This document shows positions 1-64,000 of a stretch of DNA of 64,000 nucleotides, piece after piece. Position numbers and translations under genes: made by a program. Origin of the DNA: Bacteroidota bacterium. Its GTDB lineage: Bacteria > Bacteroidota > Bacteroidia > Sphingobacteriales > Sphingobacteriaceae. Numbering within the stretch: the first letter of the stretch is position 1; the number at the start of each line of letters is the position of its first letter. Under the pieces are notes generated by a model. It was not told the DNA's origin. It saw only the letters and a list, made by a program, of their open reading frames with translations, and did not search any database. The stretch lies in contig JABDAU010000008.1 in the NCBI GenBank assembly GCA_013289045.1, forward strand, positions 1 through 64,000, written 5' to 3'.

Positions 1-1
1 G

Positions 2-778
2 GAAAAAATGAAGCAGCACATTTACCGCGGCGACGTTTTCCAGATCGTACCGTCGAGACCGTTCTCACGAGACTTTTTAGGTGATGAATTTAATGTGTAC
101 CGTGCGCTGCGTTCGGTTAACCCTTCACCCTACCTGTTCTATTTTGATTACGGCGATTTCAGGATCTTCGGCTCATCTCCGGAAGCGCAGATCACCATTA
201 AAAACCGCGTGGCCAGCATCTTCCCGATAGCGGGTACTTTTAAACGCACAGGCGACGATGTAAAAGATGCCGAAATAGCGCAAAGCCTCATCAATGACCC
301 TAAAGAATCGGCTGAGCACGTAATGCTGGTCGATCTTGCCCGCAACGACCTGAGCCGTCATTGCGAGCAAGTAGAGGTGAAGCGATTTAAGGAAGTGCAA
401 TACTATTCGCACCTCATCCACCTCGTGTCGCATGTAAGCGGCAAACTGCTGCCCGATGTAATGTCATTTAAAGTTGTTGCCGATACCTTCCCGGCCGGTA
501 CGCTGAGCGGCGCACCAAAATACCGTGCAATGGAGATCATCGATGAAAATGAAAAGACCAAACGTGGTTTCTACAGCGGCGCCATTGGTTTCCTGGGTTT
601 CAACGGCGATTTTAACCATGCCATTATGATCCGTTCCTTCCTGAGCAAAAACAATACCCTGCATTATCAGGCTGGCGCAGGCATAGTGGCCGGGTCGGTA
701 CCCGAAATGGAGCTGAAGGAAGTGGATAATAAGATCGCGGCTTTAAGAAGGGCGATAGAGTTGGCGGAGGAGATATAG
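2..778 (+). CDS. trpE: Anthranilate synthase component I, C-terminal part (cut by window edge)
   Basis: This is the chorismate-binding catalytic half of TrpE, which makes anthranilate from chorismate with ammonia supplied by TrpG, the first step of tryptophan synthesis in the cytoplasm. The frame is open to the left edge, so the N-terminal feedback-binding part lies outside; about 258 codons are visible. Family landmarks seen are GDVFQIVPS near the left edge, the DLARNDLSR block (nt 344-358 region) and AGTLSGAPKYRAMEII (around nt 495-540), which holds active-site and Mg-binding residues. It ends just before an inverted-repeat element that separates it from trpG. PabB or MenF would be alternatives, but the context with trpG and trpC makes TrpE very likely. 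Confidence 0.95.
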   Translation, partial: EKMKQHIYRGDVFQIVPSRPFSRDFLGDEFNVYRALRSVNPSPYLFYFDYGDFRIFGSSPEAQITIKNRVASIFPIAGTFKRTGDDVKDAEIAQSLINDPKESAEHVMLVDLARNDLSRHCEQVEVKRFKEVQYYSHLIHLVSHVSGKLLPDVMSFKVVADTFPAGTLSGAPKYRAMEIIDENEKTKRGFYSGAIGFLGFNGDFNHAIMIRSFLSKNNTLHYQAGAGIVAGSVPEMELKEVDNKIAALRRAIELAEEI

Positions 779-779
779 A

Positions 780-904
780 GCGACGCCCCCTAAACCCCTG
801 AAGGGGGAACAATAGCGGATAGTTGATAAAAAACAAAACAGAAAAATGACAACAAATAACGACATACGTACTTCCTCTCCCTTCAGGGGGTCGGGGGGCG
901 TCGC
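780..904. repeat. Inverted-repeat element between trpE and trpG
   Basis: The left arm (780-808) and right arm (877-904) are near-perfect inverted copies of a C-rich sequence beginning GCGACGCCCCC, with the motif CCCTGAAGGG inside each arm. The unit is about 125 bp and starts two bases after the trpE stop. The right arm runs into the trpG reading frame and the ATG used by trpG lies inside the element. It resembles short non-autonomous or REP-like elements known to be common in Bacteroidota; I cannot name the family. Confidence 0.8.
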
Positions 905-1472
905 GAACATCTTAATAATAGACAATTACGATTCCTTTACCTATAACCTGGTGCATTTGGTAAACGAAATAGGTCTCCAATGCGAGGTTTGGAGAAACGA
1001 CCAGTTCGCTATTGCGGATGTGGACGCTTATGATCATATCATCCTTTCGCCGGGTCCGGGTATTCCTTCCGAAGCAGGATTGTTACTGGAAGTGATAGAG
1101 AAGTATTCGCCCACCAAGAGCATTTTTGGCGTATGTTTGGGACAGCAGGCTATTGCCGAAGTTTTTGGCGGCACGCTGTACAACCTGAAACAACCTATGC
1201 ACGGCATCGCTACGCCAATAAAAGTGACCGACAGCCAGGAAAAGTTGTTCACGGGTTTGCCGGAAAGCTTTAAAGTTGGCCGCTACCACTCGTGGGTGGT
1301 TGATGGCAATAGTTTGCCGGAAGTATTAACGGTTACGGCAATAGATGAGGCGGATAATTCATTAATGGCACTACGGCATAAGGAATATGACGTTCGCGGT
1401 GTACAGTTCCACCCGGAATCGATATTGACAGAATACGGTAAAGAAATGATGAAAAACTGGTTAGCGGTATGA
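846..1472 (+). CDS. trpG: Anthranilate synthase component II (glutamine amidotransferase)
   Basis: This class I amidotransferase hydrolyses glutamine and passes ammonia to TrpE. The catalytic triad is visible: Cys97 in FGVCLGQQ, and His189/Glu191 in VQFHPES. The conserved family start (NILIIDNYDSFTYNL) begins only at residue 21; the first 20 residues (MTTNNDIRTSSPFRGSGGVA) are encoded by the inverted-repeat element, and no ATG lies at the usual position, where GCG precedes the AAC codon. The ATG at 846 is therefore the only plausible ATG start. The gene overlaps trpC by 4 nt (ATGA), so the two are probably translationally coupled. In some bacteria the same subunit also serves PabB. Confidence 0.93.
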   Translation: MTTNNDIRTSSPFRGSGGVANILIIDNYDSFTYNLVHLVNEIGLQCEVWRNDQFAIADVDAYDHIILSPGPGIPSEAGLLLEVIEKYSPTKSIFGVCLGQQAIAEVFGGTLYNLKQPMHGIATPIKVTDSQEKLFTGLPESFKVGRYHSWVVDGNSLPEVLTVTAIDEADNSLMALRHKEYDVRGVQFHPESILTEYGKEMMKNWLAV

Positions 1473-2251
1473 CAATTTTAGATAAGATAGTTGAAAATAA
1501 ACGCAAAGAGATCATTGCTGCAAAAAGCCTGATTTCTGTAGCGGAATTGGAGCAATCGGAGTTTTTTGGCCGCGAATGTTATTCGTTCCGCGATTCCCTT
1601 TTGCATCCCGACCGTACTGGCATTATTGCAGAGTTCAAGCGTAAATCGCCATCAAAAGGCGTTATTAATGATGATGTTAGCGTTAAAGAGGTAACGACGG
1701 GGTATGCTGCCTCTGGGGCTTCGGCTTTATCTGTGTTAACGGATACAGTGTTCTTTATGGGCCATAAGGCCGATCTGATCGAAGCACGTAATAACAATGC
1801 CATCCCCATTCTGCGCAAGGATTTTATGATTGACGAATATCAGGTGCTGGAAGCCAAAGCCTGGGGCGCGGATATCATCCTGCTTATCGCGGCTATACTC
1901 ACGCCTGATGAAATAAACCAATTGGCCACACAAGCGAAAAGCCTTGGCTTAAACGTGCTGCTTGAAGTACACAATTTGGAAGAATTAGAAAGAAGCATCA
2001 ATCCGAACCTCGACGCAATCGGTGTAAACAACCGTAACCTGGCCGATTTTACCGTTTCGGTGGAAAAATCTTTCGAGCTCGCTGAGCATATCCCGGATGA
2101 ATTTATGAAAATTTCCGAAAGCGCCATCAGCAACCCAAAGGTTATCAGGGAATTAAAGGGCGCCGGATTCAACGGGTTCCTCATCGGTGAGAATTTCATG
2201 AAACAGGCCGATCCGGGTTTGGCAATGCAGGCATTTGTAAAAGAGCTTTAG
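1469..2251 (+). CDS. trpC: Indole-3-glycerol phosphate synthase
   Basis: This (beta/alpha)8-barrel enzyme converts CdRP to indole-3-glycerol phosphate in tryptophan synthesis. Family signatures seen are the AEFKRKSPSKG block (about residues 53-63), with the catalytic lysine, LRKDFMID (about 114-121), the IGVNNRNL block (about 185-192) and GFLIGENFM near the C-terminus. At 260 residues it has the normal single-domain length, so it is not fused to TrpF. Its ATG overlaps the trpG stop. No trpD, trpF, trpB or trpA follows; the next gene is unrelated, so the tryptophan pathway is split in this genome. Confidence 0.95.
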   Translation: MTILDKIVENKRKEIIAAKSLISVAELEQSEFFGRECYSFRDSLLHPDRTGIIAEFKRKSPSKGVINDDVSVKEVTTGYAASGASALSVLTDTVFFMGHKADLIEARNNNAIPILRKDFMIDEYQVLEAKAWGADIILLIAAILTPDEINQLATQAKSLGLNVLLEVHNLEELERSINPNLDAIGVNNRNLADFTVSVEKSFELAEHIPDEFMKISESAISNPKVIRELKGAGFNGFLIGENFMKQADPGLAMQAFVKEL

Positions 2252-2537
2252 TAACTACAGTTTTATTTACCTTTAGTTAACATTCTCGTGTTAAAACGGT
2301 ATTCCTGTATATCGGTATTAACATTATCCTCAAAATAATACAGGCCTTGTAAACCAGCTGATATTCAGAATATAAACAGAATTATATTCAACCTGATGAT
2401 AATCTCATGCTCTCAAATTAATAACGCAGCATAATATTGTCATAATACAACTTTAATATAACAGTTATCTGTCAATAATATTCAGTTCATGCGGGATGGC
2501 GTTTTTTACATTAAATTAAACACACACTCATCTCCGT
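2252..2537. other. Intergenic region between trpC and the phospholipase gene
   Basis: This AT-rich stretch of 286 bp contains no convincing reading frame. I see no clear TAnnTTTG promoter box or strong terminator hairpin. It presumably carries the end of the trp transcript and the promoter of the downstream lipoprotein gene. Confidence 0.5.
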
Positions 2538-3965
2538 ATGGAAAAGAAACATTTACTATTAAAAGAACGCTTTCCGGCTGTCCTTGCCGGTGCAGTGTTT
2601 TTAAGCGCAGCCATTTTTGTTGGTTGCAGTAAAAACAACAACAATAATGGCACTACTGCAACAAAAGGCACACTCAATAGTGTAAACCACGTTGTAGTTA
2701 TCTACATGGAAAACCACAGCTTTGATAACCTTTATGGCCAGTTTGCCGGCGCTAATGGCTTAGCGAATGCAACCGCTGCCAATACAACGCAAGTTGATGG
2801 AACAGGTAATGTGTATGCTAAATTACCTGCGATAACCGGTTCACCGAATAGCAGCTTGTTTCCTACAAGTTTAGCAAACACCTATTTCAATATCGACCAG
2901 TATGTGCCTAATGACATCATCACTCCGGATGTTACGCACCGTTTTTACCAGGAGCCATTACAAATTGATGGTGGTAAAATGGATAAATATGCTTTTTATA
3001 ACATCCCGGGCAGCTCTGCCGGTTTAACTCAAGGCTATTATCAAACCGCCCAAATACCTTTGTACCATATGGCGCAGCAATACGTACTTTGCGATAACTT
3101 CTTCCATAGTGCTTTTGGCGGTTCATTTTTAAATCACCAATGGTTAATTGCTGCTGCAAGCCCTACATTTCCTAACGCGCCGGCTTCAATTATTGCAAAC
3201 CCTGCATTAGATGGCAACGGCAATATTATTGCGGATAACTTTGTAACCCCTGCCAACTCTCCTACAGGTACAGCCGGTGGTTTTGCCGTAAATACTTGTT
3301 ACTCAGTAAATGCTCCACATCCGTCAACAACCGACCCAACTAAACTGGTTCCAAACCAAACAAACCCTACAATTGGAGACAGGTTAAGCGACAAAGGCGT
3401 GTCATGGGCTTGGTATTCAGGTGGTTGGGACAATGCGCTTGCAGGCAACCCGGATGTAAACTTTCAGTTTCACCATCAGCCATTTATCTATTATAAAAAC
3501 TATGCTGACGGTACAGCTGCAAAAGCACAACATTTGTTGGATGAAACTAAATTCATCACTGCCGCTGAAGCAGGTACCTTACCTGCTGTTTCTTTTGTAA
3601 AACCATTAGGTACCTTTAACGAACACCCGGGTTATTCTGACGTAACACTAGGCGAAAACCATGCGCTTGATTTAGTAAATGACGTTTTAAACGGCCCTAA
3701 CGGCAAAGATTGCGTGATCATTATCACTTATGACGAAAACGGCGGTTTTTGGGATCACGTTGCGCCTCCTACCATTGATGTGTGGGGCCCTGGCACACGT
3801 GTACCATGTATCATTATTTCTCCATTTGCTAAAAAAGGCTTTGTTGACCATACCCAGTATGAAACAGTGAGCATCCTTTCCTTTATCGAAAAAAGATGGG
3901 GATTAACATCGCTTTCAACCCGCGATGCAAAAGCTGATCCATTTAGCAATGCTTTCAATTTCTAA
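2538..3965 (+). CDS. Phosphoesterase / phospholipase C-type lipoprotein (AcpA-PLC family)
   Basis: This is a secreted phosphoesterase of the bacterial PLC / acid phosphatase AcpA family (alkaline-phosphatase fold), which hydrolyses phosphate esters, possibly phospholipid head groups. A lipoprotein signal peptide ends at FVGC (Cys30), followed by an Asn-rich tether. Conserved metal and nucleophile motifs are VVIYMENHSFDNLYG (about residues 53-67), FNEHPGYSD, and TYDENGGFWDHVAPP (D399, E400), then GPGTRVPCIIISPFA. The length of 475 residues is normal. It is followed by a strong terminator and looks monocistronic. The substrate cannot be told from sequence; phosphate scavenging is an inference. 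Confidence 0.88.
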   Translation: MEKKHLLLKERFPAVLAGAVFLSAAIFVGCSKNNNNNGTTATKGTLNSVNHVVVIYMENHSFDNLYGQFAGANGLANATAANTTQVDGTGNVYAKLPAITGSPNSSLFPTSLANTYFNIDQYVPNDIITPDVTHRFYQEPLQIDGGKMDKYAFYNIPGSSAGLTQGYYQTAQIPLYHMAQQYVLCDNFFHSAFGGSFLNHQWLIAAASPTFPNAPASIIANPALDGNGNIIADNFVTPANSPTGTAGGFAVNTCYSVNAPHPSTTDPTKLVPNQTNPTIGDRLSDKGVSWAWYSGGWDNALAGNPDVNFQFHHQPFIYYKNYADGTAAKAQHLLDETKFITAAEAGTLPAVSFVKPLGTFNEHPGYSDVTLGENHALDLVNDVLNGPNGKDCVIIITYDENGGFWDHVAPPTIDVWGPGTRVPCIIISPFAKKGFVDHTQYETVSILSFIEKRWGLTSLSTRDAKADPFSNAFNF

Positions 3966-4006
3966 GCACTTTTATAGCCTGGTCAACAGGTAAAAATTAT
4001 TGACAC

Positions 4007-4054
4007 AAACAAACAAAGGAGTAGCTGAAAAGCTTCTCCTTTGTTTGTTTTTTT
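4007..4054 (+). terminator. Rho-independent terminator after the phospholipase gene
   Basis: A 15-bp perfect stem (4007-4021 with 4036-4050) is extended by an internal AGCT-GAAA-AGCT hairpin and followed by a run of T. It lies 41 bp after the stop codon and is the clearest terminator in the window. Confidence 0.9.
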
Positions 4055-4133
4055 GATTGACAAAATATTCTATACTAACTTTATTATTCTGTTTTGGAAT
4101 CCTCACCTCAGAATAATAGAAGAGTGATCTCTG

Positions 4134-5948
4134 ATGAAAAAATTCCTTTTTATACCCCTGTTAATTGCCTTAATTGCCGGATACTCACTCTACTCGTGTA
4201 AACCTGCACACCATGCTCCCGAAACAATGATCGCCCAAACCCTGGTGGCGCAAGTGGATAGCATGGCTGTTTGCAAAAACAAACTCCTGGCAGCAACAGA
4301 AAGTGGTAAGGCTGATGAAAAACAATTACAGCAGCTTTTTTTACAATTAAGGCTGAGTTATAAAAAAGTTGAATGGGCTACCGAATATTTCGACCCTGCG
4401 ACATCCCGCTTTTTTAACGGGCCGCCAGTGCAGGAGATCGAATTATCAAGCGGACAGGTATTTGAGCCTGCCGGACTGCAGGTTATGGAAGGATATCTTT
4501 TTCCTAAGTACGATGTCAGCCAAAGAAATAAATTAATAGATCAGATAAAGCTGTTACAACAGGGCTGCGACAAATATAAAAGCCGCTTTACCAATATTGC
4601 TATTTTCGACTGGCAGGTGTTTGATGCCACTAAGCTTGAAGTATTCAGGATCTTATCCCTTGGGATCAGCGGGTTTGATAACCCCCTCACTTTAAAAAGT
4701 TCGCAGGAATCGGCTGCCAGCCTTGAAAGTGTAAATACGGCTTTAACTTTGTATGAGGATAGTGTAGGAACAGAAAATTTGCCTGTAGAATTTGCCGGCG
4801 CGGTAAATTACCTTAAAGCGCATACCGATTTTAACTCGTTCGATAGGGCCGCATTTATTATCGGGTACGGTAATGTTATCACTACCAGTATAACCAGCCT
4901 TGAAAAGAAATTGAACATCCATGAAATGACCTACAACCGGTTATTGAACATGGATGCAAAAACTATGTTTGATAAAGATGCATTCCATCCGGCCGCTTAT
5001 GACCCCACTGCTTTTGATCCAGGCCAAACCCCCGTTACAGTTGCTAAAAGAATAGCATTGGGAAAAGTGCTTTTTGCAGATCCTATTCTATCTGGTCCGC
5101 ATATACGGAGTTGCCAGTCATGCCATCAGCCTGAAAAAGCATTAACAGACGGGCTTGTAAAAAACACGGTGATCGGCAGCAATAATAAACTGATACGAAG
5201 AAATACACCAACACTGATAAATGCCGCCCTGCAGGCTGCCCAATTTGACGACCTCAGGGCTACAACCCTGGAAGACCAATCGCTTGCAGTTGTACAAAAC
5301 AAGGAGGAAATGCATGGCTCGATGAAAGTAGCAGCGCAACGCCTTTGGGAAAATAAAGATTACCGGCAATTATTTGCCGAAACCTTCCCTGTAAAAAACA
5401 GGACAAATATCGATACGCTTGAGGTAATGGACGCAATTGGCGCTTATGTACGCAGCCTTGTTGCCCTTAACAGCCGCTTTGACGAATATATGCGTGGCAA
5501 TAAAACCGCCATGAACGCACAGGAAATACATGGGTTCAACCTGTTTATGGGCAAGGCCAAATGCGGCACCTGTCATTATATGCCGCTGTTTAATGGCTCA
5601 TTCCCGCCGAGATTTATATTAATTGAAAGCGAGGTAATCGGCGTACCCAAAACCATTGACGAAACCGCCATTGATACCGATATGGGCAGGTACAACGTAT
5701 TAAAAACCCCGGCTTTTAAACATGCCTTTAAAATTTCCACCGTACGTAATGCCGCACTAACCGCACCCTATATGCACAACGGCGTATTTACAACCCTTGA
5801 GCAGGTAATGGATTTTTACAACAAAGGCGGGGGCGCTGGTTTAGGCTATAAAGTGGATAACCAAACATTGGATGCCGGTAAACTTAAGCTTACCAAGCAG
5901 GAAACTGCTGATGTGATCGCTTTTATTAAGAGTTTGAATAGTAAGTAA
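4134..5948 (+). CDS. Di-haem cytochrome c peroxidase family protein with extra N-terminal domain
   Basis: The C-terminal half (about residues 290-600) is a MauG/CcpA-type di-haem domain: two c-type haem motifs are visible, CQSCH at 327-331 and CGTCH at 477-481, plus a late TAPYMHNGVFTTLEQV block typical of the family. Such proteins reduce hydrogen peroxide with electrons from cytochromes in the periplasm. The first residues form a signal peptide, probably lipid-anchored (YSCK). Residues from about 30 to 270 form an additional helical domain not found in classical 320-residue peroxidases; it looks similar in character to imelysin-like helical modules, but this is a guess. It is preceded by a terminator and converges on a toxin-antitoxin pair 5 bp away. 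Confidence 0.88.
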   Translation: MKKFLFIPLLIALIAGYSLYSCKPAHHAPETMIAQTLVAQVDSMAVCKNKLLAATESGKADEKQLQQLFLQLRLSYKKVEWATEYFDPATSRFFNGPPVQEIELSSGQVFEPAGLQVMEGYLFPKYDVSQRNKLIDQIKLLQQGCDKYKSRFTNIAIFDWQVFDATKLEVFRILSLGISGFDNPLTLKSSQESAASLESVNTALTLYEDSVGTENLPVEFAGAVNYLKAHTDFNSFDRAAFIIGYGNVITTSITSLEKKLNIHEMTYNRLLNMDAKTMFDKDAFHPAAYDPTAFDPGQTPVTVAKRIALGKVLFADPILSGPHIRSCQSCHQPEKALTDGLVKNTVIGSNNKLIRRNTPTLINAALQAAQFDDLRATTLEDQSLAVVQNKEEMHGSMKVAAQRLWENKDYRQLFAETFPVKNRTNIDTLEVMDAIGAYVRSLVALNSRFDEYMRGNKTAMNAQEIHGFNLFMGKAKCGTCHYMPLFNGSFPPRFILIESEVIGVPKTIDETAIDTDMGRYNVLKTPAFKHAFKISTVRNAALTAPYMHNGVFTTLEQVMDFYNKGGGAGLGYKVDNQTLDAGKLKLTKQETADVIAFIKSLNSK

Positions 5949-5953
5949 GGAAA

Positions 5954-6238
5954 TTATCTGTCGATATTTTCCTTTTGGTGATAGATGGTACTAACAATAA
6001 GCTGCTCATCATCCAACTTATAGAATACGTAATAGTTATCCCAAATCAATAGAAGCACACTGTCGTTATCTGTTGATATGCCAGAGAATGGCTGCTTTAA
6101 TAACAATCGTAATCTTTTAATTAACTCCTTAAAAAACTTTTTAGAGTAAGTATTAGATCTGTTGCGCAGATCGTTAAACTCAATAATCCTTGCTAAGTCA
6201 AGCTCCGCTTTCTTAGAAAAAATTATTCTTTTAGCCAT
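5954..6238 (-). CDS. RelE/ParE-superfamily toxin
   Basis: This 94-residue basic protein has the ParE/RelE layout: an N-terminal helix pair (KKAELDLARIIEFND), a central LLKQPFSGI block and C-terminal beta strands (VLLLIWDNYYVFYKLDDEQLIVSTIYH). Such toxins either cleave mRNA on the ribosome or poison gyrase; which one is not decided by this sequence. Its start overlaps the end of the antitoxin gene by 16 nt, the usual arrangement for type II modules. Confidence 0.8.
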   Translation of the reverse strand: MAKRIIFSKKAELDLARIIEFNDLRNRSNTYSKKFFKELIKRLRLLLKQPFSGISTDNDSVLLLIWDNYYVFYKLDDEQLIVSTIYHQKENIDR

Positions 6239-6450
6239 TTCTCGTATTTCTTCTCTAGTTCTTCTAAAGTAATAAAATGGCCATTTTTAATATCTTCTTC
6301 GCCTTGTCTTATCCCTTCTTTCATATGCTCAGGAATAATAAAAACTTTCTCTTGTCTATCAATAAGAGCATCTATATGCTCCAAAAAGGCCTCGTTATTG
6401 ACATGGTCAATTTTCTCGTGAATGGATTTTTTTAATTCTAACAGCGTCAT
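6223..6450 (-). CDS. Putative antitoxin of type II toxin-antitoxin module
   Basis: This 75-residue acidic, helical protein (MTLLELKKSIHEKIDHV start; ITLEELEKKYEKWLK end) lies upstream of and overlaps the ParE/RelE-like toxin gene. The size, charge and overlap match antitoxins found with RelE-type toxins in Bacteroidota. I see no clear DNA-binding motif in it, so autoregulation is uncertain. The module lies between two unrelated genes and shows no visible flanking repeats. Confidence 0.72.
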   Translation of the reverse strand: MTLLELKKSIHEKIDHVNNEAFLEHIDALIDRQEKVFIIPEHMKEGIRQGEEDIKNGHFITLEELEKKYEKWLKE

Positions 6451-6506
6451 TATATAAAGTTACAAACTTTATATAACAATTTACAAGCCATCAGATCGGG
6501 ATAAGA

Positions 6507-7817
6507 TCAAAACGCGACATGCACCCTCATCGAAAATACATTCACTGGGCCGCGGTCGGAATTATAAGCCGGGTTGAGGATGAATTGATAATCAGGGGTT
6601 AGCCAGAAAGTTTTTTTGTAAGCGTTGATCTTGTAATAGAGTTCGGCAACCATCTCCGGGCTATAATTTAGTTTGCCGTCGCCAATGATGAAGCCGTAGC
6701 CGCCATCGGCCAGGTAGTTACGATGCTCGGACGACAATCCGCTGCCTATAAATGCCAGGCCTAATTCATCGTCATCCCTTTTCCATAAGCCGCCTTTTAA
6801 TGTACCGCCAAAGCTCAGCGAACGGTCTATTTCGGTAAAGTACCAGGTTTCGGTATGGCCGTCATTATAGCCCAGCCTGGCAAAAACGCCAAAATATTTG
6901 CTCAGATATTGATCTGCACTAATGCCAAAACCATACTTGCGGCGGCCATAGGCTTGTGTACTATCCACATTCGGCGTGGTTGGATTTTGCGCGATGGCCT
7001 GGTTATAATTACCCGGTTTGCCATTGTTGCTGAATACCAAAACACGTACCGCGCCTTTCTGGTCGTTAATACTGTAGCGCTTTTCGTATTCCAGCGTTTG
7101 GGTATTGGCGTGGCCGATCTTCTGGTCCCATACCGAGCCGTTTGCCTGCGTAGTTACCATGGTAAAGGCAAAACGCAGTGTCCAATCGGGCTGACCTAGT
7201 TCCGTATAAAGGCCGAGGGCATAACCGCGCGTATTGGCCGGGTAATCCCATGCGCCATTGTCCATTAACGCCCAGTTCATAAATTGCTCGCGCGGATCGT
7301 GGCTGAATTCATTATTATCAAAAAAATCAGCCATGCCGAATTTGCCCACCTGGAATGAGAAATAACGTTTGCTTTTGAGGCCGGCCAGCTGGTTTACGTC
7401 ATCCTGAAGGGTGTCCTTATCCTTACCCCACTCAAAAGTCTGCCTGAAATATAAACGGGCAATATATATCGCCGGCGCCGTTGAGCCTACCCTGAATGTT
7501 TCGCCATTTGGAAAGGCCGCAACTCCCTCTGTCCTGCTTAGACCAGCGCCCCCTGATAGTTCAGGATTAAAACCAACCTCTGCACCCTTCCACAAACGTG
7601 CAGAACCATATAGCGTGCTCGTTATAGAGCTTTGTGTTTCCTGAGCTGTTGATAGGCTATTCATGCCCGTATACGGCGCACTGAACGATGGTTTAAATTG
7701 CGTAATAGTGGTTTCCTGGAAATGAAAACTAAAACGCTGCTGTTTTATCGTGTCCTGCCCAAGGCAAACCTGTGTGATGGAAAATATAATTGAAGCTAAT
7801 AGTAAACCTTTTCTCAT
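6507..7817 (-). CDS. Carbohydrate-selective porin, OprB-like
   Basis: This outer-membrane beta-barrel protein probably lets sugars or other small solutes diffuse in. It has a signal peptide (MRKGLLLASIIFSITQVCLGQ) and a sequence alternating in aromatic and polar residues, with blocks such as ARLYFRQTFEWG, FQVGKFGMADFFDNN and RGYALGLYTELGQ typical of the OprB/carbohydrate porin family in Bacteroidota, ending with a C-terminal phenylalanine (VHVAF). I placed the start at the ATG at 7817 instead of the TTG nine bases upstream because the signal peptide begins there. A TAnnTTTG box lies six bases before this ATG. Confidence 0.85.
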   Translation of the reverse strand: MRKGLLLASIIFSITQVCLGQDTIKQQRFSFHFQETTITQFKPSFSAPYTGMNSLSTAQETQSSITSTLYGSARLWKGAEVGFNPELSGGAGLSRTEGVAAFPNGETFRVGSTAPAIYIARLYFRQTFEWGKDKDTLQDDVNQLAGLKSKRYFSFQVGKFGMADFFDNNEFSHDPREQFMNWALMDNGAWDYPANTRGYALGLYTELGQPDWTLRFAFTMVTTQANGSVWDQKIGHANTQTLEYEKRYSINDQKGAVRVLVFSNNGKPGNYNQAIAQNPTTPNVDSTQAYGRRKYGFGISADQYLSKYFGVFARLGYNDGHTETWYFTEIDRSLSFGGTLKGGLWKRDDDELGLAFIGSGLSSEHRNYLADGGYGFIIGDGKLNYSPEMVAELYYKINAYKKTFWLTPDYQFILNPAYNSDRGPVNVFSMRVHVAF

Positions 7818-7823
7818 TGGCGG

Positions 7824-7831
7824 CAAAAGTA
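7824..7831 (-). promoter_or_regulatory. TACTTTTG, candidate -7 promoter box of the porin gene
   Basis: On the minus strand this octamer matches the Bacteroidota -7 consensus TAnnTTTG and ends six bases before the porin ATG. A matching -33 TTTG is not seen. If used, transcription would start at or next to the ATG, giving a nearly leaderless mRNA. Confidence 0.4.
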
Positions 7832-8005
7832 TAAATGCTATGTTAACTAAATATTTCTTGTAATGTTTGATGTTTATGCAAACCTAATTATTTTTTTAGG
7901 CTTGTCTAAATGTTATCAGATATTTATATCATAGTTAAATTTCCGGAAAATCGGCCCTTTAATTTTTGGCGAAGGTAAGCCGTGGAGCAATGCAATGGTA
8001 TTGCA

Positions 8006-8443
8006 TTATTTTTTGCAGTTGCTGCAAATACCTTTTACTACCAGGTTCATTTCAGATGGACTGAAGTTTTCAGGCAGCATAATTTCCGGGATCTTGGTGT
8101 TGGGGAGGCAAAATGTTTCTTTACAAACTGTACAGTTGAAATGAACATGCAGGTCATGATGCTGATCTGCATCACAATCATCAGGGCACAAAGCGTATTT
8201 GGGCGAGCCTGTACCGTCATCAATAATATGGATCAGGCCTTTTTCAGAAAAAGTTTTCAGCGTACGGTATATGGTAATCCTGTCGGCAGGTTCAAGGCTT
8301 TTCTCAATATCTTTTAAGCTTACAGCGGCATGCTGCTGTAAGAGTGAATCAAGCACCAGGATTCGCATGGCGGTTGGCGCTATATTGCGTTCAGTTAGTT
8401 TTTGTTTGGCAATTACCCTGGTCATGTTATGTTTAGGAAACAT
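8006..8443 (-). CDS. Fur-family metal-dependent repressor
   Basis: This 145-residue protein has the Fur layout: a winged helix (RILVLDSLLQQHAAVSLKDIEKSL ... DRITIYRTLKTFSEKGLIH, about residues 27-72) then a metal-binding dimer domain with HHDLHVHFNC (about 94-103) and two CxxC pairs (CTVC about 103-106 and CSNC near the C-terminus), which probably hold structural zinc. It could be Fur, Zur or PerR; the sequence does not settle it. The preceding gene ends with a terminator hairpin 22 bp from this start, so it is transcribed separately. Met7 is an alternative start. Confidence 0.9.
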   Translation of the reverse strand: MFPKHNMTRVIAKQKLTERNIAPTAMRILVLDSLLQQHAAVSLKDIEKSLEPADRITIYRTLKTFSEKGLIHIIDDGTGSPKYALCPDDCDADQHHDLHVHFNCTVCKETFCLPNTKIPEIMLPENFSPSEMNLVVKGICSNCKK

Positions 8444-8464
8444 GCATATTAATACCCAATGACT

Positions 8465-8496
8465 TGAAAAAATAAAAGCTTGTAAATAACAAGCTT
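8465..8496 (-). terminator. Terminator hairpin of the small XRE regulator gene
   Basis: Arms 8476-8483 and 8489-8496 (AAGCTTGT / ACAAGCTT) form an 8-bp stem with a 5-nt loop. Read on the minus strand it is followed by a T-rich tract, so it would end transcription of the XRE gene. Its closeness to the Fur-family start means it could instead act as an operator. Confidence 0.65.
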
Positions 8497-8601
8497 GATA
8501 TTTTCATAGTAAAGGTAATGTAAAAAGAGTTCCCCTCCGATGGAAAATAAATCCCATCGCAACATAAAACTCCTGTAAATCCTGTATGGTTATGGTAACT
8601 T

Positions 8602-8859
8602 TTAACCCACTTTTGCTATGTGCACCATTCCTGGCTTAATAGTCAAAAGGTCAACCACATCATACTCCAGCACATCGGCGATCTGAAAAAGGCGCTCAAC
8701 GGTAATTTTTGTGTACCCGAGCTCAATTTTGCTATAAGCATTCTGCGAAATATCCAGTTTTGCAGCCAGATACTCCTGGGTGTAATTCCGGTATTCCCTT
8801 TTATGCCTGATATTTGCTGCAATGGCTTTAATTTTAAAGGTCAGCACGTCATTGTTCAT
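8602..8859 (-). CDS. Small XRE-family helix-turn-helix regulator
   Basis: This 85-residue protein is almost only an HTH_3 domain: IRHKREYRNYTQEYLAAKLDIS (about residues 17-38), then QNAYSKIELGYTKITVERLFQIADVL. It probably binds DNA as a dimer. The target is unknown; its neighbours are a Fur-family gene downstream and an empty AT-rich region upstream. A similar small regulator could be an antitoxin, but no partner gene is next to it. Confidence 0.85.
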   Translation of the reverse strand: MNNDVLTFKIKAIAANIRHKREYRNYTQEYLAAKLDISQNAYSKIELGYTKITVERLFQIADVLEYDVVDLLTIKPGMVHIAKVG

Positions 8860-9046
8860 AATAAGGCATGATTAAAATAAAATTTATTTACGATATTGAC
8901 AACAATTCGGATTTCAGTTTGTGAAAAAAAATTTACAAATACGCAAATAAAATTTCAAATAGCTGATAATGAGGGAAATAAAATCTGTTTAAAAGTTGAT
9001 TTTTTTCTTCGGGGACAAAAAGTGGACAAATAACACGGGTAAAGTG

Positions 9047-9535
9047 CTATCTGTTCCCTTTCATTTCTGCTTGTATGGCGCGTAGAAATTCGTTTGGATG
9101 ATGCGAGCCGATCACATAAACTAAACCATCGCGGTCGGTTAGATGAATAGCTTCGCGGCCGCCGGCATAAAAACGAATGGTGCCTTTAGAGTGCAGGTTA
9201 TAAACCGGGTTATTGAAAAGGTAGCGGCTATACGGTCCTTTTTCAGCATTGATAATGCTGTTCAGGTCTATTTTCACCAGGCGGGTCGTCCAAAGGCCGT
9301 CAAGCAGAATGCTCTTATTTAGCACACGGGTACGGAAGTGAAGCAGGAAACCCATGATGATGGAAATGATAATGATAGCAAAACCTACTATGGCCAGCAA
9401 TTGGTTACTGTTGCTGCCAATATCGGTTAATAAATAAGCCGCAAAACAAAATATCGCCATTACCAAACGGATACTCAGCGGGATAAATTCCCTGCCTAAA
9501 TATTGCTTCTCAACAAATATGGGTGTTTCGCTCAT
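9047..9535 (-). CDS. Membrane protein of unknown function, coupled to tilS
   Basis: I do not recognise this 162-residue protein. Two predicted membrane helices (about residues 25-40 and 47-65) are followed by a soluble part with beta-rich sequence (RLVKIDLNSIINAEKG, GTIRFYAGGREAIHLTD, VYVIGSHHPNEFLRAI) that resembles bacterial PH-like domains. Its ATG overlaps the tilS stop by 4 nt, so it is co-transcribed with tilS and probably translationally coupled. No function is implied by that neighbour. Confidence 0.75.
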   Translation of the reverse strand: MSETPIFVEKQYLGREFIPLSIRLVMAIFCFAAYLLTDIGSNSNQLLAIVGFAIIIISIIMGFLLHFRTRVLNKSILLDGLWTTRLVKIDLNSIINAEKGPYSRYLFNNPVYNLHSKGTIRFYAGGREAIHLTDRDGLVYVIGSHHPNEFLRAIQAEMKGNR

Positions 9536-10869
9536 GGCTCTTTAAACAGTTCGAATATAGTAACTTTTTTGGTCTTCGCACTTACTTTATAACGCTCGCT
9601 CAACCGATGGCCTGCTATCCACATAATATCGCCATTGCCATTTACCAGCAAAGGTATAGCGCTTTTTTTATGTAATGGGATCTTTTGCTGTATGAAAAAA
9701 TCGCTCAGCTTTTTGCGTGTTTTCATCCCCAGCGTGTAAAAAAAATCGCTTTGCTGCCATGGGCGAATGGTAAGCGGATAGATAAGTAATTCACTATCAA
9801 TCGCCACAGCCAAAGGATTGTCTTTTATGATCAGCGGACTATCATCATGCAAAACATTTATACGGTAACGACCATAAATTATTTCATGGTCGCCCTCATT
9901 TAACTGCACTGTTTGCGGCTGACCCATATCTTTTTTTGTGAGGATGAGCCTTTCCCGGTCTAATATTAACTTATAAGTTTCGCTTTCGAATACACGGCCG
10001 GAATGCTTATCCAGCGAAACGATCAAATCGTTTACTGTAGTTTCATTAAAGCCATATTCCTGCAGCAGTTTAAAAAGCAGCAGGCGTTTAGGCTCTATTT
10101 TTTTTAAACCGCTTAACGCGATTTGTATCTCATCGCCATTCTCAGAAAATAATTCCTGCTTCAATTCTTCAACGCGCAATTCAAGCAACAGCTCCATATC
10201 CCTGAAATGCTGCAAGCTGTTCTCAAATGTTTTTTCGAGGGACGGGTTGAGCTCCTTCAGCTTTGGGATCACATCATGCCGAATTTTATTCCGGGCGTAT
10301 TTAGTCGAGGCGTTGGAGCTGTCTTCTACATATTTTAATCCGTTCTGCTCCATTAATTCCTGCACTTCATCCCTTCCCATAAAAAGTAGCGGCCTCACCA
10401 GGTGGCCGTTTCGGGGTAAAATACCATGCAGGCCGGCAATACCTGTTCCGCGGGTAAGGTTTAACAATATAGTTTCAATCGCATCGTTTTGGTGATGCGC
10501 AAGCGCGATAACGTCATAGCCATGCTGCTGCCGCAATTGTTCAAACCATTGGTAACGCAGGTCGCGGGCAGCCATTTGAATGGATATTTTGTTTTGGGTG
10601 GCATAAGCAGATGTATCGAAGTTAATGGTATGAAATTTCACCCTGAACTGCTGAGCCAGGTCATTACAAAAAGCCTGGTCGCGTGTGGCTTCATCGCCCC
10701 GCAATTGGAAATTACAATGTGCAATGCTAAAATTTAAACCTGCCGCCTTTAAAAGGTGCGCCATCACAACAGAATCTATACCCCCGCTAACTGCGGCAAG
10801 TATTTTGCTGTTTGCATGGAACAGGTTGTTCTGTTGTGCAAATTCAATGAATTTTTTAACCGGCAGCAT
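9532..10869 (-). CDS. tilS: tRNA(Ile)-lysidine synthetase
   Basis: TilS attaches lysine to the wobble cytidine of tRNA-Ile(CAU) so that it reads AUA codons; it is an essential cytoplasmic N-type ATP pyrophosphatase. The PP-loop SGGIDS is at residues 28-33, followed by family blocks IAHCNFQLRGDEA and ALAHHQNDAIETILLNLTRG. The C-terminal domain contains LTIRPWQQSDFF and GMKTRKKLSDFFIQQKIP, the TilS tRNA-binding signature. The length of 445 residues is normal. It is divergent from the OstA-like gene, with 53 bp between the starts chosen here. Confidence 0.95.
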   Translation of the reverse strand: MLPVKKFIEFAQQNNLFHANSKILAAVSGGIDSVVMAHLLKAAGLNFSIAHCNFQLRGDEATRDQAFCNDLAQQFRVKFHTINFDTSAYATQNKISIQMAARDLRYQWFEQLRQQHGYDVIALAHHQNDAIETILLNLTRGTGIAGLHGILPRNGHLVRPLLFMGRDEVQELMEQNGLKYVEDSSNASTKYARNKIRHDVIPKLKELNPSLEKTFENSLQHFRDMELLLELRVEELKQELFSENGDEIQIALSGLKKIEPKRLLLFKLLQEYGFNETTVNDLIVSLDKHSGRVFESETYKLILDRERLILTKKDMGQPQTVQLNEGDHEIIYGRYRINVLHDDSPLIIKDNPLAVAIDSELLIYPLTIRPWQQSDFFYTLGMKTRKKLSDFFIQQKIPLHKKSAIPLLVNGNGDIMWIAGHRLSERYKVSAKTKKVTIFELFKEP

Positions 10870-10908
10870 TCATCAAAATTATTAATTTAATAACCCCGTA
10901 CAAAAAAG

Positions 10909-10916
10909 TAATTTTG
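10909..10916 (+). promoter_or_regulatory. TAATTTTG, candidate -7 box before the OstA-like gene
   Basis: This octamer matches the Bacteroidota -7 consensus TAnnTTTG and lies six bases before the GTG start. No good -33 box is visible. It argues against the upstream TTG start, which overlaps it. Confidence 0.4.
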
Positions 10917-10922
10917 CCATTC

Positions 10923-13436
10923 GTGAATAAGTACGTTATATTCCTTTTATTGTTGCTGATGAGCTCGGCAGCCTTTGGCCAGAAAAAGTCGAAAGTGCTG
11001 CTGGTATCGTCATCACGCAGCCAGGGTGTAAAGGTAAATGGCGTCGACCTGATAAAGGTTTACGATGGTTTATGGCGGCAGGATTTCTCCACCATGCGGT
11101 CAGACAGCGCTTATTTTCACCAGGACCAAAACTCTTTCGATGCTTTTGGCCACGTGGTCATCCACCAGGGTGATACGCTGAACATCTATGCCGACAAGCT
11201 GCATTACGACGGCAACACCAAAATAGCCGACCTGACCGATAACGTGGTAATGCTTGATAAAGATGCGCGGCTAACCACCAACCATTTCACCTATAGTACG
11301 GCTACCCGCATCGGTACTTATGTAGATGGTGGTAAGATAGTGGACAAAACCAATACGCTAACCAGCGTGAATGGTTATTACTTTGCCGGATCGCATGATG
11401 CATACTTTAAGAACAATGTAGTATGCATTACCACGGATGCGCGTATTGTTACCGATACTATGCGCTATAATTCGCAAAGCAAGATCAATTATTTCTATGG
11501 TCCATCGCATATCTACGGTAAAAAGGACAAGGATACGCTTGATACCGACTTCGGTACTTATGATACCAACACCGAGCAGGCGTTCTTCACCAAAAATAAC
11601 ATGTACCGGCAGGGCACCAAATCGCTCAAAGGTGATACGCTGTTTTACGACCGACTGAAAGGCGAGGGCCGCGCAGTAAAGCATGTGGTATTCAATGATA
11701 ACGAGCAAAAAGCCACTATTTTTGGGGGATTGGGCACCTATACAAAAGCAAACGATCTTACCATTGTAACACGTGACCCGTACATTATTATGGTGACGGA
11801 GGAAAAGGATACTACCAAAACCGACAGCCTGAAAAAACTTCCGGCACAAAAAACCGCTGATTCGCTGAGTAAAATAATAGCTTCAAAAAATCCAAAAAAT
11901 AAAACCGGAAAACCGGCCGTGCAAGGTATCAAACCGCCGGCTAACACCACGCTGCTGCAGCAAAAAATGATCGACTCGGCAAGCAGGCGCTTAACTATGC
12001 CGGTGATCGATTCCTTCAGTAAAAAGCTGCCAAAAGTAAATGCCGACAGTATTAGCAAAACCGCGACACAGCTAAACAAAAAGCTTGATAAAGGCACTCA
12101 AAATAAGATCAGGGCGGCTATAAAGAATCTTCCGGCAGGAAAACCGGATACGGGCAAGTTAAAAATGCCGTCGATACCTATCGGTAAAAAAGATACAAGC
12201 CGCATGAAGCACGATTCGATATACATGTCGGCAGATACCATCGAAACACGTTTACCTACATTTAAGGAATTGGTTCACATACAGGAGTTGGAGCGCCTTT
12301 CACATATCAAGGATACTACCAAGAGGGCTCCGGCCATCATATATAAAAAGCAACCCAAATATATAGAGATGGTCAAGGCAAAATGGCCAAGGGATACCAG
12401 TTATTATCATACCGAATATTTCGGTCCGCCGCCAAAAATTACCCCGAAAAAAGAAAAGGCCGCGGCGAAAACCACACCAAAGAAAAATGTAAAAGCCGAT
12501 TCGATATTCTATACGCCAAAAGTGGTGCTGAATGATACCACGCATGTGCGTATTATTATGGCTTTTCATAATGCAAAAATATTTAAATCGGATCTGCAGG
12601 CTGTGGCCGATTCCATCTTTTATAGCAGCAGCGACTCCACCATCCGGTGTTATAGCAAGCCTATGGTGTGGACTGAGGGCTCGCAATTATCAGGCGATAC
12701 CATCAACCTGATGATGCGCAATAAAAAGCTGGATAAGATGGACATGTTCCCCAATTCGTTTATTGTAAATATTGAAAAATCCGACTCAACGCACTTTAAC
12801 CAGGTTGGTGGTAAAAAAATGCGCGGATTTTTCCGGAATGATAAATTGAACCGTGTTTACATTGACGGCAATGCCGAGACGATATATTTTGTACGCGACA
12901 GCGCCACCAATAAAGTCACCAACCTGCAGCGATCGTTTAGCAGCCGTATATGGGTAATGCTGGAAAATAACGAAGCTACCCGGGTTGGCGAGATCACCAA
13001 GACTGAAAACCGCGTTATACCGATGACGAAGGTAAAGGATGATGAAAAGATCCTCAAAAACTTTGTCTGGAAACCTAAAGATAGGCCAGTGTCAAAAGAA
13101 TCGATATTGCCATCGTATAATAAAAAGAAAACGCAAGCTGCCGCCACTTCCAAGCCACCGGTAGCCGGCGAGCCGCGGCCTAAAAAACTTGATGATACAA
13201 AAGGTGGTAAAGGCTTGCCTGGTAAAGCGGGTGGTGCTAAAACAGCTGCGGATTCATTAAAAACGTCATCTCCGGCAATTACTGACACTAGTAAAACGCA
13301 ATTGCTAAAAAAATTGCCGGCGCTAAAAATTAAGGGTGATAGTGTGATGAAAACTAAGCCGGGCACTGATTCGGTAAAAATCACTTTGCCTGCCGTAAAA
13401 CCTGCTAAGAAGGATACGACGGTGAAGAAACCGTAA
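10923..13436 (+). CDS. OstA/LptA-like LPS transport protein
   Basis: A signal peptide (NKYVIFLLLLLMSSAAFGQ) is followed by an OstA-like beta-jelly-roll region (about residues 20-280, with repeated strand patterns like ADKLHYDGNTKIADLTDNV), the module that carries LPS across the periplasm. A second OstA-like part follows at about 545-680. The middle and C-terminal parts are low-complexity, rich in Lys, Pro, Thr and Asp-Ser-Thr, and probably disordered. I prefer the GTG at 10923, because a TAATTTTG box lies six bases upstream of it; a TTG at 10914 is also in frame but falls inside that box. The gene converges on rdgB with a shared palindrome. Confidence 0.82.
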   Translation: MNKYVIFLLLLLMSSAAFGQKKSKVLLVSSSRSQGVKVNGVDLIKVYDGLWRQDFSTMRSDSAYFHQDQNSFDAFGHVVIHQGDTLNIYADKLHYDGNTKIADLTDNVVMLDKDARLTTNHFTYSTATRIGTYVDGGKIVDKTNTLTSVNGYYFAGSHDAYFKNNVVCITTDARIVTDTMRYNSQSKINYFYGPSHIYGKKDKDTLDTDFGTYDTNTEQAFFTKNNMYRQGTKSLKGDTLFYDRLKGEGRAVKHVVFNDNEQKATIFGGLGTYTKANDLTIVTRDPYIIMVTEEKDTTKTDSLKKLPAQKTADSLSKIIASKNPKNKTGKPAVQGIKPPANTTLLQQKMIDSASRRLTMPVIDSFSKKLPKVNADSISKTATQLNKKLDKGTQNKIRAAIKNLPAGKPDTGKLKMPSIPIGKKDTSRMKHDSIYMSADTIETRLPTFKELVHIQELERLSHIKDTTKRAPAIIYKKQPKYIEMVKAKWPRDTSYYHTEYFGPPPKITPKKEKAAAKTTPKKNVKADSIFYTPKVVLNDTTHVRIIMAFHNAKIFKSDLQAVADSIFYSSSDSTIRCYSKPMVWTEGSQLSGDTINLMMRNKKLDKMDMFPNSFIVNIEKSDSTHFNQVGGKKMRGFFRNDKLNRVYIDGNAETIYFVRDSATNKVTNLQRSFSSRIWVMLENNEATRVGEITKTENRVIPMTKVKDDEKILKNFVWKPKDRPVSKESILPSYNKKKTQAAATSKPPVAGEPRPKKLDDTKGGKGLPGKAGGAKTAADSLKTSSPAITDTSKTQLLKKLPALKIKGDSVMKTKPGTDSVKITLPAVKPAKKDTTVKKP

Positions 13437-13450
13437 GTAATTACTTACGG
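13431..13450. terminator. Perfect palindrome spanning both stop codons of convergent genes
   Basis: Ten-base arms (CCGTAAGTAA and its complement) meet without a spacer. The TAA stop of the OstA-like gene and the TAA stop of rdgB both lie inside it. As RNA it would fold with an 8-bp stem and AATT loop on either strand. There is no T-run, so its role as terminator is inferred. Confidence 0.5.
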
Positions 13451-14032
13451 AGTGGGTTGTTTATCCTTTAAGAACGCTACCAGCTTCTCTACCGCCTTTG
13501 CCCGATGACTGATCGCATTCTTCTCCTCCATGGTCATTTCCGCAAAAGTAATAGTATAGCCATCCGGCTGAAAGATCGGGTCGTAACCAAAACCACCGCT
13601 GCCGCTGCGTTCGTGGCGGATGGTGCCTTCAACTGTCCCTTCAAAAAACATTTCCTCGCCATCCCATATCAGCGAGATTACCGTGCGGAAACGAGCCTTG
13701 CGATTAGTTTCACTTTTTAACTTTTCGAGCACCTTATCCATATTGGCAGCGTGGTTGCCATGCCCCCCTGCATACCTGGCAGAATATACGCCCGGCTCAC
13801 CGTTCAGCGCATCTATCTCCAGGCCGCTATCGTCGCCAAAGCAATTGAGGTGGTATTTATTCCAAATGTGATGGCTTTTTATTGAAGCATTTTCATTAAA
13901 CGTAATGCCGGTTTCTTCGATCTCGTCATTGCAGCCGATATCGTTAAGGCCGAACAATTCAATGCTGCCTGAAAGTTTATTGGCCACTTCTTCCAGCTTA
14001 TGTGCGTTATTGGTTGCGAATACGAGTTTCAT
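13445..14032 (-). CDS. rdgB: Non-canonical purine NTP pyrophosphatase (RdgB/HAM1)
   Basis: This house-cleaning enzyme hydrolyses dITP, ITP and XTP to the monophosphates, keeping damaged purines out of DNA and RNA. Family motifs are [12 protein letters not shown] at residues 4-15 (substrate loop), [18 protein letters not shown] with the catalytic aspartate (about 65-82), FGYDPIFQP and [10 protein letters not shown] near the C-terminus. The length of 195 residues is typical. It is probably transcribed from the region carrying repeat D1. Confidence 0.95.
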
Positions 14033-14052
14033 GTTGGTGGGTGGTTGATTAA

Positions 14053-14134
14053 GTTGATTAGGTGAGTAGTTAAGTGTTGATGAGTAGTCGATTAGCAGGG
14101 TGATTTTGAATTTTTAACTACTCACCCAATCAAC
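14053..14134. repeat. Family D inverted repeat, copy 1
   Basis: Arms 14053-14073 and 14114-14134 are complementary at 20 of 21 positions (core GGTGAGTAGTTAA), with a 40-nt loop. It lies between rdgB and the next minus-strand gene. A second copy is at 17324-17390. Confidence 0.75.
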
Positions 14135-14147
14135 CATTCTCCACTCA

Positions 14148-14711
14148 CTACAACGCCCTCATCTGCTCCCAGAAGATCTTTTTATTTTCATTGCTGTCCA
14201 TCATTTCACCAAAACTAAAGGTGAAGAGCGCAGTGCAGTTTGGCAACGGGTGCAATTGATTAAATTTAACTGCAGCAATACCTGCAGGCAATGCTTCCTT
14301 CCCCATAAGCAGCAGCTTTAGCGGTTTCATTTGGGTGGTGAAGTCTTCGTAAGTAATGCCGTCGTTTACGGCCATGTTGATAATGGCAACATCTGCGGGT
14401 TCTATTCCTTTTCGCTTCAGCGTATTTTCCAATGCAGACAAGTGTGCATCGTGCATCCATTCAATCCCTGGGTAATGCACCAGTACAACATAGCCGTTTT
14501 TATTATTTCCCCTGTATTTTATTGGGGGCGTTTGTTTCACGGGCTCCGATACTGCGGTAACTGATGCCTCAGTCGCGACAACAACAGGCGCTGCTACTAC
14601 TTCTGCCACTGCAACTTCTCTTGCTCTCTCATACAGATCTTTCTCACGTTTCAGTAAAAAAATGTCATCCTGCATAATAAAATGCAGTGCCGCAGGGTTA
14701 TCAATATTCAC
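14148..14711 (-). CDS. Unknown protein; possible HolD-like (DNA polymerase III psi) subunit
   Basis: I do not recognise this protein with certainty. It has a short N-terminal segment (LHFIMQDDIFLLKREKDLY), an Ala/Val-rich linker (about residues 33-60), and a folded C-terminal part with the pattern YVVLVHYP..., LENTLKRKGIEPADVAIINMA, LKLLLMGKEALP, and a final SNENKKIFWEQMRAL. This order (N-terminal peptide, alpha/beta domain with a late N-x-x-x-K-x-x-(L/F)-W motif) resembles the psi subunit of the clamp loader, which bridges the loader and SSB. The similarity is weak and judged by eye; an alternative is a lineage-specific protein of unknown role. Confidence 0.6.
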   Translation of the reverse strand: MNIDNPAALHFIMQDDIFLLKREKDLYERAREVAVAEVVAAPVVVATEASVTAVSEPVKQTPPIKYRGNNKNGYVVLVHYPGIEWMHDAHLSALENTLKRKGIEPADVAIINMAVNDGITYEDFTTQMKPLKLLLMGKEALPAGIAAVKFNQLHPLPNCTALFTFSFGEMMDSNENKKIFWEQMRAL

Positions 14712-14770
14712 TTTAACAAATTTTAACCAAAAGTAGCTAAACAGTTTGAAGCTTTATCGGCATATTCGCA

Positions 14771-14851
14771 TAATTTTGCCCCCCGCCATAAATAGCGGGG
14801 CTATAATTTAATAAATTTTAACGAGATTTGCACTCTTTGCGGGAAACCGCA
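14771..14851 (+). promoter_or_regulatory. Candidate promoter box and structured leader of the SurA-like gene
   Basis: TAATTTTG at 14771-14778 matches the -7 consensus, with a TTTG at 14745-14748 (spacing 22, slightly long). The predicted leader then holds a CCCCGC/GCGGGG hairpin (14781-14800) and a short TGCGG-GAAA-CCGCA hairpin with a GNRA tetraloop (14838-14851), 26 nt before the start codon. Confidence 0.45.
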
Positions 14852-14877
14852 CATACATAAGCAATTAAAAAGGATAC

Positions 14878-16338
14878 ATGAGAAAGTTTGGGATAGCAGT
14901 ATTAAGCATTTTATTAACCATCAGCATAGCTAAAGCACAAACGCATACGCTCGATAAGATCGTGGCTGTTGTAGGCGGCAGTATCATCCTGCAATCAGAT
15001 GTTGAAATGCAATATGCCAACTACCTGGCGCAGGGCGGTGCACCTAATGAGGCAATAAAAGGCCAGGTGCTGCAAGGGCTTATTTCACAAAAAATATTGA
15101 CGGCACAGGCGGTGATAGACAGTATCGAGGTGAAGGATGATGAAGTGGATAACGAGGTCGACCGCCGTTTGCGCTCAAGCGAATCGCGTGCCGGTGGACA
15201 GGATAAATTAGAGCAGTTTTTGGGTAAATCAGTTATCCAGTATAAGGACGAGATCCGCCCTGAGATAAAGGAAGAGATGGTTGCAGAAAAGATGAAGCAG
15301 CATATCACCGAAAAGACGAACGTTACTCCTGTGGATGTTGAGGCCTATTTTGACCGTATACCAAAAGACAGCTTGCCAACTTTTAATAAGGAAGTGGAAG
15401 TGGGCGAGATCGTTTTTCAGCCAAAACTGACCAAAGACGAAAAACAAGCGTATAAACAAAAAGCCGAAGACCTGCGCACACGCGTTAAGAACGGTGAGGA
15501 TTTTGGTACGCTGGCCCGTTTATACTCACAAGATCCGCAATCAGCCATTGAAGGTGGTGACCTGGGTTTTGCCGACAGGAATACTTACGTAAAAGAGTTC
15601 TCTGCCTGGGCATTCAGACTAAAAGCGGGGGAAATATCCCCTGTATTTGAAACAGATTTCGGTTTCCACTTTTTGCAGGTAATGGAACGAAGGGGCGAGC
15701 AGGTGCACGTGCGCCATATCCTGGTGATACCTGCCATAACAGATGCCAGCCTTGACCGTTCAAAAGCAAAAGCCGATAGCGTATACAAGATCTTAACCGA
15801 TAGCGTATATGACAGGAAACTGGGCCTGCGCAAACCTACGTTTTCTACTGCTGCCGCTTTTTACTCGGATAACCGCGATACCAAATTTAACGGTGGTATG
15901 TTGCTGAATGCCGAAAACGTGGATAACCGCAGTACCTTTATCCCAAGTGATAAACTTGACCCACAGGTAGCGCTGGTTGTTGATACGATGAAAGTTGGCG
16001 AAATATCAAATGCGCAACTTTTTACATCTTCTGATGGTAAAAAAAGCTATAGAATTTTGTACCTGCGTACTGTGATTGACGCGCACAAGGCTAACCTGAA
16101 ACAGGATTTCCCTAAAATAAAAGCAGCAGCGTTCAATGATAAGATCAACCGTACGTTGAGCGAGTGGTTTGAAAAAAGAAGGAAAGAAACCTACATCCGT
16201 ATCGATCCGCAGTATCAGAATTATAAGGAATTGAAGGGCTGGGCAACGCCGGTATCTGCTATTGTAGCGGTGCCTGATGCTGCTGACAGTTCAACTACTC
16301 CTGCATCTCCGGCTACTACCACTCCTGTAAAACAATAA
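14878..16338 (+). CDS. SurA-like periplasmic peptidyl-prolyl isomerase / chaperone
   Basis: This protein probably escorts outer-membrane proteins through the periplasm. It has a signal peptide (to about residue 20), a SurA-type N-terminal helical domain (LDKIVAVVGGSIILQSDVEMQ ..., about residues 24-160), a first parvulin domain (EVGEIVFQP ... GGDLGFADRN ... FGFHFLQVMERRGEQ, about 175-275) and a second, more divergent parvulin-like part (VHVRHILVIPAI ... FNGGMLLN, about 276-405). The tail is Ala/Thr/Pro-rich. The stop codon is directly followed by the MoxR ATG, so the two genes probably form an operon. Confidence 0.9.
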   Translation: MRKFGIAVLSILLTISIAKAQTHTLDKIVAVVGGSIILQSDVEMQYANYLAQGGAPNEAIKGQVLQGLISQKILTAQAVIDSIEVKDDEVDNEVDRRLRSSESRAGGQDKLEQFLGKSVIQYKDEIRPEIKEEMVAEKMKQHITEKTNVTPVDVEAYFDRIPKDSLPTFNKEVEVGEIVFQPKLTKDEKQAYKQKAEDLRTRVKNGEDFGTLARLYSQDPQSAIEGGDLGFADRNTYVKEFSAWAFRLKAGEISPVFETDFGFHFLQVMERRGEQVHVRHILVIPAITDASLDRSKAKADSVYKILTDSVYDRKLGLRKPTFSTAAAFYSDNRDTKFNGGMLLNAENVDNRSTFIPSDKLDPQVALVVDTMKVGEISNAQLFTSSDGKKSYRILYLRTVIDAHKANLKQDFPKIKAAAFNDKINRTLSEWFEKRRKETYIRIDPQYQNYKELKGWATPVSAIVAVPDAADSSTTPASPATTTPVKQ

Positions 16339-17313
16339 ATGAGCCTGTACATGCAGCACCGATCAGAAGTTGAGGCCGCTGATGCCCTGAACCAAACCTA
16401 TAAGCAGCTACGCGCCGAAATAGGTAAAGTGATCATAGGGCAGGAAGATGTAGTAAAGTTTGTGCTGATCTCTATTTTCAGCAACGGCCATTGCCTTTTG
16501 GTAGGCGTTCCGGGACTGGCAAAAACGCTGCTGGTACAAACCGTTTCGCAGGCGCTTCACCTCGATTTTAAACGTATACAGTTTACACCCGACCTGATGC
16601 CGTCTGACATTATCGGTTCGGAAATTTTAGGCGAAGACAGGCATTTTAAATTTATCCCCGGACCGGTTTTTTCCAACATTATCCTGGCCGACGAGATCAA
16701 TCGTACACCGCCCAAAACGCAGGCCGCCTTGTTGGAGGCTATGCAGGAAAAAGCAGTAACAGCAGCAGGAATTACGCATAAGCTGGCGCAGCCTTTCTTC
16801 GTGCTGGCTACCCAGAACCCGATTGAGCAGGAAGGCACGTATCCTCTTCCCGAAGCACAACTGGACCGTTTTATGTTTAATGTTTCGCTGGATTATCCAT
16901 CTTTCCAGGAAGAATTACAGGTGGTGAAAAACACAACCGGTGGCCAACAGGCAAAGGTTGAACCCATATTAAATGCTGAACAGATCATTTATTTCCAACA
17001 GCTGGTAAAAAACATTCCTGTTGCCGATAATGTGCTTGAGTATGCCGTGAAACTGGTAGCCAAAACCCGCCCCGGCAGTGAATTCGCGCCGGCGCATGTA
17101 AAGAGATTACTCAACTGGGGCGCTGGTCCGCGTGCCTCACAATTTTTAATATTGGGAGCTAAATGCCACGCTGTAATAAGCGGAAAGTATTCCCCTGATA
17201 TTGAAGATGTACGCGCCATTGCCAAACCTATACTGCGCCACCGCATTGTCCGCAGCTACCATGCTGAAGCGGACGGACTGACGACTGATGATATTATTGA
17301 GCAACTATTTTAG
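16339..17313 (+). CDS. MoxR-family AAA+ ATPase
   Basis: MoxR ATPases act as chaperone-like remodelers, often with a von Willebrand A partner. The Walker A motif GVPGLAKT is at residues 56-63, Walker B ILADEINRTPPK at about 116-127, and sensor motif LATQNPIEQEGTYPLPEAQLDRF spans about 156-178. The length of 324 residues is normal. The usual DUF58/BatA-type partners do not follow; instead an inverted repeat and a convergent gene end the unit. The start lies directly at the surA-like stop, and a second ATG four codons later is possible. Confidence 0.93.
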   Translation: MSLYMQHRSEVEAADALNQTYKQLRAEIGKVIIGQEDVVKFVLISIFSNGHCLLVGVPGLAKTLLVQTVSQALHLDFKRIQFTPDLMPSDIIGSEILGEDRHFKFIPGPVFSNIILADEINRTPPKTQAALLEAMQEKAVTAAGITHKLAQPFFVLATQNPIEQEGTYPLPEAQLDRFMFNVSLDYPSFQEELQVVKNTTGGQQAKVEPILNAEQIIYFQQLVKNIPVADNVLEYAVKLVAKTRPGSEFAPAHVKRLLNWGAGPRASQFLILGAKCHAVISGKYSPDIEDVRAIAKPILRHRIVRSYHAEADGLTTDDIIEQLF

Positions 17314-17323
17314 TGGTGAGTAA

Positions 17324-17390
17324 GTTGATAAGGTGAGTGGTTAAGTAAGGTAGTTGGGATTTTCCGACTTAAACTACTCACCTTATCAAC
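17324..17390. repeat. Family D inverted repeat, copy 2
   Basis: Arms 17324-17345 and 17368-17390 pair with one mismatch and one extra base, with a 22-nt loop. It fills the gap between convergent genes. Compared with copy 1, the GATTAGG segment is GATAAGG here and the opposite arm has changed in step (CCTTATC). Confidence 0.75.
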
Positions 17391-17414
17391 CCAATAAACC
17401 ATTCACCAACACTA

Positions 17415-18287
17415 CTACTCCACCGCCGAAAATACTTCAAGCAGGATATTCCATTTATGATCTTTGTCCATCTCCCAGATGCGTACGTAGTAGTAATTAT
17501 TAGTTACTGTACCCTGTTTTACGCTGGCTGAACCATAACTGTAAGCCAGGTCGCTGCTTATTGAGCGGCCCGCGTTGATGGTTTCTGCATTGATGCTGAT
17601 ACCTTCGTTATCGATGAATTTCATCACCTTATCCTGGCCAATCATCGGCTCAACGCCAGGGAAATAATAGCGGCCTTCCGGACTTAAAAATTCTTTATAG
17701 CTTGCCAGTGTTGAAATGGTCAGCGAGTGATTAAAGATCTTATCGGTATTAATGATAATATTTTTGCCGGCAAACGCAGGGTCTTTTCCCGGCGCCGATA
17801 ATTTAGCCGGGTCAGGTTCGGTAAAATCACTAACAGGCGTTTGCGTAGGCTCCGGATGCTGTATACCCAAGTCCATTAACAATTTCAATTTACCATTGTC
17901 GTCGGCACGCCAGATGGATACGTAATCGCCGAAAACTTTGTCGCTATCGTCTTTACCGTTTTGGTACACATAAGGGCCGGCGCTAAAAGCCAGGTCGCCA
18001 TTTGCAGATATACGTGCAAAATTTGGTTTCCAGGTAAGTGATCCCGGTTGCTTTTCAATATTGCTGTAAAAGTCAACTATCCTTATAGGCTGTGGTTTAA
18101 AAACAATGCCCTCCTCGTCGGCAACTTCTAAAAATGCATCTTTAATACCTTTTCGTTCAACCAGTTTATTAAAACTTTCTTCGGCTTTTATTACCTGGTC
18201 GGTTGTGGCAACGCTTTGGGGCTTTTGGGCCAGTGCTATACCGCTGAACATGCAAAGAGCAATAGCGGCTGATATTATTTTTTTCAT
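17415..18287 (-). CDS. Secreted NTF2/SnoaL-fold protein of unknown function
   Basis: A signal peptide (MKKIISAAIALCMFSGIALAQ) is followed by two similar halves of about 130 residues: each begins with a helix and ends with a beta-rich stretch containing a dynamic W pattern (FGDYVSIWRADDNGKLKLLMDLG at the end of the first, NYYYVRIWEMDKDHKWNILLEVFSAVE at the end of the second). This tandem pattern fits DUF4440/SnoaL-like NTF2 domains. No catalytic residues can be assigned. It is probably periplasmic; its function is unknown. Confidence 0.75.
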   Translation of the reverse strand: MKKIISAAIALCMFSGIALAQKPQSVATTDQVIKAEESFNKLVERKGIKDAFLEVADEEGIVFKPQPIRIVDFYSNIEKQPGSLTWKPNFARISANGDLAFSAGPYVYQNGKDDSDKVFGDYVSIWRADDNGKLKLLMDLGIQHPEPTQTPVSDFTEPDPAKLSAPGKDPAFAGKNIIINTDKIFNHSLTISTLASYKEFLSPEGRYYFPGVEPMIGQDKVMKFIDNEGISINAETINAGRSISSDLAYSYGSASVKQGTVTNNYYYVRIWEMDKDHKWNILLEVFSAVE

Positions 18288-18331
18288 TTGTGCGAATTGT
18301 GGCAGGAAATATAGTATAAGTTGTTGTTGTT

Positions 18332-19792
18332 TTAAATTTTAGTCCAGTTTGTACCTTCTTTAGAGTCTTTTAGCTGAAACCCGATCTTTTGCAACCCGTC
18401 GCGGATCTTGTCAGAAGTAGCATAGTCTTTTGACTGCTTGGCTTCATTACGGAGGTCGACGATAAAGTTCATCACCTGCGGCAGATCATCATCAGCAGCC
18501 TGTTCGTTCTTCAAACCCAGAACATCTTGTACAAAACTTTTCATCAATTGTTTTAAAAGTGCAAGGTTTTGCTGGTCTATCTTCATTTTGCCGTCATGCA
18601 CCGAATTGATGATGCGCGATGCTTCAAAGAGCTCGGCAATCAGTACCGGGCTGTTGAAATCATCGTTCATAGCATCATAGCAACGCTGCATCAGCAAATT
18701 TATTTCAACATCCGATTTTTCACTTGCTTTTAGCTTGTCGATAAGCTCCCAGGCATTCAGCAAACGCTTAAAGCCTTTTTCAGAAGCTTCCATTGCTTCG
18801 TTGCCAAAATCGAGCGTACTGCGATAGTGTGCCTGCAACATAAAGAAACGCACCGTCATGGGGCTGTATGGCTTGTTGAGGATAGAATTATTCCCGCTGA
18901 ATAACTCATGCGGTAAAAAGCTGTTGCCAAGCGATTTGGACATTTTTTGCCCATTCACCGTAAGCATATTGGTATGTACCCAATAATTGGCCGGCATTTT
19001 ACCGCAGCAAGCGATGTTTTGAGCTATCTCGTTGGTATGGTGCGTAGGTACAAGGTCCATACCGCCGCCATGTATATCAAAATGCTGACCGAGATACTTA
19101 TCACTCATGGCCGAACATTCCAAATGCCAGCCCGGAAAGCCCAGGCTCCACGGCGAAGGCCATGTTTGCAGGTGCTCGGGTTTGGCTTTTATCCAAAGGG
19201 CAAAATCAAGCCTGCCGCGTTTTTCCTGCTGACCGCCTAAGGCGCGGGTGTTGGTTAGTAAATCGTCCAGATTACGGCCATTCAGTATACCATAATCATG
19301 GTTTTGGTTATATTTCTCTACGTCAAAATACACGGAGCCGTCTACCTCATAAGCGTAGCCCGATTCCAGTATTTGTTTTATCATTTCTATCTGCTCAATC
19401 ACATGGCCGGTAGCAGTTGGCTCGATGCTTGGCGGAAGAATATTTAGTTCCTCCATCACATCGTGAAAGCCTACGGTATATTTCTGTACGATCTCCATCG
19501 GCTCCAGCTTAGCCAGTTTAGCCTTTTTGGCGATCTTGTCCTCGCCTTCATCCGCATCACCTTCCAGATGGCCGGCATCAGTGATATTGCGCACGTAGCG
19601 CACTTTGTAACCCAATTGGCTCAGGTAACGGAAAATAAGGTCGAATGATATATAGGTGCGGCAATTGCCCAGGTGAACGTCGCTGTAAACGGTTGGGCCG
19701 CATACATACATACCCACATGCGGCGGATTAATTGCCTTAAACTCTTCTTTTTTACGCGTTAAAGTATTGTAAACAAATAATTTTTGTTCCAT
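18332..19792 (-). CDS. cysS: Cysteinyl-tRNA synthetase
   Basis: This class I aminoacyl-tRNA synthetase charges tRNA-Cys. The HIGH-type motif is HLGN at residues 40-43 with the zinc ligand Cys31 (YVCGPTVY) before it; the WHLECSAM block with another zinc ligand and KMSKSLGN (about residue 283) are present. The C-terminal helical and anticodon-binding parts ([35 protein letters not shown]) are intact. The length of 486 residues is normal. A TAAGTTTG box lies four bases before the ATG. Confidence 0.97.
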
Positions 19793-19796
19793 GCTG

Positions 19797-19804
19797 CAAA
19801 CTTA
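19797..19804 (-). promoter_or_regulatory. TAAGTTTG, candidate -7 box of cysS
   Basis: On the minus strand this matches TAnnTTTG and ends four bases before the cysS ATG. If functional, transcription would begin on the start codon itself. No -33 box is visible. Confidence 0.35.
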
Positions 19805-19944
19805 CAATTTCTGTGATAATCAGGAAGATGATTTTGTAACCTTTGCGCACGTATGACGAACGATGCTTACTGCCTTTCACCGGCTTCAACTTTAAACCGG
19901 CATCACCGTACATGCAGCTACCATAAACAATTAACCATCTCCTA

Positions 19945-20325
19945 TCAACTCGCAGAAGTTATCCACCACGTATTCCCAAAAGCATCCTGCACACCTGCGG
20001 AGCGGCCATACGGCTGATCTACGGGCTCGTAAATGACGGATGCACCATCGGCAACGGCTTTCGTATAGCAATCGTCGCAATCGGCTACGTAGATAAAAAG
20101 GGCTGCATTTTGTATGGGATATTCTAAAGTCGCATCAGCAAACATAATAGTGCCGCCGTTCAGGTCAAGCTCGGCATGTTTAATGTGGTGCTCGTCGCGC
20201 ATTTCACGCAGTTTCTCTTTTGCGCCAAATGCATCCTGCATAAATTTAGAAAAAGCCACGGCGTTCTTTAAAATGAGGTACGGCATGATGGGTTGGTAAC
20301 CATCCGGAATATTTAGTGTGCTCAT
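19945..20325 (-). CDS. VOC (glyoxalase/PhnB-like) family protein
   Basis: This 126-residue protein has the paired beta-alpha-beta-beta-beta modules of the vicinal oxygen chelate fold: MPYLILKNAVAFSKFMQDAFGA, then HAELDLNGGTIMFAD, then FIYVADCDDCYTKAVADGA and a final YGRSAGVQDAFGNTWWI. The PhnB-like pattern with EPVDQPYGR is common in small proteins of this group. The substrate is unknown. It lies alone between cysS and the serine hydrolase gene. Confidence 0.82.
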   Translation of the reverse strand: MSTLNIPDGYQPIMPYLILKNAVAFSKFMQDAFGAKEKLREMRDEHHIKHAELDLNGGTIMFADATLEYPIQNAALFIYVADCDDCYTKAVADGASVIYEPVDQPYGRSAGVQDAFGNTWWITSAS

Positions 20326-20390
20326 ACTGGTTAGTTTTTATTTAACTTCTCAATGTTATGATCCAGGAGCTATCCCCCCTGTCAACCAAC

Positions 20391-22208
20391 TTACATCCCC
20401 TTGTCTATCGCCTTATACACCACGTCCTGTATCCTTGGTCTTATCTTCATATTTCCTAATTTTTCAACCACTTTAGGATTCACACGATTTGATAAAAACA
20501 CATAAACCAGGTTATACTTCGGGTCCACCCAAATGCAGGTACCCGTATAGCCCGTATGCCCGTAAGTTTGTGGCGAAGCCAGCTCTGACGGGTAATGATG
20601 ATCGGTTATCGGGTCCCATCGGTCAAAGCCCAGCCCGCGGCGGCTCACGCTTGATTGCTGCGCGGTGAACATGTCCACCGTTTCAGGTTTAAAATAACGC
20701 ACGCCGCCGTAAGTACCTTTGTTCAATATCATCTGGTATAAAATAGCCACGTCATTTGCATTGGCAAAGAGGCCTGCATTGCCCGATACATCGCCGCAAA
20801 GCGCTGCTGTCTGGTCTTCTACATAGCCATCCAGCAAAACATGGCGGAAAACCATATCATTTTCCGTAGGAATGATCCGCGAAACAGGGAAACGGTACAA
20901 TGGCAAAAACCCGGCCGACTGCATGCCCAGCGGCAGGTAAAATTGCTGCAAAACATATTGATTAAGCGGCTGCGAAGTAACCGTTTCGCCTATCTCCTTC
21001 ATTATTACCATGCTGATGTCGCTATACACATACTGCCCGCGCGTGCGCAATGGCGAGTTCATGATCTTAGGCCACATCATATCGTTAAAGTAATTTTTAC
21101 GCAGGTAATAATTGTCAACCACCTTAGTCGGATAGTTTGCGGATGAATCAATACTGTGGTCACTGGGTTTCAGATCCTCATACGTACGCACGTCGGGCAC
21201 TAACCCAGCCTGGTGGGTCATCAGCTCGCGCAGTTTTATGTTGTCTTTATTGGTGCCATGCGCATATGGAATGTAATTACCGATGGTAGAATCCATATTG
21301 AGCGCACCCTGTTCGGTAAGGCGCATTACCTCCATTGTAGTGGCTGTAACTTTGGTTACCGATGCCAGGTCGAAAATGTCGGTTAGCTTGTCAGGCTGCT
21401 GGTTGTCATAGGTATGATAGCCGTAAGCTTTGTTAAAGATCACTTTGCCGTCCTTTACCACCAGCACCACGCAGCCAGGGGTTGCATGTGCAGCAATAGC
21501 CTCGTGTGCAATATCATCAATGCTTAATAAATTGTTCGAGTTCACGCCTGCATCTTCCGGTACGGTATATTGCAGCCGGGTCTTTTGCGTCAAAAATCCC
21601 ATGCCCGTAGCATAGCGCGGCGAATAGGTCGCCTTTAGCTTTTGCGTAACGGCTACACCGCCAAAAATGGCCTCAGCGCTAAAATCTGCTGATACCGGTG
21701 AAACCCGCTCGCACCAGATGACCGGCACGCCAATATCATTCAGCTTAGCAAATGAGCTTCCGTTGCCAAACAGTGCGATCACTACATTTTTCAGTTTCTG
21801 ATTTTGCTGGATGAAAGTGATCACCTGCGGATTATTCACATCCTCCGGACTAAGCTCCACGATCAGTGTGTTGTACCATTTCAGATCTAAAGCCAGGGTG
21901 GTGATATTTTTAAGTCCGGTGAGATAATCGTTGCCATTAAACGTATCGACCTTGCTGTATTTATTGAGTAGACTATCAAATTCCGTGGAGTATTGGTAAG
22001 AAAAATGTACGCTGGCGGCTTTCAGGTTTTCCAGGCCCTGCAGCGGCACTAGGTACGAGGCATTGTTAAGCAGCACGGTGGAATTTTGCACCTGCTTCTC
22101 TTCATTTACATAAGCCATCCCCGTGGATGGCGGATTTTGCGCGCAGGCCGAATGGAACAACACAAAACACAGCAGGACGGGGATAAGCCCCGGCTTACTT
22201 TTTCTCAT
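20391..22208 (-). CDS. Serine beta-lactamase-fold hydrolase with N-terminal GH3-C-like region
   Basis: The C-terminal two thirds form a class C beta-lactamase / DD-peptidase-like domain: the nucleophile motif SVTK lies near residue 283, the Tyr motif YSD follows (YVYSDISMVI), and a GHTGYTGT block replaces the KTG motif. It may act on peptidoglycan peptides or esters. The first 200 residues after the signal peptide (NSTVLLNNASYLVPLQGLENL ... VVIALFGNGSSFAKL) look like the C-terminal domain of family 3 glycosidases without the catalytic barrel. I chose the second methionine (22208), which starts the signal peptide; its start overlaps the preceding amidohydrolase stop by 14 nt. Confidence 0.82.
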   Translation of the reverse strand: MRKSKPGLIPVLLCFVLFHSACAQNPPSTGMAYVNEEKQVQNSTVLLNNASYLVPLQGLENLKAASVHFSYQYSTEFDSLLNKYSKVDTFNGNDYLTGLKNITTLALDLKWYNTLIVELSPEDVNNPQVITFIQQNQKLKNVVIALFGNGSSFAKLNDIGVPVIWCERVSPVSADFSAEAIFGGVAVTQKLKATYSPRYATGMGFLTQKTRLQYTVPEDAGVNSNNLLSIDDIAHEAIAAHATPGCVVLVVKDGKVIFNKAYGYHTYDNQQPDKLTDIFDLASVTKVTATTMEVMRLTEQGALNMDSTIGNYIPYAHGTNKDNIKLRELMTHQAGLVPDVRTYEDLKPSDHSIDSSANYPTKVVDNYYLRKNYFNDMMWPKIMNSPLRTRGQYVYSDISMVIMKEIGETVTSQPLNQYVLQQFYLPLGMQSAGFLPLYRFPVSRIIPTENDMVFRHVLLDGYVEDQTAALCGDVSGNAGLFANANDVAILYQMILNKGTYGGVRYFKPETVDMFTAQQSSVSRRGLGFDRWDPITDHHYPSELASPQTYGHTGYTGTCIWVDPKYNLVYVFLSNRVNPKVVEKLGNMKIRPRIQDVVYKAIDKGM

Positions 22209-23829
22209 AAACTTTCTCACCATTAATATACGTTTTCAACACCTTCACTTTTGGCAACTGGCCGCCATCAATCTTCATTAAATCCTGATCCAGGATCACA
22301 AAGTCGGCAAATTTACCGGCTTCTATGCTGCCTTTTTCTTTTTCTTCAAACTGAGCCTTTGCCGCCCATATGGTTATACCGCGCAGCGCCTGTTCGCGGG
22401 TCAGGGCGTTTTCCATTTGGAAACCGCCATTGGGTTGCCCGTCAAGATTTTTGCGTACAACCGCTGCATAAAATGTATATACCGGGTTGATGTTTTCTAC
22501 CGGGAAATCGGTACCCAGCGGCAACCAGCCATTTTGCTCAAGCAATTGCTTGTAGGCATAAGCCGTTTTTATGCGTTTAGGGCCAAGGCGTTTTATTGCC
22601 CAAAGCATATCAGAAGTTGCATGTGTTGGCTGTACAGATGGGATGATACTGTTATCTCCAAACATTTTTATATCCGCCGGATCGACGATCTGCGCATGTT
22701 CTATTCTCCAACGCCTGTCATTCTTGCCTTTTAAAACGCCGGCATAAACTTTTAGTATCAGCCGGTTGGCCGAATCGCCGATAGCATGCGTGCTTAGCTG
22801 GAAACCATGCGCGTAAACCTTCTGCGCTATCTCTGCAAAGTGTTTTGCATTGCTCAGCAGGTATCCGCGCCATTTGGATGAATCGCTGTAATCCTGCAGC
22901 AAACATGCCCCGCGCGAACCCAGCGCACCGTCGGCATACATTTTAAAACCGCGCACATCCAAACCGGGCGATTTATAAGCGCCGTGTTTAAACAGGTAAT
23001 CGTAATTTTCCTGTTTGTCCGATAGCATCAGGTACAGGCGTATTTTCAGTGTGCCTTTATGCTGCTCATCAGCAACCGTACTGATCAAGGTATAAGGTAC
23101 GCCGCAGTCAGCAACGGTAGTCAGGCCGTCGGCAAAGCAGTTCTTCTGCCCGTCAAGCAATGCCGCCTGCACATCCTGGTCGCTCATCGGCGGTATTTTA
23201 CGGGTAACTATTCCTACGGCATTATCCACTAACACGCCGGTTAATTTGCCTTTAATCGTTTCAATTCCACCGCCGCTTATCGTTTGCCCTGGCTTTATAC
23301 CAGCCAGACTCAGGGCGGCCTGGTTAGCAATAGCTGCATGGCCATCTATCCGCTCCAAAAACACCGGCCGCACAGGGAAAAGTGAATCCAGCTTTGCTTT
23401 GTTAGGGAATCGCTTGTTTGTCCATAGGTTTTGGTCCCAGCCGCGGCCAATCAGCCAGCCGTCGGTATTGGTGCGTGCAAACGACACCAGCGTATCTGTA
23501 ATTTGCTGCCAGCTATGCATGCCGCGCAGATCTGCCGACTGCAATCCTGTACTATATTCTAAAAAATGCGAATGCGCATCAATAAATCCCGGGTAAACAG
23601 CATGCCCGCCGGCATCTATCACTTGCTTAGCACTGTATTTTTGCAGCAGCGAAGTGCTGTCGCCTACCGCCAGTATCTTCCCATCCTTCACTACAAAGGC
23701 CTGCGCGACGGAAAAGCTGCTATCTACCGTGTAAACTACAGCATTTTTAACAAGGAGATCGGCATTATAATCCTGCTTCTTTGAGCAGGCCGCAACGAAC
23801 AGCAGCAGCAGGGGCCATAATTTCTTCAT
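22195..23829 (-). CDS. Amidohydrolase family 3 (YtcJ-like) lipoprotein
   Basis: This metal-dependent hydrolase has a short lipoprotein signal (LLLLFVAACSKK) and the amidohydrolase landmarks VIDAGGHAVYPGFIDAHSHF (metal-binding HxH), a later FQLSTHAIGDSANR block, RRWRIEHAQIVDP and ADFVILDQDLM at the end. YtcJ-type proteins hydrolyse amide bonds in small molecules; the true substrate is unknown. Start chosen at ATG 23829; the in-frame TTG upstream would spoil the signal peptide. It is followed by, and overlaps, the serine hydrolase gene, so the two form an operon. Confidence 0.88.
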   Translation of the reverse strand: MKKLWPLLLLFVAACSKKQDYNADLLVKNAVVYTVDSSFSVAQAFVVKDGKILAVGDSTSLLQKYSAKQVIDAGGHAVYPGFIDAHSHFLEYSTGLQSADLRGMHSWQQITDTLVSFARTNTDGWLIGRGWDQNLWTNKRFPNKAKLDSLFPVRPVFLERIDGHAAIANQAALSLAGIKPGQTISGGGIETIKGKLTGVLVDNAVGIVTRKIPPMSDQDVQAALLDGQKNCFADGLTTVADCGVPYTLISTVADEQHKGTLKIRLYLMLSDKQENYDYLFKHGAYKSPGLDVRGFKMYADGALGSRGACLLQDYSDSSKWRGYLLSNAKHFAEIAQKVYAHGFQLSTHAIGDSANRLILKVYAGVLKGKNDRRWRIEHAQIVDPADIKMFGDNSIIPSVQPTHATSDMLWAIKRLGPKRIKTAYAYKQLLEQNGWLPLGTDFPVENINPVYTFYAAVVRKNLDGQPNGGFQMENALTREQALRGITIWAAKAQFEEKEKGSIEAGKFADFVILDQDLMKIDGGQLPKVKVLKTYINGEKVYEKK

Positions 23830-23895
23830 ACGCAATGTTTGGTGCAAAATAGTATTATTTCAGTTAAAAAAAGTTTTTTAGTGGGCGTCCGGGTT

Positions 23896-23916
23896 CGCTG
23901 CGAGTTTGGCGCAGCG
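23896..23916. repeat. Short hairpin before the A/B repeat cluster
   Basis: CGCTGCG and CGCAGCG form a 7-bp stem with a 7-nt loop. It lies upstream of the amidohydrolase gene and outside the A and B elements that follow. Its role is unknown. Confidence 0.5.
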
Positions 23917-23954
23917 TAACTTGTGACTTAGCATTGTTTTAAGTGTCTAGCTTT

Positions 23955-24035
23955 GGGCGTTGCCTTCGGCCCGGGCTTTTCAGGGCTGCGCTGCGCTCCG
24001 GCCCTGCGGGCTAAACCCTTACAATCCCTAACGCA
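23955..24035 (-). repeat. Family A element, copy 1 (inverted orientation)
   Basis: Read on the minus strand it begins GCGTTAGGGATTG and ends GGCAACGCCC, with a stem of the type CAGGGCCGGAGCGCAGC inside. It is close to identical in most of its length to copy A4 at 59663-59743. It faces copy A2, with element B1 between them. Confidence 0.8.
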
Positions 24036-24040
24036 ATTTT

Positions 24041-24132
24041 GTCTGAACCATGATTTACCTGATTAAAGGATGAAAGGATTTTACCTGCATAAATCAGGGT
24101 AATCTTTAACTCCTATGAATCATGGTTCAGAC
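24041..24132. repeat. Family B inverted repeat, copy 1
   Basis: The outer 15 bases of each arm (GTCTGAACCATGATT and complement) pair perfectly. It lies exactly between two head-to-head family A copies. Its right arm is nearly identical to the half element at 59612-59657. Confidence 0.8.
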
Positions 24133-24136
24133 AACC

Positions 24137-24220
24137 GCGTTAGGGATTGCAGCGGATACCGGCCTTAGCGCTTAAGGCCTGCAGGCGTATGAGCGGAAAG
24201 CCCGGCCGCAGGCAACGCCC
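24137..24220 (+). repeat. Family A element, copy 2
   Basis: It starts GCGTTAGGGATTG and ends GGCAACGCCC like the other copies, with a CGGATACCGGCC segment shared with copy A3. The inner part contains a palindromic GGCCTTAGCGCTTAAGGCC hairpin. Confidence 0.8.
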
Positions 24221-24446
24221 ATAACGCTTCGACAACACATCCCTGCCATCGCTCAAGGCTAAACGCGCCCCTCTCAAGAGGGGATCAAAAAAATTCTTCT
24301 TTAACGTTATCCCAAAACCATAATTCTTTACAACCAATAAATCATAAAAAAGTTATGGCGGTAAATATTTAATTTAGCAGCCTCAATAACATCTGCTGTT
24401 TACAGGCGTCTTTGAGGTGTTTAAGAACGAGAGGGAAATTATCATT
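24221..24446. other. Remainder of the amidohydrolase-mutL intergenic region
   Basis: After repeat A2 there is a CCCCTC/GAGGGG hairpin (24268-24283), then AT-rich DNA with a 23-bp motif (24345-24367) shared with the ctpA upstream region. No gene is seen. The mutL promoter is presumably here. Confidence 0.5.
24345..24367 (+). promoter_or_regulatory. 23-bp motif shared by mutL and ctpA upstream regions, copy 1
   Basis: The motif (beginning TAAAAAAGTTATG and ending CGGTAAATA) differs at one base from the copy at 59811-59833. Here it ends 79 bp before the mutL ATG; the other ends 67 bp before the ctpA ATG. Its role, promoter or repeat fragment, is not known. Confidence 0.5.
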
Positions 24447-26303
24447 ATGCCAGACATCATTCAGCTTTTACCGGATTCCGTTGCCAACCAGATCGCTGCC
24501 GGCGAGGTAGTGCAAAGGCCGGCATCAGCGGTAAAGGAGCTGGTTGAAAATGCCATCGATGCCGGCGCGGATAAGATCCAGCTCATACTGAAGGATGCCG
24601 GTAAATCGCTCATCCAGGTGATCGACAACGGCTGCGGCATGAGCCCTACCGATGCGCGCATGGCATTTGAACGCCACGCCACTTCCAAGATCCGTAAGGC
24701 CGACGACCTGTTTGCCATCCGCACCATGGGTTTCCGCGGTGAGGCTATGGCATCCATCGCCGCTATTTCGCAGGTGGAATTGAAGACCCGCCGCCATGAG
24801 GATGAATTAGGCACCTGTATTTTTATAGAAGGATCTGAAGTGCTCAAGCAGGAAGCCTGCTCGGCAAACACCGGCACATCCATCTGTGTTAAAAACCTGT
24901 TTTACAATACCCCGGCGCGCCGCAATTTCCTCAAGAGCAACCCTGTGGAGATGCGCCACATTATCGACGAGTTTCAACGCGTAGCGCTGGCTAATCCGCA
25001 AATATTTTTTACGATGCACCACGACGGGCAGGAGGTTTACCATCTGCCGGCGACATTGCTTAAGCAACGCATCGTACATCTGCTTGGCAATAACTATAAT
25101 CAGCGTTTAGTGCCGGTGGAGGAAGATACTACCATTATCAAATTGCATGGTTATGTTGGCAAACCGGAGTTCGCCCGCAAAACCCGCGGCGAGCAATTCT
25201 TTTTTGTGAATAAGCGGTTCATTAAAGACGCTTACCTAAACCATGCGGTGTTAACTGCTTTTGAGGAATTACTACCTGATGAATCATACCCGCTGTATGT
25301 GCTCTTTATCGATATCGACCCGGCAAAGATCGATATCAACGTGCATCCTACTAAAACGGAGATCAAATACCAGGACGAGAAGGCCATTTATGCCATCATC
25401 CGCTCGGCGGTAAAACGTTCGCTTGGTAAATATAATATCACGCCTACGCTTGATTTCGACCAGGAGAACAGCATCGGTCACCTCATCACGCCCAAGCCAT
25501 TTGAGGAAATTGTTGCACCGACCATAGCCTTCAATCCAAACTTTAACCCCTTCGCCACCGAGAAAAAAACCGGCGAAAGAGAAATACCTTTTTTACGCGA
25601 CACAGGTCACAGGAAAGATCCTATCCCAGGCAATTGGGATACGCTATACGAGATCAGCAAACGCGAGCCGGCGGTACAGCACCGTATGCACGAGGAAAAG
25701 AACATAGAGGTTGAGGAACAGGAAATAAGTAAATCGAGCGAGCGGCAATTGTTCCAGGTGCATAATCGCTTTATCCTGTCGCAGATCAAATCGGGATTTA
25801 TGCTCATCAGTCAACAGGCTGCTCATGAGCGGGTATTGTACGAGCGCTTTTTGCAGCAATTGGAAAATCACTCAGGCGTAAGCCAGCAGAGCTTGTTCCC
25901 GCAATCGGTTACACTAAACAGCAGCGACTTTGAGTTATTAAGAGAACTTTTGCCGGATGTACGCGCATTGGGTTTTGATATACGCGAATTTGGCAAAAAT
26001 ACGGTAGTGGTTGAGGGTATCCCCGCCGATCTGAACAATATAGGCGAGCACGAATTGCTGGAGCAATTGCTGGAAGGCTTTAAAAACAACCTGGCCATTT
26101 TAAAGTTAGACAGGCGCGATAATCTGGCACGGTCGTTGGCACGTAATGCTGCGATAAAAACCGGCACCAAAATGTCACTCGAAGAGATGAATTTACTCAT
26201 CGACCAGCTTTTTGCCTGCCAGATGCCAAATTTAGCTTTGAACGGCAAACCCGTTATCACTACTTTTACGTTAAACGAATTATTGGAACGATTTGAAAAA
26301 TAA
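24447..26303 (+). CDS. mutL: DNA mismatch repair protein MutL
   Basis: MutL links mismatch recognition by MutS to strand removal. The GHKL ATPase domain is complete: ENAIDAGA (about residues 33-40), DNGCGM and MGFRGEAM, then VNKRFI and INVHPTK. The C-terminal dimerisation domain carries the endonuclease region, but the DQHA part of its motif reads SQQA (residues 455-458) while both following glutamates are kept (E461, E466); a late ACQMPNLALNGKP matches the usual zinc-site region. I chose ATG 24447 (MPDIIQLLPD) rather than the GTG at 24417. The length of 618 residues is normal. Confidence 0.95.
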   Translation: MPDIIQLLPDSVANQIAAGEVVQRPASAVKELVENAIDAGADKIQLILKDAGKSLIQVIDNGCGMSPTDARMAFERHATSKIRKADDLFAIRTMGFRGEAMASIAAISQVELKTRRHEDELGTCIFIEGSEVLKQEACSANTGTSICVKNLFYNTPARRNFLKSNPVEMRHIIDEFQRVALANPQIFFTMHHDGQEVYHLPATLLKQRIVHLLGNNYNQRLVPVEEDTTIIKLHGYVGKPEFARKTRGEQFFFVNKRFIKDAYLNHAVLTAFEELLPDESYPLYVLFIDIDPAKIDINVHPTKTEIKYQDEKAIYAIIRSAVKRSLGKYNITPTLDFDQENSIGHLITPKPFEEIVAPTIAFNPNFNPFATEKKTGEREIPFLRDTGHRKDPIPGNWDTLYEISKREPAVQHRMHEEKNIEVEEQEISKSSERQLFQVHNRFILSQIKSGFMLISQQAAHERVLYERFLQQLENHSGVSQQSLFPQSVTLNSSDFELLRELLPDVRALGFDIREFGKNTVVVEGIPADLNNIGEHELLEQLLEGFKNNLAILKLDRRDNLARSLARNAAIKTGTKMSLEEMNLLIDQLFACQMPNLALNGKPVITTFTLNELLERFEK

Positions 26304-26335
26304 TAGCTTCAGCTTAAATTAATAAAAGAACTTAA

Positions 26336-27040
26336 ATGCAATCACCTTTCGCCAACATTCCACCGGTTGTAAAAAACCTGCTTATTATCAATATTCTTTG
26401 TTTTCTGCCTTATATATTTTTTAGCACACAGCAATATGATGATCTTGCTGTACAGCATTTTGCCCTTTTCTATTTTGGCTCACCATTTTTTAAACCATGG
26501 CAAATTGTCACCTACATGTTTCTGCATGGCGGTTGGCCGCATATATTTTTCAATATGTTTGCTTTGTTCTCATTCGGGCCGATAATAGAGTATACGGTGG
26601 GTTCAAAGAAATTTTTTAACCTCTATTTTATCAGTGGCATTGGCGCGGCCCTTTTTCAGTTGCTGGTAATGGCTATCGAGATGTATCATTATACCGGTCA
26701 CTTTATAGTGCCGCTTGATTATCATGCCGATGCGATAACCATCAGCAAAGTAAGTGCAATATATAGCGGCCCTATTTTGGGGGCATCAGGCGCCGTATTT
26801 GGTATTTTAATAGGTTTCGGTATGCTTTATCCAAACATGGAATTGATGATCCTGTTTATACCTGTACCGGTAAAGGCAAAATACATTATACCCGTTTACG
26901 TGGTAGTGGAATTATTCCTTGGCTTTGGCCAGTTTGCAGGCGATAATGTTGCCCACTTTGCGCACATCGGCGGAGCAATTATCGGGTATATCGTGGTTAA
27001 GACGTGGAACATCAACCGTAATAATAACATCTACAGGTAA
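26336..27040 (+). CDS. Rhomboid-family intramembrane serine protease (first of two)
   Basis: This polytopic membrane protein cleaves transmembrane substrates. The rhomboid signature is complete: FLHGGWPHIFFNM (oxyanion region, about residues 60-72), the catalytic serine in GASG (about 149-152, ILGASGAVFG) and the catalytic histidine in HFAHIGGA (about 205-212). The length of 234 residues fits the core six-helix form. It lies 32 bp after mutL and 3 bp before a second rhomboid gene. Confidence 0.92.
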   Translation: MQSPFANIPPVVKNLLIINILCFLPYIFFSTQQYDDLAVQHFALFYFGSPFFKPWQIVTYMFLHGGWPHIFFNMFALFSFGPIIEYTVGSKKFFNLYFISGIGAALFQLLVMAIEMYHYTGHFIVPLDYHADAITISKVSAIYSGPILGASGAVFGILIGFGMLYPNMELMILFIPVPVKAKYIIPVYVVVELFLGFGQFAGDNVAHFAHIGGAIIGYIVVKTWNINRNNNIYR

Positions 27041-27043
27041 GAA

Positions 27044-27916
27044 ATGACACTTTGGGATAACATAACATACAGGATACGCTCGGGCAGCAGGCTTTACTTG
27101 CTGATCACTATCAACGTGGCTGTATTTTTGGCTATCAATATTCCGGCTGTTATTGAATGGATGGTGAATGGCGGACACTCGGGATACATTAGCTATTTCG
27201 CAAACGAATATCTCGATCTGCCTGCCGACATCCATAAGCTGCCTACCCACTTTTGGACTCCGCTCACCTACATGTTCATGCATGACGGTATATGGCACAT
27301 CGCCGTAAATATGCTATGGTTGTATTGGATGGGACAGATATTTATAGAATACCTTGGCGACAAACGCGTGCTGGGCCTTTACCTAATGGGCGGACTGGCT
27401 GGCGCATTGTTGTATGTTGCCAGCTTTAATTTATTACCTGCATTTAGAGATCTGGTACATGTGAGTGTTCTTTTAGGTGCATCTGGAAGTGTAATGGCTA
27501 TTACAGCGGCTACCGCTACACTTTTACCCAATTATGAAATCTCTATTATACTTATAGGCCCGGTAAAATTAAAATGGGTCGCATTGTTCCTGGTAATACT
27601 GGATTTTCTGATGATCGTACAGTCTAATCCGGGCGGCGAAATTGCCCACCTTGGCGGTGCGTTATTAGGTTTTGTCTACATCAAACGCCTGCAAAAAGGC
27701 AGCGATTGGGTGGCAACCATCAGCAATGTATTTAAACGCGGTCCCAAAATGTCAAACCTGAAAGTAGTTGCCGGTAACGGTGCAAAAAAAGGCCCGGTAA
27801 AACCACGGCAGGAAGAGATCGACCGCGTACTTGATAAAATATCCGTATCGGGCTATGACAGCCTGAACAAAGAAGAAAAAGAAATACTATTTCGCGCCAG
27901 CAAAAATGAAAACTAA
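27044..27916 (+). CDS. Rhomboid-family intramembrane serine protease (second of two)
   Basis: This is a second rhomboid, with FMHDGIWHIAVNM (about residues 79-91), catalytic serine in LLGASGSV (about 145-152) and catalytic histidine in EIAHLGGALLGF (about 200-211). It has a longer soluble C-terminal tail (about residues 220-290, rich in Lys) ending with a helix NKEEKEILFRASKNEN. The two neighbours are not close copies of each other, so they likely have different substrates. Its end overlaps the next gene by 11 nt. Confidence 0.92.
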   Translation: MTLWDNITYRIRSGSRLYLLITINVAVFLAINIPAVIEWMVNGGHSGYISYFANEYLDLPADIHKLPTHFWTPLTYMFMHDGIWHIAVNMLWLYWMGQIFIEYLGDKRVLGLYLMGGLAGALLYVASFNLLPAFRDLVHVSVLLGASGSVMAITAATATLLPNYEISIILIGPVKLKWVALFLVILDFLMIVQSNPGGEIAHLGGALLGFVYIKRLQKGSDWVATISNVFKRGPKMSNLKVVAGNGAKKGPVKPRQEEIDRVLDKISVSGYDSLNKEEKEILFRASKNEN

Positions 27917-29039
27917 AAGAAAGTTCAATTTTTTTGATAAGCTCTTCTTCCTTTTCACCGTAATTCTGTGCGCTTCTATCCTCATCTCCTATCTCGCGCC
28001 ATATTGCGATCCTTCATCTTATTGGCTCATCGCTTTTTTCGGCCTGGCCTACCCGGTATTGCTGCCGGCGGTTGCGGTTATGGCTATTTATTGGCTTTTG
28101 CGCAGGAGCATCTGGGTACTGCTTCCGGTTATCTGCATTTTGGCAGGCTGGAAAGTAATGAACGAGAGCATCGGTTTTCGTACCCACCCATCCTATGACG
28201 CTGCGAGGGATACCAATAATATCCGTGTGCTGACCTACAATGTGCATTCATTTCAAAAATACGGCTCAAAAACCGACTTTTCGGCCATGCATGATATTTT
28301 GGATATCATCAATCAACAGCAGCCCACCATTGTATGTATGCAGGAGTTTTTTAGCTATGATCAGGGTCCGCGCGATGTGCTGGATTCGTTGCAGGCAGTT
28401 TTACACACAACTTATAATTACCACGAAGTATTCCGCAAGCATTATGAGCGGCGGTATGCGCCCAGCGTGGGGTTTTTCGGGATGGCCATCATCTCAAAAT
28501 TGCCTGTTGTAGATACGGGTTTTATACAGATCTCTGAAAGTAAACGCAATGATGACCAATGCCTTTATGCCGATGTAAAAAAGGGCGATAAAATATTCAG
28601 GATCTATAATGTGCACCTGCAATCGATCAAGTTCGACCCTAAGGACTATAGCTACCTGAATGAGGTGGCAGCCGAAGGCAAAACAGATGTTAATTCAACC
28701 AAACGGATGTGGAGCAAGCTGAAAATAGCTTTTATAAAAAGAAGCGGGCAGATTTCTTTAATAAAACAGCATGCGGCCCAATGCCCACACCCATACATTA
28801 TTGCGGGTGATTTTAATGATACGCCGGGCTCGTTCAGCGTAAATCAAATGGAGAAAGGGCTTAAAAATTCTTTTTGTGAAAAAGGCTCGGGCCTGGGCAT
28901 TACCTACAACGGCGATTTTCCGAACTTCCAAATAGATTATGTAATGGCCAGCCCGGCATTCAATATCATGAATTACGATATCGTGAAGCAAAAGCTATCG
29001 GACCATTACCCGGTTTACAGCGATATGGTTTTGAAATAA
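27906..29039 (+). CDS. Membrane-anchored endonuclease/exonuclease/phosphatase family protein
   Basis: About 85 N-terminal residues form two or three membrane helices (FFLFTVILCASILISYLAPY; YPVLLPAVAVMAIYWLL). The rest is an EEP domain: RVLTYNVHSF, CMQEFF, IIAGDFNDTPGS and the late SDHYPVYSDMVL carry the metal-binding Asn, Glu, Asp and catalytic His. Members cleave phosphodiesters in nucleic acids, lipids or inositol phosphates; the substrate is unknown. It overlaps the second rhomboid gene, so it is in the mutL-rhomboid transcription unit or at least coupled to the rhomboids. Confidence 0.88.
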   Translation: MKTKRKFNFFDKLFFLFTVILCASILISYLAPYCDPSSYWLIAFFGLAYPVLLPAVAVMAIYWLLRRSIWVLLPVICILAGWKVMNESIGFRTHPSYDAARDTNNIRVLTYNVHSFQKYGSKTDFSAMHDILDIINQQQPTIVCMQEFFSYDQGPRDVLDSLQAVLHTTYNYHEVFRKHYERRYAPSVGFFGMAIISKLPVVDTGFIQISESKRNDDQCLYADVKKGDKIFRIYNVHLQSIKFDPKDYSYLNEVAAEGKTDVNSTKRMWSKLKIAFIKRSGQISLIKQHAAQCPHPYIIAGDFNDTPGSFSVNQMEKGLKNSFCEKGSGLGITYNGDFPNFQIDYVMASPAFNIMNYDIVKQKLSDHYPVYSDMVLK

Positions 29040-29148
29040 TGAGCCACTCCCTGCCAACTAAAATTACATCCGCTTAACACTATTCACATAAAATGCTGTT
29101 AAACTTGCAACACAGTAACTTAAGCACAGTTTCTGCATCTAAAGCTGT

Positions 29149-30288
29149 ATGAGAATAGGTATAGTCTGTTATCCAACTTTTGGAGGGAGTGGCGTGGTGG
29201 CCACCGAGCTTGGTAAAGCTTTGGCCGATCGCGGTCACCAGGTACATTTCATTACCTATAATCAGCCGGCCAGGCTCGATTTCTTTTCGGCCAACCTTTT
29301 CTATCACGAGGTAGCTGTTTCCAACTATCCTTTGTTCGATTATCCGCCTTATGAGCTTGCGCTTGCCAGTAAGCTGGTGGATGTGGTACGCTTTGAAAAG
29401 CTGGATGTGCTGCACGTGCATTACGCTATTCCGCATGCTTCGGCGGCGTTTATGGCGAAGCAGATCTTACTCACTTACGGCATTTTTATCCCGGTGGTGA
29501 CCACATTACACGGTACTGATATTACTCTGGTTGGCAAAGACCGTACATTTAAACCAGTTGTTACCTTTTCTATCAATAAATCGGATGGCGTGACTGCCGT
29601 TTCCGAACATCTGCGACAGGACACCTATAAATATTTTGCTATCGAGAATGAGATTAAAGTTATACCCAACTTTATCGATTTGACCCGTTTCAGCCTGAAG
29701 GCGAAAGATCATTTTAAGAAAGCGATAGCGCCTGAAGGGGAAAAAATATTGGTGCATACCTCCAATTTCCGTTCGGTAAAGCGTACGGATGACGTGATCC
29801 GCATATTTGCCGAGGTAGTGAAGCGAATACCGGCCAAACTACTAATGGTAGGAGATGGTAAAGAACGCGCCGACTGCGAGCAATTGTGCCGCGACCTGGG
29901 CGTAAGCGGCGATACCCGTTTTTTAGGCAAGCAGGACGCGATAGAGGAAATATTGTCTGTTGCAGACCTGTTCCTGATGCCGTCCAAAAATGAAAGCTTT
30001 GGCTTGGCCGCACTGGAAGCCATGGCCTGTAAGGTGCCTGTGGTAAGTAGTAATGCAGGTGGTTTACCCGAACTGAATGTTGATGGTGTAACCGGGTTTT
30101 TAAGCGACGTAGGCGATGTAAAAAGCATGTCCGAAAACGCTATCTATATCCTGGAAGACCCACAACGACTGGCGCAATTCAAAGAAAACGCGCTGAAACG
30201 CGCTAAGGAATTTGACCTGCATAATATACTGCCGATATACGAGAATTACTACACTGAGATCATTGAGCGGAGTAATGAGACGGTGTAA
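29149..30288 (+). CDS. bshA: N-acetyl-alpha-D-glucosaminyl L-malate synthase (bacillithiol synthesis)
   Basis: BshA is a GT4 glycosyltransferase joining GlcNAc from UDP-GlcNAc to L-malate, the first step in making the thiol bacillithiol. The N-terminal IGIVCYPTFGGSGVVATELG (residues 3-22) and HVHYAIPHA (about 95-103) blocks are characteristic of BshA, as are LHGTDITLVGKDRTF and the GT4 ESFGLAALEAMAC motif near residue 285. The length of 379 residues is normal. bshB and bshC are not in the window. It converges on a toxin gene 18 bp away. Confidence 0.93.
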   Translation: MRIGIVCYPTFGGSGVVATELGKALADRGHQVHFITYNQPARLDFFSANLFYHEVAVSNYPLFDYPPYELALASKLVDVVRFEKLDVLHVHYAIPHASAAFMAKQILLTYGIFIPVVTTLHGTDITLVGKDRTFKPVVTFSINKSDGVTAVSEHLRQDTYKYFAIENEIKVIPNFIDLTRFSLKAKDHFKKAIAPEGEKILVHTSNFRSVKRTDDVIRIFAEVVKRIPAKLLMVGDGKERADCEQLCRDLGVSGDTRFLGKQDAIEEILSVADLFLMPSKNESFGLAALEAMACKVPVVSSNAGGLPELNVDGVTGFLSDVGDVKSMSENAIYILEDPQRLAQFKENALKRAKEFDLHNILPIYENYYTEIIERSNETV

Positions 30289-30306
30289 ACTCCCACATAT
30301 CTATTG

Positions 30307-30606
30307 TTACCAGTAAATAAGCTTTGATGGAATGAATTCGCATATAATGATTTCATCCTCCAATTCGATAAAAACGATTGTGTATTTTTTGCGGAAGGAT
30401 ATGCATTTATAACCAATCAGATTTCTTTCAGGATCCCGGCATAAACGATAACTTTTTCGGGAATCGCCTAATCCTTCTATAAAATCATAAGTATCATCTG
30501 TAAATTTTTCAGCTGCGACTAATAATCCTTCAGATTCAATATACCAGGATATTTCAGCAATACTTGCAGCCGCTGATTCGCGAACAACTACTTTTCTGAA
30601 GCCCAT
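30307..30606 (-). CDS. RelE/ParE-superfamily toxin (second module)
   Basis: This 99-residue protein has the ParE pattern: VVVRESAAASIAEISWYIE (helix), AAEKFTDDTYDFIEGLG, then SYRLCRDPERNLIGYKCISFRKKYTIVFIELEDEIIICEFIP with the C-terminal strand pairs. It probably acts on gyrase or the ribosome. Its start overlaps the preceding antitoxin gene by 19 nt. Confidence 0.78.
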   Translation of the reverse strand: MGFRKVVVRESAAASIAEISWYIESEGLLVAAEKFTDDTYDFIEGLGDSRKSYRLCRDPERNLIGYKCISFRKKYTIVFIELEDEIIICEFIPSKLIYW

Positions 30607-30758
30607 TTTTTTATGAGCTTCTTACTGTATGATCTGGCTTCTTCTACAGAAAATGTTTTCTCAGGCTTCCATTTTAATGCAGCCTGCTTCTGTAATTCCT
30701 GATAATTCTCCTCAGATAGCAGTACATATTTCTTATTATCTATGGTTAAATGTGTCAT
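30588..30758 (-). CDS. Small antitoxin upstream of the second RelE/ParE-like toxin
   Basis: This short gene of 56 residues encodes MTHLTIDNKKYVLLSEENYQ at its start and ends KKLIKKWASEK. It precedes and overlaps the toxin gene by 19 nt, as expected for a type II antitoxin. The start VTIDNKKYVLL-like strand followed by EENYQELQKQ resembles Phd/YefM-like or short antitoxins that only bind the toxin. There is no recognisable HTH domain. Confidence 0.7.
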   Translation of the reverse strand: MTHLTIDNKKYVLLSEENYQELQKQAALKWKPEKTFSVEEARSYSKKLIKKWASEK

Positions 30759-30876
30759 AACTCACTTCTAATATTCACGAAAATACGAATTAAATCACAC
30801 AAAAAAGCCCTCACAAATCTGCAAGGGCCTTTAATTTCTTATCCAATCAGCAAACTGCTAACCGAAAACTTTCACC

Positions 30877-31242
30877 TTAGAACGGCAGATCATCATCCTC
30901 AGGTGCTGAGCTGATATCAGCAGGTGGTGCATATTGTGGTGCAGGGGCAGATGCCGGTGTGCCGGCCAATACGTTTATCTTCCAAAGCACAAGCGAGTTG
31001 AAATAGCTTTTCTTGCCGGTTTTGTCTGTCCACGGACGGCCGCGCAGGTTGAAGAAAACTTCAACATCGTCGCCAACCTTTACATTGTCGAGCAAAGCGC
31101 AGCGATCTTGTATGGCTTCAAACTTTAAATATTCAGGATATTGAGGATTCTCAACGTATTCTACTATCAGTTCCCTTTTCTTTAGCGACTCCGTAACCTG
31201 TGTGGTTGGGCTCACTTCATGTATCTTACCTTTAATTTCCAT
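30877..31242 (-). CDS. DUF3127 protein with an SSB-like acidic C-terminal tip
   Basis: This 121-residue protein matches the DUF3127 family of Bacteroidota (MEIKGKIHEVSPTTQVTESLKKRELIVEYVE core start; DVEVFFNLRGRPW, SYFNSLVLWKINVL). The beta-rich core is compatible with an OB fold. After an Ala/Pro-rich linker it ends EDDDLPF, nearly the same tip as that of single-stranded DNA-binding protein, which recruits repair and replication proteins. The function of the family is unknown; a role on single-stranded nucleic acid is inferred from the tip. Confidence 0.88.
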   Translation of the reverse strand: MEIKGKIHEVSPTTQVTESLKKRELIVEYVENPQYPEYLKFEAIQDRCALLDNVKVGDDVEVFFNLRGRPWTDKTGKKSYFNSLVLWKINVLAGTPASAPAPQYAPPADISSAPEDDDLPF

Positions 31243-31327
31243 TTCGTTATAAAAAACTATTGAAATGTAAAGTTAATGGTAAGAAATTAAATTGCCATGC
31301 TTTTAATGTTTAAATTCGCACAATCTC

Positions 31328-32497
31328 ATGGAAGTTTTCCACACTGAAAGCAAGATCATCATTACTTGCAATAAACGATTGTCGCCCTATCTGCAACAGG
31401 AAGTTGAGGAACTGGGTTTTAAGCCTGTGCGTGTTTTTTCAACAGGCGTTGAATTGTTAGGTACCGTTACCGACACCATCCCGCTGAATGTTAACCTGCG
31501 CTGCGCCAGCCAGATACTGTATTCGCTACAGAGCTTTAAAGCAGCCGACCCACAGGAACTTTACGATAACCTGGTAAAGATAGAGTGGGAAAAGCTGATC
31601 GATTTTTCAGGCTATTTTTCTGTTACCTCCAACGTTAATAACGAGCATATCCTTACCCCGCTTTTTGCGAATGTAAAAGTGAAGGATGCTATTGTCGACA
31701 GGATAAAATCGGTAAAAGACATCCGCCCGAATTCCGGTCCTGAATCAAATAAAACCGTCATCCATCTTTATTGGCAGGATGATCGCGCTGAGATATTTTT
31801 AGATACTTCAGGCGAAACGCTTGCCAAACACAGCTATCGCAAACTGCCGGGCAAAGCGCCGATGCTGGAAGCGCTGGCGGCAGGAACCATCATGGCTACC
31901 CGCTGGGACAGGAAGAGTTCGTTCGTTAACCCGATGTGTGGTTCGGGTACGCTGGCTATCGAGGCGGCTTTGCTGGCGACGGATAAATCGCCGGGCTTGT
32001 TCAGGATGAACTATGGCTTTATGCATGTTATCGGTTACGATGAGCAGGTGTTTTTTGTAGAGCGGCGCAAGCTGAAGGATAAATCCAAAAAGGAAATTGG
32101 GTTTAAAATTGTCGCAACGGATATTTCTGATGATGCGATAGATATCGCTCAAAAGAACGCCCGTACAGCCGGGGTAGAACATTTGATAGATTTTGCTGTT
32201 TGTGATTTTGCAGACACGAATGTACCTGAAGATGCCGGGATAGTGATGTTTAACCCGGAATATGGCGAGCGTTTAGGTACGCATACCAAACTGGAAATTA
32301 CGTACAAACGCATTGGCGACTTTTTGAAACAGCAATGCAAAGGCTACAGGGGCTACGTGTTTACGGGTAACCCCGATCTGGCCAAAAAGATAGGCCTACG
32401 TGCGTCGCGCAAAATAGAGTTTTACAATGGCAAGCTGGATTGCCGCTTATTTGAGTACGAGCTATATGAAGGCACAAAACGCGAACCCCAGGAATAA
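31328..32497 (+). CDS. THUMP-domain rRNA (guanine-N2) methyltransferase, RlmL-type
   Basis: This enzyme has a THUMP RNA-binding part (about residues 1-160, with VNLRCASQILYSLQ) followed by a Rossmann methyltransferase domain: FVNPMCGSGTLAIEAAL (SAM binding, about residues 197-213), VATDISDDAIDIAQKNA and the catalytic FNPEYGERLG (the NPPYG-type motif, about 308-317). It corresponds to the m2G2445-methylating half of RlmL on 23S rRNA. The second domain of E. coli RlmL is missing, as usual outside gammaproteobacteria. The next gene starts within its last 32 nt. Confidence 0.9.
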   Translation: MEVFHTESKIIITCNKRLSPYLQQEVEELGFKPVRVFSTGVELLGTVTDTIPLNVNLRCASQILYSLQSFKAADPQELYDNLVKIEWEKLIDFSGYFSVTSNVNNEHILTPLFANVKVKDAIVDRIKSVKDIRPNSGPESNKTVIHLYWQDDRAEIFLDTSGETLAKHSYRKLPGKAPMLEALAAGTIMATRWDRKSSFVNPMCGSGTLAIEAALLATDKSPGLFRMNYGFMHVIGYDEQVFFVERRKLKDKSKKEIGFKIVATDISDDAIDIAQKNARTAGVEHLIDFAVCDFADTNVPEDAGIVMFNPEYGERLGTHTKLEITYKRIGDFLKQQCKGYRGYVFTGNPDLAKKIGLRASRKIEFYNGKLDCRLFEYELYEGTKREPQE

Positions 32498-32993
32498 AAA
32501 TCATATAAAAAGCACCCTCATTATAATTGCCCTGCTGCTGATTTCGATATGCAGCAAAGCGCAGTCGCCATTCCCGTTCAAGGCGGGAAGTGAAGCGATG
32601 AACAAATTTTTCAGGGATAGCATTAATATTTCTCCCGACCTGGCGGCAAGGAAAGCCACAGGAACCGTTGTGCTCAAATTCTCGGCCGATGGCAATGGCA
32701 GTATTTCAAAGATTGTAGTGTATTATGCCGATGATGTGAGCCTTACCCAACCCGTAATTGATGCGCTGAATAAATCCAATCGTCAATGGGCGATCCCCGG
32801 TAACCGCAAACTATACGATTACGTAATATCGTTCACCATATATTTCAACTTGCCGGATAACGCCAGTCCGGAATTGAAAGAACAGTTCTACAAGTTTTAC
32901 TCCCAACGCAGGCAGATCACCGCCGCCAACGAAGTGCCGCTTGGGCAGGTTACCATGCTGCCGAATGTGATATTTACGTATGATTTACAGTAG
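32466..32993 (+). CDS. Secreted protein with a TonB C-terminal-like domain
   Basis: A signal peptide (STLIIIALLLISICSKAQ) is followed by a domain resembling the TonB C-terminal fold: ATGTVVLKFSADGNGSISKIVVY, then PVIDALNKSNRQWAIPG and DYVISFTIYFNLP. Such domains in Bacteroidota can transduce energy to TonB-dependent receptors or act as stand-alone periplasmic proteins. I chose the ATG at 32466, which starts the signal peptide. The stop codon is followed directly by repeat B2. Confidence 0.7.
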   Translation: MKAQNANPRNKNHIKSTLIIIALLLISICSKAQSPFPFKAGSEAMNKFFRDSINISPDLAARKATGTVVLKFSADGNGSISKIVVYYADDVSLTQPVIDALNKSNRQWAIPGNRKLYDYVISFTIYFNLPDNASPELKEQFYKFYSQRRQITAANEVPLGQVTMLPNVIFTYDLQ

Positions 32994-32994
32994 A

Positions 32995-33079
32995 TGAACC
33001 AGGATTAAACAGATTTATGTGATGTAAGATCAGATTTTTATATCCTGAAAATCTGTTTAATCCCCTCAAATCCTGGTTC
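32995..33079. repeat. Family B inverted repeat, copy 2, between convergent genes
   Basis: The outer arms (GAACCAGGATT and complement) and inner segments (AAACAGATTT / AAATCTGTTT) pair on both sides. It fills the whole interval between the stop codons of two convergent genes. It is closely related to copy B5 at 61493-61607. Confidence 0.8.
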
Positions 33080-35053
33080 CTAATAGTTCAACAGCGCTGC
33101 CATTTTCTCTTCCAATTTGCTCTTCGCCAAAAACTGATCTTCCAACCCTCTGTTCATCGGGATGGCTGTATCCATGCTCGCGCAACGGATCACCGGCGCA
33201 TCCAAATAGCCAAAACAATGCTCAGCGATATGGGCGGCTATCTCGCCACCAAAACCACTTGTTAAGGTATCTTCATGCAGGATCAATACCCTGCCTGTCT
33301 TTTTAACGCTCGCCTCAACAGCTTCCTTATCCCAGGGCTGCAAGCTGCGCAGATCGATGATCTCGATGGACTGATCCCTATGTTTAGCGGCATATTCCAG
33401 CGCCCAATGTGCACCTAAGCCATAGGTGACAATGGTGGCGTCATTCCCTTCTTCCAGGATCTTCGCTTTGCCTATCTCCACATAATAATCACCTTCAGGC
33501 ACACTGCCGTTCAGGCTGCGGTATAATAGTTTATGCTCGAAATAGATCACCGGGTTCGGGTCGTCGATAGCGCTCATGAGCAGGCCTTTGGCATCATCCG
33601 GGAAAGCCGGGTAAACTACCTTCAGTCCCGGGGTTTTAGTAAACCATGCTTCATTGGTTTGCGAATGGAAGGGCCCTGCTCCTGTTCCTGCACCTGCCGG
33701 CATGCGTATCACCACATCCACATTCTGCTGCCAGCGATAATAAGTTTTGGCCAGGTTATTTATTACCTGGTTAAAACCGCAGGTCACGAAATCGGCAAAT
33801 TGCATTTCCACAATGGCTTTGCCGTCGTTAATGGATAACCCCATCGCTGCACCCACAATGGCCGATTCGCAAATAGGCGTGTTGCGTACCCGTTCGCGGC
33901 CAAATTCCTCAACAAAGCCTTGCGTGATCTTAAATGCACCCCCATATTCGGCAATATCCTGCCCCATGATCACTAAATTCTCGTGTTTGCGCATGCTCAA
34001 TCGCATGGCATCGCTGATGGCATCGATATACCGTTTTTTTACCGATAGCCTGGGCTTTTCAGGCTGAAATGTATACGGCATATACATGTCCGCCAGTTCA
34101 ATTTCTTCATCAGGGATGATATCCGGCTCGCTGAATGCCTTTTCCACTTCTGAATCTATCGCCTTATTGAAAACACTGCGGATATGCTCCGGCCATTCGG
34201 GTTTCAGCAGCTTTTCATCTATCAGATATTGCTCAAAATTGGCGAGCGGATCTTTCTCTGCCCATTCTTCAAACAAGTGCGGCGGTACATATTTTACTCC
34301 TGAAGCTTCCTCATGCCCACGCATCCTGAAGGTCATACATTCCAGCAGAACAGGGCGCGGATCATTGCGCATACTGGTAGCCAGTTCATTCACCGTATGG
34401 TAAACTTCAAGCAGGTTATTGCCGTCAATGCGGCGGCCTTCCATGCCATAGCCAATTGCGCGGTCGACCAAACTGTCGCATGCGTACTGCTCATTGGTTG
34501 GGGTAGAGATGCCGTAGCCGTTGTTTTCTATCACAAATATCACCGGGAGGTTCCATACAGCAGCTACGTTGAGCGCCTCATGGAAATCGCCTTCGCTCGT
34601 TGCCCCTTCGCCGGTAAAGGCAAGCGTTACTTTTTTACGATGGTTAAGTTTATCAGCTAACGCGATACCATCGGCCAAAGCCAGCTGCGGACCGAGGTGA
34701 GAGATCATCCCGATGATCTTATAATACTGCGTGCCGAAATGGAACGACCTGTCGCGCCCCTTGGTAAAGCCCGATGCCTTACCCTGCCATTGCGCCACCA
34801 GCCTTGAAATTGGGATACCACGCGTGGTGAATACACCGAGATTGCGGTGCATGGGTAAAATATATTCATCAACATGCATAGCCAGTGTGCATCCTACCGA
34901 GATCGCCTCCTGCCCTATACCCGAAAACCATTTCCCTATCCTGCCCTGCCTCAATAGTATCAGCATTTTCTCCTCAATTAACCGTGGAAGCAATAAACGC
35001 TTGTAAAATGCCGTTAATTCGTCGTTACTGAGGCCTTTTCTCGTAAAAATCAT
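33080..35053 (-). CDS. 2-oxo acid dehydrogenase E1, alpha and beta subunits fused
   Basis: This thiamine-diphosphate enzyme decarboxylates a 2-oxo acid (branched-chain or pyruvate) and passes the acyl group to E2. The first 300 residues are the alpha subunit with TPP motif GEGATSEGDFHEALN (about 148-162) and NNGYGI; the rest is the beta subunit (ISDAMRLSMRKHENLVIMGQDIAEYGGAF; PAGAGTGAGPFHSQ; YGLGAHWALEYA). The fusion of both subunits is common in Bacteroidota. E2 and E3 are not adjacent. It converges on the TonB-like gene with B2 between them. Confidence 0.93.
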   Translation of the reverse strand: MIFTRKGLSNDELTAFYKRLLLPRLIEEKMLILLRQGRIGKWFSGIGQEAISVGCTLAMHVDEYILPMHRNLGVFTTRGIPISRLVAQWQGKASGFTKGRDRSFHFGTQYYKIIGMISHLGPQLALADGIALADKLNHRKKVTLAFTGEGATSEGDFHEALNVAAVWNLPVIFVIENNGYGISTPTNEQYACDSLVDRAIGYGMEGRRIDGNNLLEVYHTVNELATSMRNDPRPVLLECMTFRMRGHEEASGVKYVPPHLFEEWAEKDPLANFEQYLIDEKLLKPEWPEHIRSVFNKAIDSEVEKAFSEPDIIPDEEIELADMYMPYTFQPEKPRLSVKKRYIDAISDAMRLSMRKHENLVIMGQDIAEYGGAFKITQGFVEEFGRERVRNTPICESAIVGAAMGLSINDGKAIVEMQFADFVTCGFNQVINNLAKTYYRWQQNVDVVIRMPAGAGTGAGPFHSQTNEAWFTKTPGLKVVYPAFPDDAKGLLMSAIDDPNPVIYFEHKLLYRSLNGSVPEGDYYVEIGKAKILEEGNDATIVTYGLGAHWALEYAAKHRDQSIEIIDLRSLQPWDKEAVEASVKKTGRVLILHEDTLTSGFGGEIAAHIAEHCFGYLDAPVIRCASMDTAIPMNRGLEDQFLAKSKLEEKMAALLNY

Positions 35054-35112
35054 ATAGCTAAACGAATGAAGTTTTTAAATCTTTGTATGTTTACGGTATC
35101 AATTCTAAAAGT

Positions 35113-35964
35113 ATGAAATTTAAACGTACGCTGCTTTTTCTGTTACTTACTACCCCTGCTTTTATTGTTCACGCGCAGAGCTATTTTTTGCTGCCCGAAA
35201 ACTTTTATGTGCAAAAGGGGCAAAAGATAGAGTTGCGTTTACTGCAAAGCGATGATTTTAACAAACAAAGCGACTTTAAATTTCAGGCCGACAAAACTGC
35301 AAAATTTGAACTGTATCAGGGCAAGAAAAAAATAGATCTGAAACCGATGGCAAAAGATACCGGTGCAGTGATCAGCATGCAGGCATCAGACGATGGCCTG
35401 GCACTGATAGATATGGTTACTACAACAACCTCGAACGAAATGAGCCGCGCCAAATTTCTGCGTGGTTTGGACGAGGGTGACCCGGATAATATTGCCGAAA
35501 AAGTGAAGAACAGCAACCAGCTTTATTATAAAGAGACTTACACTTCGTACATGAAAACGCTTTTGCCGGTTGAAAAGAATGAGGGCAAAGTTTTTGAAAA
35601 ACCACAGGGCGATGAGTTTGAGATAGTGATACAGCAGAACCCTTATAAGTTTAACTACGGCGATGACATTACAGGCGAGATCTTTTTCCAGGGAAAACCG
35701 CTTGCAAATGTTGAGGTAGATTTGTTTGTACGTACGGTAAACGGATTGGTTTTCCCGCAGAAACTGAGCAGCGATGCCGGCGGACTGATCTACTTTAAAC
35801 TGAGCCGGGAAGGTGTTTATATTCTGCGCGCCAAACACTTTATTGTATCAAAAGATAAAAACGCCGATTTTCAAAGCTGGAGGGCAACCTACTCCTTCGC
35901 CTTCAGCAGCAGCAACGAAATGCCAAATACTTACAGGGAATTTGGCATGGGGAATAAGCACTGA
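35113..35964 (+). CDS. Secreted DUF4198-type protein
   Basis: A signal peptide (MKFKRTLLFLLLTTPAFIVHA) is followed by a beta-rich protein with the DUF4198 layout: HAQSYFLLPENFYVQKGQKIEL at the start and, later, FNYGDDITGEIFFQGKPLANVEVDLFVR, LSSDAGGLIYFKLSREGVYILRAKH (a CarboxypepD/Ig-like half). DUF4198 proteins are often encoded near metal or TonB uptake genes, but no such neighbour is seen here. I used the second ATG (35113) so that the signal peptide is at the N-terminus. Confidence 0.75.
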   Translation: MKFKRTLLFLLLTTPAFIVHAQSYFLLPENFYVQKGQKIELRLLQSDDFNKQSDFKFQADKTAKFELYQGKKKIDLKPMAKDTGAVISMQASDDGLALIDMVTTTTSNEMSRAKFLRGLDEGDPDNIAEKVKNSNQLYYKETYTSYMKTLLPVEKNEGKVFEKPQGDEFEIVIQQNPYKFNYGDDITGEIFFQGKPLANVEVDLFVRTVNGLVFPQKLSSDAGGLIYFKLSREGVYILRAKHFIVSKDKNADFQSWRATYSFAFSSSNEMPNTYREFGMGNKH

Positions 35965-35966
35965 GG

Positions 35967-36001
35967 GTTAGAGATTGGAGATTAGTGAATTAGAGATTAG
36001 A
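35967..36001. repeat. Family E repeat, half copy
   Basis: This stretch of GAGATTGGAGATTAGTGAAT type matches the arms of the full inverted repeat at 62921-63016. Only one arm is present here, just after the DUF4198 gene stop. Confidence 0.6.
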
Positions 36002-36192
36002 AGTCTCCTCTGAACTACCTTTCAGCAGTTTGGTTTTGTCCAGCCTTTTGCTTCAATGCGCAATATTCCCAAGCTAACTTAAAACAGGTCAATCGTTATT
36101 TTCAAAAAAATCATTTTCCAAAAAACCGATTTAGCGGATTATTTATATCTTCGATAAACTTTAGGCTGATAAGTCCTATCGCTTCTCAAAAG

Positions 36193-38367
36193 ATGAACAC
36201 TAAAAAAGCAAAACTGATCCTGTTGCTGATCGCTGTGCTGCAATCAGCCGTGATTTTTACAGGCTACGCACAAGTAAGTAAAATTTCAAACGGAATACTG
36301 GTTAAAGTGGGCGACCGCCAGGTGGGACTAACTGCCGTTAAAAGTTCACTGTTTTGCCTGAGCCTGAACAATTCCAGTGTACCATCAGTCATAAAAAGCG
36401 TGTTTATCGATAAGGGAAACATCGTTACTCCATATACGGTGATCTCTGTTGCGCCCTCCTACGGTATTAAAACAACCTATGGGAAATTAATGATCAACAC
36501 CGATACAAAAATTTGGTCGTTGTATGATGCCGCCGGTCGTGTGCTTATTAGCGCCGGTGGTTTTTTAACTACCGATTCTACCATACAGATCACACATACT
36601 TCGCAAGGCTTGTTATATGGTTCGGGTAACCAGGCCACAAAATCGCTGGAGAAAGATCAGTCAAAATCCGCGTCGGGCAATGGTACAGCAGGCATTCCTT
36701 ATTTCTGGAGCACCGGTGGTTACAGCGCTTTTGCTGTTTCGGTAAATGATAACAAACCGGCAACCTGGGACAGAGCAAAGGACAAAGCGACATTAACCTG
36801 GAAGTTTGCCGGAAAGGCAGCAAACTTATACCTGTGGCCGGCTAAAACCATGCAAGATGGCGCAAGCGGCTATGTAAAACTTACCGGAAGACCAAAACTG
36901 CCGCCAAGATGGGCATTTGGTTACCTGCAAAGTAAATGGGGATGGGACGATAGCACCTATATAGCCGACGTTGCTACCAAATTCCGCACCCATAAATTAC
37001 CGGTTGATGCTTTCATTTTCGATTTTGAATGGTATACCACTACTCCCGATTACACGGTTAAAAAAGAAGGCAAGGAAGGTTTTACCGATTTTCAGTTCAA
37101 CCCCAAACTATTCCCTCATCCGGCTAAACAGATAGCCGAACTGAAAAACCAGAATATTAAATTTATCGGCATACGCAAACCGCGATTGGGTAATAACCTG
37201 AGCCTGGATACCGCCCGTAATAATGGCTGGCTGAGCAACCCTAAAACCGACAGGGATCTGGACTTTAAAAATCTAGGACTGCAAGCCTGGTATAAAGCAA
37301 AAAACAAACCGCTAATTAAAGATGGCGTAGATGCCTGGTGGGATGATGAAGGTGAATCCTACTATACTTGCTATTATTGGTGGAACAAAACGCAATATGA
37401 TCTGTTGGCGGAAGCCCGGCCAAATTACCGCCATTTTACGCTGAACAGGGCATTTAGTCCCGGCAACCAGCGCTTTGGCTATTGTACCTGGAGCGGCGAT
37501 ATCTATTCAAACTGGGCATCTTTAGCCGATGTACCTAAAGACCTGCTTAATTTCAGTTTGGCCGGCATGTATTACGGCGCTTGCGATATTGGCGGTTTCC
37601 ACGGCACCCCGGCTAAGGAATTGTTGGTGAGATGGTTCCAGGCAGGTACTTTTTTCCCGATCATGCGCTCCCATTCCGACATTGGCACCACTGCGCGTTT
37701 CCCTTTTCTCTGGGGCGAGGATGGCGAATCGGCTATTCGTAAAGCACTTAATCTGCGCTACCGGCTGCTTCCGTATACTTATAGTTTGGGCCACGAAGCT
37801 TACAGCACCGGCGTGCCTATTATTCGGCCGCTGGTAATGGAATTCCCGGCAGATACAGCGGTTGCTAATATGACCGATGAGTGGCTGTTAGGAAAAGGAT
37901 TGCTGGCTGCGCCAGTACTAAATGAAGGCGGCAAGCGAAATGTTTATCTGCCTGCCGGCACCTGGTATGATTATTTCACGGGTGAAGTGATCAAAGGCCC
38001 GAAGACAATCGCAGTACAAAAAGCGCTGGATGAAGTACCGGTGTATGTGTATGAAGGCACTATACTTCCGCTAGGCCCTGTTATTCAATATTCAGAACAA
38101 GCTTCGAATACTCCGCTCGAGATCCATGTCTACCCGGGCAAAAACGGTAGTTTTAAAATGGTTGAAGATGACGGTACATCGTATAACTACACCAAAGGCA
38201 GTACCCGCACAACCGCTTATTACTGGAACGATAAAACCAAAACGTTGACCTGGAAAGTAAGCGGAATATATTCAGGTAAGAATGTTTATAAGACAATTAA
38301 GGCTGTTTTGGGTAAAGAAGAAAAGGCTGCGGTTATTGGCCGTAAAGGGAGCGTAGTGTTTAAGTAA
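36193..38367 (+). CDS. Glycoside hydrolase family 31 (alpha-glucosidase/alpha-xylosidase type)
   Basis: A signal peptide (to about residue 26, cut after GYAQ) precedes the N-terminal beta domain and the GH31 barrel. The barrel shows RWAFGYLQSKWGW (about 237-249), FDFEWY, the nucleophile region WWDDEG (382-387) and the acid/base region TWSGDIYSNW (432-441), followed by MRSHSDIGTTARFPF. This is a secreted enzyme that removes alpha-linked glucose or xylose. The true substrate cannot be told. It stands alone, not within a SusC/SusD locus, and converges with the erythromycin-esterase-like gene. Confidence 0.92.
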   Translation: MNTKKAKLILLLIAVLQSAVIFTGYAQVSKISNGILVKVGDRQVGLTAVKSSLFCLSLNNSSVPSVIKSVFIDKGNIVTPYTVISVAPSYGIKTTYGKLMINTDTKIWSLYDAAGRVLISAGGFLTTDSTIQITHTSQGLLYGSGNQATKSLEKDQSKSASGNGTAGIPYFWSTGGYSAFAVSVNDNKPATWDRAKDKATLTWKFAGKAANLYLWPAKTMQDGASGYVKLTGRPKLPPRWAFGYLQSKWGWDDSTYIADVATKFRTHKLPVDAFIFDFEWYTTTPDYTVKKEGKEGFTDFQFNPKLFPHPAKQIAELKNQNIKFIGIRKPRLGNNLSLDTARNNGWLSNPKTDRDLDFKNLGLQAWYKAKNKPLIKDGVDAWWDDEGESYYTCYYWWNKTQYDLLAEARPNYRHFTLNRAFSPGNQRFGYCTWSGDIYSNWASLADVPKDLLNFSLAGMYYGACDIGGFHGTPAKELLVRWFQAGTFFPIMRSHSDIGTTARFPFLWGEDGESAIRKALNLRYRLLPYTYSLGHEAYSTGVPIIRPLVMEFPADTAVANMTDEWLLGKGLLAAPVLNEGGKRNVYLPAGTWYDYFTGEVIKGPKTIAVQKALDEVPVYVYEGTILPLGPVIQYSEQASNTPLEIHVYPGKNGSFKMVEDDGTSYNYTKGSTRTTAYYWNDKTKTLTWKVSGIYSGKNVYKTIKAVLGKEEKAAVIGRKGSVVFK

Positions 38368-38395
38368 TCTGTGATTGAACGGTTTGCCAATCGCT

Positions 38396-39679
38396 TCAAT
38401 TATTCATATTATGCACGGGGGTAGTCTCTTTTATAAAGATCACCGCATCATATGCTTTGCCGAGTTTGTTGTTGACAAACATCTGGCCTAATCCACCTTT
38501 AGAATTGTAAGTTAAGCCTATTGATATAGAATATACATCTTTATTGAAAAATTCGGCGATTACAGGAGCTGCTTCTGATGCAGATCTGGTATCGATAATA
38601 AAATCAGGTGCCCGGCATTTTGCAAAAATTGAGCCGCTTGATCCTTTTATTTTGTCTGCTTCCGGTAATTCTGGCCATTCATATTTCCCCAGTGCCAGGT
38701 TATAAGAACGCATGGAACCCTTTTCAAAATCGAAACCCATGGCGTAATATTGACTGCCAAAATAATTGGAAAGATTTTCTCCCATGGATACCACCCGCAT
38801 ACCGCCGCTTGCTTTGCTAATGTGCGCGTTATGCGCCCAAACCATCATCTTTTTATGGCTGGTGTAATTGTATATCCATTCGATATTTTCGGCCATACAT
38901 TTGTCGCGCCATTCAAATTGTTGCGGCGAAAAACCACTTGGGGTAACAAACGTTATAAATTGCTGCATTTCGCGCACGTAATGATTGTAAAGCGCAGTAT
39001 CGCCGATGGTAAATTTTAGCTTTGAAAGCTGGTCAGCCGCATTTTTCAGCACTATTTTGTCGGTATCGCCATCTATAATTTCCTTTACGGGTTTTCGCGA
39101 TGCTTTTAACGCCAGTTCCATCTCAGAGGTAAACTTTCCCTGTGGTTGCAGATAGTTTCTTAAGGATTTTAACAACGGTGTAACATATTGCATATCGCAC
39201 CCAAAAAACCGCACCTTGTTTTCGGCACTCTGTGTATTGTTATATGCTTTTAACCAATTGCATAAGGCAATCATTTCGCGGGTTTTCCAAATGCCAAACA
39301 CCATCCCGCTGTCTATCCCGTTCTCTATCGGACTTTTATTGTTGATGATGTAATCATTCAGTTTTTGAGAAGCCGCGAAATCATCTTCTATTACAAATGC
39401 CTTCACGCCCATTTCTTTCACCAAAAATTCGAGCATGCGATGTTTGAACACTACAAATTCATGCGTACCATGCGTAGCCTCGCCCAGCCCGATGATCATT
39501 TTACCGGAAAGATATGGCTTAAGCGAATCAAGGTCGCTATAACTCGAATCGGGATTGAGGGTATTCAATGTAATAAGCTGTCTGTTTAATGCATCTACCA
39601 GCTTTTTCTGCGCTGTAGCGTTAAAATTCAATGCAGCTAACGCGATTATCGTTAATAAGACATAGACATTTTTTGGCAT
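38396..39679 (-). CDS. Erythromycin esterase-family protein, secreted
   Basis: After a signal peptide (MPKNVYVLLTIIALAALNFNATAQ) the protein shows the erythromycin-esterase family blocks: GLGEATHGTHEFVVFKHRMLEFLVKEMG (about residues 60-87), FFGCDMQ, and NAHISK with a late SGSSIFA/YDAVIFIKET. True EreA/B enzymes open the macrolide lactone, but most members in environmental genomes have unknown substrates. A resistance role here is not supported by neighbours. Length 427 is normal. Confidence 0.88.
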   Translation of the reverse strand: MPKNVYVLLTIIALAALNFNATAQKKLVDALNRQLITLNTLNPDSSYSDLDSLKPYLSGKMIIGLGEATHGTHEFVVFKHRMLEFLVKEMGVKAFVIEDDFAASQKLNDYIINNKSPIENGIDSGMVFGIWKTREMIALCNWLKAYNNTQSAENKVRFFGCDMQYVTPLLKSLRNYLQPQGKFTSEMELALKASRKPVKEIIDGDTDKIVLKNAADQLSKLKFTIGDTALYNHYVREMQQFITFVTPSGFSPQQFEWRDKCMAENIEWIYNYTSHKKMMVWAHNAHISKASGGMRVVSMGENLSNYFGSQYYAMGFDFEKGSMRSYNLALGKYEWPELPEADKIKGSSGSIFAKCRAPDFIIDTRSASEAAPVIAEFFNKDVYSISIGLTYNSKGGLGQMFVNNKLGKAYDAVIFIKETTPVHNMNN

Positions 39680-39759
39680 AACGGTTTGGTTCGATATTAT
39701 CCCACTTAACGATTTTATTTATCTCAGGTTGTGGCAACAAGCAAACTGCTCACAGCAAA

Positions 39760-41142
39760 CTATTCTCCCGAATGCTTATCCTGCCATTGCTTCGCGAAAG
39801 ATTTATCGGCAACTTCCGGCATCTCACGGTAATGGCCCCATGTTTTTTTGAAGAAGGTGCGCAGCATCCAGTTTTTGGTTTTTCCACTAAAGTAATCCAT
39901 CGTTTTACGTTTCAGCATGCCTTTTTTCCAGAAGCTCCATCCCCAGCGCTCTTTGTTGGGCACCAGGCCTTCGTTCACCGCATCGCGGCGGTTAAGTAAT
40001 AGCATTTTATGGATATCGATCTTCACCGGGCATACCTCGCTGCATTTGCCGCACAGGCTGGAGGCATAGCTCAGGTGCTTAAAATCTTCCATGCCCTTCA
40101 TATGCGGCGTGATGATGGAGCCGATCGGGCCGGGGTAAGTGGTATCATAACTGTGGCCGCCGATATTTTTATATATCGGGCAGGCATTGAGGCATGCGCC
40201 GCAACGGATACAATATAAACCCTGGCGCTGTTCCTTTTGGGCAAGCAGGTTTGTACGACCATTATCAAGCAAGATCACATACATTTCCTCGGGGCCGTCG
40301 GGTTCACCGGTTTGCCGCGGACCGCTCAGTATGGTATTGTAAACAGTGAGATTTTGCCCGGTGCCATGCGTGGCCAGCATCGGCCAAAACAGGTCGAGAT
40401 CGGCCATGGATGGGATGATCTTTTCGATTCCTACTATGGCAATATGGATCTTCGGGAATGAAGTGCTTAATCGCGCATTACCCTCATTCTCGCTAATGGC
40501 AATGCTGCCGGTATCGGCGATCAGGAAGTTGGCGCCGGTAATGCCTACATCTGCCTGCACATATTTATCGCGTAACAGTTCGCGGGCTTTTTGGGTGAGC
40601 TGTTCGGGCGTCGCATCCGGTGGTGTACCGAAACGCTCATGGAACAGTTTGGCAATGTCCTCTTTGCTGAGGTGCATGGCCGGGGTAACAATATGGTATG
40701 GCTTCTGGCCCAGCAGTTGTACAATGTACTCGCCGAGGTCGGTTTCCAATGATTCGATATGATGATGTTCAAGGAACTCATTCAGCTCGATCTCCTCGGT
40801 AACCATCGATTTGGACTTCACCACCGTTTTGGCGCCGGCTTTTTGCATGATGTTGAGGATCTCGCGATTAGCCTCTTCGGCATCGTTCGCCCAGATCACT
40901 TTACCGCCGCGTTTCTGGAAATTGGCTTCAAACTCCGGCAACATCTTGTCCAGCGTTTCCATCATTTTCCACTTGATCACGTGGCCCTTCTTCTTGGCGG
41001 TATCCAGGTTGATCAACCGCGAGAGGCCGCGCTCAACCGCAGCATCATATTTGCCGATATTGTAATTGATCACCCGGCGGTGGTCTGTATCAAATGCCTT
41101 TTCCTCGGCGGCAACCAGAAATTCATCGGCAGTATTTCCCAT
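39760..41142 (-). CDS. lutB: LutB-type iron-sulfur lactate utilisation protein
   Basis: LutB is the iron-sulfur subunit of the LutABC L-lactate oxidation system. The N-terminal LUD domain (VVKSKSMVTEEIELNEFLE block; GANFLIADTGSIAISENEGNARL) is followed by a ferredoxin-like region with CIRCGACLNACP (about residues 310-321) and CGKCSEVCPVKIDI (about 358-371), two [4Fe-4S] sites, and a C-terminal LutB tail. lutA and lutC are not next to it; neighbours are DUF1003 and the esterase. A TATTTTTG box ends four bases before the ATG. Confidence 0.92.
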   Translation of the reverse strand: MGNTADEFLVAAEEKAFDTDHRRVINYNIGKYDAAVERGLSRLINLDTAKKKGHVIKWKMMETLDKMLPEFEANFQKRGGKVIWANDAEEANREILNIMQKAGAKTVVKSKSMVTEEIELNEFLEHHHIESLETDLGEYIVQLLGQKPYHIVTPAMHLSKEDIAKLFHERFGTPPDATPEQLTQKARELLRDKYVQADVGITGANFLIADTGSIAISENEGNARLSTSFPKIHIAIVGIEKIIPSMADLDLFWPMLATHGTGQNLTVYNTILSGPRQTGEPDGPEEMYVILLDNGRTNLLAQKEQRQGLYCIRCGACLNACPIYKNIGGHSYDTTYPGPIGSIITPHMKGMEDFKHLSYASSLCGKCSEVCPVKIDIHKMLLLNRRDAVNEGLVPNKERWGWSFWKKGMLKRKTMDYFSGKTKNWMLRTFFKKTWGHYREMPEVADKSFAKQWQDKHSGE

Positions 41143-41146
41143 TTGG

Positions 41147-41154
41147 CAAAAATA
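41147..41154 (-). promoter_or_regulatory. TATTTTTG, candidate -7 box of lutB
   Basis: On the minus strand this octamer fits TAnnTTTG and ends four bases before the lutB ATG; a TTG lies 21 nt further upstream (41176-41178). Transcription would begin at the start codon. Confidence 0.4.
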
Positions 41155-41171
41155 ATAGATTCGAGCTTACA

Positions 41172-41278
41172 GATTCAAGAATCAAGATGCAAGAGTCAGG
41201 ATATAAGAATCGAAAATCAAAATACTAACGGGAAAACTCCTGTCTTGTTTCTTGCATCCTGATTCCTGCTTCTTTAAT
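41172..41278. repeat. Family F imperfect inverted repeat
   Basis: The left part (41172-41201, with AAGATGCAAGAGTCAGGA) and right part (41238-41278, with TTGCATCCTGATTCCTG) are imperfect complements, made of repeating AGAATCA-like units. It occupies the lutB-DUF1003 gap. Confidence 0.6.
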
Positions 41279-41728
41279 TTACTCACAATCCAGCTTCGAC
41301 ATCAGCTTATCAATCTTCTCCATCAATTTGTCAAGCTTATCCACTTCTATAGCATTCAGGCGCAGCTGTAATTCTTCTATCTCTTTTTTAGCTTCAACAT
41401 TTGTACGGAAATCCTCGTCTGCCTGTACACGGTCGCGCTCGTTCTGGCGGTTCTGCGCCATCATGATGATCGGCGCGGCATAGGCGGCCTGGGTTGAAAA
41501 GAGCAGGTTAAGCAGGATGAACGGGTATTCGTCCCAATGGTGCATGATGCCGATGACATTTAACGTCATCCACAAAACCACGATAATACTTTGCCAGATG
41601 ATAAATCGCCATGAGCCCATGCCTGTAGCAACGGTATCCGCCAGTCGCTGCCCGAAAGTCATTTCTTCTGTGTGTCTTTGGTGCCAGTTTTTCGTAATAT
41701 TCATATGCCAGTTTTTTTTGTTAGTCAT
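41279..41728 (-). CDS. DUF1003 membrane protein
   Basis: This 149-residue protein matches DUF1003: FGQRLADTVATGMGSW, two membrane helices (FIIWQSIIVVLWMTLNVIG and PFILLNLLFSTQAAYAAPIIMMA, with NLLFSTQAAYAAPIIMMAQNRQ the diagnostic block) and a C-terminal coiled-coil tail (EEIQLRLN..., ALDKLMEKIDKLMSKLD). Its function is unknown. It probably starts at the MTNKK ATG. Confidence 0.9.
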   Translation of the reverse strand: MTNKKNWHMNITKNWHQRHTEEMTFGQRLADTVATGMGSWRFIIWQSIIVVLWMTLNVIGIMHHWDEYPFILLNLLFSTQAAYAAPIIMMAQNRQNERDRVQADEDFRTNVEAKKEIEELQLRLNAIEVDKLDKLMEKIDKLMSKLDCE

Positions 41729-42111
41729 ATAAAAGGGGTTTAAATTTTCATCTAAACATAGTGAAATTAATTGTGAACCAAGGTTAAATGGATGGGGGGA
41801 TTTTCAAGATGTTTTAGGAATAAATAGTTCGTTTCCCCGCTATTAATTGCCAGTTGGCACGTTATGAAGGTAACTGAAAATGCATAAAAATGCGTCCGGA
41901 TTTACCATTTTCTACTGTTTTTGAGCAAAAAAGTGTAGCGCTGTACTTGCATGATTAAAGCATATGCCATAATTTTATATTATTGATTATCAATTAGTTG
42001 GTAAATATAAAGTGTAGCAAAAGTGTAGCGTTTTGTATGCTTTCCGTAGCGTTTTTATGTGTGGCCCGTAGCGTAAGCGCTACACTACAAACTCAATACT
42101 GCTTTAAAAAA
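41729..42111. other. Intergenic region carrying phased GTAGC repeats
   Basis: No gene is seen in these 383 bp. The part towards the amylase gene (41933-42085) holds five GTAGC-containing repeats and one inverted copy; the rest is AT-rich with no recognisable feature. It may carry the promoter of the DUF1003 gene. Confidence 0.5.
41933..42085. repeat. GTGTAGCG-type direct repeats at 11/21/22-bp spacing
   Basis: GTAGC occurs at 41935, 42014, 42025, 42046 and 42068, and inverted (GCTAC) at 42079. The last four direct copies and the inverted one are spaced 11, 21, 22 and 11 bp, close to full helical turns. Several are preceded by GT or CC and followed by G. Confidence 0.6.
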
Positions 42112-43689
42112 TCACTTTACCACCCACACTGCAACGCCATACGGAGGGATGCTAAAACTCGCCTTAACGCCGTTAGCAGTAAGATTTACATCTCCCCAAA
42201 TGCTTTTTAATATTACATCGGTTTCAATGGTAGCCTTCTGCTCTTTGTCGGATAAATTTACTGCCACAATTACCCGTGCGTTATCTTTGTCGCGCTCAAA
42301 CGTCAGCACCTTATCATTGTCATTCTCCAAATTCTTATAGCCCCCATCAATGATCGCCGGATATTCGCGCCTTAAGCGGATAATATTCCGGTAATAATTC
42401 CATAACGAATTCGGATCATCCTTTTCCTCCTCCAGCGAAATGCCGTCATTCGGGATATCGGTATTGCCTTTCGTCCACCACGGGCCGTTCTTGTACCAGT
42501 AGGTCATGCCCGGGCCCTCGTCGCTTTTATACCATTCAAATGATTGCCGCTGGGGGATATCGTTACCATCATTCGGCCCCCAGTTGCCGTGTTCGCCTGT
42601 CTGACCGAGCTCCTGCCCGTAATAGATGGCTGGCACGCCGCCCATAAGCAAATTCAGCGCGCAGCCGATACGCAGCTTACCAGGATCGCTTTTTGCTGCT
42701 GATGCAAAGCGGCTCATATCGTGGTTCTCTATAAATACCACCTGCTGTTTGCCAGCCGGCGTTCTCAGCAGGGTGGAATCGGCCATTTTCTCAATTTCCT
42801 TTTTGCTCATATTGCGGATGGCAAAGGCCAGTCGCATATCAAACACGCGGTTTATTTTAGTTTGTTCCAGGTAATCGATACCAAAGCCGCCCCAATTGGC
42901 ATTTTCCGCCACGATGGTGATCTTCGGATTAACCTTATGCAACCGGGTGATCAGCGGGTTCCAGAAACTGGTGAACAGGTGCGGCAGGCGGTTCATGTTA
43001 TCCAGGTTATCCATCATATGGTCCAGCCTAAAGCCGTCCACGCCATCGTCAAATTTGCCGTCGCCATTCGGGTCCATCAAATATTTAAAAAAGCGGTAAT
43101 TGTATTCCTGCACTTCTTTATTGTCCAGGTTCACCATTACCAGCTTGCGGGTAACGCCATCGTAACCGCTAAAATCGCTCACGCCGCCTACAATTTTTAT
43201 CGGGGTAGCATTGGTTTTGTCGGTATAAACAATGTAATCGGCGTATTTCGATTTGGGATTATTGTACGAATCCTTGAACCAGATATGATCGCTGGCCACG
43301 TATTGCGTCTCCATATCCAGGTAAATTTTCATCCCGCGGCGGTGCACTTCTTTAACCAATAGTAAATAGTCGTGCAGGTCGCCATATCGCGGATCGATCT
43401 TATAAAAATCGCTTGCGAAGTAGTTGTGATAGTACACAGATTGGTACAATGGCGTTAATTGTATGGCAGTAACGCCCAATTGCTGTAAATAATCCAGTTT
43501 CAGGCGAAGGCCGTTCAGGTCGCCATGCTGGTCGCCTTTGCTGTCAAAAAAGCTGCGCTGGAATACGTGATAGATCACCTCATCTTTCACATTATCAGTG
43601 CTTTGCCGCTTTTGCGCATGCGCGATAGGTGCTGAAAAAATAGCCAGGCAGTACAGTGCTGCCACATACATTAATTTAAGATCTTTCAT
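42112..43689 (-). CDS. Alpha-amylase family (GH13) glycosidase, secreted
   Basis: A signal peptide (MKDLKLMYVAALYCLAIFSAPIAHA) precedes a GH13 barrel. All three catalytic regions are visible: GFRLDHMM (nucleophile Asp, about residue 222), IVAENANWGG (acid/base Glu, about 258) and FIENHDMSRF (transition-state Asp, about 323). It probably attacks alpha-1,4 glucans or oligosaccharides, or acts as an alpha-glucosyl-transferring enzyme. The C-terminal beta domain ends with AVWVVK. Next to it, the GMC gene is divergently transcribed. Confidence 0.9.
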   Translation of the reverse strand: MKDLKLMYVAALYCLAIFSAPIAHAQKRQSTDNVKDEVIYHVFQRSFFDSKGDQHGDLNGLRLKLDYLQQLGVTAIQLTPLYQSVYYHNYFASDFYKIDPRYGDLHDYLLLVKEVHRRGMKIYLDMETQYVASDHIWFKDSYNNPKSKYADYIVYTDKTNATPIKIVGGVSDFSGYDGVTRKLVMVNLDNKEVQEYNYRFFKYLMDPNGDGKFDDGVDGFRLDHMMDNLDNMNRLPHLFTSFWNPLITRLHKVNPKITIVAENANWGGFGIDYLEQTKINRVFDMRLAFAIRNMSKKEIEKMADSTLLRTPAGKQQVVFIENHDMSRFASAAKSDPGKLRIGCALNLLMGGVPAIYYGQELGQTGEHGNWGPNDGNDIPQRQSFEWYKSDEGPGMTYWYKNGPWWTKGNTDIPNDGISLEEEKDDPNSLWNYYRNIIRLRREYPAIIDGGYKNLENDNDKVLTFERDKDNARVIVAVNLSDKEQKATIETDVILKSIWGDVNLTANGVKASFSIPPYGVAVWVVK

Positions 43690-43782
43690 AACCAGGTTTT
43701 ACGCTGCCAAAATAGCGCAACGTTTTTGCAAAAAACAACGATGAAATTACTATATTACTGGCACAATTTATCTCGCAAGCTT

Positions 43783-43790
43783 TATATTTG
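43783..43790 (+). promoter_or_regulatory. TATATTTG, candidate -7 box upstream of the GMC gene
   Basis: This octamer matches TAnnTTTG 145 bp before the GMC ATG, leaving a leader that includes two AACAAAATGTTA-type sites. No matching -33 TTTG is visible. Confidence 0.35.
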
Positions 43791-43802
43791 TATGTACATT
43801 TT

Positions 43803-43876
43803 GACAAAATGTTAATTTGTTCGAATAATATTCACCAATAATTAACCAAAATACTCATTCTTTTAACAAAATGTTA
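43803..43876. promoter_or_regulatory. Two ACAAAATGTTA-type imperfect palindromes, candidate operator
   Basis: GACAAAATGTTA (43803-43814) and AACAAAATGTTA (43865-43876) are 62 bp apart in the divergent GH13-GMC interval. Each contains the imperfect palindrome AACA-AAA-TGTT. A regulator binding both is possible but no candidate is adjacent. Confidence 0.35.
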
Positions 43877-43935
43877 TTCCGTAATTCGCAGGCTGGAACA
43901 GCTGTGTAAACGGAAAGCATTTAACAGGGTCAGCT

Positions 43936-45615
43936 ATGGCAAATAACTCTTATGATGCTATTGTAATCGGGTCCGGGATCAGCGGGGGCTGGGCGGCGAA
44001 GGAACTTACCGAAAATGGTTTGAAAACCATTATGCTTGAGCGCGGGCGCAACATTGAGCATGTGAAGGATTACACCAATGCGCTAAAAGCGCCCTGGGAA
44101 TTCGAGCATCGCGGTGGCCGTACGCAACAGATGAGCAAAGACTACCCGGTACTCGGGCGCGAGTACTTCCTCAACGAAACCAACCTTGATTATTGGGCAA
44201 GCGACAAAGACAGTCCGTACGTAGAAGTGAAACGTTTTGACTGGTTCCGGGGCTACCATGTTGGCGGTCGCTCGCTGATGTGGGGGCGTCAAAGCTACCG
44301 CTGGAGCGACCTGGATTTTGAAGCAAACCTGAAAGAAGGTGTTGGCGTAGACTGGCCCATCCGCTATAAAGACCTTGCCCCATGGTACAGCCATGTGGAG
44401 AGGCATGCAGGCATCAGCGGATCATTAGAAGGCATGCACCAGTTGCCGGATGGCGATTTTTTGCCGCCGATGGATATGAATGTTGCCGAACGATCGGTCG
44501 CCGACAAGGTGAACGCACACTACGCCGGCAAGCGAAAGATCATCATCGGCCGTACGGCTAATCTTACCAAAGCATTACCGGGCCGCAGCCATTGCCAGTT
44601 CCGCAACAAATGCGCTATGGGTTGCCCGTTTGGGGCTTACTTCAGCACGCAGTCGTCTACATTGCCGGCCGCTATGGCAACGGGTAATTTAACGGTGAGG
44701 CCATATTCTATCGTTACCCGGATTCTGTACGACAAGGACAAAAAGAAGGCGACCGGGGTTGAAGTGCTCGATGCGCAAACGAATAAAACTTACGAGTATT
44801 ACGCAAAAGTAATCTTCCTGAATGCCTCAACGCTGAACAGCGCCTGGGTATTGATGAACTCGGCTACTGATGTTTGGCCTGACGGACTGGGCAGTAGCAG
44901 CGGCGAATTGGGCCACAACCTGATGGACCACCACATGCGCGTAGGCGCCTATGGTACGGTGGAAGGTTTTGAGGACCGGTACTATTTCGGTCGCAGGCCG
45001 AATGGCATTTATGTGCCGCGCTACCGCAATGTGGATGGCGACAAGCGTGATTACCTACGTGGTTTCGGCTACCAGGGATTGGCGAGCCGCGAAGGCTGGG
45101 GCCGCGATATCGCTGAAATGGAAATAGGAGGCGCTTATAAAGATGCGCTGGGCGAACCGGGTAAATGGACATTCGGCATGGCCGCCTTCGGCGAAATGCT
45201 GCCCGACCACAACAATAAGGTTACGCTGGATAAGAATAAGAAAGATAAATGGGGATTGCCGGTATTGGCTATCGATGCACAAACAGGCGAGAACGAACGC
45301 AAGATGCGGGTGGACATGGTGAATGATGCCATGGAAATGCTCACCGTAGCCGGGTTGAAGGATGTAGCAAAATTCGAAGCAGAATCATATCCGGGAGCAG
45401 CGATACATGAAATGGGCACCGCCCGCATGGGCCGCGACCCCAAAACCTCAGTACTAAACGAATGGAACCAGGTTTGGGACGCGAAGAATGTATTTGTAAC
45501 CGATGGCGCAGCAATGGCCTCAACCGCCTGCCAAAACCCGTCGCTTACATACATGGCGCTAACAGCGAGGGCAGCTAATTATGCCGCTGCGGAGTTGAAA
45601 AAGGGAAATATTTGA
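43936..45615 (+). CDS. GMC-family oxidoreductase (glucose-methanol-choline type)
   Basis: This FAD-dependent oxidoreductase has the dinucleotide-binding GSGISGGWAAKELTENG (residues 12-28) and later GMC blocks (HVGGRSLMWGRQSYRWS, SSTLPAAMATGNLTVRPYS, SLTYMALTARAA). Members oxidise sugars, polyols or alcohols; the electron acceptor is often a cytochrome or gluconate dehydrogenase subunit, absent here. It lacks a Tat signal at the N-terminus shown. It begins a group with a Tat-dependent isomerase-like protein, an alcohol dehydrogenase and an esterase. Confidence 0.88.
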   Translation: MANNSYDAIVIGSGISGGWAAKELTENGLKTIMLERGRNIEHVKDYTNALKAPWEFEHRGGRTQQMSKDYPVLGREYFLNETNLDYWASDKDSPYVEVKRFDWFRGYHVGGRSLMWGRQSYRWSDLDFEANLKEGVGVDWPIRYKDLAPWYSHVERHAGISGSLEGMHQLPDGDFLPPMDMNVAERSVADKVNAHYAGKRKIIIGRTANLTKALPGRSHCQFRNKCAMGCPFGAYFSTQSSTLPAAMATGNLTVRPYSIVTRILYDKDKKKATGVEVLDAQTNKTYEYYAKVIFLNASTLNSAWVLMNSATDVWPDGLGSSSGELGHNLMDHHMRVGAYGTVEGFEDRYYFGRRPNGIYVPRYRNVDGDKRDYLRGFGYQGLASREGWGRDIAEMEIGGAYKDALGEPGKWTFGMAAFGEMLPDHNNKVTLDKNKKDKWGLPVLAIDAQTGENERKMRVDMVNDAMEMLTVAGLKDVAKFEAESYPGAAIHEMGTARMGRDPKTSVLNEWNQVWDAKNVFVTDGAAMASTACQNPSLTYMALTARAANYAAAELKKGNI

Positions 45616-45646
45616 TTCCACCGATTTGGGGAAGATTGCACCGATA
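45613..45646. repeat. GATTCCACCGATT-type short repeat
   Basis: Two related units (GATTCCACCGAT, GATTGCACCGAT) lie just after the GMC stop. A similar sequence with GATTTCACCGATT runs off the right edge of the window (63965-64000). Confidence 0.45.
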
Positions 45647-45667
45647 AAAGCATAAAGCTTTTTCATT

Positions 45668-45718
45668 CCCTCCCTCGGGAGGGGTGCGGTTGGAAAGAGC
45701 ACAAAGGCAGGGAGGGGT
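45668..45718. repeat. Family G double-hairpin element, degenerate copy
   Basis: CCCTCCCTCGGGAGGGG forms a compact hairpin, with a second GGGAGGGG about 25 bp later. It begins the repeat array between the GMC and isomerase genes. Confidence 0.55.
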
Positions 45719-45740
45719 TTGATATGCCGGGCTGCAGCTA

Positions 45741-45909
45741 AGATCCCCTCTCGAGAGGGGGTGTGCAGGAAAAGCGCGCAAATGCAGGGGTGTGTTTAAC
45801 AAAGCGACTAATACATGGTGCATAAACACACCCCTGCCACCGCACAGGGCTTACGCGCCCCCTCTGCGCCACCGCTAAAGCTAAGGCGGCACGCGGTCGA
45901 GAGGGGATC
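45741..45909. repeat. Family H repeat, copy 1 (169 bp)
   Basis: This unit is repeated without gaps at 46035-46203 with only a few substitutions. It contains a CCCCTCTCGAGAGGGG-type palindrome, a 15-bp perfect inverted repeat (45784-45798 with 45823-45837, core GCAGGGGTGTGTTTA) and a GCCACCGC...GCGG hairpin. A partial copy follows the isomerase gene. Confidence 0.85.
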
Positions 45910-45935
45910 CAAAAACCAGCGCATAGGCGCGCGTT

Positions 45936-45985
45936 CTCCCCCTAAACTTAGGGGGAGGTGTCGACCGCAGGGAGACGGAGGGGGT
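45936..45985. repeat. Family G double-hairpin element, in the array
   Basis: CTCCCCCTAAACTTAGGGGGAG is a strong hairpin, followed by a GTCGACCG segment and GGAGGGGGT. It lies between the two H copies. Confidence 0.55.
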
Positions 45986-46034
45986 AAAATGAAGCGACAG
46001 GTAATGAACTATGCCTGCGTTGAGAATGCAGCTT

Positions 46035-46203
46035 AGATCCCCTCTCGAGAGGGGGTGTGCAGGAAAAGCGCGCAAATGCAGGGGTGTGTTTAACAAAGCG
46101 ATAATCGCATGGTGCATAAACACACCCCTGCCACCGCACAGGGCTTACACGCCCCCTCTGCGCCACCGCTAAAGCTAAGGCGGCACGCGGTCGAGAGGGG
46201 ATC
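46035..46203. repeat. Family H repeat, copy 2 (169 bp)
   Basis: It is aligned to copy 1 without indels at a constant offset of 294 bp, differing at a handful of positions (for example in the loop before CATGGTG). Confidence 0.85.
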
Positions 46204-46236
46204 AAAAAAACGAGCGCCAGCGAAATGATGCAGCTA

Positions 46237-46290
46237 CCCTCTTTCCGCGCAGCGAAGAGAGGGTCGACGGGCGAAGCCTCGTCGGGGTGA
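46237..46290. repeat. Family G double-hairpin element
   Basis: A CCCTCTTTC ... GAAGAGAGGG hairpin is followed by a CGAC ... GTCG hairpin and GGGGTGAG. The same order is found at 51609-51664. Confidence 0.65.
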
Positions 46291-46308
46291 GTCCACCGGG
46301 TCGCGTTC

Positions 46309-46439
46309 GCGTTAGGGATGGCAGCGGATACCGGCACTTCGAGGGCCTCAGTGTGACAAGCCGTGGCTAAGGCCTTGCGCAGTATGAGCGTACAGCCCGG
46401 GCCGCTTCGAGGGCTTCAGCGCGGGCTGCGGCAACGCCC
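46309..46439 (+). repeat. Family A element, copy 3 (extended)
   Basis: It starts GCGTTAGGGATGG and ends GGCAACGCCC, as in the other A copies, but is about 50 bp longer because of two additional hairpins, each with a TTCGAGGG(C/G) loop segment: CACT...AGTG and CGCT...AGCG. It abuts element B3. Confidence 0.75.
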
Positions 46440-46445
46440 AAAATC

Positions 46446-46559
46446 GTCTGAACTCGAATTTATAGAATTGAAGGAATTAATCGAATGGGGAAACTCTCTT
46501 GAGCCCTCCCCAAAAAGGGTTCTAAAAATTCATTCAATTCCAAAAATTCGAGTTCAGAC
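46446..46559. repeat. Family B inverted repeat, copy 3 (variant arms)
   Basis: The first 16 bases (GTCTGAACTCGAATTT) and their complement at the end pair perfectly. The arm differs from copies 1, 2 and 5 (CTCGAATT instead of CCATGATT or CCAGGATT), yet both arms have changed together. Confidence 0.8.
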
Positions 46560-46574
46560 AACAACATTAACAAC

Positions 46575-47447
46575 ATGAAAACAAACCGACGGACATTTAT
46601 CCAACAGGCAAGCCTGCTATCGGCAGGGCTGATGATGAAGCCATCGTTAGCGCCGCGCTTTCATAAAAACGTGGGGTTGCAGCTGTATACCGTTCGCGAG
46701 CAAATAGCCAAGGATGTACCGGGTGTGCTGGCGAAGGTTGCCGCTGCGGGTTATACCAATGTGGAACCGAACGGTTATACACGCAAGGATAAATTCTGGG
46801 GGATGGATGCGAAGGCATTCAAAGCCATACTGGATGCGAACAATTTGATCACCACCAGCGGTTTGTACGGGATAGATATCGGCGGCGAAAAGGATCTGGA
46901 CGACCTGAAGCATTTTGCCGACGTGGCCAATATCCTCGGCGAAAAATATGTGGTGATCCCATGGATCTTCGAGGAATACCGCAAAACGGCGGATGATTAC
47001 AAGGTGCTTGCCGATAAGATGAATAAAGCCGGCGAGGCAACCAAAGCGGCGGGCGTACACCTGGCCTACCATAACCACAACTTCGAGTTTACGGATATGG
47101 GCGGCGGACAATTAGGCTACGACCTGATCCTGGCCAATACCGATCCGAAACTGATAATGATGGAGATGGACATTTACTGGATAGTGCGCGGCGGGGCCGA
47201 CCCGGTTACGCTGTTCAATAAGTACCCGGGCAGGTTTAAGCTGTTCCATGTGAAGGATATGGACAAGGCCAATCATATGATCAACACAGAGGTAGGCAGC
47301 GGTACGATCGACTTTAAAAAGATCTTCGCCAACGCTAAACTGGCCGGTCTGGATTATGCCTTTGTAGAACAGGAGAATTTTGGGATGGACTGGGATGCCA
47401 GCATTACGCAAAGCGCGAATTATTTGAAACATGAATTGTTGAGATGA
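46575..47447 (+). CDS. Tat-exported sugar phosphate isomerase/epimerase-like TIM-barrel protein
   Basis: The first 25 residues contain a twin-arginine motif (NRRTFIQQ) and hydrophobic run, so the folded protein is probably exported by Tat. The rest is an AP-endonuclease-2/xylose-isomerase-like barrel: VGLQLYTVREQIAKDVPGVLAKVAAAGYTNVE, HLAYHNHNFEF, MMEMDIYWIVRGGADP, KLFHVKDMD and a late VEQENFG; His and Glu/Asp metal ligands are visible in these blocks. Such proteins isomerise sugars in the periplasm; substrate unknown. It follows the repeat array and precedes a partial H repeat. Confidence 0.88.
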   Translation: MKTNRRTFIQQASLLSAGLMMKPSLAPRFHKNVGLQLYTVREQIAKDVPGVLAKVAAAGYTNVEPNGYTRKDKFWGMDAKAFKAILDANNLITTSGLYGIDIGGEKDLDDLKHFADVANILGEKYVVIPWIFEEYRKTADDYKVLADKMNKAGEATKAAGVHLAYHNHNFEFTDMGGGQLGYDLILANTDPKLIMMEMDIYWIVRGGADPVTLFNKYPGRFKLFHVKDMDKANHMINTEVGSGTIDFKKIFANAKLAGLDYAFVEQENFGMDWDASITQSANYLKHELLR

Positions 47448-47460
47448 GTGCATGCGGATT

Positions 47461-47540
47461 AACACACCCCTGCAGCCGCACAGGCTGCGCACCCCCTCTG
47501 CGCCACCGCTAAAGCTAAGGCGGCACGCGGTCGAGAGGGG
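47461..47540. repeat. Family H repeat, partial copy 3
   Basis: The right half of the H unit is present, from the ACACACCCCTGC arm to the GGTCGAGAGGGG end, 13 bp after the isomerase stop. The left half is missing. Confidence 0.75.
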
Positions 47541-47630
47541 AACTTGAAAGGTCTGAACGATTAAATATTTAAACACAACAACAAATCAATAATTCAATAA
47601 CTCACTCATTCAATAATTACCCCTACCCAG

Positions 47631-48746
47631 ATGTCAATTCTTTGTAACGCTGCAGTAACCGCAGGAGACGGCACCTACGCTATCCGACAGATAGCTGTAG
47701 GTGATCCTGACGACGACGAGGTATTGGTTAAAATAAAAGCAGCAGGGCTTTGCCATACCGATTACGATTCGTTAAGCTGGGGCAAGCAACTGGTTATCGG
47801 GCATGAAGGCGCAGGCGTGGTGGAAAAGGTTGGCAAAAATGTGACCAGCGTTGCGCCGGGCGATAATGTGATATTGAGCTGGGCTATGCATTGCGGCGAA
47901 TGTTTCCAATGCCTTGAAGGTAACCAGCATATTTGCGAGGTATGCTCGCCGGTAGCTGCCGGTGCGAATGGTTATACGCCCGGTCATGCCCATTTGGAAG
48001 GATGTACTTTGGATGGCGTGCCTGTGATCCGTTCGTTCAATATCGGCACCATATCCGAATACACTTTGGTGAAGGAGAGCGCGGTAGTAAAAAATACCTC
48101 GCCAACAATGACCTTCCCGGCTGCGGCCATTATCAGCTGCGGCGTGATGACCGGCTATGGCTCGGTGGTGAATGCTGCTAAAGTAAAGCCTGGCGCTTCG
48201 GTGGTGGTGCTGGGCACCGGCGGCGTAGGCCTCAACGTAATACAGGGCGCTAAAGTGGCTAAAGCGGGTATGATCATCGCTATAGATGTAAACCCTACCC
48301 GGCTGGAGATGGCTAAAAAATTCGGCGCTACGCACACCGTCCTTGCCGATCGCGATGATACCGGCCTGCTGAACGCCGCCCAACAGGTGCGCGAAATGAC
48401 CACCCGCGGCGCTGATTACGCCTTTGAATGTACCGCCATCCCGGCGCTGGGCGCTGCCCCGCTGGCTATGGTACGCAATGCCGGCACTGCCATGCAGGTA
48501 AGCGGCATTGAAGAAGACATTACCATTGATATGAGGCTTTTTGAGTGGGACAAGATCTATATGAACCCACTATACGGCAAATGCAGGCCGCAAATAGATT
48601 TCCCACAGATCGTGGGCCTGTATGAGAGCGGAGAGATACTGCTGGAAGAAATGATAACCCGAACGTACACATTAAACGACCTGGATAAAGCCTTCGACGA
48701 CATGTTGAAAGGCCGAAACGCAAAAGGCGTAATAGTTTTTAATTAA
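47631..48746 (+). CDS. Zinc-dependent alcohol dehydrogenase
   Basis: This medium-chain dehydrogenase has the catalytic zinc ligands Cys41 (GLCHTDYD) and His58/Glu59 (GHEGAG), and four structural zinc cysteines C88, C91, C94 and C102 (CGECFQCLEGNQHIC). The NAD-binding Rossmann part has GTGGVGLNVIQGAK (about 194-207). It is related to class III / formaldehyde-type dehydrogenases, but the substrate cannot be fixed. It lies 3 bp before an esterase gene with an FrmB-like sequence, which suggests one pathway. Confidence 0.9.
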   Translation: MSILCNAAVTAGDGTYAIRQIAVGDPDDDEVLVKIKAAGLCHTDYDSLSWGKQLVIGHEGAGVVEKVGKNVTSVAPGDNVILSWAMHCGECFQCLEGNQHICEVCSPVAAGANGYTPGHAHLEGCTLDGVPVIRSFNIGTISEYTLVKESAVVKNTSPTMTFPAAAIISCGVMTGYGSVVNAAKVKPGASVVVLGTGGVGLNVIQGAKVAKAGMIIAIDVNPTRLEMAKKFGATHTVLADRDDTGLLNAAQQVREMTTRGADYAFECTAIPALGAAPLAMVRNAGTAMQVSGIEEDITIDMRLFEWDKIYMNPLYGKCRPQIDFPQIVGLYESGEILLEEMITRTYTLNDLDKAFDDMLKGRNAKGVIVFN

Positions 48747-48749
48747 GAA

Positions 48750-49565
48750 ATGTCAAAATTTAGAACAATAGAAGTTTCCGACCCACAATTTGAAAGTAAT
48801 AATCTACGATTTATAACTGTAAAAACCCCTAATTTAAAAGGCCGTGGTGATATATGCGTGTACGTACCCACTGATACGCGTAATACGCAGACGTTGCCAA
48901 TAGTGATACTACTGCATGGCGTTTACGGGAGCGCCTGGAACTGGCCGATGAGCGCCGGTGTACACCTAAAGGTAGATGAGCTGATCAAAAAAGGCGAACT
49001 GCCGCCAATGATCCTCGCCATGCCGTCGGACGGTTTATGGGGCGATGGCTCGGGCTACATGCAACACAACGGCCTCAATTTTGAAAAATGGATAGTGGAG
49101 GATGTACCTGCCGCAGTTCGTGAAACCATAAAAGGCGCGAAACCTGAGTCGCCGATGTTTATTTCGGGGTTGTCGATGGGTGGTTTTGGTGCGCTGCGCA
49201 TTGGCGCGAAATATGGTAAACTATTCAAAGCTATTTCGGGCATGTCATCCATTACCAGCATGCCGCAGATCAAATTTTTTGTGGAGGAAGCCCTGAAAAA
49301 TTACTCGCAGAATGAGGTGGTTGACGAGGACGTTTTCGCCACCATGAAACATTATCGCGAGCATTTGCCCCCGATACGTTTTGATTGCGGAACGAGCGAT
49401 TCATTGCTTCGTTACAACCGCGATCTGCACAGCAAACTGGATAAAATAGGCATACCGCACGTGTATAATGAATATGCAGGCGGGCACGAATGGTCGTACT
49501 GGGCGGAGCATGTGATAGACAGCTTACAGTTTTTTGTGGCGAACCTGTCTGTAACTAAAGCTTAA
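48750..49565 (+). CDS. Alpha/beta-hydrolase esterase, S-formylglutathione hydrolase/FrmB-like
   Basis: The serine nucleophile sits in GLSMGG (about residues 140-145), a typical esterase-D-type motif. LLHGVYGSAWNW carries the oxyanion region, FDCGTSDSLL the catalytic Asp candidate and GGHEWSYWAEH the catalytic His. The Esterase D / FrmB family cleaves S-formylglutathione, but similar proteins cleave acetylated sugars. Being 3 bp after the alcohol dehydrogenase, it is probably co-transcribed. It ends before a terminator. Confidence 0.88.
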   Translation: MSKFRTIEVSDPQFESNNLRFITVKTPNLKGRGDICVYVPTDTRNTQTLPIVILLHGVYGSAWNWPMSAGVHLKVDELIKKGELPPMILAMPSDGLWGDGSGYMQHNGLNFEKWIVEDVPAAVRETIKGAKPESPMFISGLSMGGFGALRIGAKYGKLFKAISGMSSITSMPQIKFFVEEALKNYSQNEVVDEDVFATMKHYREHLPPIRFDCGTSDSLLRYNRDLHSKLDKIGIPHVYNEYAGGHEWSYWAEHVIDSLQFFVANLSVTKA

Positions 49566-49660
49566 GTTAAAAATTATCATGCTGATACTCAAAGTTTTCT
49601 TGCCGGTTTGTGCATTTTCTTTATACCCTGTATACTTAATAGGCAAAATACTACGTTTAC

Positions 49661-49691
49661 AATGTGCAGGCGGATCCTTCGCCTGCATTGT
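49661..49691 (+). other. Hairpin in the gap after the esterase gene
   Basis: TGCAGGCG (49665-49672) and CGCCTGCA (49680-49687) form an 8-bp stem with a 7-nt loop, extended by an ACAAT/ATTGT pairing with a 2-nt bulge. With the terminator 20 bp downstream it could be part of a short transcript; this is speculative. Confidence 0.3.
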
Positions 49692-49707
49692 GATAAGGTT
49701 TAGGTTG

Positions 49708-49746
49708 AAAGCCCCCAAACAGCGAGTGTAAGGGGGCTTTTATTTT
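49708..49746 (+). terminator. Rho-independent terminator
   Basis: AAAGCCCCC (49708-49716) pairs with GGGGGCTTT (49732-49740), 15-nt loop, followed by TATTTT. It ends the ADH-esterase transcript. Confidence 0.8.
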
Positions 49747-49753
49747 ATATTTG
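49746..49753 (+). promoter_or_regulatory. TATATTTG, candidate -7 box of the GreA-like gene
   Basis: This octamer matches TAnnTTTG and ends seven bases before the ATG. It lies directly after the terminator T-run; no -33 box is visible. Confidence 0.35.
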
Positions 49754-49760
49754 AATCCTT

Positions 49761-50216
49761 ATGCCAGATAACATCAAAGAACTCCTCCATCACCAATGCG
49801 TAGCCTACGTGCAAAAACGTGTGCAGGAAGCCGAAAATGCTTTTAAAGACGCAGTACAAGCCGCCAACGACGACACCAAAAGCAGCGCCGGCGATAAATA
49901 CGAAACCGGCCGTGAAATGATGCAGCAGGAAAAAGACCGGATGACCAAACAAGCCAACGAGGCCAATAAGCTGATGGTGGCGCTCAACCATATCGGTACA
50001 AAAAGCAATTCACCGGTAGCTGAGAACGGGAGTTTGGTGATCACTGATCAGGCTAAATTTTACCTGTCTATTAGTGCAGGAAATATTGTAGTAGATGGCG
50101 AGAGCTATATTGCGGTTTCGCCGGCATCGCCAATCGGCTTAAAGCTGAAAGGATTGAAAGCGGGCGACGCATTTGAGCTGAACGGGAAAAGATATAAAGT
50201 GGCGCAGGTATGGTAA
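49761..50216 (+). CDS. GreA/GreB C-terminal-like protein with coiled coil
   Basis: The N-terminal half (about residues 1-90) is a charged helical coiled coil with SSAGDKYETGREMMQQEKDRM in it. The C-terminal half (PASPIGLKLKGLKAGDAFELNGKRYKVAQVW) resembles the GreA/GreB C-terminal domain, which binds the secondary channel of RNA polymerase. Such proteins in Bacteroidota may act on transcription, but the acidic coiled-coil tip residues of GreA cannot be identified with confidence. They are sometimes mislabelled as 3-oxoacyl-ACP synthase. Confidence 0.8.
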   Translation: MPDNIKELLHHQCVAYVQKRVQEAENAFKDAVQAANDDTKSSAGDKYETGREMMQQEKDRMTKQANEANKLMVALNHIGTKSNSPVAENGSLVITDQAKFYLSISAGNIVVDGESYIAVSPASPIGLKLKGLKAGDAFELNGKRYKVAQVW

Positions 50217-50289
50217 GCAATATAGTTGGCGTTAGCTGTAACAAATAGCTATACGTTAAAGTCTAAAAATCAAATCGTAATATTACAGC

Positions 50290-51534
50290 ATGCCGGTAAA
50301 AACTACTTACAGGGAAAATATTTCCATCGCGCTGAACTCCATTGGCGGAAACAGGCTGCGCACAGCGCTCACTGCACTGATCATTGCCATAGGTATTATG
50401 GCGCTGGTAGGTATTTTAACGGCCATAGGCGGTATTACACAACAAACAAACCAGGCTTTTGCGGGCCTGGGCGCAAATTCTTTCACTATCGAGAACCGCG
50501 GCGCCGACCTGAATTTTGGTAATGGCGGCCATGTGAAAGCATATCCGGCAGTTACCTATCAGCAGGGCGCCCGTTTTATGGAAACTTTTAAAACACCTGC
50601 CCTTGTTTCTATAAACCTTATGGTGAGCGGCACCGCAGTTGTTGAATTTGGCAATAAAAAAACCAACCCCAATACACAGCTCGTCGGCAGCAATGATAAT
50701 TACCTGTTCACCAACGGTTATAAACTTGCCGAAGGCCGTAATTTTTCATCATCGGAAATGGAGCACGCCTCAAACGTGATCATTATGGGCGACGATCTGA
50801 AAAAGAAATTGTTCAAAAACGTCGACCCGCTGGGCAAATCTATATCCGTAGGCAGCAGTGGTTTTAAGGTGATCGGTGTGCTGGCAGCAAAAGGCTCATC
50901 AATGGGCGGCAATGGCGGCGACAGGATCTGTATTACCCCTGTGTTAAAAGCCAAGCAGATGGATACTGTCAGTAACCCATCATTTACCATCTCCGTTCAG
51001 GCCACCAGCCCCACAACGTTAGACCCTACAGTTGACGAAGCGATCTCTACATTCAGAAATATTCGCGACCTGCGGGTTACCGATCAGAACAATTTCGAGA
51101 TCAACCGAAGCGACTCTATCCAAAAACAGCTGTCCAAAAACCTGGCGGTGATCACTTTAGTAGGTATAGTTATCGGCATTATCACCCTTACCGGCGCAGC
51201 AATCGGTTTGATGAATATTATGCTGGTTTCGGTAACCGAACGTACCCGCGAGATAGGTGTGCGAAAAGCAATAGGCGCCACGCCGGCTATCATCCGCAAG
51301 CAGTTTTTAATTGAAGCTATCGTAATATGCCTCATCGGCGGTGCAGCAGGTATTATATTGGGGATACTGATAGGCAACCTCATTGTACTGCTTACCAAAG
51401 GGAGCTTTGTAATACCGTGGCTGGCAATCATCAGCGCGTTTCTTGTTTGTGGTGGCATCGGGCTGTTATCCGGTTTTTACCCGGCAAAAAAGGCGTCCAA
51501 GCTCGATCCTGTAGAGGCGCTGCGTTACGAATAA
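50290..51534 (+). CDS. MacB/FtsX-type ABC transporter permease
   Basis: This permease has a first membrane helix after the cytoplasmic N-terminus (LRTALTALIIAIGIMALVGILTAIGG, about 23-48), a large periplasmic MacB_PCD domain (about 50-270) and the FtsX domain with three helices (VITLVGIVIGIITLTGAAIGLMNIMLVSVTERTREIGVRKAIGAT is the signature region, about 282-325). The ATP-binding partner is not adjacent. It probably works with a remote ATPase in export of lipoprotein-like or toxic substrates. Confidence 0.92.
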   Translation: MPVKTTYRENISIALNSIGGNRLRTALTALIIAIGIMALVGILTAIGGITQQTNQAFAGLGANSFTIENRGADLNFGNGGHVKAYPAVTYQQGARFMETFKTPALVSINLMVSGTAVVEFGNKKTNPNTQLVGSNDNYLFTNGYKLAEGRNFSSSEMEHASNVIIMGDDLKKKLFKNVDPLGKSISVGSSGFKVIGVLAAKGSSMGGNGGDRICITPVLKAKQMDTVSNPSFTISVQATSPTTLDPTVDEAISTFRNIRDLRVTDQNNFEINRSDSIQKQLSKNLAVITLVGIVIGIITLTGAAIGLMNIMLVSVTERTREIGVRKAIGATPAIIRKQFLIEAIVICLIGGAAGIILGILIGNLIVLLTKGSFVIPWLAIISAFLVCGGIGLLSGFYPAKKASKLDPVEALRYE

Positions 51535-51608
51535 CGACCTGCTATATGGACACATCTTTGTCTAACCTATCGGGTAATTCATGTCATCAAGTTAAGAAAA
51601 TGTGCTTG

Positions 51609-51664
51609 CCCTCCTTGTGCGAAACAAAGGGAGGGCCGACAAGCGGCTTAGCGACGTCGGGGTA
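51609..51664. repeat. Family G double-hairpin element between convergent genes
   Basis: A CCCTCCTTGT ... ACAAAGGGAGGG hairpin is followed by CCGAC ... GTCGG, then GGGTAG. It occupies part of the gap between the permease and the CpsB-type gene, which converge. Confidence 0.65.
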
Positions 51665-51776
51665 GGTAAACGGAGCGCGATAGGTTGGAAAGCAGCGTTT
51701 CGGCCGTTTTTGTTAACATACACTCCTTATCTTAATGACATTGCCATCGGTAAAACGAACCTTCGCTGCCCGGGAA

Positions 51777-52526
51777 TTAATCAAACAGCATGATGTTTTT
51801 CAGGGGATAATCGAAAAGTATCTTCTCGATATAAGTTGTGCGCAGGGCATCTTTAAATGCAGCGGCATGCCTTGGGTGGTGCATATCGCTCGATATAAAA
51901 TCTATCAGCTGGTTATCGATCAGCATTTCTGCACGTTCCTTTACATCACGCCCATAATATCCCGTTAGCGAAATAGTATTGAGCTGAAAATCGCAGCCCC
52001 AGTCGTGAATGTTCCGGTATTGTTCCAGGTCGAGGTACGGGTACCTTTCGGGATGGGCTAAAATAGGCTGATAGCCCTTATCTTTTATCTTTTGTATGGT
52101 GGGGATGGCGTTGGGCGGAGGCGTAATGAATGAATACTCAAACAATACGTATTTGCCGCCCATGATCATCAGCTCGCCGCGCTCGATACGGTCATCAAAA
52201 GTTTCATCGAAAAAGTGCTCGGCTGCTGCCTCTATCTTTATATCGATGTTTTCTTTTGCGAGGGCTTCTTTCAATACTTCAAGAGCATTATTAATTGTTT
52301 CGCGGGTGTTTTTGTAATAATCAGCCATGATGTGTGGCGTGGCAATGATCTTTTCAATACCCAGCTCCATCATTTTTCTTACGAGTACGAGCGATTCCTC
52401 AGGCGTAGTGGCGCCATCGTCTATCCCCGGCAAAACATGCGAATGCATGTCGACCTTTATCGTTTCATAATTAAAAGTGACCTCTTTTTTAAGTTTACTC
52501 TTCTTCTTTCTAAAAAACCCCAGCAT
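51777..52526 (-). CDS. PHP-domain tyrosine-protein phosphatase, CpsB/Wzb type
   Basis: This manganese-dependent phosphatase of the CpsB group removes phosphate from tyrosine kinases of the Wzc type, regulating exopolysaccharide length. The PHP metal motifs are visible: VDMHSHVLPGIDDGA (about 25-39), a central EAAAEHFFDETFDDR block and later ILAHPERYPYLDL (metal-binding His) and ISSDMHHPRH. It is the last gene of the ugd-uxs-galE-cpsB group, 41 bp after galE, which fits polysaccharide synthesis; no kinase is in view. Confidence 0.88.
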   Translation of the reverse strand: MLGFFRKKKSKLKKEVTFNYETIKVDMHSHVLPGIDDGATTPEESLVLVRKMMELGIEKIIATPHIMADYYKNTRETINNALEVLKEALAKENIDIKIEAAAEHFFDETFDDRIERGELMIMGGKYVLFEYSFITPPPNAIPTIQKIKDKGYQPILAHPERYPYLDLEQYRNIHDWGCDFQLNTISLTGYYGRDVKERAEMLIDNQLIDFISSDMHHPRHAAAFKDALRTTYIEKILFDYPLKNIMLFD

Positions 52527-52567
52527 TTCTTTCTCTCTTTTCGTAATAGTGGCTACAAGTATCTAAT

Positions 52568-53590
52568 TTATAAAGGATTTTCGAATAAATATTTTTCCCA
52601 TGCCCATGCTGATGACATCATTTCGTCAATACCCAGCTCGGCTTTCCAATGCAGTTTTTCGGTTGATTTGGTTACATCGCCCCAAACCTGCTCTACATCG
52701 CCGCCGCGCCGCGGGCCTATTTGATAATTCAGCTTTTCGTTAGTTGCACGTTCAAATGCATGTATTACTTCCAAAACCGACGTACCGTTGCCTGTGCCGA
52801 TATTAAAAACGTCATAACCGCTGTAATCAGGTTTCTCCATCAGTTTTAACGCGGCTACGTGCGCCTTTGCCAAATCAACCACGTGGATGTAATCGCGTAT
52901 ACAGCTGCCATCCGGCGTATTATAATCATCGCCAAAAACAGTTATCTTTTCACGTTTGCCTATAGCCGTTTGTGTAATGAACGGCACCAGGTTTTGCGGC
53001 ACGCCGATAGGCAGCTCGCCTATCAGCGCCGAATCATGCGCACCCACCGGGTTAAAGTAACGTAATGATACGACTTTATAATTGCTTCCGGACGCGATCA
53101 TGTCCTGCAAAATTTCTTCGGCTATCTGTTTAGTGTTGCCATAAGGCGATTGCGCAGGTTTTACAGGGGCATTTTCGTTAACCGGAAGGTGATCCGGCTG
53201 GCCGTAAACGGTACAGCTTGATGAGAATACAAAGTTGAGCGGCTTGCCATAATAAGCTTCCAGCAGGTTAAGCATGGAAGAAAAGTTATTATGGTAATAT
53301 TTCAATGGTAATTGCACCGATTCGCCAACTGCTTTAAAAGCAGCAAAATGAATGATGCCTTCTATGTCAGGCTCAGCTACAGACAGGCTCCTTACGGCAT
53401 GTTCATCGCAAAGGTCCAGTTGGTAAAAAGCAGGTTTAAAACCAAGGATCCGCGTAAGCTGCTCCAATATTTTAGGATGCGAGTTTACCAGGTTGTCAAC
53501 TATTACAGGCTCATAACCCGCATTCACCAGTTCTACAACGGTGTGCGAGCCGATAAAGCCCATACCGCCCGTTACTAATATTTTAGCCAT
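52568..53590 (-). CDS. galE: UDP-glucose 4-epimerase
   Basis: GalE interconverts UDP-glucose and UDP-galactose. This extended SDR protein has NAD-binding GGMGFIGSHTVVELVNAG (about 8-25), catalytic SSSCTVYG with the active-site serine/threonine region and YGNTKQIAEE (Tyr-x-x-x-Lys, about 150-154), and RYFNPVGAH, typical of GalE. The length of 340 is normal. It starts 3 bp after uxs and is transcribed with it. Confidence 0.95.
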   Translation of the reverse strand: MAKILVTGGMGFIGSHTVVELVNAGYEPVIVDNLVNSHPKILEQLTRILGFKPAFYQLDLCDEHAVRSLSVAEPDIEGIIHFAAFKAVGESVQLPLKYYHNNFSSMLNLLEAYYGKPLNFVFSSSCTVYGQPDHLPVNENAPVKPAQSPYGNTKQIAEEILQDMIASGSNYKVVSLRYFNPVGAHDSALIGELPIGVPQNLVPFITQTAIGKREKITVFGDDYNTPDGSCIRDYIHVVDLAKAHVAALKLMEKPDYSGYDVFNIGTGNGTSVLEVIHAFERATNEKLNYQIGPRRGGDVEQVWGDVTKSTEKLHWKAELGIDEMMSSAWAWEKYLFENPL

Positions 53591-53593
53591 TAA

Positions 53594-54574
53594 TTATTTA
53601 TTATAATAGGTAAAGTCTTTATGCTTGATCTCATGTTCAGGTAACGATTTAAAGTATTCGTATGTGATCTTCAAGCCTTCGCTCCTCGAAACTTTTGGTT
53701 CCCAGCCTAATATCGCTTTGGCTTTGGTAATGTCCGGCCTGCGCTGTTTAGGGTCGTCGGTCGGCAATGGTAAACTGATGAGCTGCTGGTCTGTTCCGGT
53801 AAGTTTAATGATCTCTTCGCCAAACTCGCGGATGGTGATCTCGTCGGGATTACCAATATTCATCGGCTGTGTATAATCGCTGTGCAGCAGGCGGTAAATG
53901 CCTTCTATCAGGTCATCAACATAGCAAAATGCACGTGTTTGTGAGCCATCGCCAAACATGGTTAATGACTCACCACGCAATGCCTGGCCTATGAAAGCAG
54001 GCAGAACACGGCCGTCGTTCAGGCGCATACGAGGGCCATAGGTATTGAAGATACGCACAATACGTGTCTCCAGCCCGTGGAAGGTATGGTATGCCATTGT
54101 TATCGCTTCCTGGAAACGCTTGGCCTCGTCATATACGCCGCGCGGGCCTACCGGGTTTACGTTGCCCCAGTATTCTTCGGGCTGCGGGTTTACGTTAGGG
54201 TCGCCGTACACTTCAGATGTTGAAGCAATAAGCATCCTTGCCTTTTTATTCCTGGCGAGGCCTAAAAGATTATGCGTGCCTAACGAACCCACTTTTAAGG
54301 TTTGGATAGGGATCTTCAGGTAATCGATAGGGCTTGCTGGCGATGCAAAGTGCAATATGTAATGCAATTCGCCGGGTACATACACGAACTTGGAAACGTC
54401 GTGGTTGTAAAATTCGAAGTTTTCTAATTTAAAGAGATGCTCAATATTGCGCAGATCGCCGGTTATGAGGTTGTCCATGCCAATTACATGGTAGTCTTCT
54501 TTAATAAACCTGTCGCACAAATGTGAGCCCAGGAAACCGGCTGCACCGGTGATCAGTATACGTTTACGTGCCAT
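53594..54574 (-). CDS. UDP-glucuronate decarboxylase / UDP-xylose synthase-type epimerase
   Basis: This SDR enzyme makes UDP-xylose from UDP-glucuronate. The NAD-binding [14 protein letters not shown] (about 10-23), [11 protein letters not shown] (about 74-84), [17 protein letters not shown] (Tyr-x-x-x-Lys) and [10 protein letters not shown] blocks are the UXS signature; the R-rich RIFNTYGP and TYGPRMR help tell it from GalE. The preceding gene (ugd) supplies the UDP-glucuronate. Start 4 bp after ugd. A dTDP-glucose dehydratase reading is less likely. Confidence 0.9.
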
Positions 54575-54578
54575 TATA

Positions 54579-55889
54579 TTATTTAATTACCTTTCTGCCA
54601 ATGCTGTTATAATAAAAGCCGCCTTCTTTCATGCGGTCAAGGTCATACAGGTTCCTGCCGTCAAATATAACAGGCGCTTTCAGCTTTTCCTTCATAAACT
54701 CAAAGTCCGGGGTGCGGAATACCGGCCATTCGGTCACTACCAGCAATGCATCAGCATCTTCCAATGCTTCATAACGGTTCACCGAGTAGCTGATCTTGTC
54801 GCCTACCAGCTTCTTCACATTCGGCATTGCCTCAGGGTCAAAAGCGATTACCGATGCACCTTCTTTCAGCAGCTCTTCAATGATGTACAAGGCAGGCGCT
54901 TCGCGGATGTCATCCGTCTCCGGTTTAAAGGCCAGGCCCCACATGGCAAACTTTTTGCCTTTCAGGTCGCCTTTGTAATATGCTTTTACTTTTTGCACCA
55001 GTACTTTTTTCTGGATGTAGTTCACATCCATCACCGCATTCAAGATCTTAAAATCGTACTTGTTCTCTTCTGCCGATTTGGCCAGCGCCTGCACATCTTT
55101 CGGAAAACAGCTGCCGCCATAACCGATCCCCGAGAACAGGAACCGTTTGCCGATGCGCTCGTCCGAGCCTATGCCTCTTCTTACCATATCCACATCTGCA
55201 CCTACCATCTCGCACAGGTTGGCTATCTCGTTCATGAACGAGATCTTGGTGGCAAGGAAGGAGTTGGCTGCATATTTGGTCAGTTCTGATGAGCGCTCAT
55301 CCATAAAGATGATCGGGTTGCCCTGGCGCACATACGGGCCATACAATTCGCCCATCAATTTTCTTGCGCGTTCATCGGTGGTACCTACCACTACCCTGTC
55401 AGGTTTCATAAAATCATCCACGGCAACACCTTCACGCAGGAATTCAGGGTTGGATACCACTGCGAATTCTACATCCGTATTGTCTTTCAGTACTTTGGTC
55501 ACCTTATCTGCCGTACCTACCGGAACGGTTGATTTGGTTACGATCACTTTATATTCTTTGATCAGCTTTGCAATATCTTTGGCTGCACCCAGCACATAGC
55601 TCAGATCGGCAGAGCCGTCACCACCCGGGGGCGTTGGCAGGGCCAGGAAAATGATCTTGGCGTCGGCTATCGCTTCAGCAAGGTCGGAGGTGAACTGCAG
55701 CCTGTTTTCGCCTATGTTACGGTTGAATAAAATATCAAGGCCGGGTTCATAGATCGGGATCCGGCCCGCCTTCATCATCTTTACTTTTTCTTCATTGATG
55801 TCAACACAGATCACCTGGTTGCCCGTTTCTGCTAAACACGTACCGGTTACCAGGCCTACGTACCCGGTACCTACTACAGCTATTTTCAT
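54579..55889 (-). CDS. ugd: UDP-glucose 6-dehydrogenase
   Basis: Ugd oxidises UDP-glucose to UDP-glucuronate in two NAD-dependent steps. The N-terminal [15 protein letters not shown] (residues 7-21), catalytic GGSCFPKD (with the catalytic Cys, about 258-265) and [11 protein letters not shown] blocks are typical. Length 436 is normal. With uxs, galE and cpsB it forms a four-gene minus-strand unit feeding exopolysaccharide synthesis. It is divergent from waaA. Confidence 0.95.
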
Positions 55890-55950
55890 AGAGATATTTT
55901 GTAATTTTTGTTGCTACTTTTATCCCGACTAAGATAAACATTCATATTAA

Positions 55951-57168
55951 ATGCTGCCAATTTATAATATCGCTTTACAATTATACTTTTTATGCATCTG
56001 GGCAGCTTCGTTTTTTAACAAAAAAGCGGAGTTATGGATAGCGGGGCGAAGCGATAAAAATTACACCAAATTCGCGCAAAGTATCTGGTTCCATTTTGCC
56101 TCGCTGGGCGAATTTGAGCAGGGTCGCCCTGTATTGGAAAAAATGCGGGAGCTGTATCCGGAGAAAAAGATAGTGGTCACCTTTTTTTCACCATCAGGAT
56201 ACGAGATCCGCAAAAACACCCCGCTCGCCGATGCTGTTTACTACCTCCCGCTGGATACCGCCGCCAACGCGCGCCGCTTTATTGATGCCATTAACCCCGA
56301 AATGGTCATTTTTACCAAATATGAATATTGGTACCACTTTTTTAATGAGCTGCATAACAGGAAAATGCCTTTATTCATTATATCGGGTATTTTCAGGCCG
56401 AATCAGATATTTTTCAAATGGTACGGCAGCCTGCACCGCCGCATATTGAGTTTTGTAGCCCATTTTTTTGTGCAGGATGAGCAATCCGTTCAACTGCTGC
56501 AAACCATCGGCATCAGTAATGTAACCATCAGCGGCGACACCCGGTTCGACAGTGTTTGGGCCAATGCGCAGGTGCCGAAGCAATTGCCGCTGATTGAGCA
56601 ATTTATCAACGGCCACAAAGCCTTTATAGCAGGCAGCACCTGGCCGGAGGATGAAAAGCTGCTGGCAAGCCTGCCCGCGTTTTATCCTGATTGGAAATTC
56701 ATCATCGCTCCGCATGAGATTGGCGAGGAAAAGATTAATAAACTGGTAAGCCTGTTGCCTGAAGGATCTGCAATACGTCATTCACAAATCACTGATCACC
56801 AATCATTGACCACCGATCACCAATCACTAATCATCGACAACATCGGTATGCTTTCTTCCCTGTATCAATACGGGCAGATCGCTTATATCGGCGGTGGCTT
56901 TGGCGTGGGTATCCACAATACTTTAGAAGCCGCAGCATTTGGCCTGCCGGTAATTTTCGGGCCAAACTATAGTAGATTTAAAGAAGCAAAAGACCTGGTA
57001 CGACTGGAATGTGGTTTCAGTATAAACGACGAAACCGAGCTGCAAAACACGGTTAAGTTTTTGGTTGAGGATGCTGAACGCTATAATGTTATAAGCAAAA
57101 ACATAAAGGATTATGTGCGGGAGAATACAGGCGCTACGGATGCGATCATGCAATATGTAAACGGATGA
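55951..57168 (+). CDS. waaA: 3-deoxy-D-manno-octulosonic acid (Kdo) transferase
   Basis: WaaA adds Kdo from CMP-Kdo to lipid A precursor at the inner membrane, beginning the LPS core. Visible landmarks are the N-terminal membrane-associated helix, FHFASLGEFEQGRPV (about 48-62), the KYEYWYHFF block, FIAGSTWPEDEKLL (about 230-243) and IAYIGGGFGVGIHNTLEAAAFGLPVIFGPNY (about 309-339, a GT-B nucleotide-binding region). Residues 281-294 are a tandem seven-residue repeat (TDHQSLx) not expected in the family. The end overlaps the acyltransferase start by 4 nt. Confidence 0.92.
   Translation: MLPIYNIALQLYFLCIWAASFFNKKAELWIAGRSDKNYTKFAQSIWFHFASLGEFEQGRPVLEKMRELYPEKKIVVTFFSPSGYEIRKNTPLADAVYYLPLDTAANARRFIDAINPEMVIFTKYEYWYHFFNELHNRKMPLFIISGIFRPNQIFFKWYGSLHRRILSFVAHFFVQDEQSVQLLQTIGISNVTISGDTRFDSVWANAQVPKQLPLIEQFINGHKAFIAGSTWPEDEKLLASLPAFYPDWKFIIAPHEIGEEKINKLVSLLPEGSAIRHSQITDHQSLTTDHQSLIIDNIGMLSSLYQYGQIAYIGGGFGVGIHNTLEAAAFGLPVIFGPNYSRFKEAKDLVRLECGFSINDETELQNTVKFLVEDAERYNVISKNIKDYVRENTGATDAIMQYVNG
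56791..56832 (+). repeat. 21-bp tandem repeat inside waaA
   Basis: Two units of 21 bp (56791-56811 and 56812-56832), beginning ACTGATCACCAATCA and ACCGATCACCAATCA, are identical at 17 of 21 positions. They encode TDHQSLT and TDHQSLI in frame. The wording of the units resembles intergenic ATCACCAATCACTAATC-type repeats. Confidence 0.75.
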
Positions 57169-57797
57169 TCTATCCCCAAAAAAACCGGCTCATCCTTTGG
57201 GGCATGCAAGTGTATGTGAAATTCCTGCTTACCTGGCATTTCAGGGAGATAAGGTTTAATGATATTACATTAGATAAAAGCCGCTCGGTGCTACTTATTG
57301 CCAACCATTATAGCTTTTGGGATGCGCTGATCCTGTACACGGTGAATGGCCGCCTGCTGAAAAAGAACATGCACGTAATGATACTGGAAGAAAGTATGCA
57401 TAAATACCCTACCTTTAAATACGCAGGCGCTTTTTCGGTGAGGAAAGGTTCGAGGGAAGTGGTCAGGTCGCTGGATTATGCGGCGAAATTGCTGGATGAC
57501 CCCAAAAACCTGGTGCTGATCTATCCGCAGGGCAAGCTGTATTCAAATTTTGTAACGAGGGTTAATTTTGAAAAAGGCGTAATGCGGGTTATAGAAAAAG
57601 CCGCGGGGGATTTTCAGTTGGTGTTTGCCGCTGCGTTCATACAATACTTTAGAAGTACAAAACCCACCGCGACCGTTTATTTAAAAACTGTAGCGGAAGA
57701 TTTTGCAGATAAAACCTTAACAGCATTGCAGGCAGCCTACCAGCAATTTTACGACGAAAAGAAACTTGAACAAACCGAAATAGACGCAGAACAGTGA
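57165..57797 (+). CDS. PlsC/CruD-like lipid acyltransferase
   Basis: This membrane-associated acyltransferase has the NHxxxxD motif ANHYSFWDALI (about residues 44-54) and a later block LVLIYPQGKLYS (about 123-134), both typical of the PlsC group. In the cluster with a GT2 and CruF, it probably acylates a carotenoid glycoside (CruD role), though it could make phosphatidic acid. It overlaps the gene on each side by 4 nt. Confidence 0.75.
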   Translation: MIYPQKNRLILWGMQVYVKFLLTWHFREIRFNDITLDKSRSVLLIANHYSFWDALILYTVNGRLLKKNMHVMILEESMHKYPTFKYAGAFSVRKGSREVVRSLDYAAKLLDDPKNLVLIYPQGKLYSNFVTRVNFEKGVMRVIEKAAGDFQLVFAAAFIQYFRSTKPTATVYLKTVAEDFADKTLTALQAAYQQFYDEKKLEQTEIDAEQ

Positions 57798-58882
57798 TAG
57801 CAGCCATATCCGTAACCTTTTTCTTTATTATCCTGCGCTTCACGGTAACGGTGTTTAATTTTATTTCTAACCCAAAGCTTCCGCATGTAAAGCGGCTGTA
57901 TCCTTATAAAGTATCCATCCTCATCCCTGCCCGTAACGAGCAGGAGAATATGCTCAATCTTTTGGAATCCATTTATAAGCAGGATTATGAGAATTATGAG
58001 GTGATCGTGTTAGATGACGGGTCGACTGACAATACTCACCAGCTCTGCGCGGATTTTGCCGAACATCATCACCAATTCAAAGTGATTAAAGGCAAAAAAT
58101 TACCACAGGACTGGCTGGGCAAAAACTACGCCTGCCACCAGCTGGCGCTTGAAGCGACGGGCGATTATTTCCTGTTCCTGGATGCGGATGAAACCGTTTA
58201 TAACGGCCTGCTCACAAGCGCCGTGCACCGGATGAATGTGTTCAACCTGGGTTTGCTGAGCCTGTTCACCAACCAGGAAATGAAAACCCTGGGCGAAAAT
58301 AGCGTGGTACCACTGATGCATTATATATTGCTCAACCTGTTACCCTTGCGACTGGTTTTTTTGATAAAAAACAGCGCTGTAGCTGCCGCAAGCGGACAAT
58401 TTATGCTGTTTGATGCCAACATTTACCGCGAATACCAATGGCATAAAGCCGCAAAGGAAAAAGTGGTGGAAGATGTACAGATTATGCGCATGGTAAAAGC
58501 GGCCGGGATAAACGGCGAAGCGCTGCTGGCTAACGGCATGATCAGCTGCCGTATGTATACCGGGTATAAGGAAGCAATTGACGGCTTTAGCAAGAATTTT
58601 TTGGCGGCGTTTAACTACAGTGTGATGGCGCTGCTGTTTTATTTGGTGATCGTGATTGGCGGGCCGATGATCGTGATCATGACCATGAACCTGCAGCTGA
58701 TATTTTTTATGGCGGGACTGATCGGCCTTTCACGGGTGATGGTATCATTATCGGCAAAACAGAATACGCTGCTTAACCTGGTACTGCACCCGCTGCAAAT
58801 GGTTAACCTTACCATCATCGCGTTCCTGGCTATCCAACGCCATCTTACGCATACCAACGTATGGAAGGGCCGCCGGATATGA
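57794..58882 (+). CDS. Membrane glycosyltransferase family 2, carotenoid cluster (CruC-like)
   Basis: The GT2 domain with KVSILIPARNEQENMLNLLES (about residues 37-57), LDDGSTDNTHQLC (about 75-87), LDADETVYN and a QDxxM-type EDVQIMR motif is preceded by one membrane helix and followed by two to three helices near the C-terminus. The arrangement with an acyltransferase and CruF suggests glycosylation of a hydroxylated carotenoid end. It starts with GTG overlapping the previous stop (GTGA). Confidence 0.75.
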   Translation: MIAAISVTFFFIILRFTVTVFNFISNPKLPHVKRLYPYKVSILIPARNEQENMLNLLESIYKQDYENYEVIVLDDGSTDNTHQLCADFAEHHHQFKVIKGKKLPQDWLGKNYACHQLALEATGDYFLFLDADETVYNGLLTSAVHRMNVFNLGLLSLFTNQEMKTLGENSVVPLMHYILLNLLPLRLVFLIKNSAVAAASGQFMLFDANIYREYQWHKAAKEKVVEDVQIMRMVKAAGINGEALLANGMISCRMYTGYKEAIDGFSKNFLAAFNYSVMALLFYLVIVIGGPMIVIMTMNLQLIFFMAGLIGLSRVMVSLSAKQNTLLNLVLHPLQMVNLTIIAFLAIQRHLTHTNVWKGRRI

Positions 58883-59529
58883 AACCGCACATCCCCAGCC
58901 AAACACCCAAACAAGCCAAACTGATCAGGCTCATCATCATCTTTAATTTGGTGGGGATGCTCGGCTTTGCCATACCTGCCCTTCAGCATGTTTTTATGCT
59001 GCTGGTGCCCTGGCATTTATTGCTGATGGGAATATTTATTATCATCAGCCATGAGCGTTTTGATGAAAGGTTCCTATTCTTTTTCATACTGACTTACACC
59101 CTTACCTTCTTCGCCGAATGGGTGGGCGTGCATACTAACTTTTTCTTTGGCAATTATCATTACGGCCATACCATGGGGCAAAAGTTGTGGGATATCCCGC
59201 TGGTGATCGGCATTACCTGGTTCCTGCTTATTTATTGCGCCGGCGTGCTGATGCAATGGAGCCGTATAAAGAATATGTTTTTCCGGGTGATCATCGGTTC
59301 AGTAACACTGGTGTTGCTTGATCTGCTGATTGAACCTGTAGCCATGCGCTTTGATTACTGGCATTGGTCGGGAGGTATTGTGCCAATGAAGAACTATTTA
59401 GGTTGGTTTATGGTGAGCATTGTGATGCTTTTTGTTTTCGAGCTATTTAAGTTTAAGAAGCAGAGTTTGGTTGCGGTGGTACTGTTGGGCATGCAGTTTG
59501 TGTTTTTCGGAGCGTTGTGTTTGATTTGA
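58879..59529 (+). CDS. cruF: Carotenoid 1',2'-hydratase CruF-like membrane protein
   Basis: This integral membrane protein with six or seven helices matches the CruF/DUF422 group, which adds water to the 1',2'-double bond of monocyclic carotenoids. Key blocks are FAEWVGVHTNFFFGNYHYG (about residues 74-92), LWDIPLVIGITWFL, LDLLIEPVAMRFDYWHWSGG (about 151-170) and YLGWFMVSIVMLFVFELF, with conserved His, Glu and Asp. I chose the ATG at 58879, which overlaps the preceding stop (ATGA). Confidence 0.85.
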   Translation: MKPHIPSQTPKQAKLIRLIIIFNLVGMLGFAIPALQHVFMLLVPWHLLLMGIFIIISHERFDERFLFFFILTYTLTFFAEWVGVHTNFFFGNYHYGHTMGQKLWDIPLVIGITWFLLIYCAGVLMQWSRIKNMFFRVIIGSVTLVLLDLLIEPVAMRFDYWHWSGGIVPMKNYLGWFMVSIVMLFVFELFKFKKQSLVAVVLLGMQFVFFGALCLI

Positions 59530-59535
59530 GGTTTT

Positions 59536-59577
59536 TAACCACAGAGGGCACGAAGATTTACGCAGAGGGCACAGAGA
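59536..59577. repeat. ACCACAGAGGGCAC-type repeat, half copy
   Basis: TAACCACAGAGGGCAC is followed by CGCAGAGGGCACAGAG. I recall such sequences as widespread intergenic repeats in many bacteria, normally as inverted pairs; here only one arm is present. Confidence 0.5.
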
Positions 59578-59611
59578 TGGGTGATGGTTATGTTGGTGGA
59601 GTATTTAACAG

Positions 59612-59657
59612 TCAAAAATCAGGGTAATCTTTAAATCCTACAAATCATGGTTCAGAC
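59612..59657. repeat. Family B element, right half only
   Basis: The sequence AAATCATGGTTCAGAC and the preceding AAATCAGGGTAATCTTTAA agree with the right arm of B1 (24041-24132). The left arm is absent. A4 follows directly. Confidence 0.7.
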
Positions 59658-59662
59658 AAACC

Positions 59663-59743
59663 GCGTTAGGGATTGTAAGGGTTTAGCCCGCAGGGCCGGA
59701 GCGCAGTGTAGCCCTGGAAAGCCCGACCCGCAGGGAAACGCCC
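59663..59743 (+). repeat. Family A element, copy 4
   Basis: It starts GCGTTAGGGATTG and ends with AAACGCCC; most of its length matches copy A1 in reverse orientation. Confidence 0.8.
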
Positions 59744-59810
59744 GAACCCTGAAAAAAGTATAATATTAGCAACACCTTCATCCAATAAATATGTTTTTAA
59801 TATTTTTTGG

Positions 59811-59833
59811 TAAAAAAGTTATGACGGTAAATA
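59811..59833 (+). promoter_or_regulatory. 23-bp motif shared by ctpA and mutL upstream regions, copy 2
   Basis: It differs by one base from the copy at 24345-24367 and lies 67 bp before the ctpA ATG. Confidence 0.5.
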
Positions 59834-59900
59834 AAAAATAACCGTATTGCTCTTTTTTGCGTACAACTATTTAATTAACTTTGGATTAACTAGTTAATTT

Positions 59901-61493
59901 ATGAAAAAGGGAGCAGGCATAATATTCAGATCGGTGCTGTTGGTGATGGCGGGGGTGGCTATTGGCTTCTTTGCTTCGGATAACAATTTTAGCGGTCATT
60001 ACTTCGCATTCTCCTCTGCGAGGCATAGCAAACTGCAAAAAGTACTGCAATTAGTTAAAAGTAATTATGTGGATTCTGTGGATGCCGACAGCATGGAGGG
60101 TGTTGCCGCCAATAACCTGCTTCAAGGCCTCGACCCGCATTCGATGTACCTGCCGCCGCAACAGGCGCTGGCCATAAACGAAAAATTACAGGGAAGCTTT
60201 GATGGTTTCGGATTGGAATACCAGGTGTTGCGCGATACGCTGTTCATCACCCAGATCTATCCCGATGGCCCGGCTGCAAAAGCAGGTTTGGCTACCGGCG
60301 ACAAGGTGATCGGCATCAATAACAAGAAACTGACCGGCAAGCTGACCGCCGACCTGGTGGACAAGCTTTTTGAAGACCAGAAAGATAATACCATAGCCTT
60401 TAACGTTATCGGGCCGGACGGCAAGGCAACCCGGCAATATCACATACAACGCGGCACGGTCGACCTGACCAGCCTTGACGCTGCTTATATGGCTACCGAA
60501 GATGTGGGCTATATCAAGATCAGCAAATTTGCTTCGACCACGGATGATGATTTCAGGCTTGCCCTGAGCAAACTGAAGGATAAAGGCATGAAAAAGCTGG
60601 TGCTGGACATCCGCGGAAATGGCGGCGGCTACCTGAATACGGCTACCGCTTTGGCGGATGAATTCCTGACCAAAGGACAGCTGATCGTTTACACCAAAGG
60701 CACGCATGAGCCGCGTACCGATTATTTCGCGACCGATTCGGGCAATTTTCAACAAGGTAAGCTGGCGGTTTTGATAGACGAATATTCAGCCTCGGCAAGC
60801 GAGATACTGGCCGGCGCCTTGCAGGATCTGGACCGCGCGGTGATCGTTGGTCGCCGTTCATTTGGCAAGGGTTTGGTGCAGGAACAGTTCCCGTTTGAGG
60901 ATGGTTCGGCAGTGAATTTGACCGTTGCGCGGTATTACACACCATCGGGCAGATCGATACAGAAATCATACGCCGGCGGCGTGGACAATTATCACAATGA
61001 GTTGAGCGAGCGCATGAAAAAGGGTGAGCTTTTCTCGTCACAGAACAGTTTTAACGATAGCCTTTTCCGCAGACCATCGCCATATCATACAGTAAAAGGG
61101 CGTAAGGTTTATAGCGGCGGCGGCATTATGCCGGATATTTTTGTGCCTGCCGACAGCGCACAGGACACCAACCTGGTACAGGAGATGGATGATGCACAGC
61201 TGTTCACTGCCTTTGTGATTGACAGGCTGCAACCATCGATAAAGAAATATAATGACGAGGACGCTTTCGTTAAAGATTACACGGTAACCGATGATACCTT
61301 TGGCGATTTTATTATATATGCCTCGCAAAGCATAAAGGAAATGGACCCGAGCGATATCATGGTATCCAAAAAAGCCATCAAAACGCTGTTAAAAGCCTAC
61401 GCAGCCCGCTTTAAATGGGGCGATGCAGCATTCTTCCAAACGGTGAATAAAGAGGATTTGGGCCTTAAAAAGGCTGTAGCAGCGATAGAGTAG
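59901..61493 (+). CDS. C-terminal processing peptidase (S41 family)
   Basis: This periplasmic serine protease cleaves proteins near their C-terminus. The N-terminal membrane anchor (MKKGAGIIFRSVLLVMAGVAI) precedes a PDZ domain (LEYQVLRDTLFITQIYPDGPAAKAGLATGD, about 96-125). The protease core has GGGYLNTATALADEF, the catalytic Ser in EYSASASEILAG and Lys in RSFGKGLVQE. The length of 530 residues is normal. It converges on der, with repeat B5 from one stop to the other. Confidence 0.93.
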   Translation: MKKGAGIIFRSVLLVMAGVAIGFFASDNNFSGHYFAFSSARHSKLQKVLQLVKSNYVDSVDADSMEGVAANNLLQGLDPHSMYLPPQQALAINEKLQGSFDGFGLEYQVLRDTLFITQIYPDGPAAKAGLATGDKVIGINNKKLTGKLTADLVDKLFEDQKDNTIAFNVIGPDGKATRQYHIQRGTVDLTSLDAAYMATEDVGYIKISKFASTTDDDFRLALSKLKDKGMKKLVLDIRGNGGGYLNTATALADEFLTKGQLIVYTKGTHEPRTDYFATDSGNFQQGKLAVLIDEYSASASEILAGALQDLDRAVIVGRRSFGKGLVQEQFPFEDGSAVNLTVARYYTPSGRSIQKSYAGGVDNYHNELSERMKKGELFSSQNSFNDSLFRRPSPYHTVKGRKVYSGGGIMPDIFVPADSAQDTNLVQEMDDAQLFTAFVIDRLQPSIKKYNDEDAFVKDYTVTDDTFGDFIIYASQSIKEMDPSDIMVSKKAIKTLLKAYAARFKWGDAAFFQTVNKEDLGLKKAVAAIE

Positions 61494-61607
61494 TCTGAAC
61501 CAGGATTAAACGGATTTATCGGATTTACAGGATATGGGAAATGGCCGTATATCAATCAAAACACCATCCTGAAAATCTGTTTAATCCCCCCAAATCCTGG
61601 TTCAGAC
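61493..61607. repeat. Family B inverted repeat, copy 5, stop codon to stop codon
   Basis: The outer 15 bases (GTCTGAACCAGGATT) pair perfectly with the other end. It starts on the last base of the ctpA stop and ends three bases before the der stop, as does B2 between its own convergent genes. Confidence 0.85.
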
Positions 61608-61609
61608 AA

Positions 61610-62911
61610 TTATTTTTGCCTAAACCACACCTGTATCGGTGAGCCGCTGAAATCGAAGTTTTCCCTCAGTTTGTTTTCTATAAAGCGGTAATAGGACTCC
61701 TTAACGTATTGCGGCAGGTTGCAAAAGAACGCGAACATGGGCGATGATCCTGCAATTTGTGTTACGTATTTAATCTTAACATATTTGCCTTTGATGGATG
61801 GCGGTGGATATGCCTCAATGATGGGCAGCATTACCTCGTTCAGTTTGGATGTAGGAACCTTCCGGGCGCGGTTCTCATAAACCTTGTTGGCGGTTTCGAT
61901 CACACGCATGATCCTTTGCTTTTCGGTAACCGAAGTGAATACAACAGGCACATCGGTAAACGGCGCTATCTTTTCCTTGATCAGCTCTTCAAAAACCTTA
62001 CTGGTTTTGTTGTTCTTTTCGATCAAATCCCACTTATTCACCACGATCATGATGCCCTTTTTGTTCTTTTCGGCAAGATGGAAAATATTGATATCCTGCG
62101 ATTCGATGCCTTCTACCGCGTCGATCATCAAGATGATCACATCGGCTTCTTCCAGCGCCTTGATGGTGCGCATTACGGAATAGAACTCGATGTTTTCCTT
62201 TACCTTGGTTTTTTTACGCATCCCTGCCGTATCGATCAGCATAAAATCGTGACCGAACTGGTTGTAATGGATATGGATGGAATCGCGCGTAGTGCCGGCG
62301 ATTGGCGTTACGATATTACGTTCCTTACCGATAAGCGCATTGATGATGGATGATTTACCCACATTAGGGCGACCAACAATGGCGTATTTTGGCAGGTTAT
62401 TTTCCTCAACAGCTACATCTTCAAAATGCTTTACCACTTCATCCAGCAATTCGCCGGTACCGGAGCCTGTCATGGATGAGATATTGTAAAGCTCGCCCAG
62501 GCCCAGGCTGTAAAACACCATGGAATCTGCCAGGAGCGAGTTATTGTCGAGCTTATTCACTACTACAAAAACAGGTTTGCTGCCCTTGCGCAGCAGGGTG
62601 GCGATCTCGTCGTCAAGGTCGGTAATGCCGGTGGTTACGTCGACCATGAACAGGATAACGGTAGCTTCTTCAATGGCAATAATTACCTGCTCGCGGATAG
62701 CAGCCTCGAACACATCTTCCGAATGCGCTACGTAGCCGCCGGTATCTATCACGGTAAAAGAATGGTGAAGCCATTCGGATACGCCATAGTGACGGTCGCG
62801 CGTAACGCCGCTAAAATCGTCGACAATGGCCTTGCGGCTTTCGGTAAGGCGGTTATATAAGGTTGATTTACCTACGTTGGGCCTGCCAACTATAGCTACT
62901 ATATTGCTCAT
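61610..62911 (-). CDS. der: Ribosome biogenesis GTPase Der (EngA)
   Basis: Der has two successive G domains. GRPNVGKST appears at residues 8-16 and again at about 180-188 ([11 protein letters not shown]), with DFSGVTRDR and IAGTTRDS switch regions, NKLD and NKWD specificity motifs, and the KH-like C-terminal domain. Its role is in large ribosomal subunit assembly. Length 433 is typical. It is followed by B5 and preceded by family E repeat E2. Confidence 0.97.
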
Positions 62912-62920
62912 TCTTTTTAG

Positions 62921-63016
62921 ATTAGAGATTAGAGACCAGTTGATTAGAGATTAGTGGATAAGAATACCAACCCGGAAATTCAACTAATCTCCAATCTCTA
63001 ATTAACTAATCTCTAA
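62921..63016. repeat. Family E inverted repeat between era and der
   Basis: The left part (ATTAGAGATTAGAGACC...GATTAGAGATTAGTGGA, 62921-62957) and right part (CAACTAATCTCCAATCTCTAAT..., 62981-63016) are imperfect inverted repeats of GATTAGAGATTAGT units. It ends right at the era stop codon. It may attenuate read-through from era to der. Confidence 0.7.
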
Positions 63017-63895
63017 CTAACTTTCGTACCCAAATTTACGCAGGTAATTTTTCTTAGTGCGCCAGTCGGGTATAACTTTTACAAACATTTCGAGAAAAAT
63101 TTTCTGCTGGAAGAAATCTTCCATGGCCCTGCGGGCATAAGTGCCAACAATTTTCAGCATCTCGCCGTTTTTGCCGATGATGATATTTTTTTGCGAATCG
63201 CGCTCCACAATGATCTCCGCGCTGATGCGGTAAAGCTTCGGCTCTTCCTTAAAAGCGGTCACGATCACTTCGGTGCTGTAGGGTATTTCCTTTTTGTATT
63301 GCTTCAATATCTGTTCGCGTATCATTTCCGAAGCAAAGAAACGGTCGTTGCGGTCGGTAAGCTGGTCTTTTTCATAATAGGCCGGGTGCTCGGGCAGGTT
63401 CTCCAGTACAAAATCCATTATGGCTTTTATGTTATGATCGTGCAGGGCGGATATCGCAAAAACAGCTTTAGGGTTCAATTTCTCTTCCCAGTAAGCCACT
63501 TTCTGTTTTACAGTTTCCTCGTCGGATATATCGATCTTGTTAACCACCACCGCTATCGGCGCCAGCGAGCCTTCCAGCTTTTTCAGCACGTCGGTTTCGT
63601 CGAATTCTTCTTTAATGTCGGTAACCAGCAGGATGAGGTCGGCATTAACAATAGAGCCTTCCACCATGTTCATCATACTTTCGTGCAGCGCATAGTGTGG
63701 TTTGATCACACCGGGCGTATCTGAAAACACAATTTGGTATTCGGGTTCATTCACAATACCCAGTATACGGTGACGTGTAGTTTGCGCTTTTGGCGTGATG
63801 ATGGACATTTTTTCGCCCACAAGCGCATTCATCAGGGTTGATTTGCCTGCATTTGGTTTGCCGATGATGCTTACGAAACCTGCTTTGTGGTCCAT
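63017..63895 (-). CDS. era: GTPase Era
   Basis: Era binds the 3' end of 16S rRNA during small-subunit assembly. GKPNAGKST (residues 12-20, G1), DTPGV (G3) and NKID (G4) are visible, and the C-terminal KH domain contains EVIVTAF and KNIIIGKNGEMLKIVGT. The length of 292 residues is normal. It is followed by der on the same strand. Its promoter region is 28 bp upstream (see the inverted repeat at 63919-63953). Confidence 0.97.
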   Translation of the reverse strand: MDHKAGFVSIIGKPNAGKSTLMNALVGEKMSIITPKAQTTRHRILGIVNEPEYQIVFSDTPGVIKPHYALHESMMNMVEGSIVNADLILLVTDIKEEFDETDVLKKLEGSLAPIAVVVNKIDISDEETVKQKVAYWEEKLNPKAVFAISALHDHNIKAIMDFVLENLPEHPAYYEKDQLTDRNDRFFASEMIREQILKQYKKEIPYSTEVIVTAFKEEPKLYRISAEIIVERDSQKNIIIGKNGEMLKIVGTYARRAMEDFFQQKIFLEMFVKVIPDWRTKKNYLRKFGYES

Positions 63896-63915
63896 AAAAA
63901 AAATAAAAAATAATA

Positions 63916-63953
63916 TTTGGACTGCAAAGAAACGAATTATATCTTTGCAGTCC
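63916..63953. promoter_or_regulatory. Divergent promoter pair in a 12-bp inverted repeat, upstream of era
   Basis: Perfect arms (63919-63930 and 63942-63953, GGACTGCAAAGA and complement) are 11 bp apart. Rightward: TTTG 63916-63919, then 20 nt, then TATCTTTG 63940-63947, a close match to the Bacteroidota consensus. Leftward (towards era): TTG, 21 nt, then TTTCTTTG, one mismatch. The gene to the right is outside the window. Confidence 0.6.
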
Positions 63954-63964
63954 CAATTAAAATT

Positions 63965-64000
63965 TGGATTTCACAGATTTTGAAAGGGATTTCACCGATT
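63965..64000. repeat. GATTTCACCGATT-type short repeat at the right edge
   Basis: GGATTTCACAGATTT and GGATTTCACCGATT are tandem related units. A similar pair lies after the GMC gene (45613-45646). It runs off the edge. Confidence 0.4.

What the first reader, a model, noticed from the sequence alone, without database searches (positions are those of the whole stretch)
23955..24220. Composite A-B-A element: two head-to-head A copies around a B palindrome
A1 (inverted), B1 and A2 lie side by side with few bases between. At 46.3-46.6 kb A3 is followed by B3, and at 59.6 kb a B half is followed by A4. So A (begins GCGTTAGGGAT, ends AACGCCC) and B (begins GTCTGAAC) recur as neighbours. The A copies differ in length but keep ends and internal stems. 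This may be one mobile or RNA-coding composite unit. I know of no published name and cannot exclude one.
Basis: partly seen in the sequence, partly recalled or inferred. Interest (0 to 1): 0.6.

Follow-up and report, generated by a model that had tools for sequence, protein, structure and literature searches.

The report
Flavo-1-like repeat beside hairpin repeat
The odd A-B-A block is a lineage-specific pile-up of two kinds of short folding repeats between genes; one of them is an unrecognised relative of a predicted bacterial RNA called Flavo-1, whose pattern of change fits a DNA repeat at least as well as an RNA.

Summary
The A-B-A block is real: A1 23955-24034 (minus), B 24039-24134, A2 24137-24220 (plus). 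In this draft genome (genus Mucilaginibacter, inferred) A-B adjacency is far above chance. 30 of 51 intact A copies carry a B arm at their 5' end, and all 6 close A pairs are head-to-head. It is not an obligatory unit: in related genomes A usually stands without B. In a sister-species pair, five intergenic slots hold A and/or B in one genome and a GTCATYGCGAGG-type repeat in the other.

A is related to Rfam RF01705, Flavo-1, a predicted RNA of unknown function. The window copy scores 19.9 bits (cut-off 42), but its outer helices align. Same-shell copies in another family score 57-60 bits, and a model built from A recovers 11 of 20 Flavo-1 loci. The shell helix covaries strongly, with no excess of G.T over A.C.

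Linkage to Y1/RAYT genes was not found for A (1 of 32 loci, over 1 kb off).

Best reading: a divergent, interior-swapped Flavo-1 relative amplified with B as mosaic REP-like repeats. How it spreads is not shown.

The parts
23955..24034 (-). A1, Flavo-1-like element, interior type II (AAGGGTTTAGCCC...)
   Evidence: sequence; model R1 46.7 bits
24039..24134 (.). B1, palindrome TTGTCTGAACCATGATT...AATCATGGTTCAGACAA
   Evidence: inverted repeat I5; RNA fold of 24038-24135 z -7.27
24137..24220 (+). A2, Flavo-1-like element, interior type I (GCGGATACCGGCC...)
   Evidence: model R1 100.3 bits; RF01705 19.9 bits, below its 42-bit cut-off
46309..46439 (+). A3, Flavo-1-like element with enlarged inner hairpins
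   Evidence: sequence; model R1 56.9 bits
46446..46559 (.). B3, palindrome of the TCGAATT variant, at the 3' side of A3
   Evidence: inverted repeat I3; B-arm hits
59600..59659 (.). right half of a B (CATGATT variant) next to A4
   Evidence: direct repeat D4 with 24075-24134
59663..59743 (+). A4, Flavo-1-like element, interior type II
   Evidence: model R1 40.2 bits
61493..61607 (.). solo B of the CAGGATT variant, no A beside it
   Evidence: B-arm hits at both ends

Best explanation
A is a divergent subfamily of the Flavo-1 superfamily: an outer shell (P1 GCGTT/AACGC, P2 GGGATN/N'AGCCC plus an inner GC/GC and ATAC/GTAT helix, and a 3' hairpin before AACGCCC) in which the inner hairpin of canonical Flavo-1 is replaced by lineage-specific domains. 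B is a separate long palindromic intergenic repeat. A-B-A is a local, lineage-specific composite in which A copies flank B with their 5' ends, amplified together in this genome. It behaves like a mosaic of REP/BIME-type repeats: non-autonomous, folded as hairpins in single-stranded DNA, with neighbours exchanged at fixed intergenic slots. Shown: anatomy, covariation, kinship of A to Flavo-1, recurrence of the junction, exchange of neighbours between sister species. Inferred: that selection acts on the DNA fold, that copies spread as DNA, and by which enzyme.
For: Fold: 11 shell pairs in 66 copies, 98.6% standard pairs against 90.4% in shuffles, covariation score 0.215 against 0.061, 0 of 500 shuffles as high, slid versions at most 0.036. 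Repeat behaviour: about 50 copies in 3.75 Mb; B arm at 30 of 51; 6 of 6 close pairs head-to-head; 34 of 37 junction stretches confirmed. Exchange: L261/L276, L255/L275, L256/L344, L244/L343, L259/L342. Strand-neutral change: in 197 copies 17 G.T against 21 A.C cells. Literature passage: in F. psychrophilum Flavo-1 hits lie 'indistinctly' sense or antisense to transcripts (PMC9723704).
Against: Window copies are below the Rfam cut-off, and 7 of 7 Mucilaginibacter loci given to one search had no Flavo-1 match at E <= 5. Single A copies do not fold better than shuffles (7 copies, z -1.43 to +1.40), and their minimum-energy fold is often not the covarying one. In tandem gene contexts A is sense to the genes 46 times and antisense 16 (p 1.8e-4; own genome alone 17 to 9), which an RNA role would predict. 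No clean empty site and no target duplication was found; only truncation, tandem duplication and neighbour exchange. 'Further pair types' did not exceed shuffles (197 of 500). The copies are related by descent, so shuffles overstate significance.
Confidence: 0.72

Rival explanations
1. A is a true structured RNA (cis element or small RNA) that has become highly repeated; the fold is kept for an RNA function.
For: Kinship with RF01705, listed in PMC2864571 as a probable RNA (table passage); sense orientation bias 46 to 16 in tandem contexts; strong covariation.
Against: No excess of G.T over A.C (17 against 21); head-to-head A pairs; copies in three viral contigs; sense/antisense indifference reported for F. 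psychrophilum.
Confidence: 0.3
2. A-B-A is one non-autonomous transposon (MITE-like) with A plus B arm as long terminal inverted repeats, mobilised by a transposase in trans; half units are decay products.
For: Constant 110-115 bp spacing in 4 of 6 pairs; subtype specificity of B (CATGATT arms 23 of 26 within 300 nt of an A); at C13:55297-55853 the same arms enclose about 385 nt of other repeats.
Against: Two of six pairs enclose a different B variant; no target duplication; the C36 pair 1.6 kb apart encloses an ordinary phosphoribosyltransferase-like gene and no transposase (naming by eye); A and B stand apart in other genomes and B is swapped alone beside a conserved A.
Confidence: 0.15
3. 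A and B are REPs of an IS200/IS605-type Y1 (RAYT) transposase, and A-B-A is a BIME.
For: Short, intergenic, palindromic, head-to-head dimers; Y1_Tnp genes exist in the genome (3 matches); L207 has a degenerate B about 310 bp from a Y1 gene and L198 a B-like arm about 0.9 kb off.
Against: The three own Y1 genes have other repeats around them. A near Y1 genes: 1 of 32 loci, more than 1 kb away. Neither A nor B begins with GT[AG]G.
Confidence: 0.12
4. Chance neighbours in crowded intergenic regions.
For: Many repeat families share these regions; with sites confined to 12% of the genome, 6 or more close pairs arise in about 15% of draws.
Against: 30 of 51 A copies with a B arm on one side only, one orientation, constant spacing; junction recurs in other species.
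Confidence: 0.02

Closest known systems
Flavo-1 RNA (Rfam RF01705; Weinberg et al. 2010, PMC2864571)
   Same: Outer helices and conserved GGAT.GNARYGGA...GCGGAAAGC.. core; taxon (Bacteroidetes); position between genes. Reciprocal model matches.
   Different: Inner hairpin replaced; an extra closing helix GCGTT/AACGC and a 3' hairpin lie outside the Rfam model; window copies score under the cut-off (19.9 against 42).
REP / BIME elements with RAYT transposases (passages of PMC6006769)
   Same: Short repeated intergenic hairpins, dimers head-to-head, mosaics with other repeats.
   Different: A is a branched 80-130 nt fold, no GT[AG]G foot, no RAYT linkage found for A.
CGTC-tagged REPs (PMC3733652, section 6 and passages)
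   Same: Palindromic intergenic repeats, mostly head-to-head dimers, no dedicated transposase, heterodimers frequent; GTCATTGCGAGG repeats that replace B or A in the sister genome resemble this class (my reading of the tag, no consensus compared).
   Different: CGTC repeats have 8-9 bp stems and 4-5 nt loops; B has about 33-nt arms, A a multi-helix fold.
GTAG-15 dimers nested in long palindromes in Anabaena variabilis (passage of PMC3733652)
   Same: Repeats of one family nested in or beside a longer palindrome of another family.
   Different: There the REP dimer sits inside the palindrome; here A copies flank B from outside.

Membership tests
Flavo-1 (RF01705) | score at or above the 42-bit gathering cut-off | tested here: not met
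   window A2 19.9 bits; A1 not matched; whole window 0 matches at gathering
Flavo-1 (RF01705) | outer helices of the model with conserved core | tested here: met
   alignment of window 24125-24211 to the model; reciprocal model search 11 of 20 Flavo-1 loci
Flavo-1 (RF01705) | inner CCUUUU..AAAAG hairpin of the model | tested here: not met
   replaced by CCGGCC..GGCC (type I, 36 of 51), AAGGGTTTAG (type II, 13 of 51) or another domain (2 of 51)
Flavo-1 (RF01705) | expressed as RNA | not testable with these tools
REP/BIME with RAYT | GT[AG]G foot beside the hairpin | tested here: not met
   A begins GCGTTAGGGAT, B TTGTCTGAAC
REP/BIME with RAYT | copies flank a Y1 transposase gene | tested here: not met
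   A in 1 of 32 Y1 loci, over 1 kb off; B-like arms in 2 of 32; one locus per relative only, own genome 63.5% complete
MITE | terminal inverted repeats with target-site duplication | tested here: inconclusive
   A pairs are inverted at the ends, but no duplication was seen by eye and no empty site was found
CGTC-tagged REP | CGTC or TGTC tag, 8-9 bp stem, 4-5 nt loop | tested here: not met
   B carries TGTC at its foot but has about 33-nt arms

The most novel reading that the evidence does not exclude
Flavo-1, catalogued for years as a small RNA, is at least in part not an RNA family but a large superfamily of structured DNA repeats of Bacteroidia: its fold is kept in single-stranded DNA, its inner domain is exchangeable, it joins lineage-specific palindromes into composites, and it turns over at fixed intergenic slots where unrelated palindromes replace each other.
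Probability: 0.4. Interest if true: 0.68.

Novelty: new variant of a known kind. Interest (0 to 1): 0.5.

Why it matters
Flavo-1 is named in only a handful of the papers held (3 for 'Flavo-1', 4 for RF01705), and the passages I saw give no function. The A family ties it to highly repeated, branched elements with one conserved shell and interchangeable interiors, and shows that they partner with palindromes and exchange neighbours. That makes a testable alternative to the small-RNA reading and may explain why Flavo-1 hits were reported on either strand of transcripts. If right, annotation pipelines that call these loci ncRNA genes would be labelling DNA repeats.

Tried and rejected
Rfam at gathering threshold on the window: nothing; the Flavo-1 link appeared only through other-family loci and E-value mode. 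RAYT/REP reading: Y1 genes found, but with other repeats. Transposon-end reading: the C36 pair (L166) encloses no transposase. Integron attC likeness of GCGTTAG/CTAACGC: considered from memory only, set aside because A itself is the folded unit. Plasmid records: no match. Viral contigs: 3 with A; the A-B junction pattern gave 3 stretches that look coding and lack a convincing A (best 16.0 bits, E 0.079), so chance. Minimum-energy folding of single A copies: uninformative. Hairpin next to A: upstream 87 nt z < -2 in 28% of 162 copies, downstream 16%, window background 8%, but the G031 set shows the reverse (6% and 24%), so no general rule is claimed. First orientation count was redone with stricter sets. 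Sequence-string and topic searches of papers found no named match in the listings.

Full report
Observation. The block is as described. Reading 5'->3' on the plus strand: A1 inverted (23955-24034), B palindrome (24039-24134), A2 (24137-24220). A3-B3 lies at 46309-46559 and half-B-A4 at 59600-59743. A model of A finds exactly these four A copies in the window at E <= 1.

Source. The window is contig C8 of a 3.75 Mb draft in 172 contigs, 63.5% complete.

Genome-wide. There are 59 exact A 5'-end hits against 1 control hit and 53 B-arm hits against 0. Five A hits were dropped as coding chance hits. By motif, the 5' neighbours of 51 intact A copies are: B arm 30, D-type repeat 5, CGTC-type 5, other 10, contig edge 1 (on re-reading, one 'other', L086, also looks CGTC-type and the edge copy looks D-type). 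Six A pairs lie within 600 bp, all head-to-head; five of the six pair an interior type I with a type II. CATGATT-type B arms are tied to A (16 of 26 within 40 nt, 23 of 26 within 300 nt), CAGGATT-type arms are not (0 and 1 of 14).

Not an obligatory unit. In 41 genus genomes the junction pattern occurs in 8 (14 in this genome, 17 in the other seven), while a type-I A 24-mer occurs in 21 (26 here, 128 in the other twenty). The two patterns are not the same sieve, so the ratio is rough, but genomes such as G006 (23 A, 0 junctions) and G017 (14, 0) are clear. Of 34 A copies readable in stretches of G006, G017 and G026, by eye 3 have a B-like arm, 7 a D-like and 8 a GTCATTGC-like repeat at the 5' side. 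In 84,980 species' contigs the junction pattern gave 37 stretches; model R1 confirms an A there in 34, the exceptions being two Solirubrobacter records and L132.

What A is. RNAalifold on 66 type-I copies gave a shell helix with many compensatory changes. For 11 named pairs, 98.6% of 726 cells pair; 6 pairs have changes on both sides; the covariation score is 0.215 against 0.061 +/- 0.007 in shuffles; one measure, further pair types, is not above shuffles. In a looser count over 197 copies of all interior types there are 882 Watson-Crick cells, 17 G.T, 21 A.C and 65 others. An A.G mismatch is conserved between the shell pairs. The window gave no Rfam match at gathering. In E-value mode, same-shell copies of genome G143 (another family of the class, unnamed) match Flavo-1 at 57-60 bits, those of G166 at 36.5 and 29.4; seven Mucilaginibacter loci in the same call did not match. 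Given a 401-nt stretch, A2 matches Flavo-1 at 19.9 bits, E 0.096. In the genus, RF01705 is over its cut-off in 12 of 41 genomes and in none of 14 control genomes (6 of the 14 ring at E <= 10); this genome has one copy at 42.0 bits, and an intact A copy (C43:16293-16363) scores 33.5. Conversely, model R1 finds 22 matches in 30 loci: all 10 phage-contig and other-family loci, and 12 of 20 genus Flavo-1 loci, 11 of them at the Flavo-1 position. The 9 others are mostly of a type closed by CCCGAT/GCGGG (by eye). The closing helix itself varies with its partner between types: GCGTT/AACGC, GCATT/AATGC, CTGTC/GACAG (by eye). So A is a relative of Flavo-1 with a swapped interior; by Rfam's threshold the window copies are not members.

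What B is. B1 folds far better than its shuffles (z -7.27) and the whole A-B-A as DNA likewise (z -9.57). The inner arm sequence differs between B variants while the ends GTCTGAAY..RTTCAGAC stay; in 30 distinct palindromes several inner positions keep complementarity through changes, others do not. B occurs in three further viral-collection records. No name for B was found.

Sister species. G031 and G013 are about 95% identical in the compared stretches. Of 20 G031 stretches, 13 matched a fetched G013 stretch; most keep the A. Differences seen: truncation inside an A (L247/L268), an extra A by duplication (L253/L265, L258/L278), and exchange of neighbours. In L261/L276 the A is shared but its 5' neighbour is B in one and a GTCATTGCGAGG palindrome in the other, with a common flank right after. 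In L255/L275 the 3' neighbour is B plus a second A in one and such a palindrome in the other. For three more G031 A loci whose partners were looked up, the G013 slot holds a GTCATTGCGAGG palindrome or, at L259/L342, a single GTCATCGCGAGG arm instead of A or A+B. No clean empty site was found, so insertion as such is not shown.

Strand and context. In tandem gene contexts A is sense 46, antisense 16 (p 1.8e-4); divergent 38, convergent 23 (crude ORF calling, copies related). This speaks for an RNA role or for a strand-biased way of spreading; the base-pair statistics speak for strand-neutral selection. Both are reported; I weigh them slightly to the DNA side, helped by the passage in PMC9723704 that Flavo-1 hits lie indistinctly sense or antisense.

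Transposase. Three Y1_Tnp matches in the genome lie among other repeats. In 29 relatives' loci, one per genome, plus the three own, A appears once, over 1 kb from the gene, and B-like arms twice (L207 about 310 bp, L198 about 0.9 kb). With a 63.5% complete genome a missing enzyme cannot be excluded.

Viral contigs. Three IMG/VR contigs carry A. PHROGs matches near them include a terminase large subunit (E 5.5e-6, L223), a Holliday junction resolvase (L221) and repressors (L222). This is compatible with horizontal carriage.

Literature. Seen as passages only: PMC6006769, PMC2864571, PMC9723704, PMC9029176; PMC3733652 passages and section 6 (49, 67, 68). Everything else from search listings. No paper naming A-B composites appeared in searches.

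Noticed in passing
L166 1636-1930 (C36 of the same genome): About 0.3 kb insert with ends ACTGTTGTCCGGTAA/TTACCGGACAACAGT and an apparent 11-bp duplication GAACTCGTTTC, sitting inside a CGTC-type palindrome: looks like a MITE.
   Followed up: no
window 24345-24367 and 59811-59833: A 23-nt motif TAAAAAAGTTATGRCGGTAAATA occurs twice in the window, each time shortly after the 3' end of an A (D20).
   Followed up: no
window 45733-46209: A 183-nt direct duplication (96%) of a CCCCTCTCGAGAGGGG repeat just before A3; related pieces at 24231 and 47458.
   Followed up: no
L031 1-265: Y1 transposase gene preceded by five GTGTTCC-type palindromes; looks like a REPtron with its own repeat family.
   Followed up: partly
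L303, L304, L307, L308, L313 (genome G017): A sits inside a different, larger repeated composite with GTCATTGCGAG arms, so other species build other composites around A.
   Followed up: partly
window 32995-33079: Another B-like inverted repeat of the CAGGATT variant, partly matching 61496-61603 (D8, D13, I13).
   Followed up: no
L010 1149-1540: B arms enclose about 385 nt of nested CGTC-type repeats between two A copies.
   Followed up: partly
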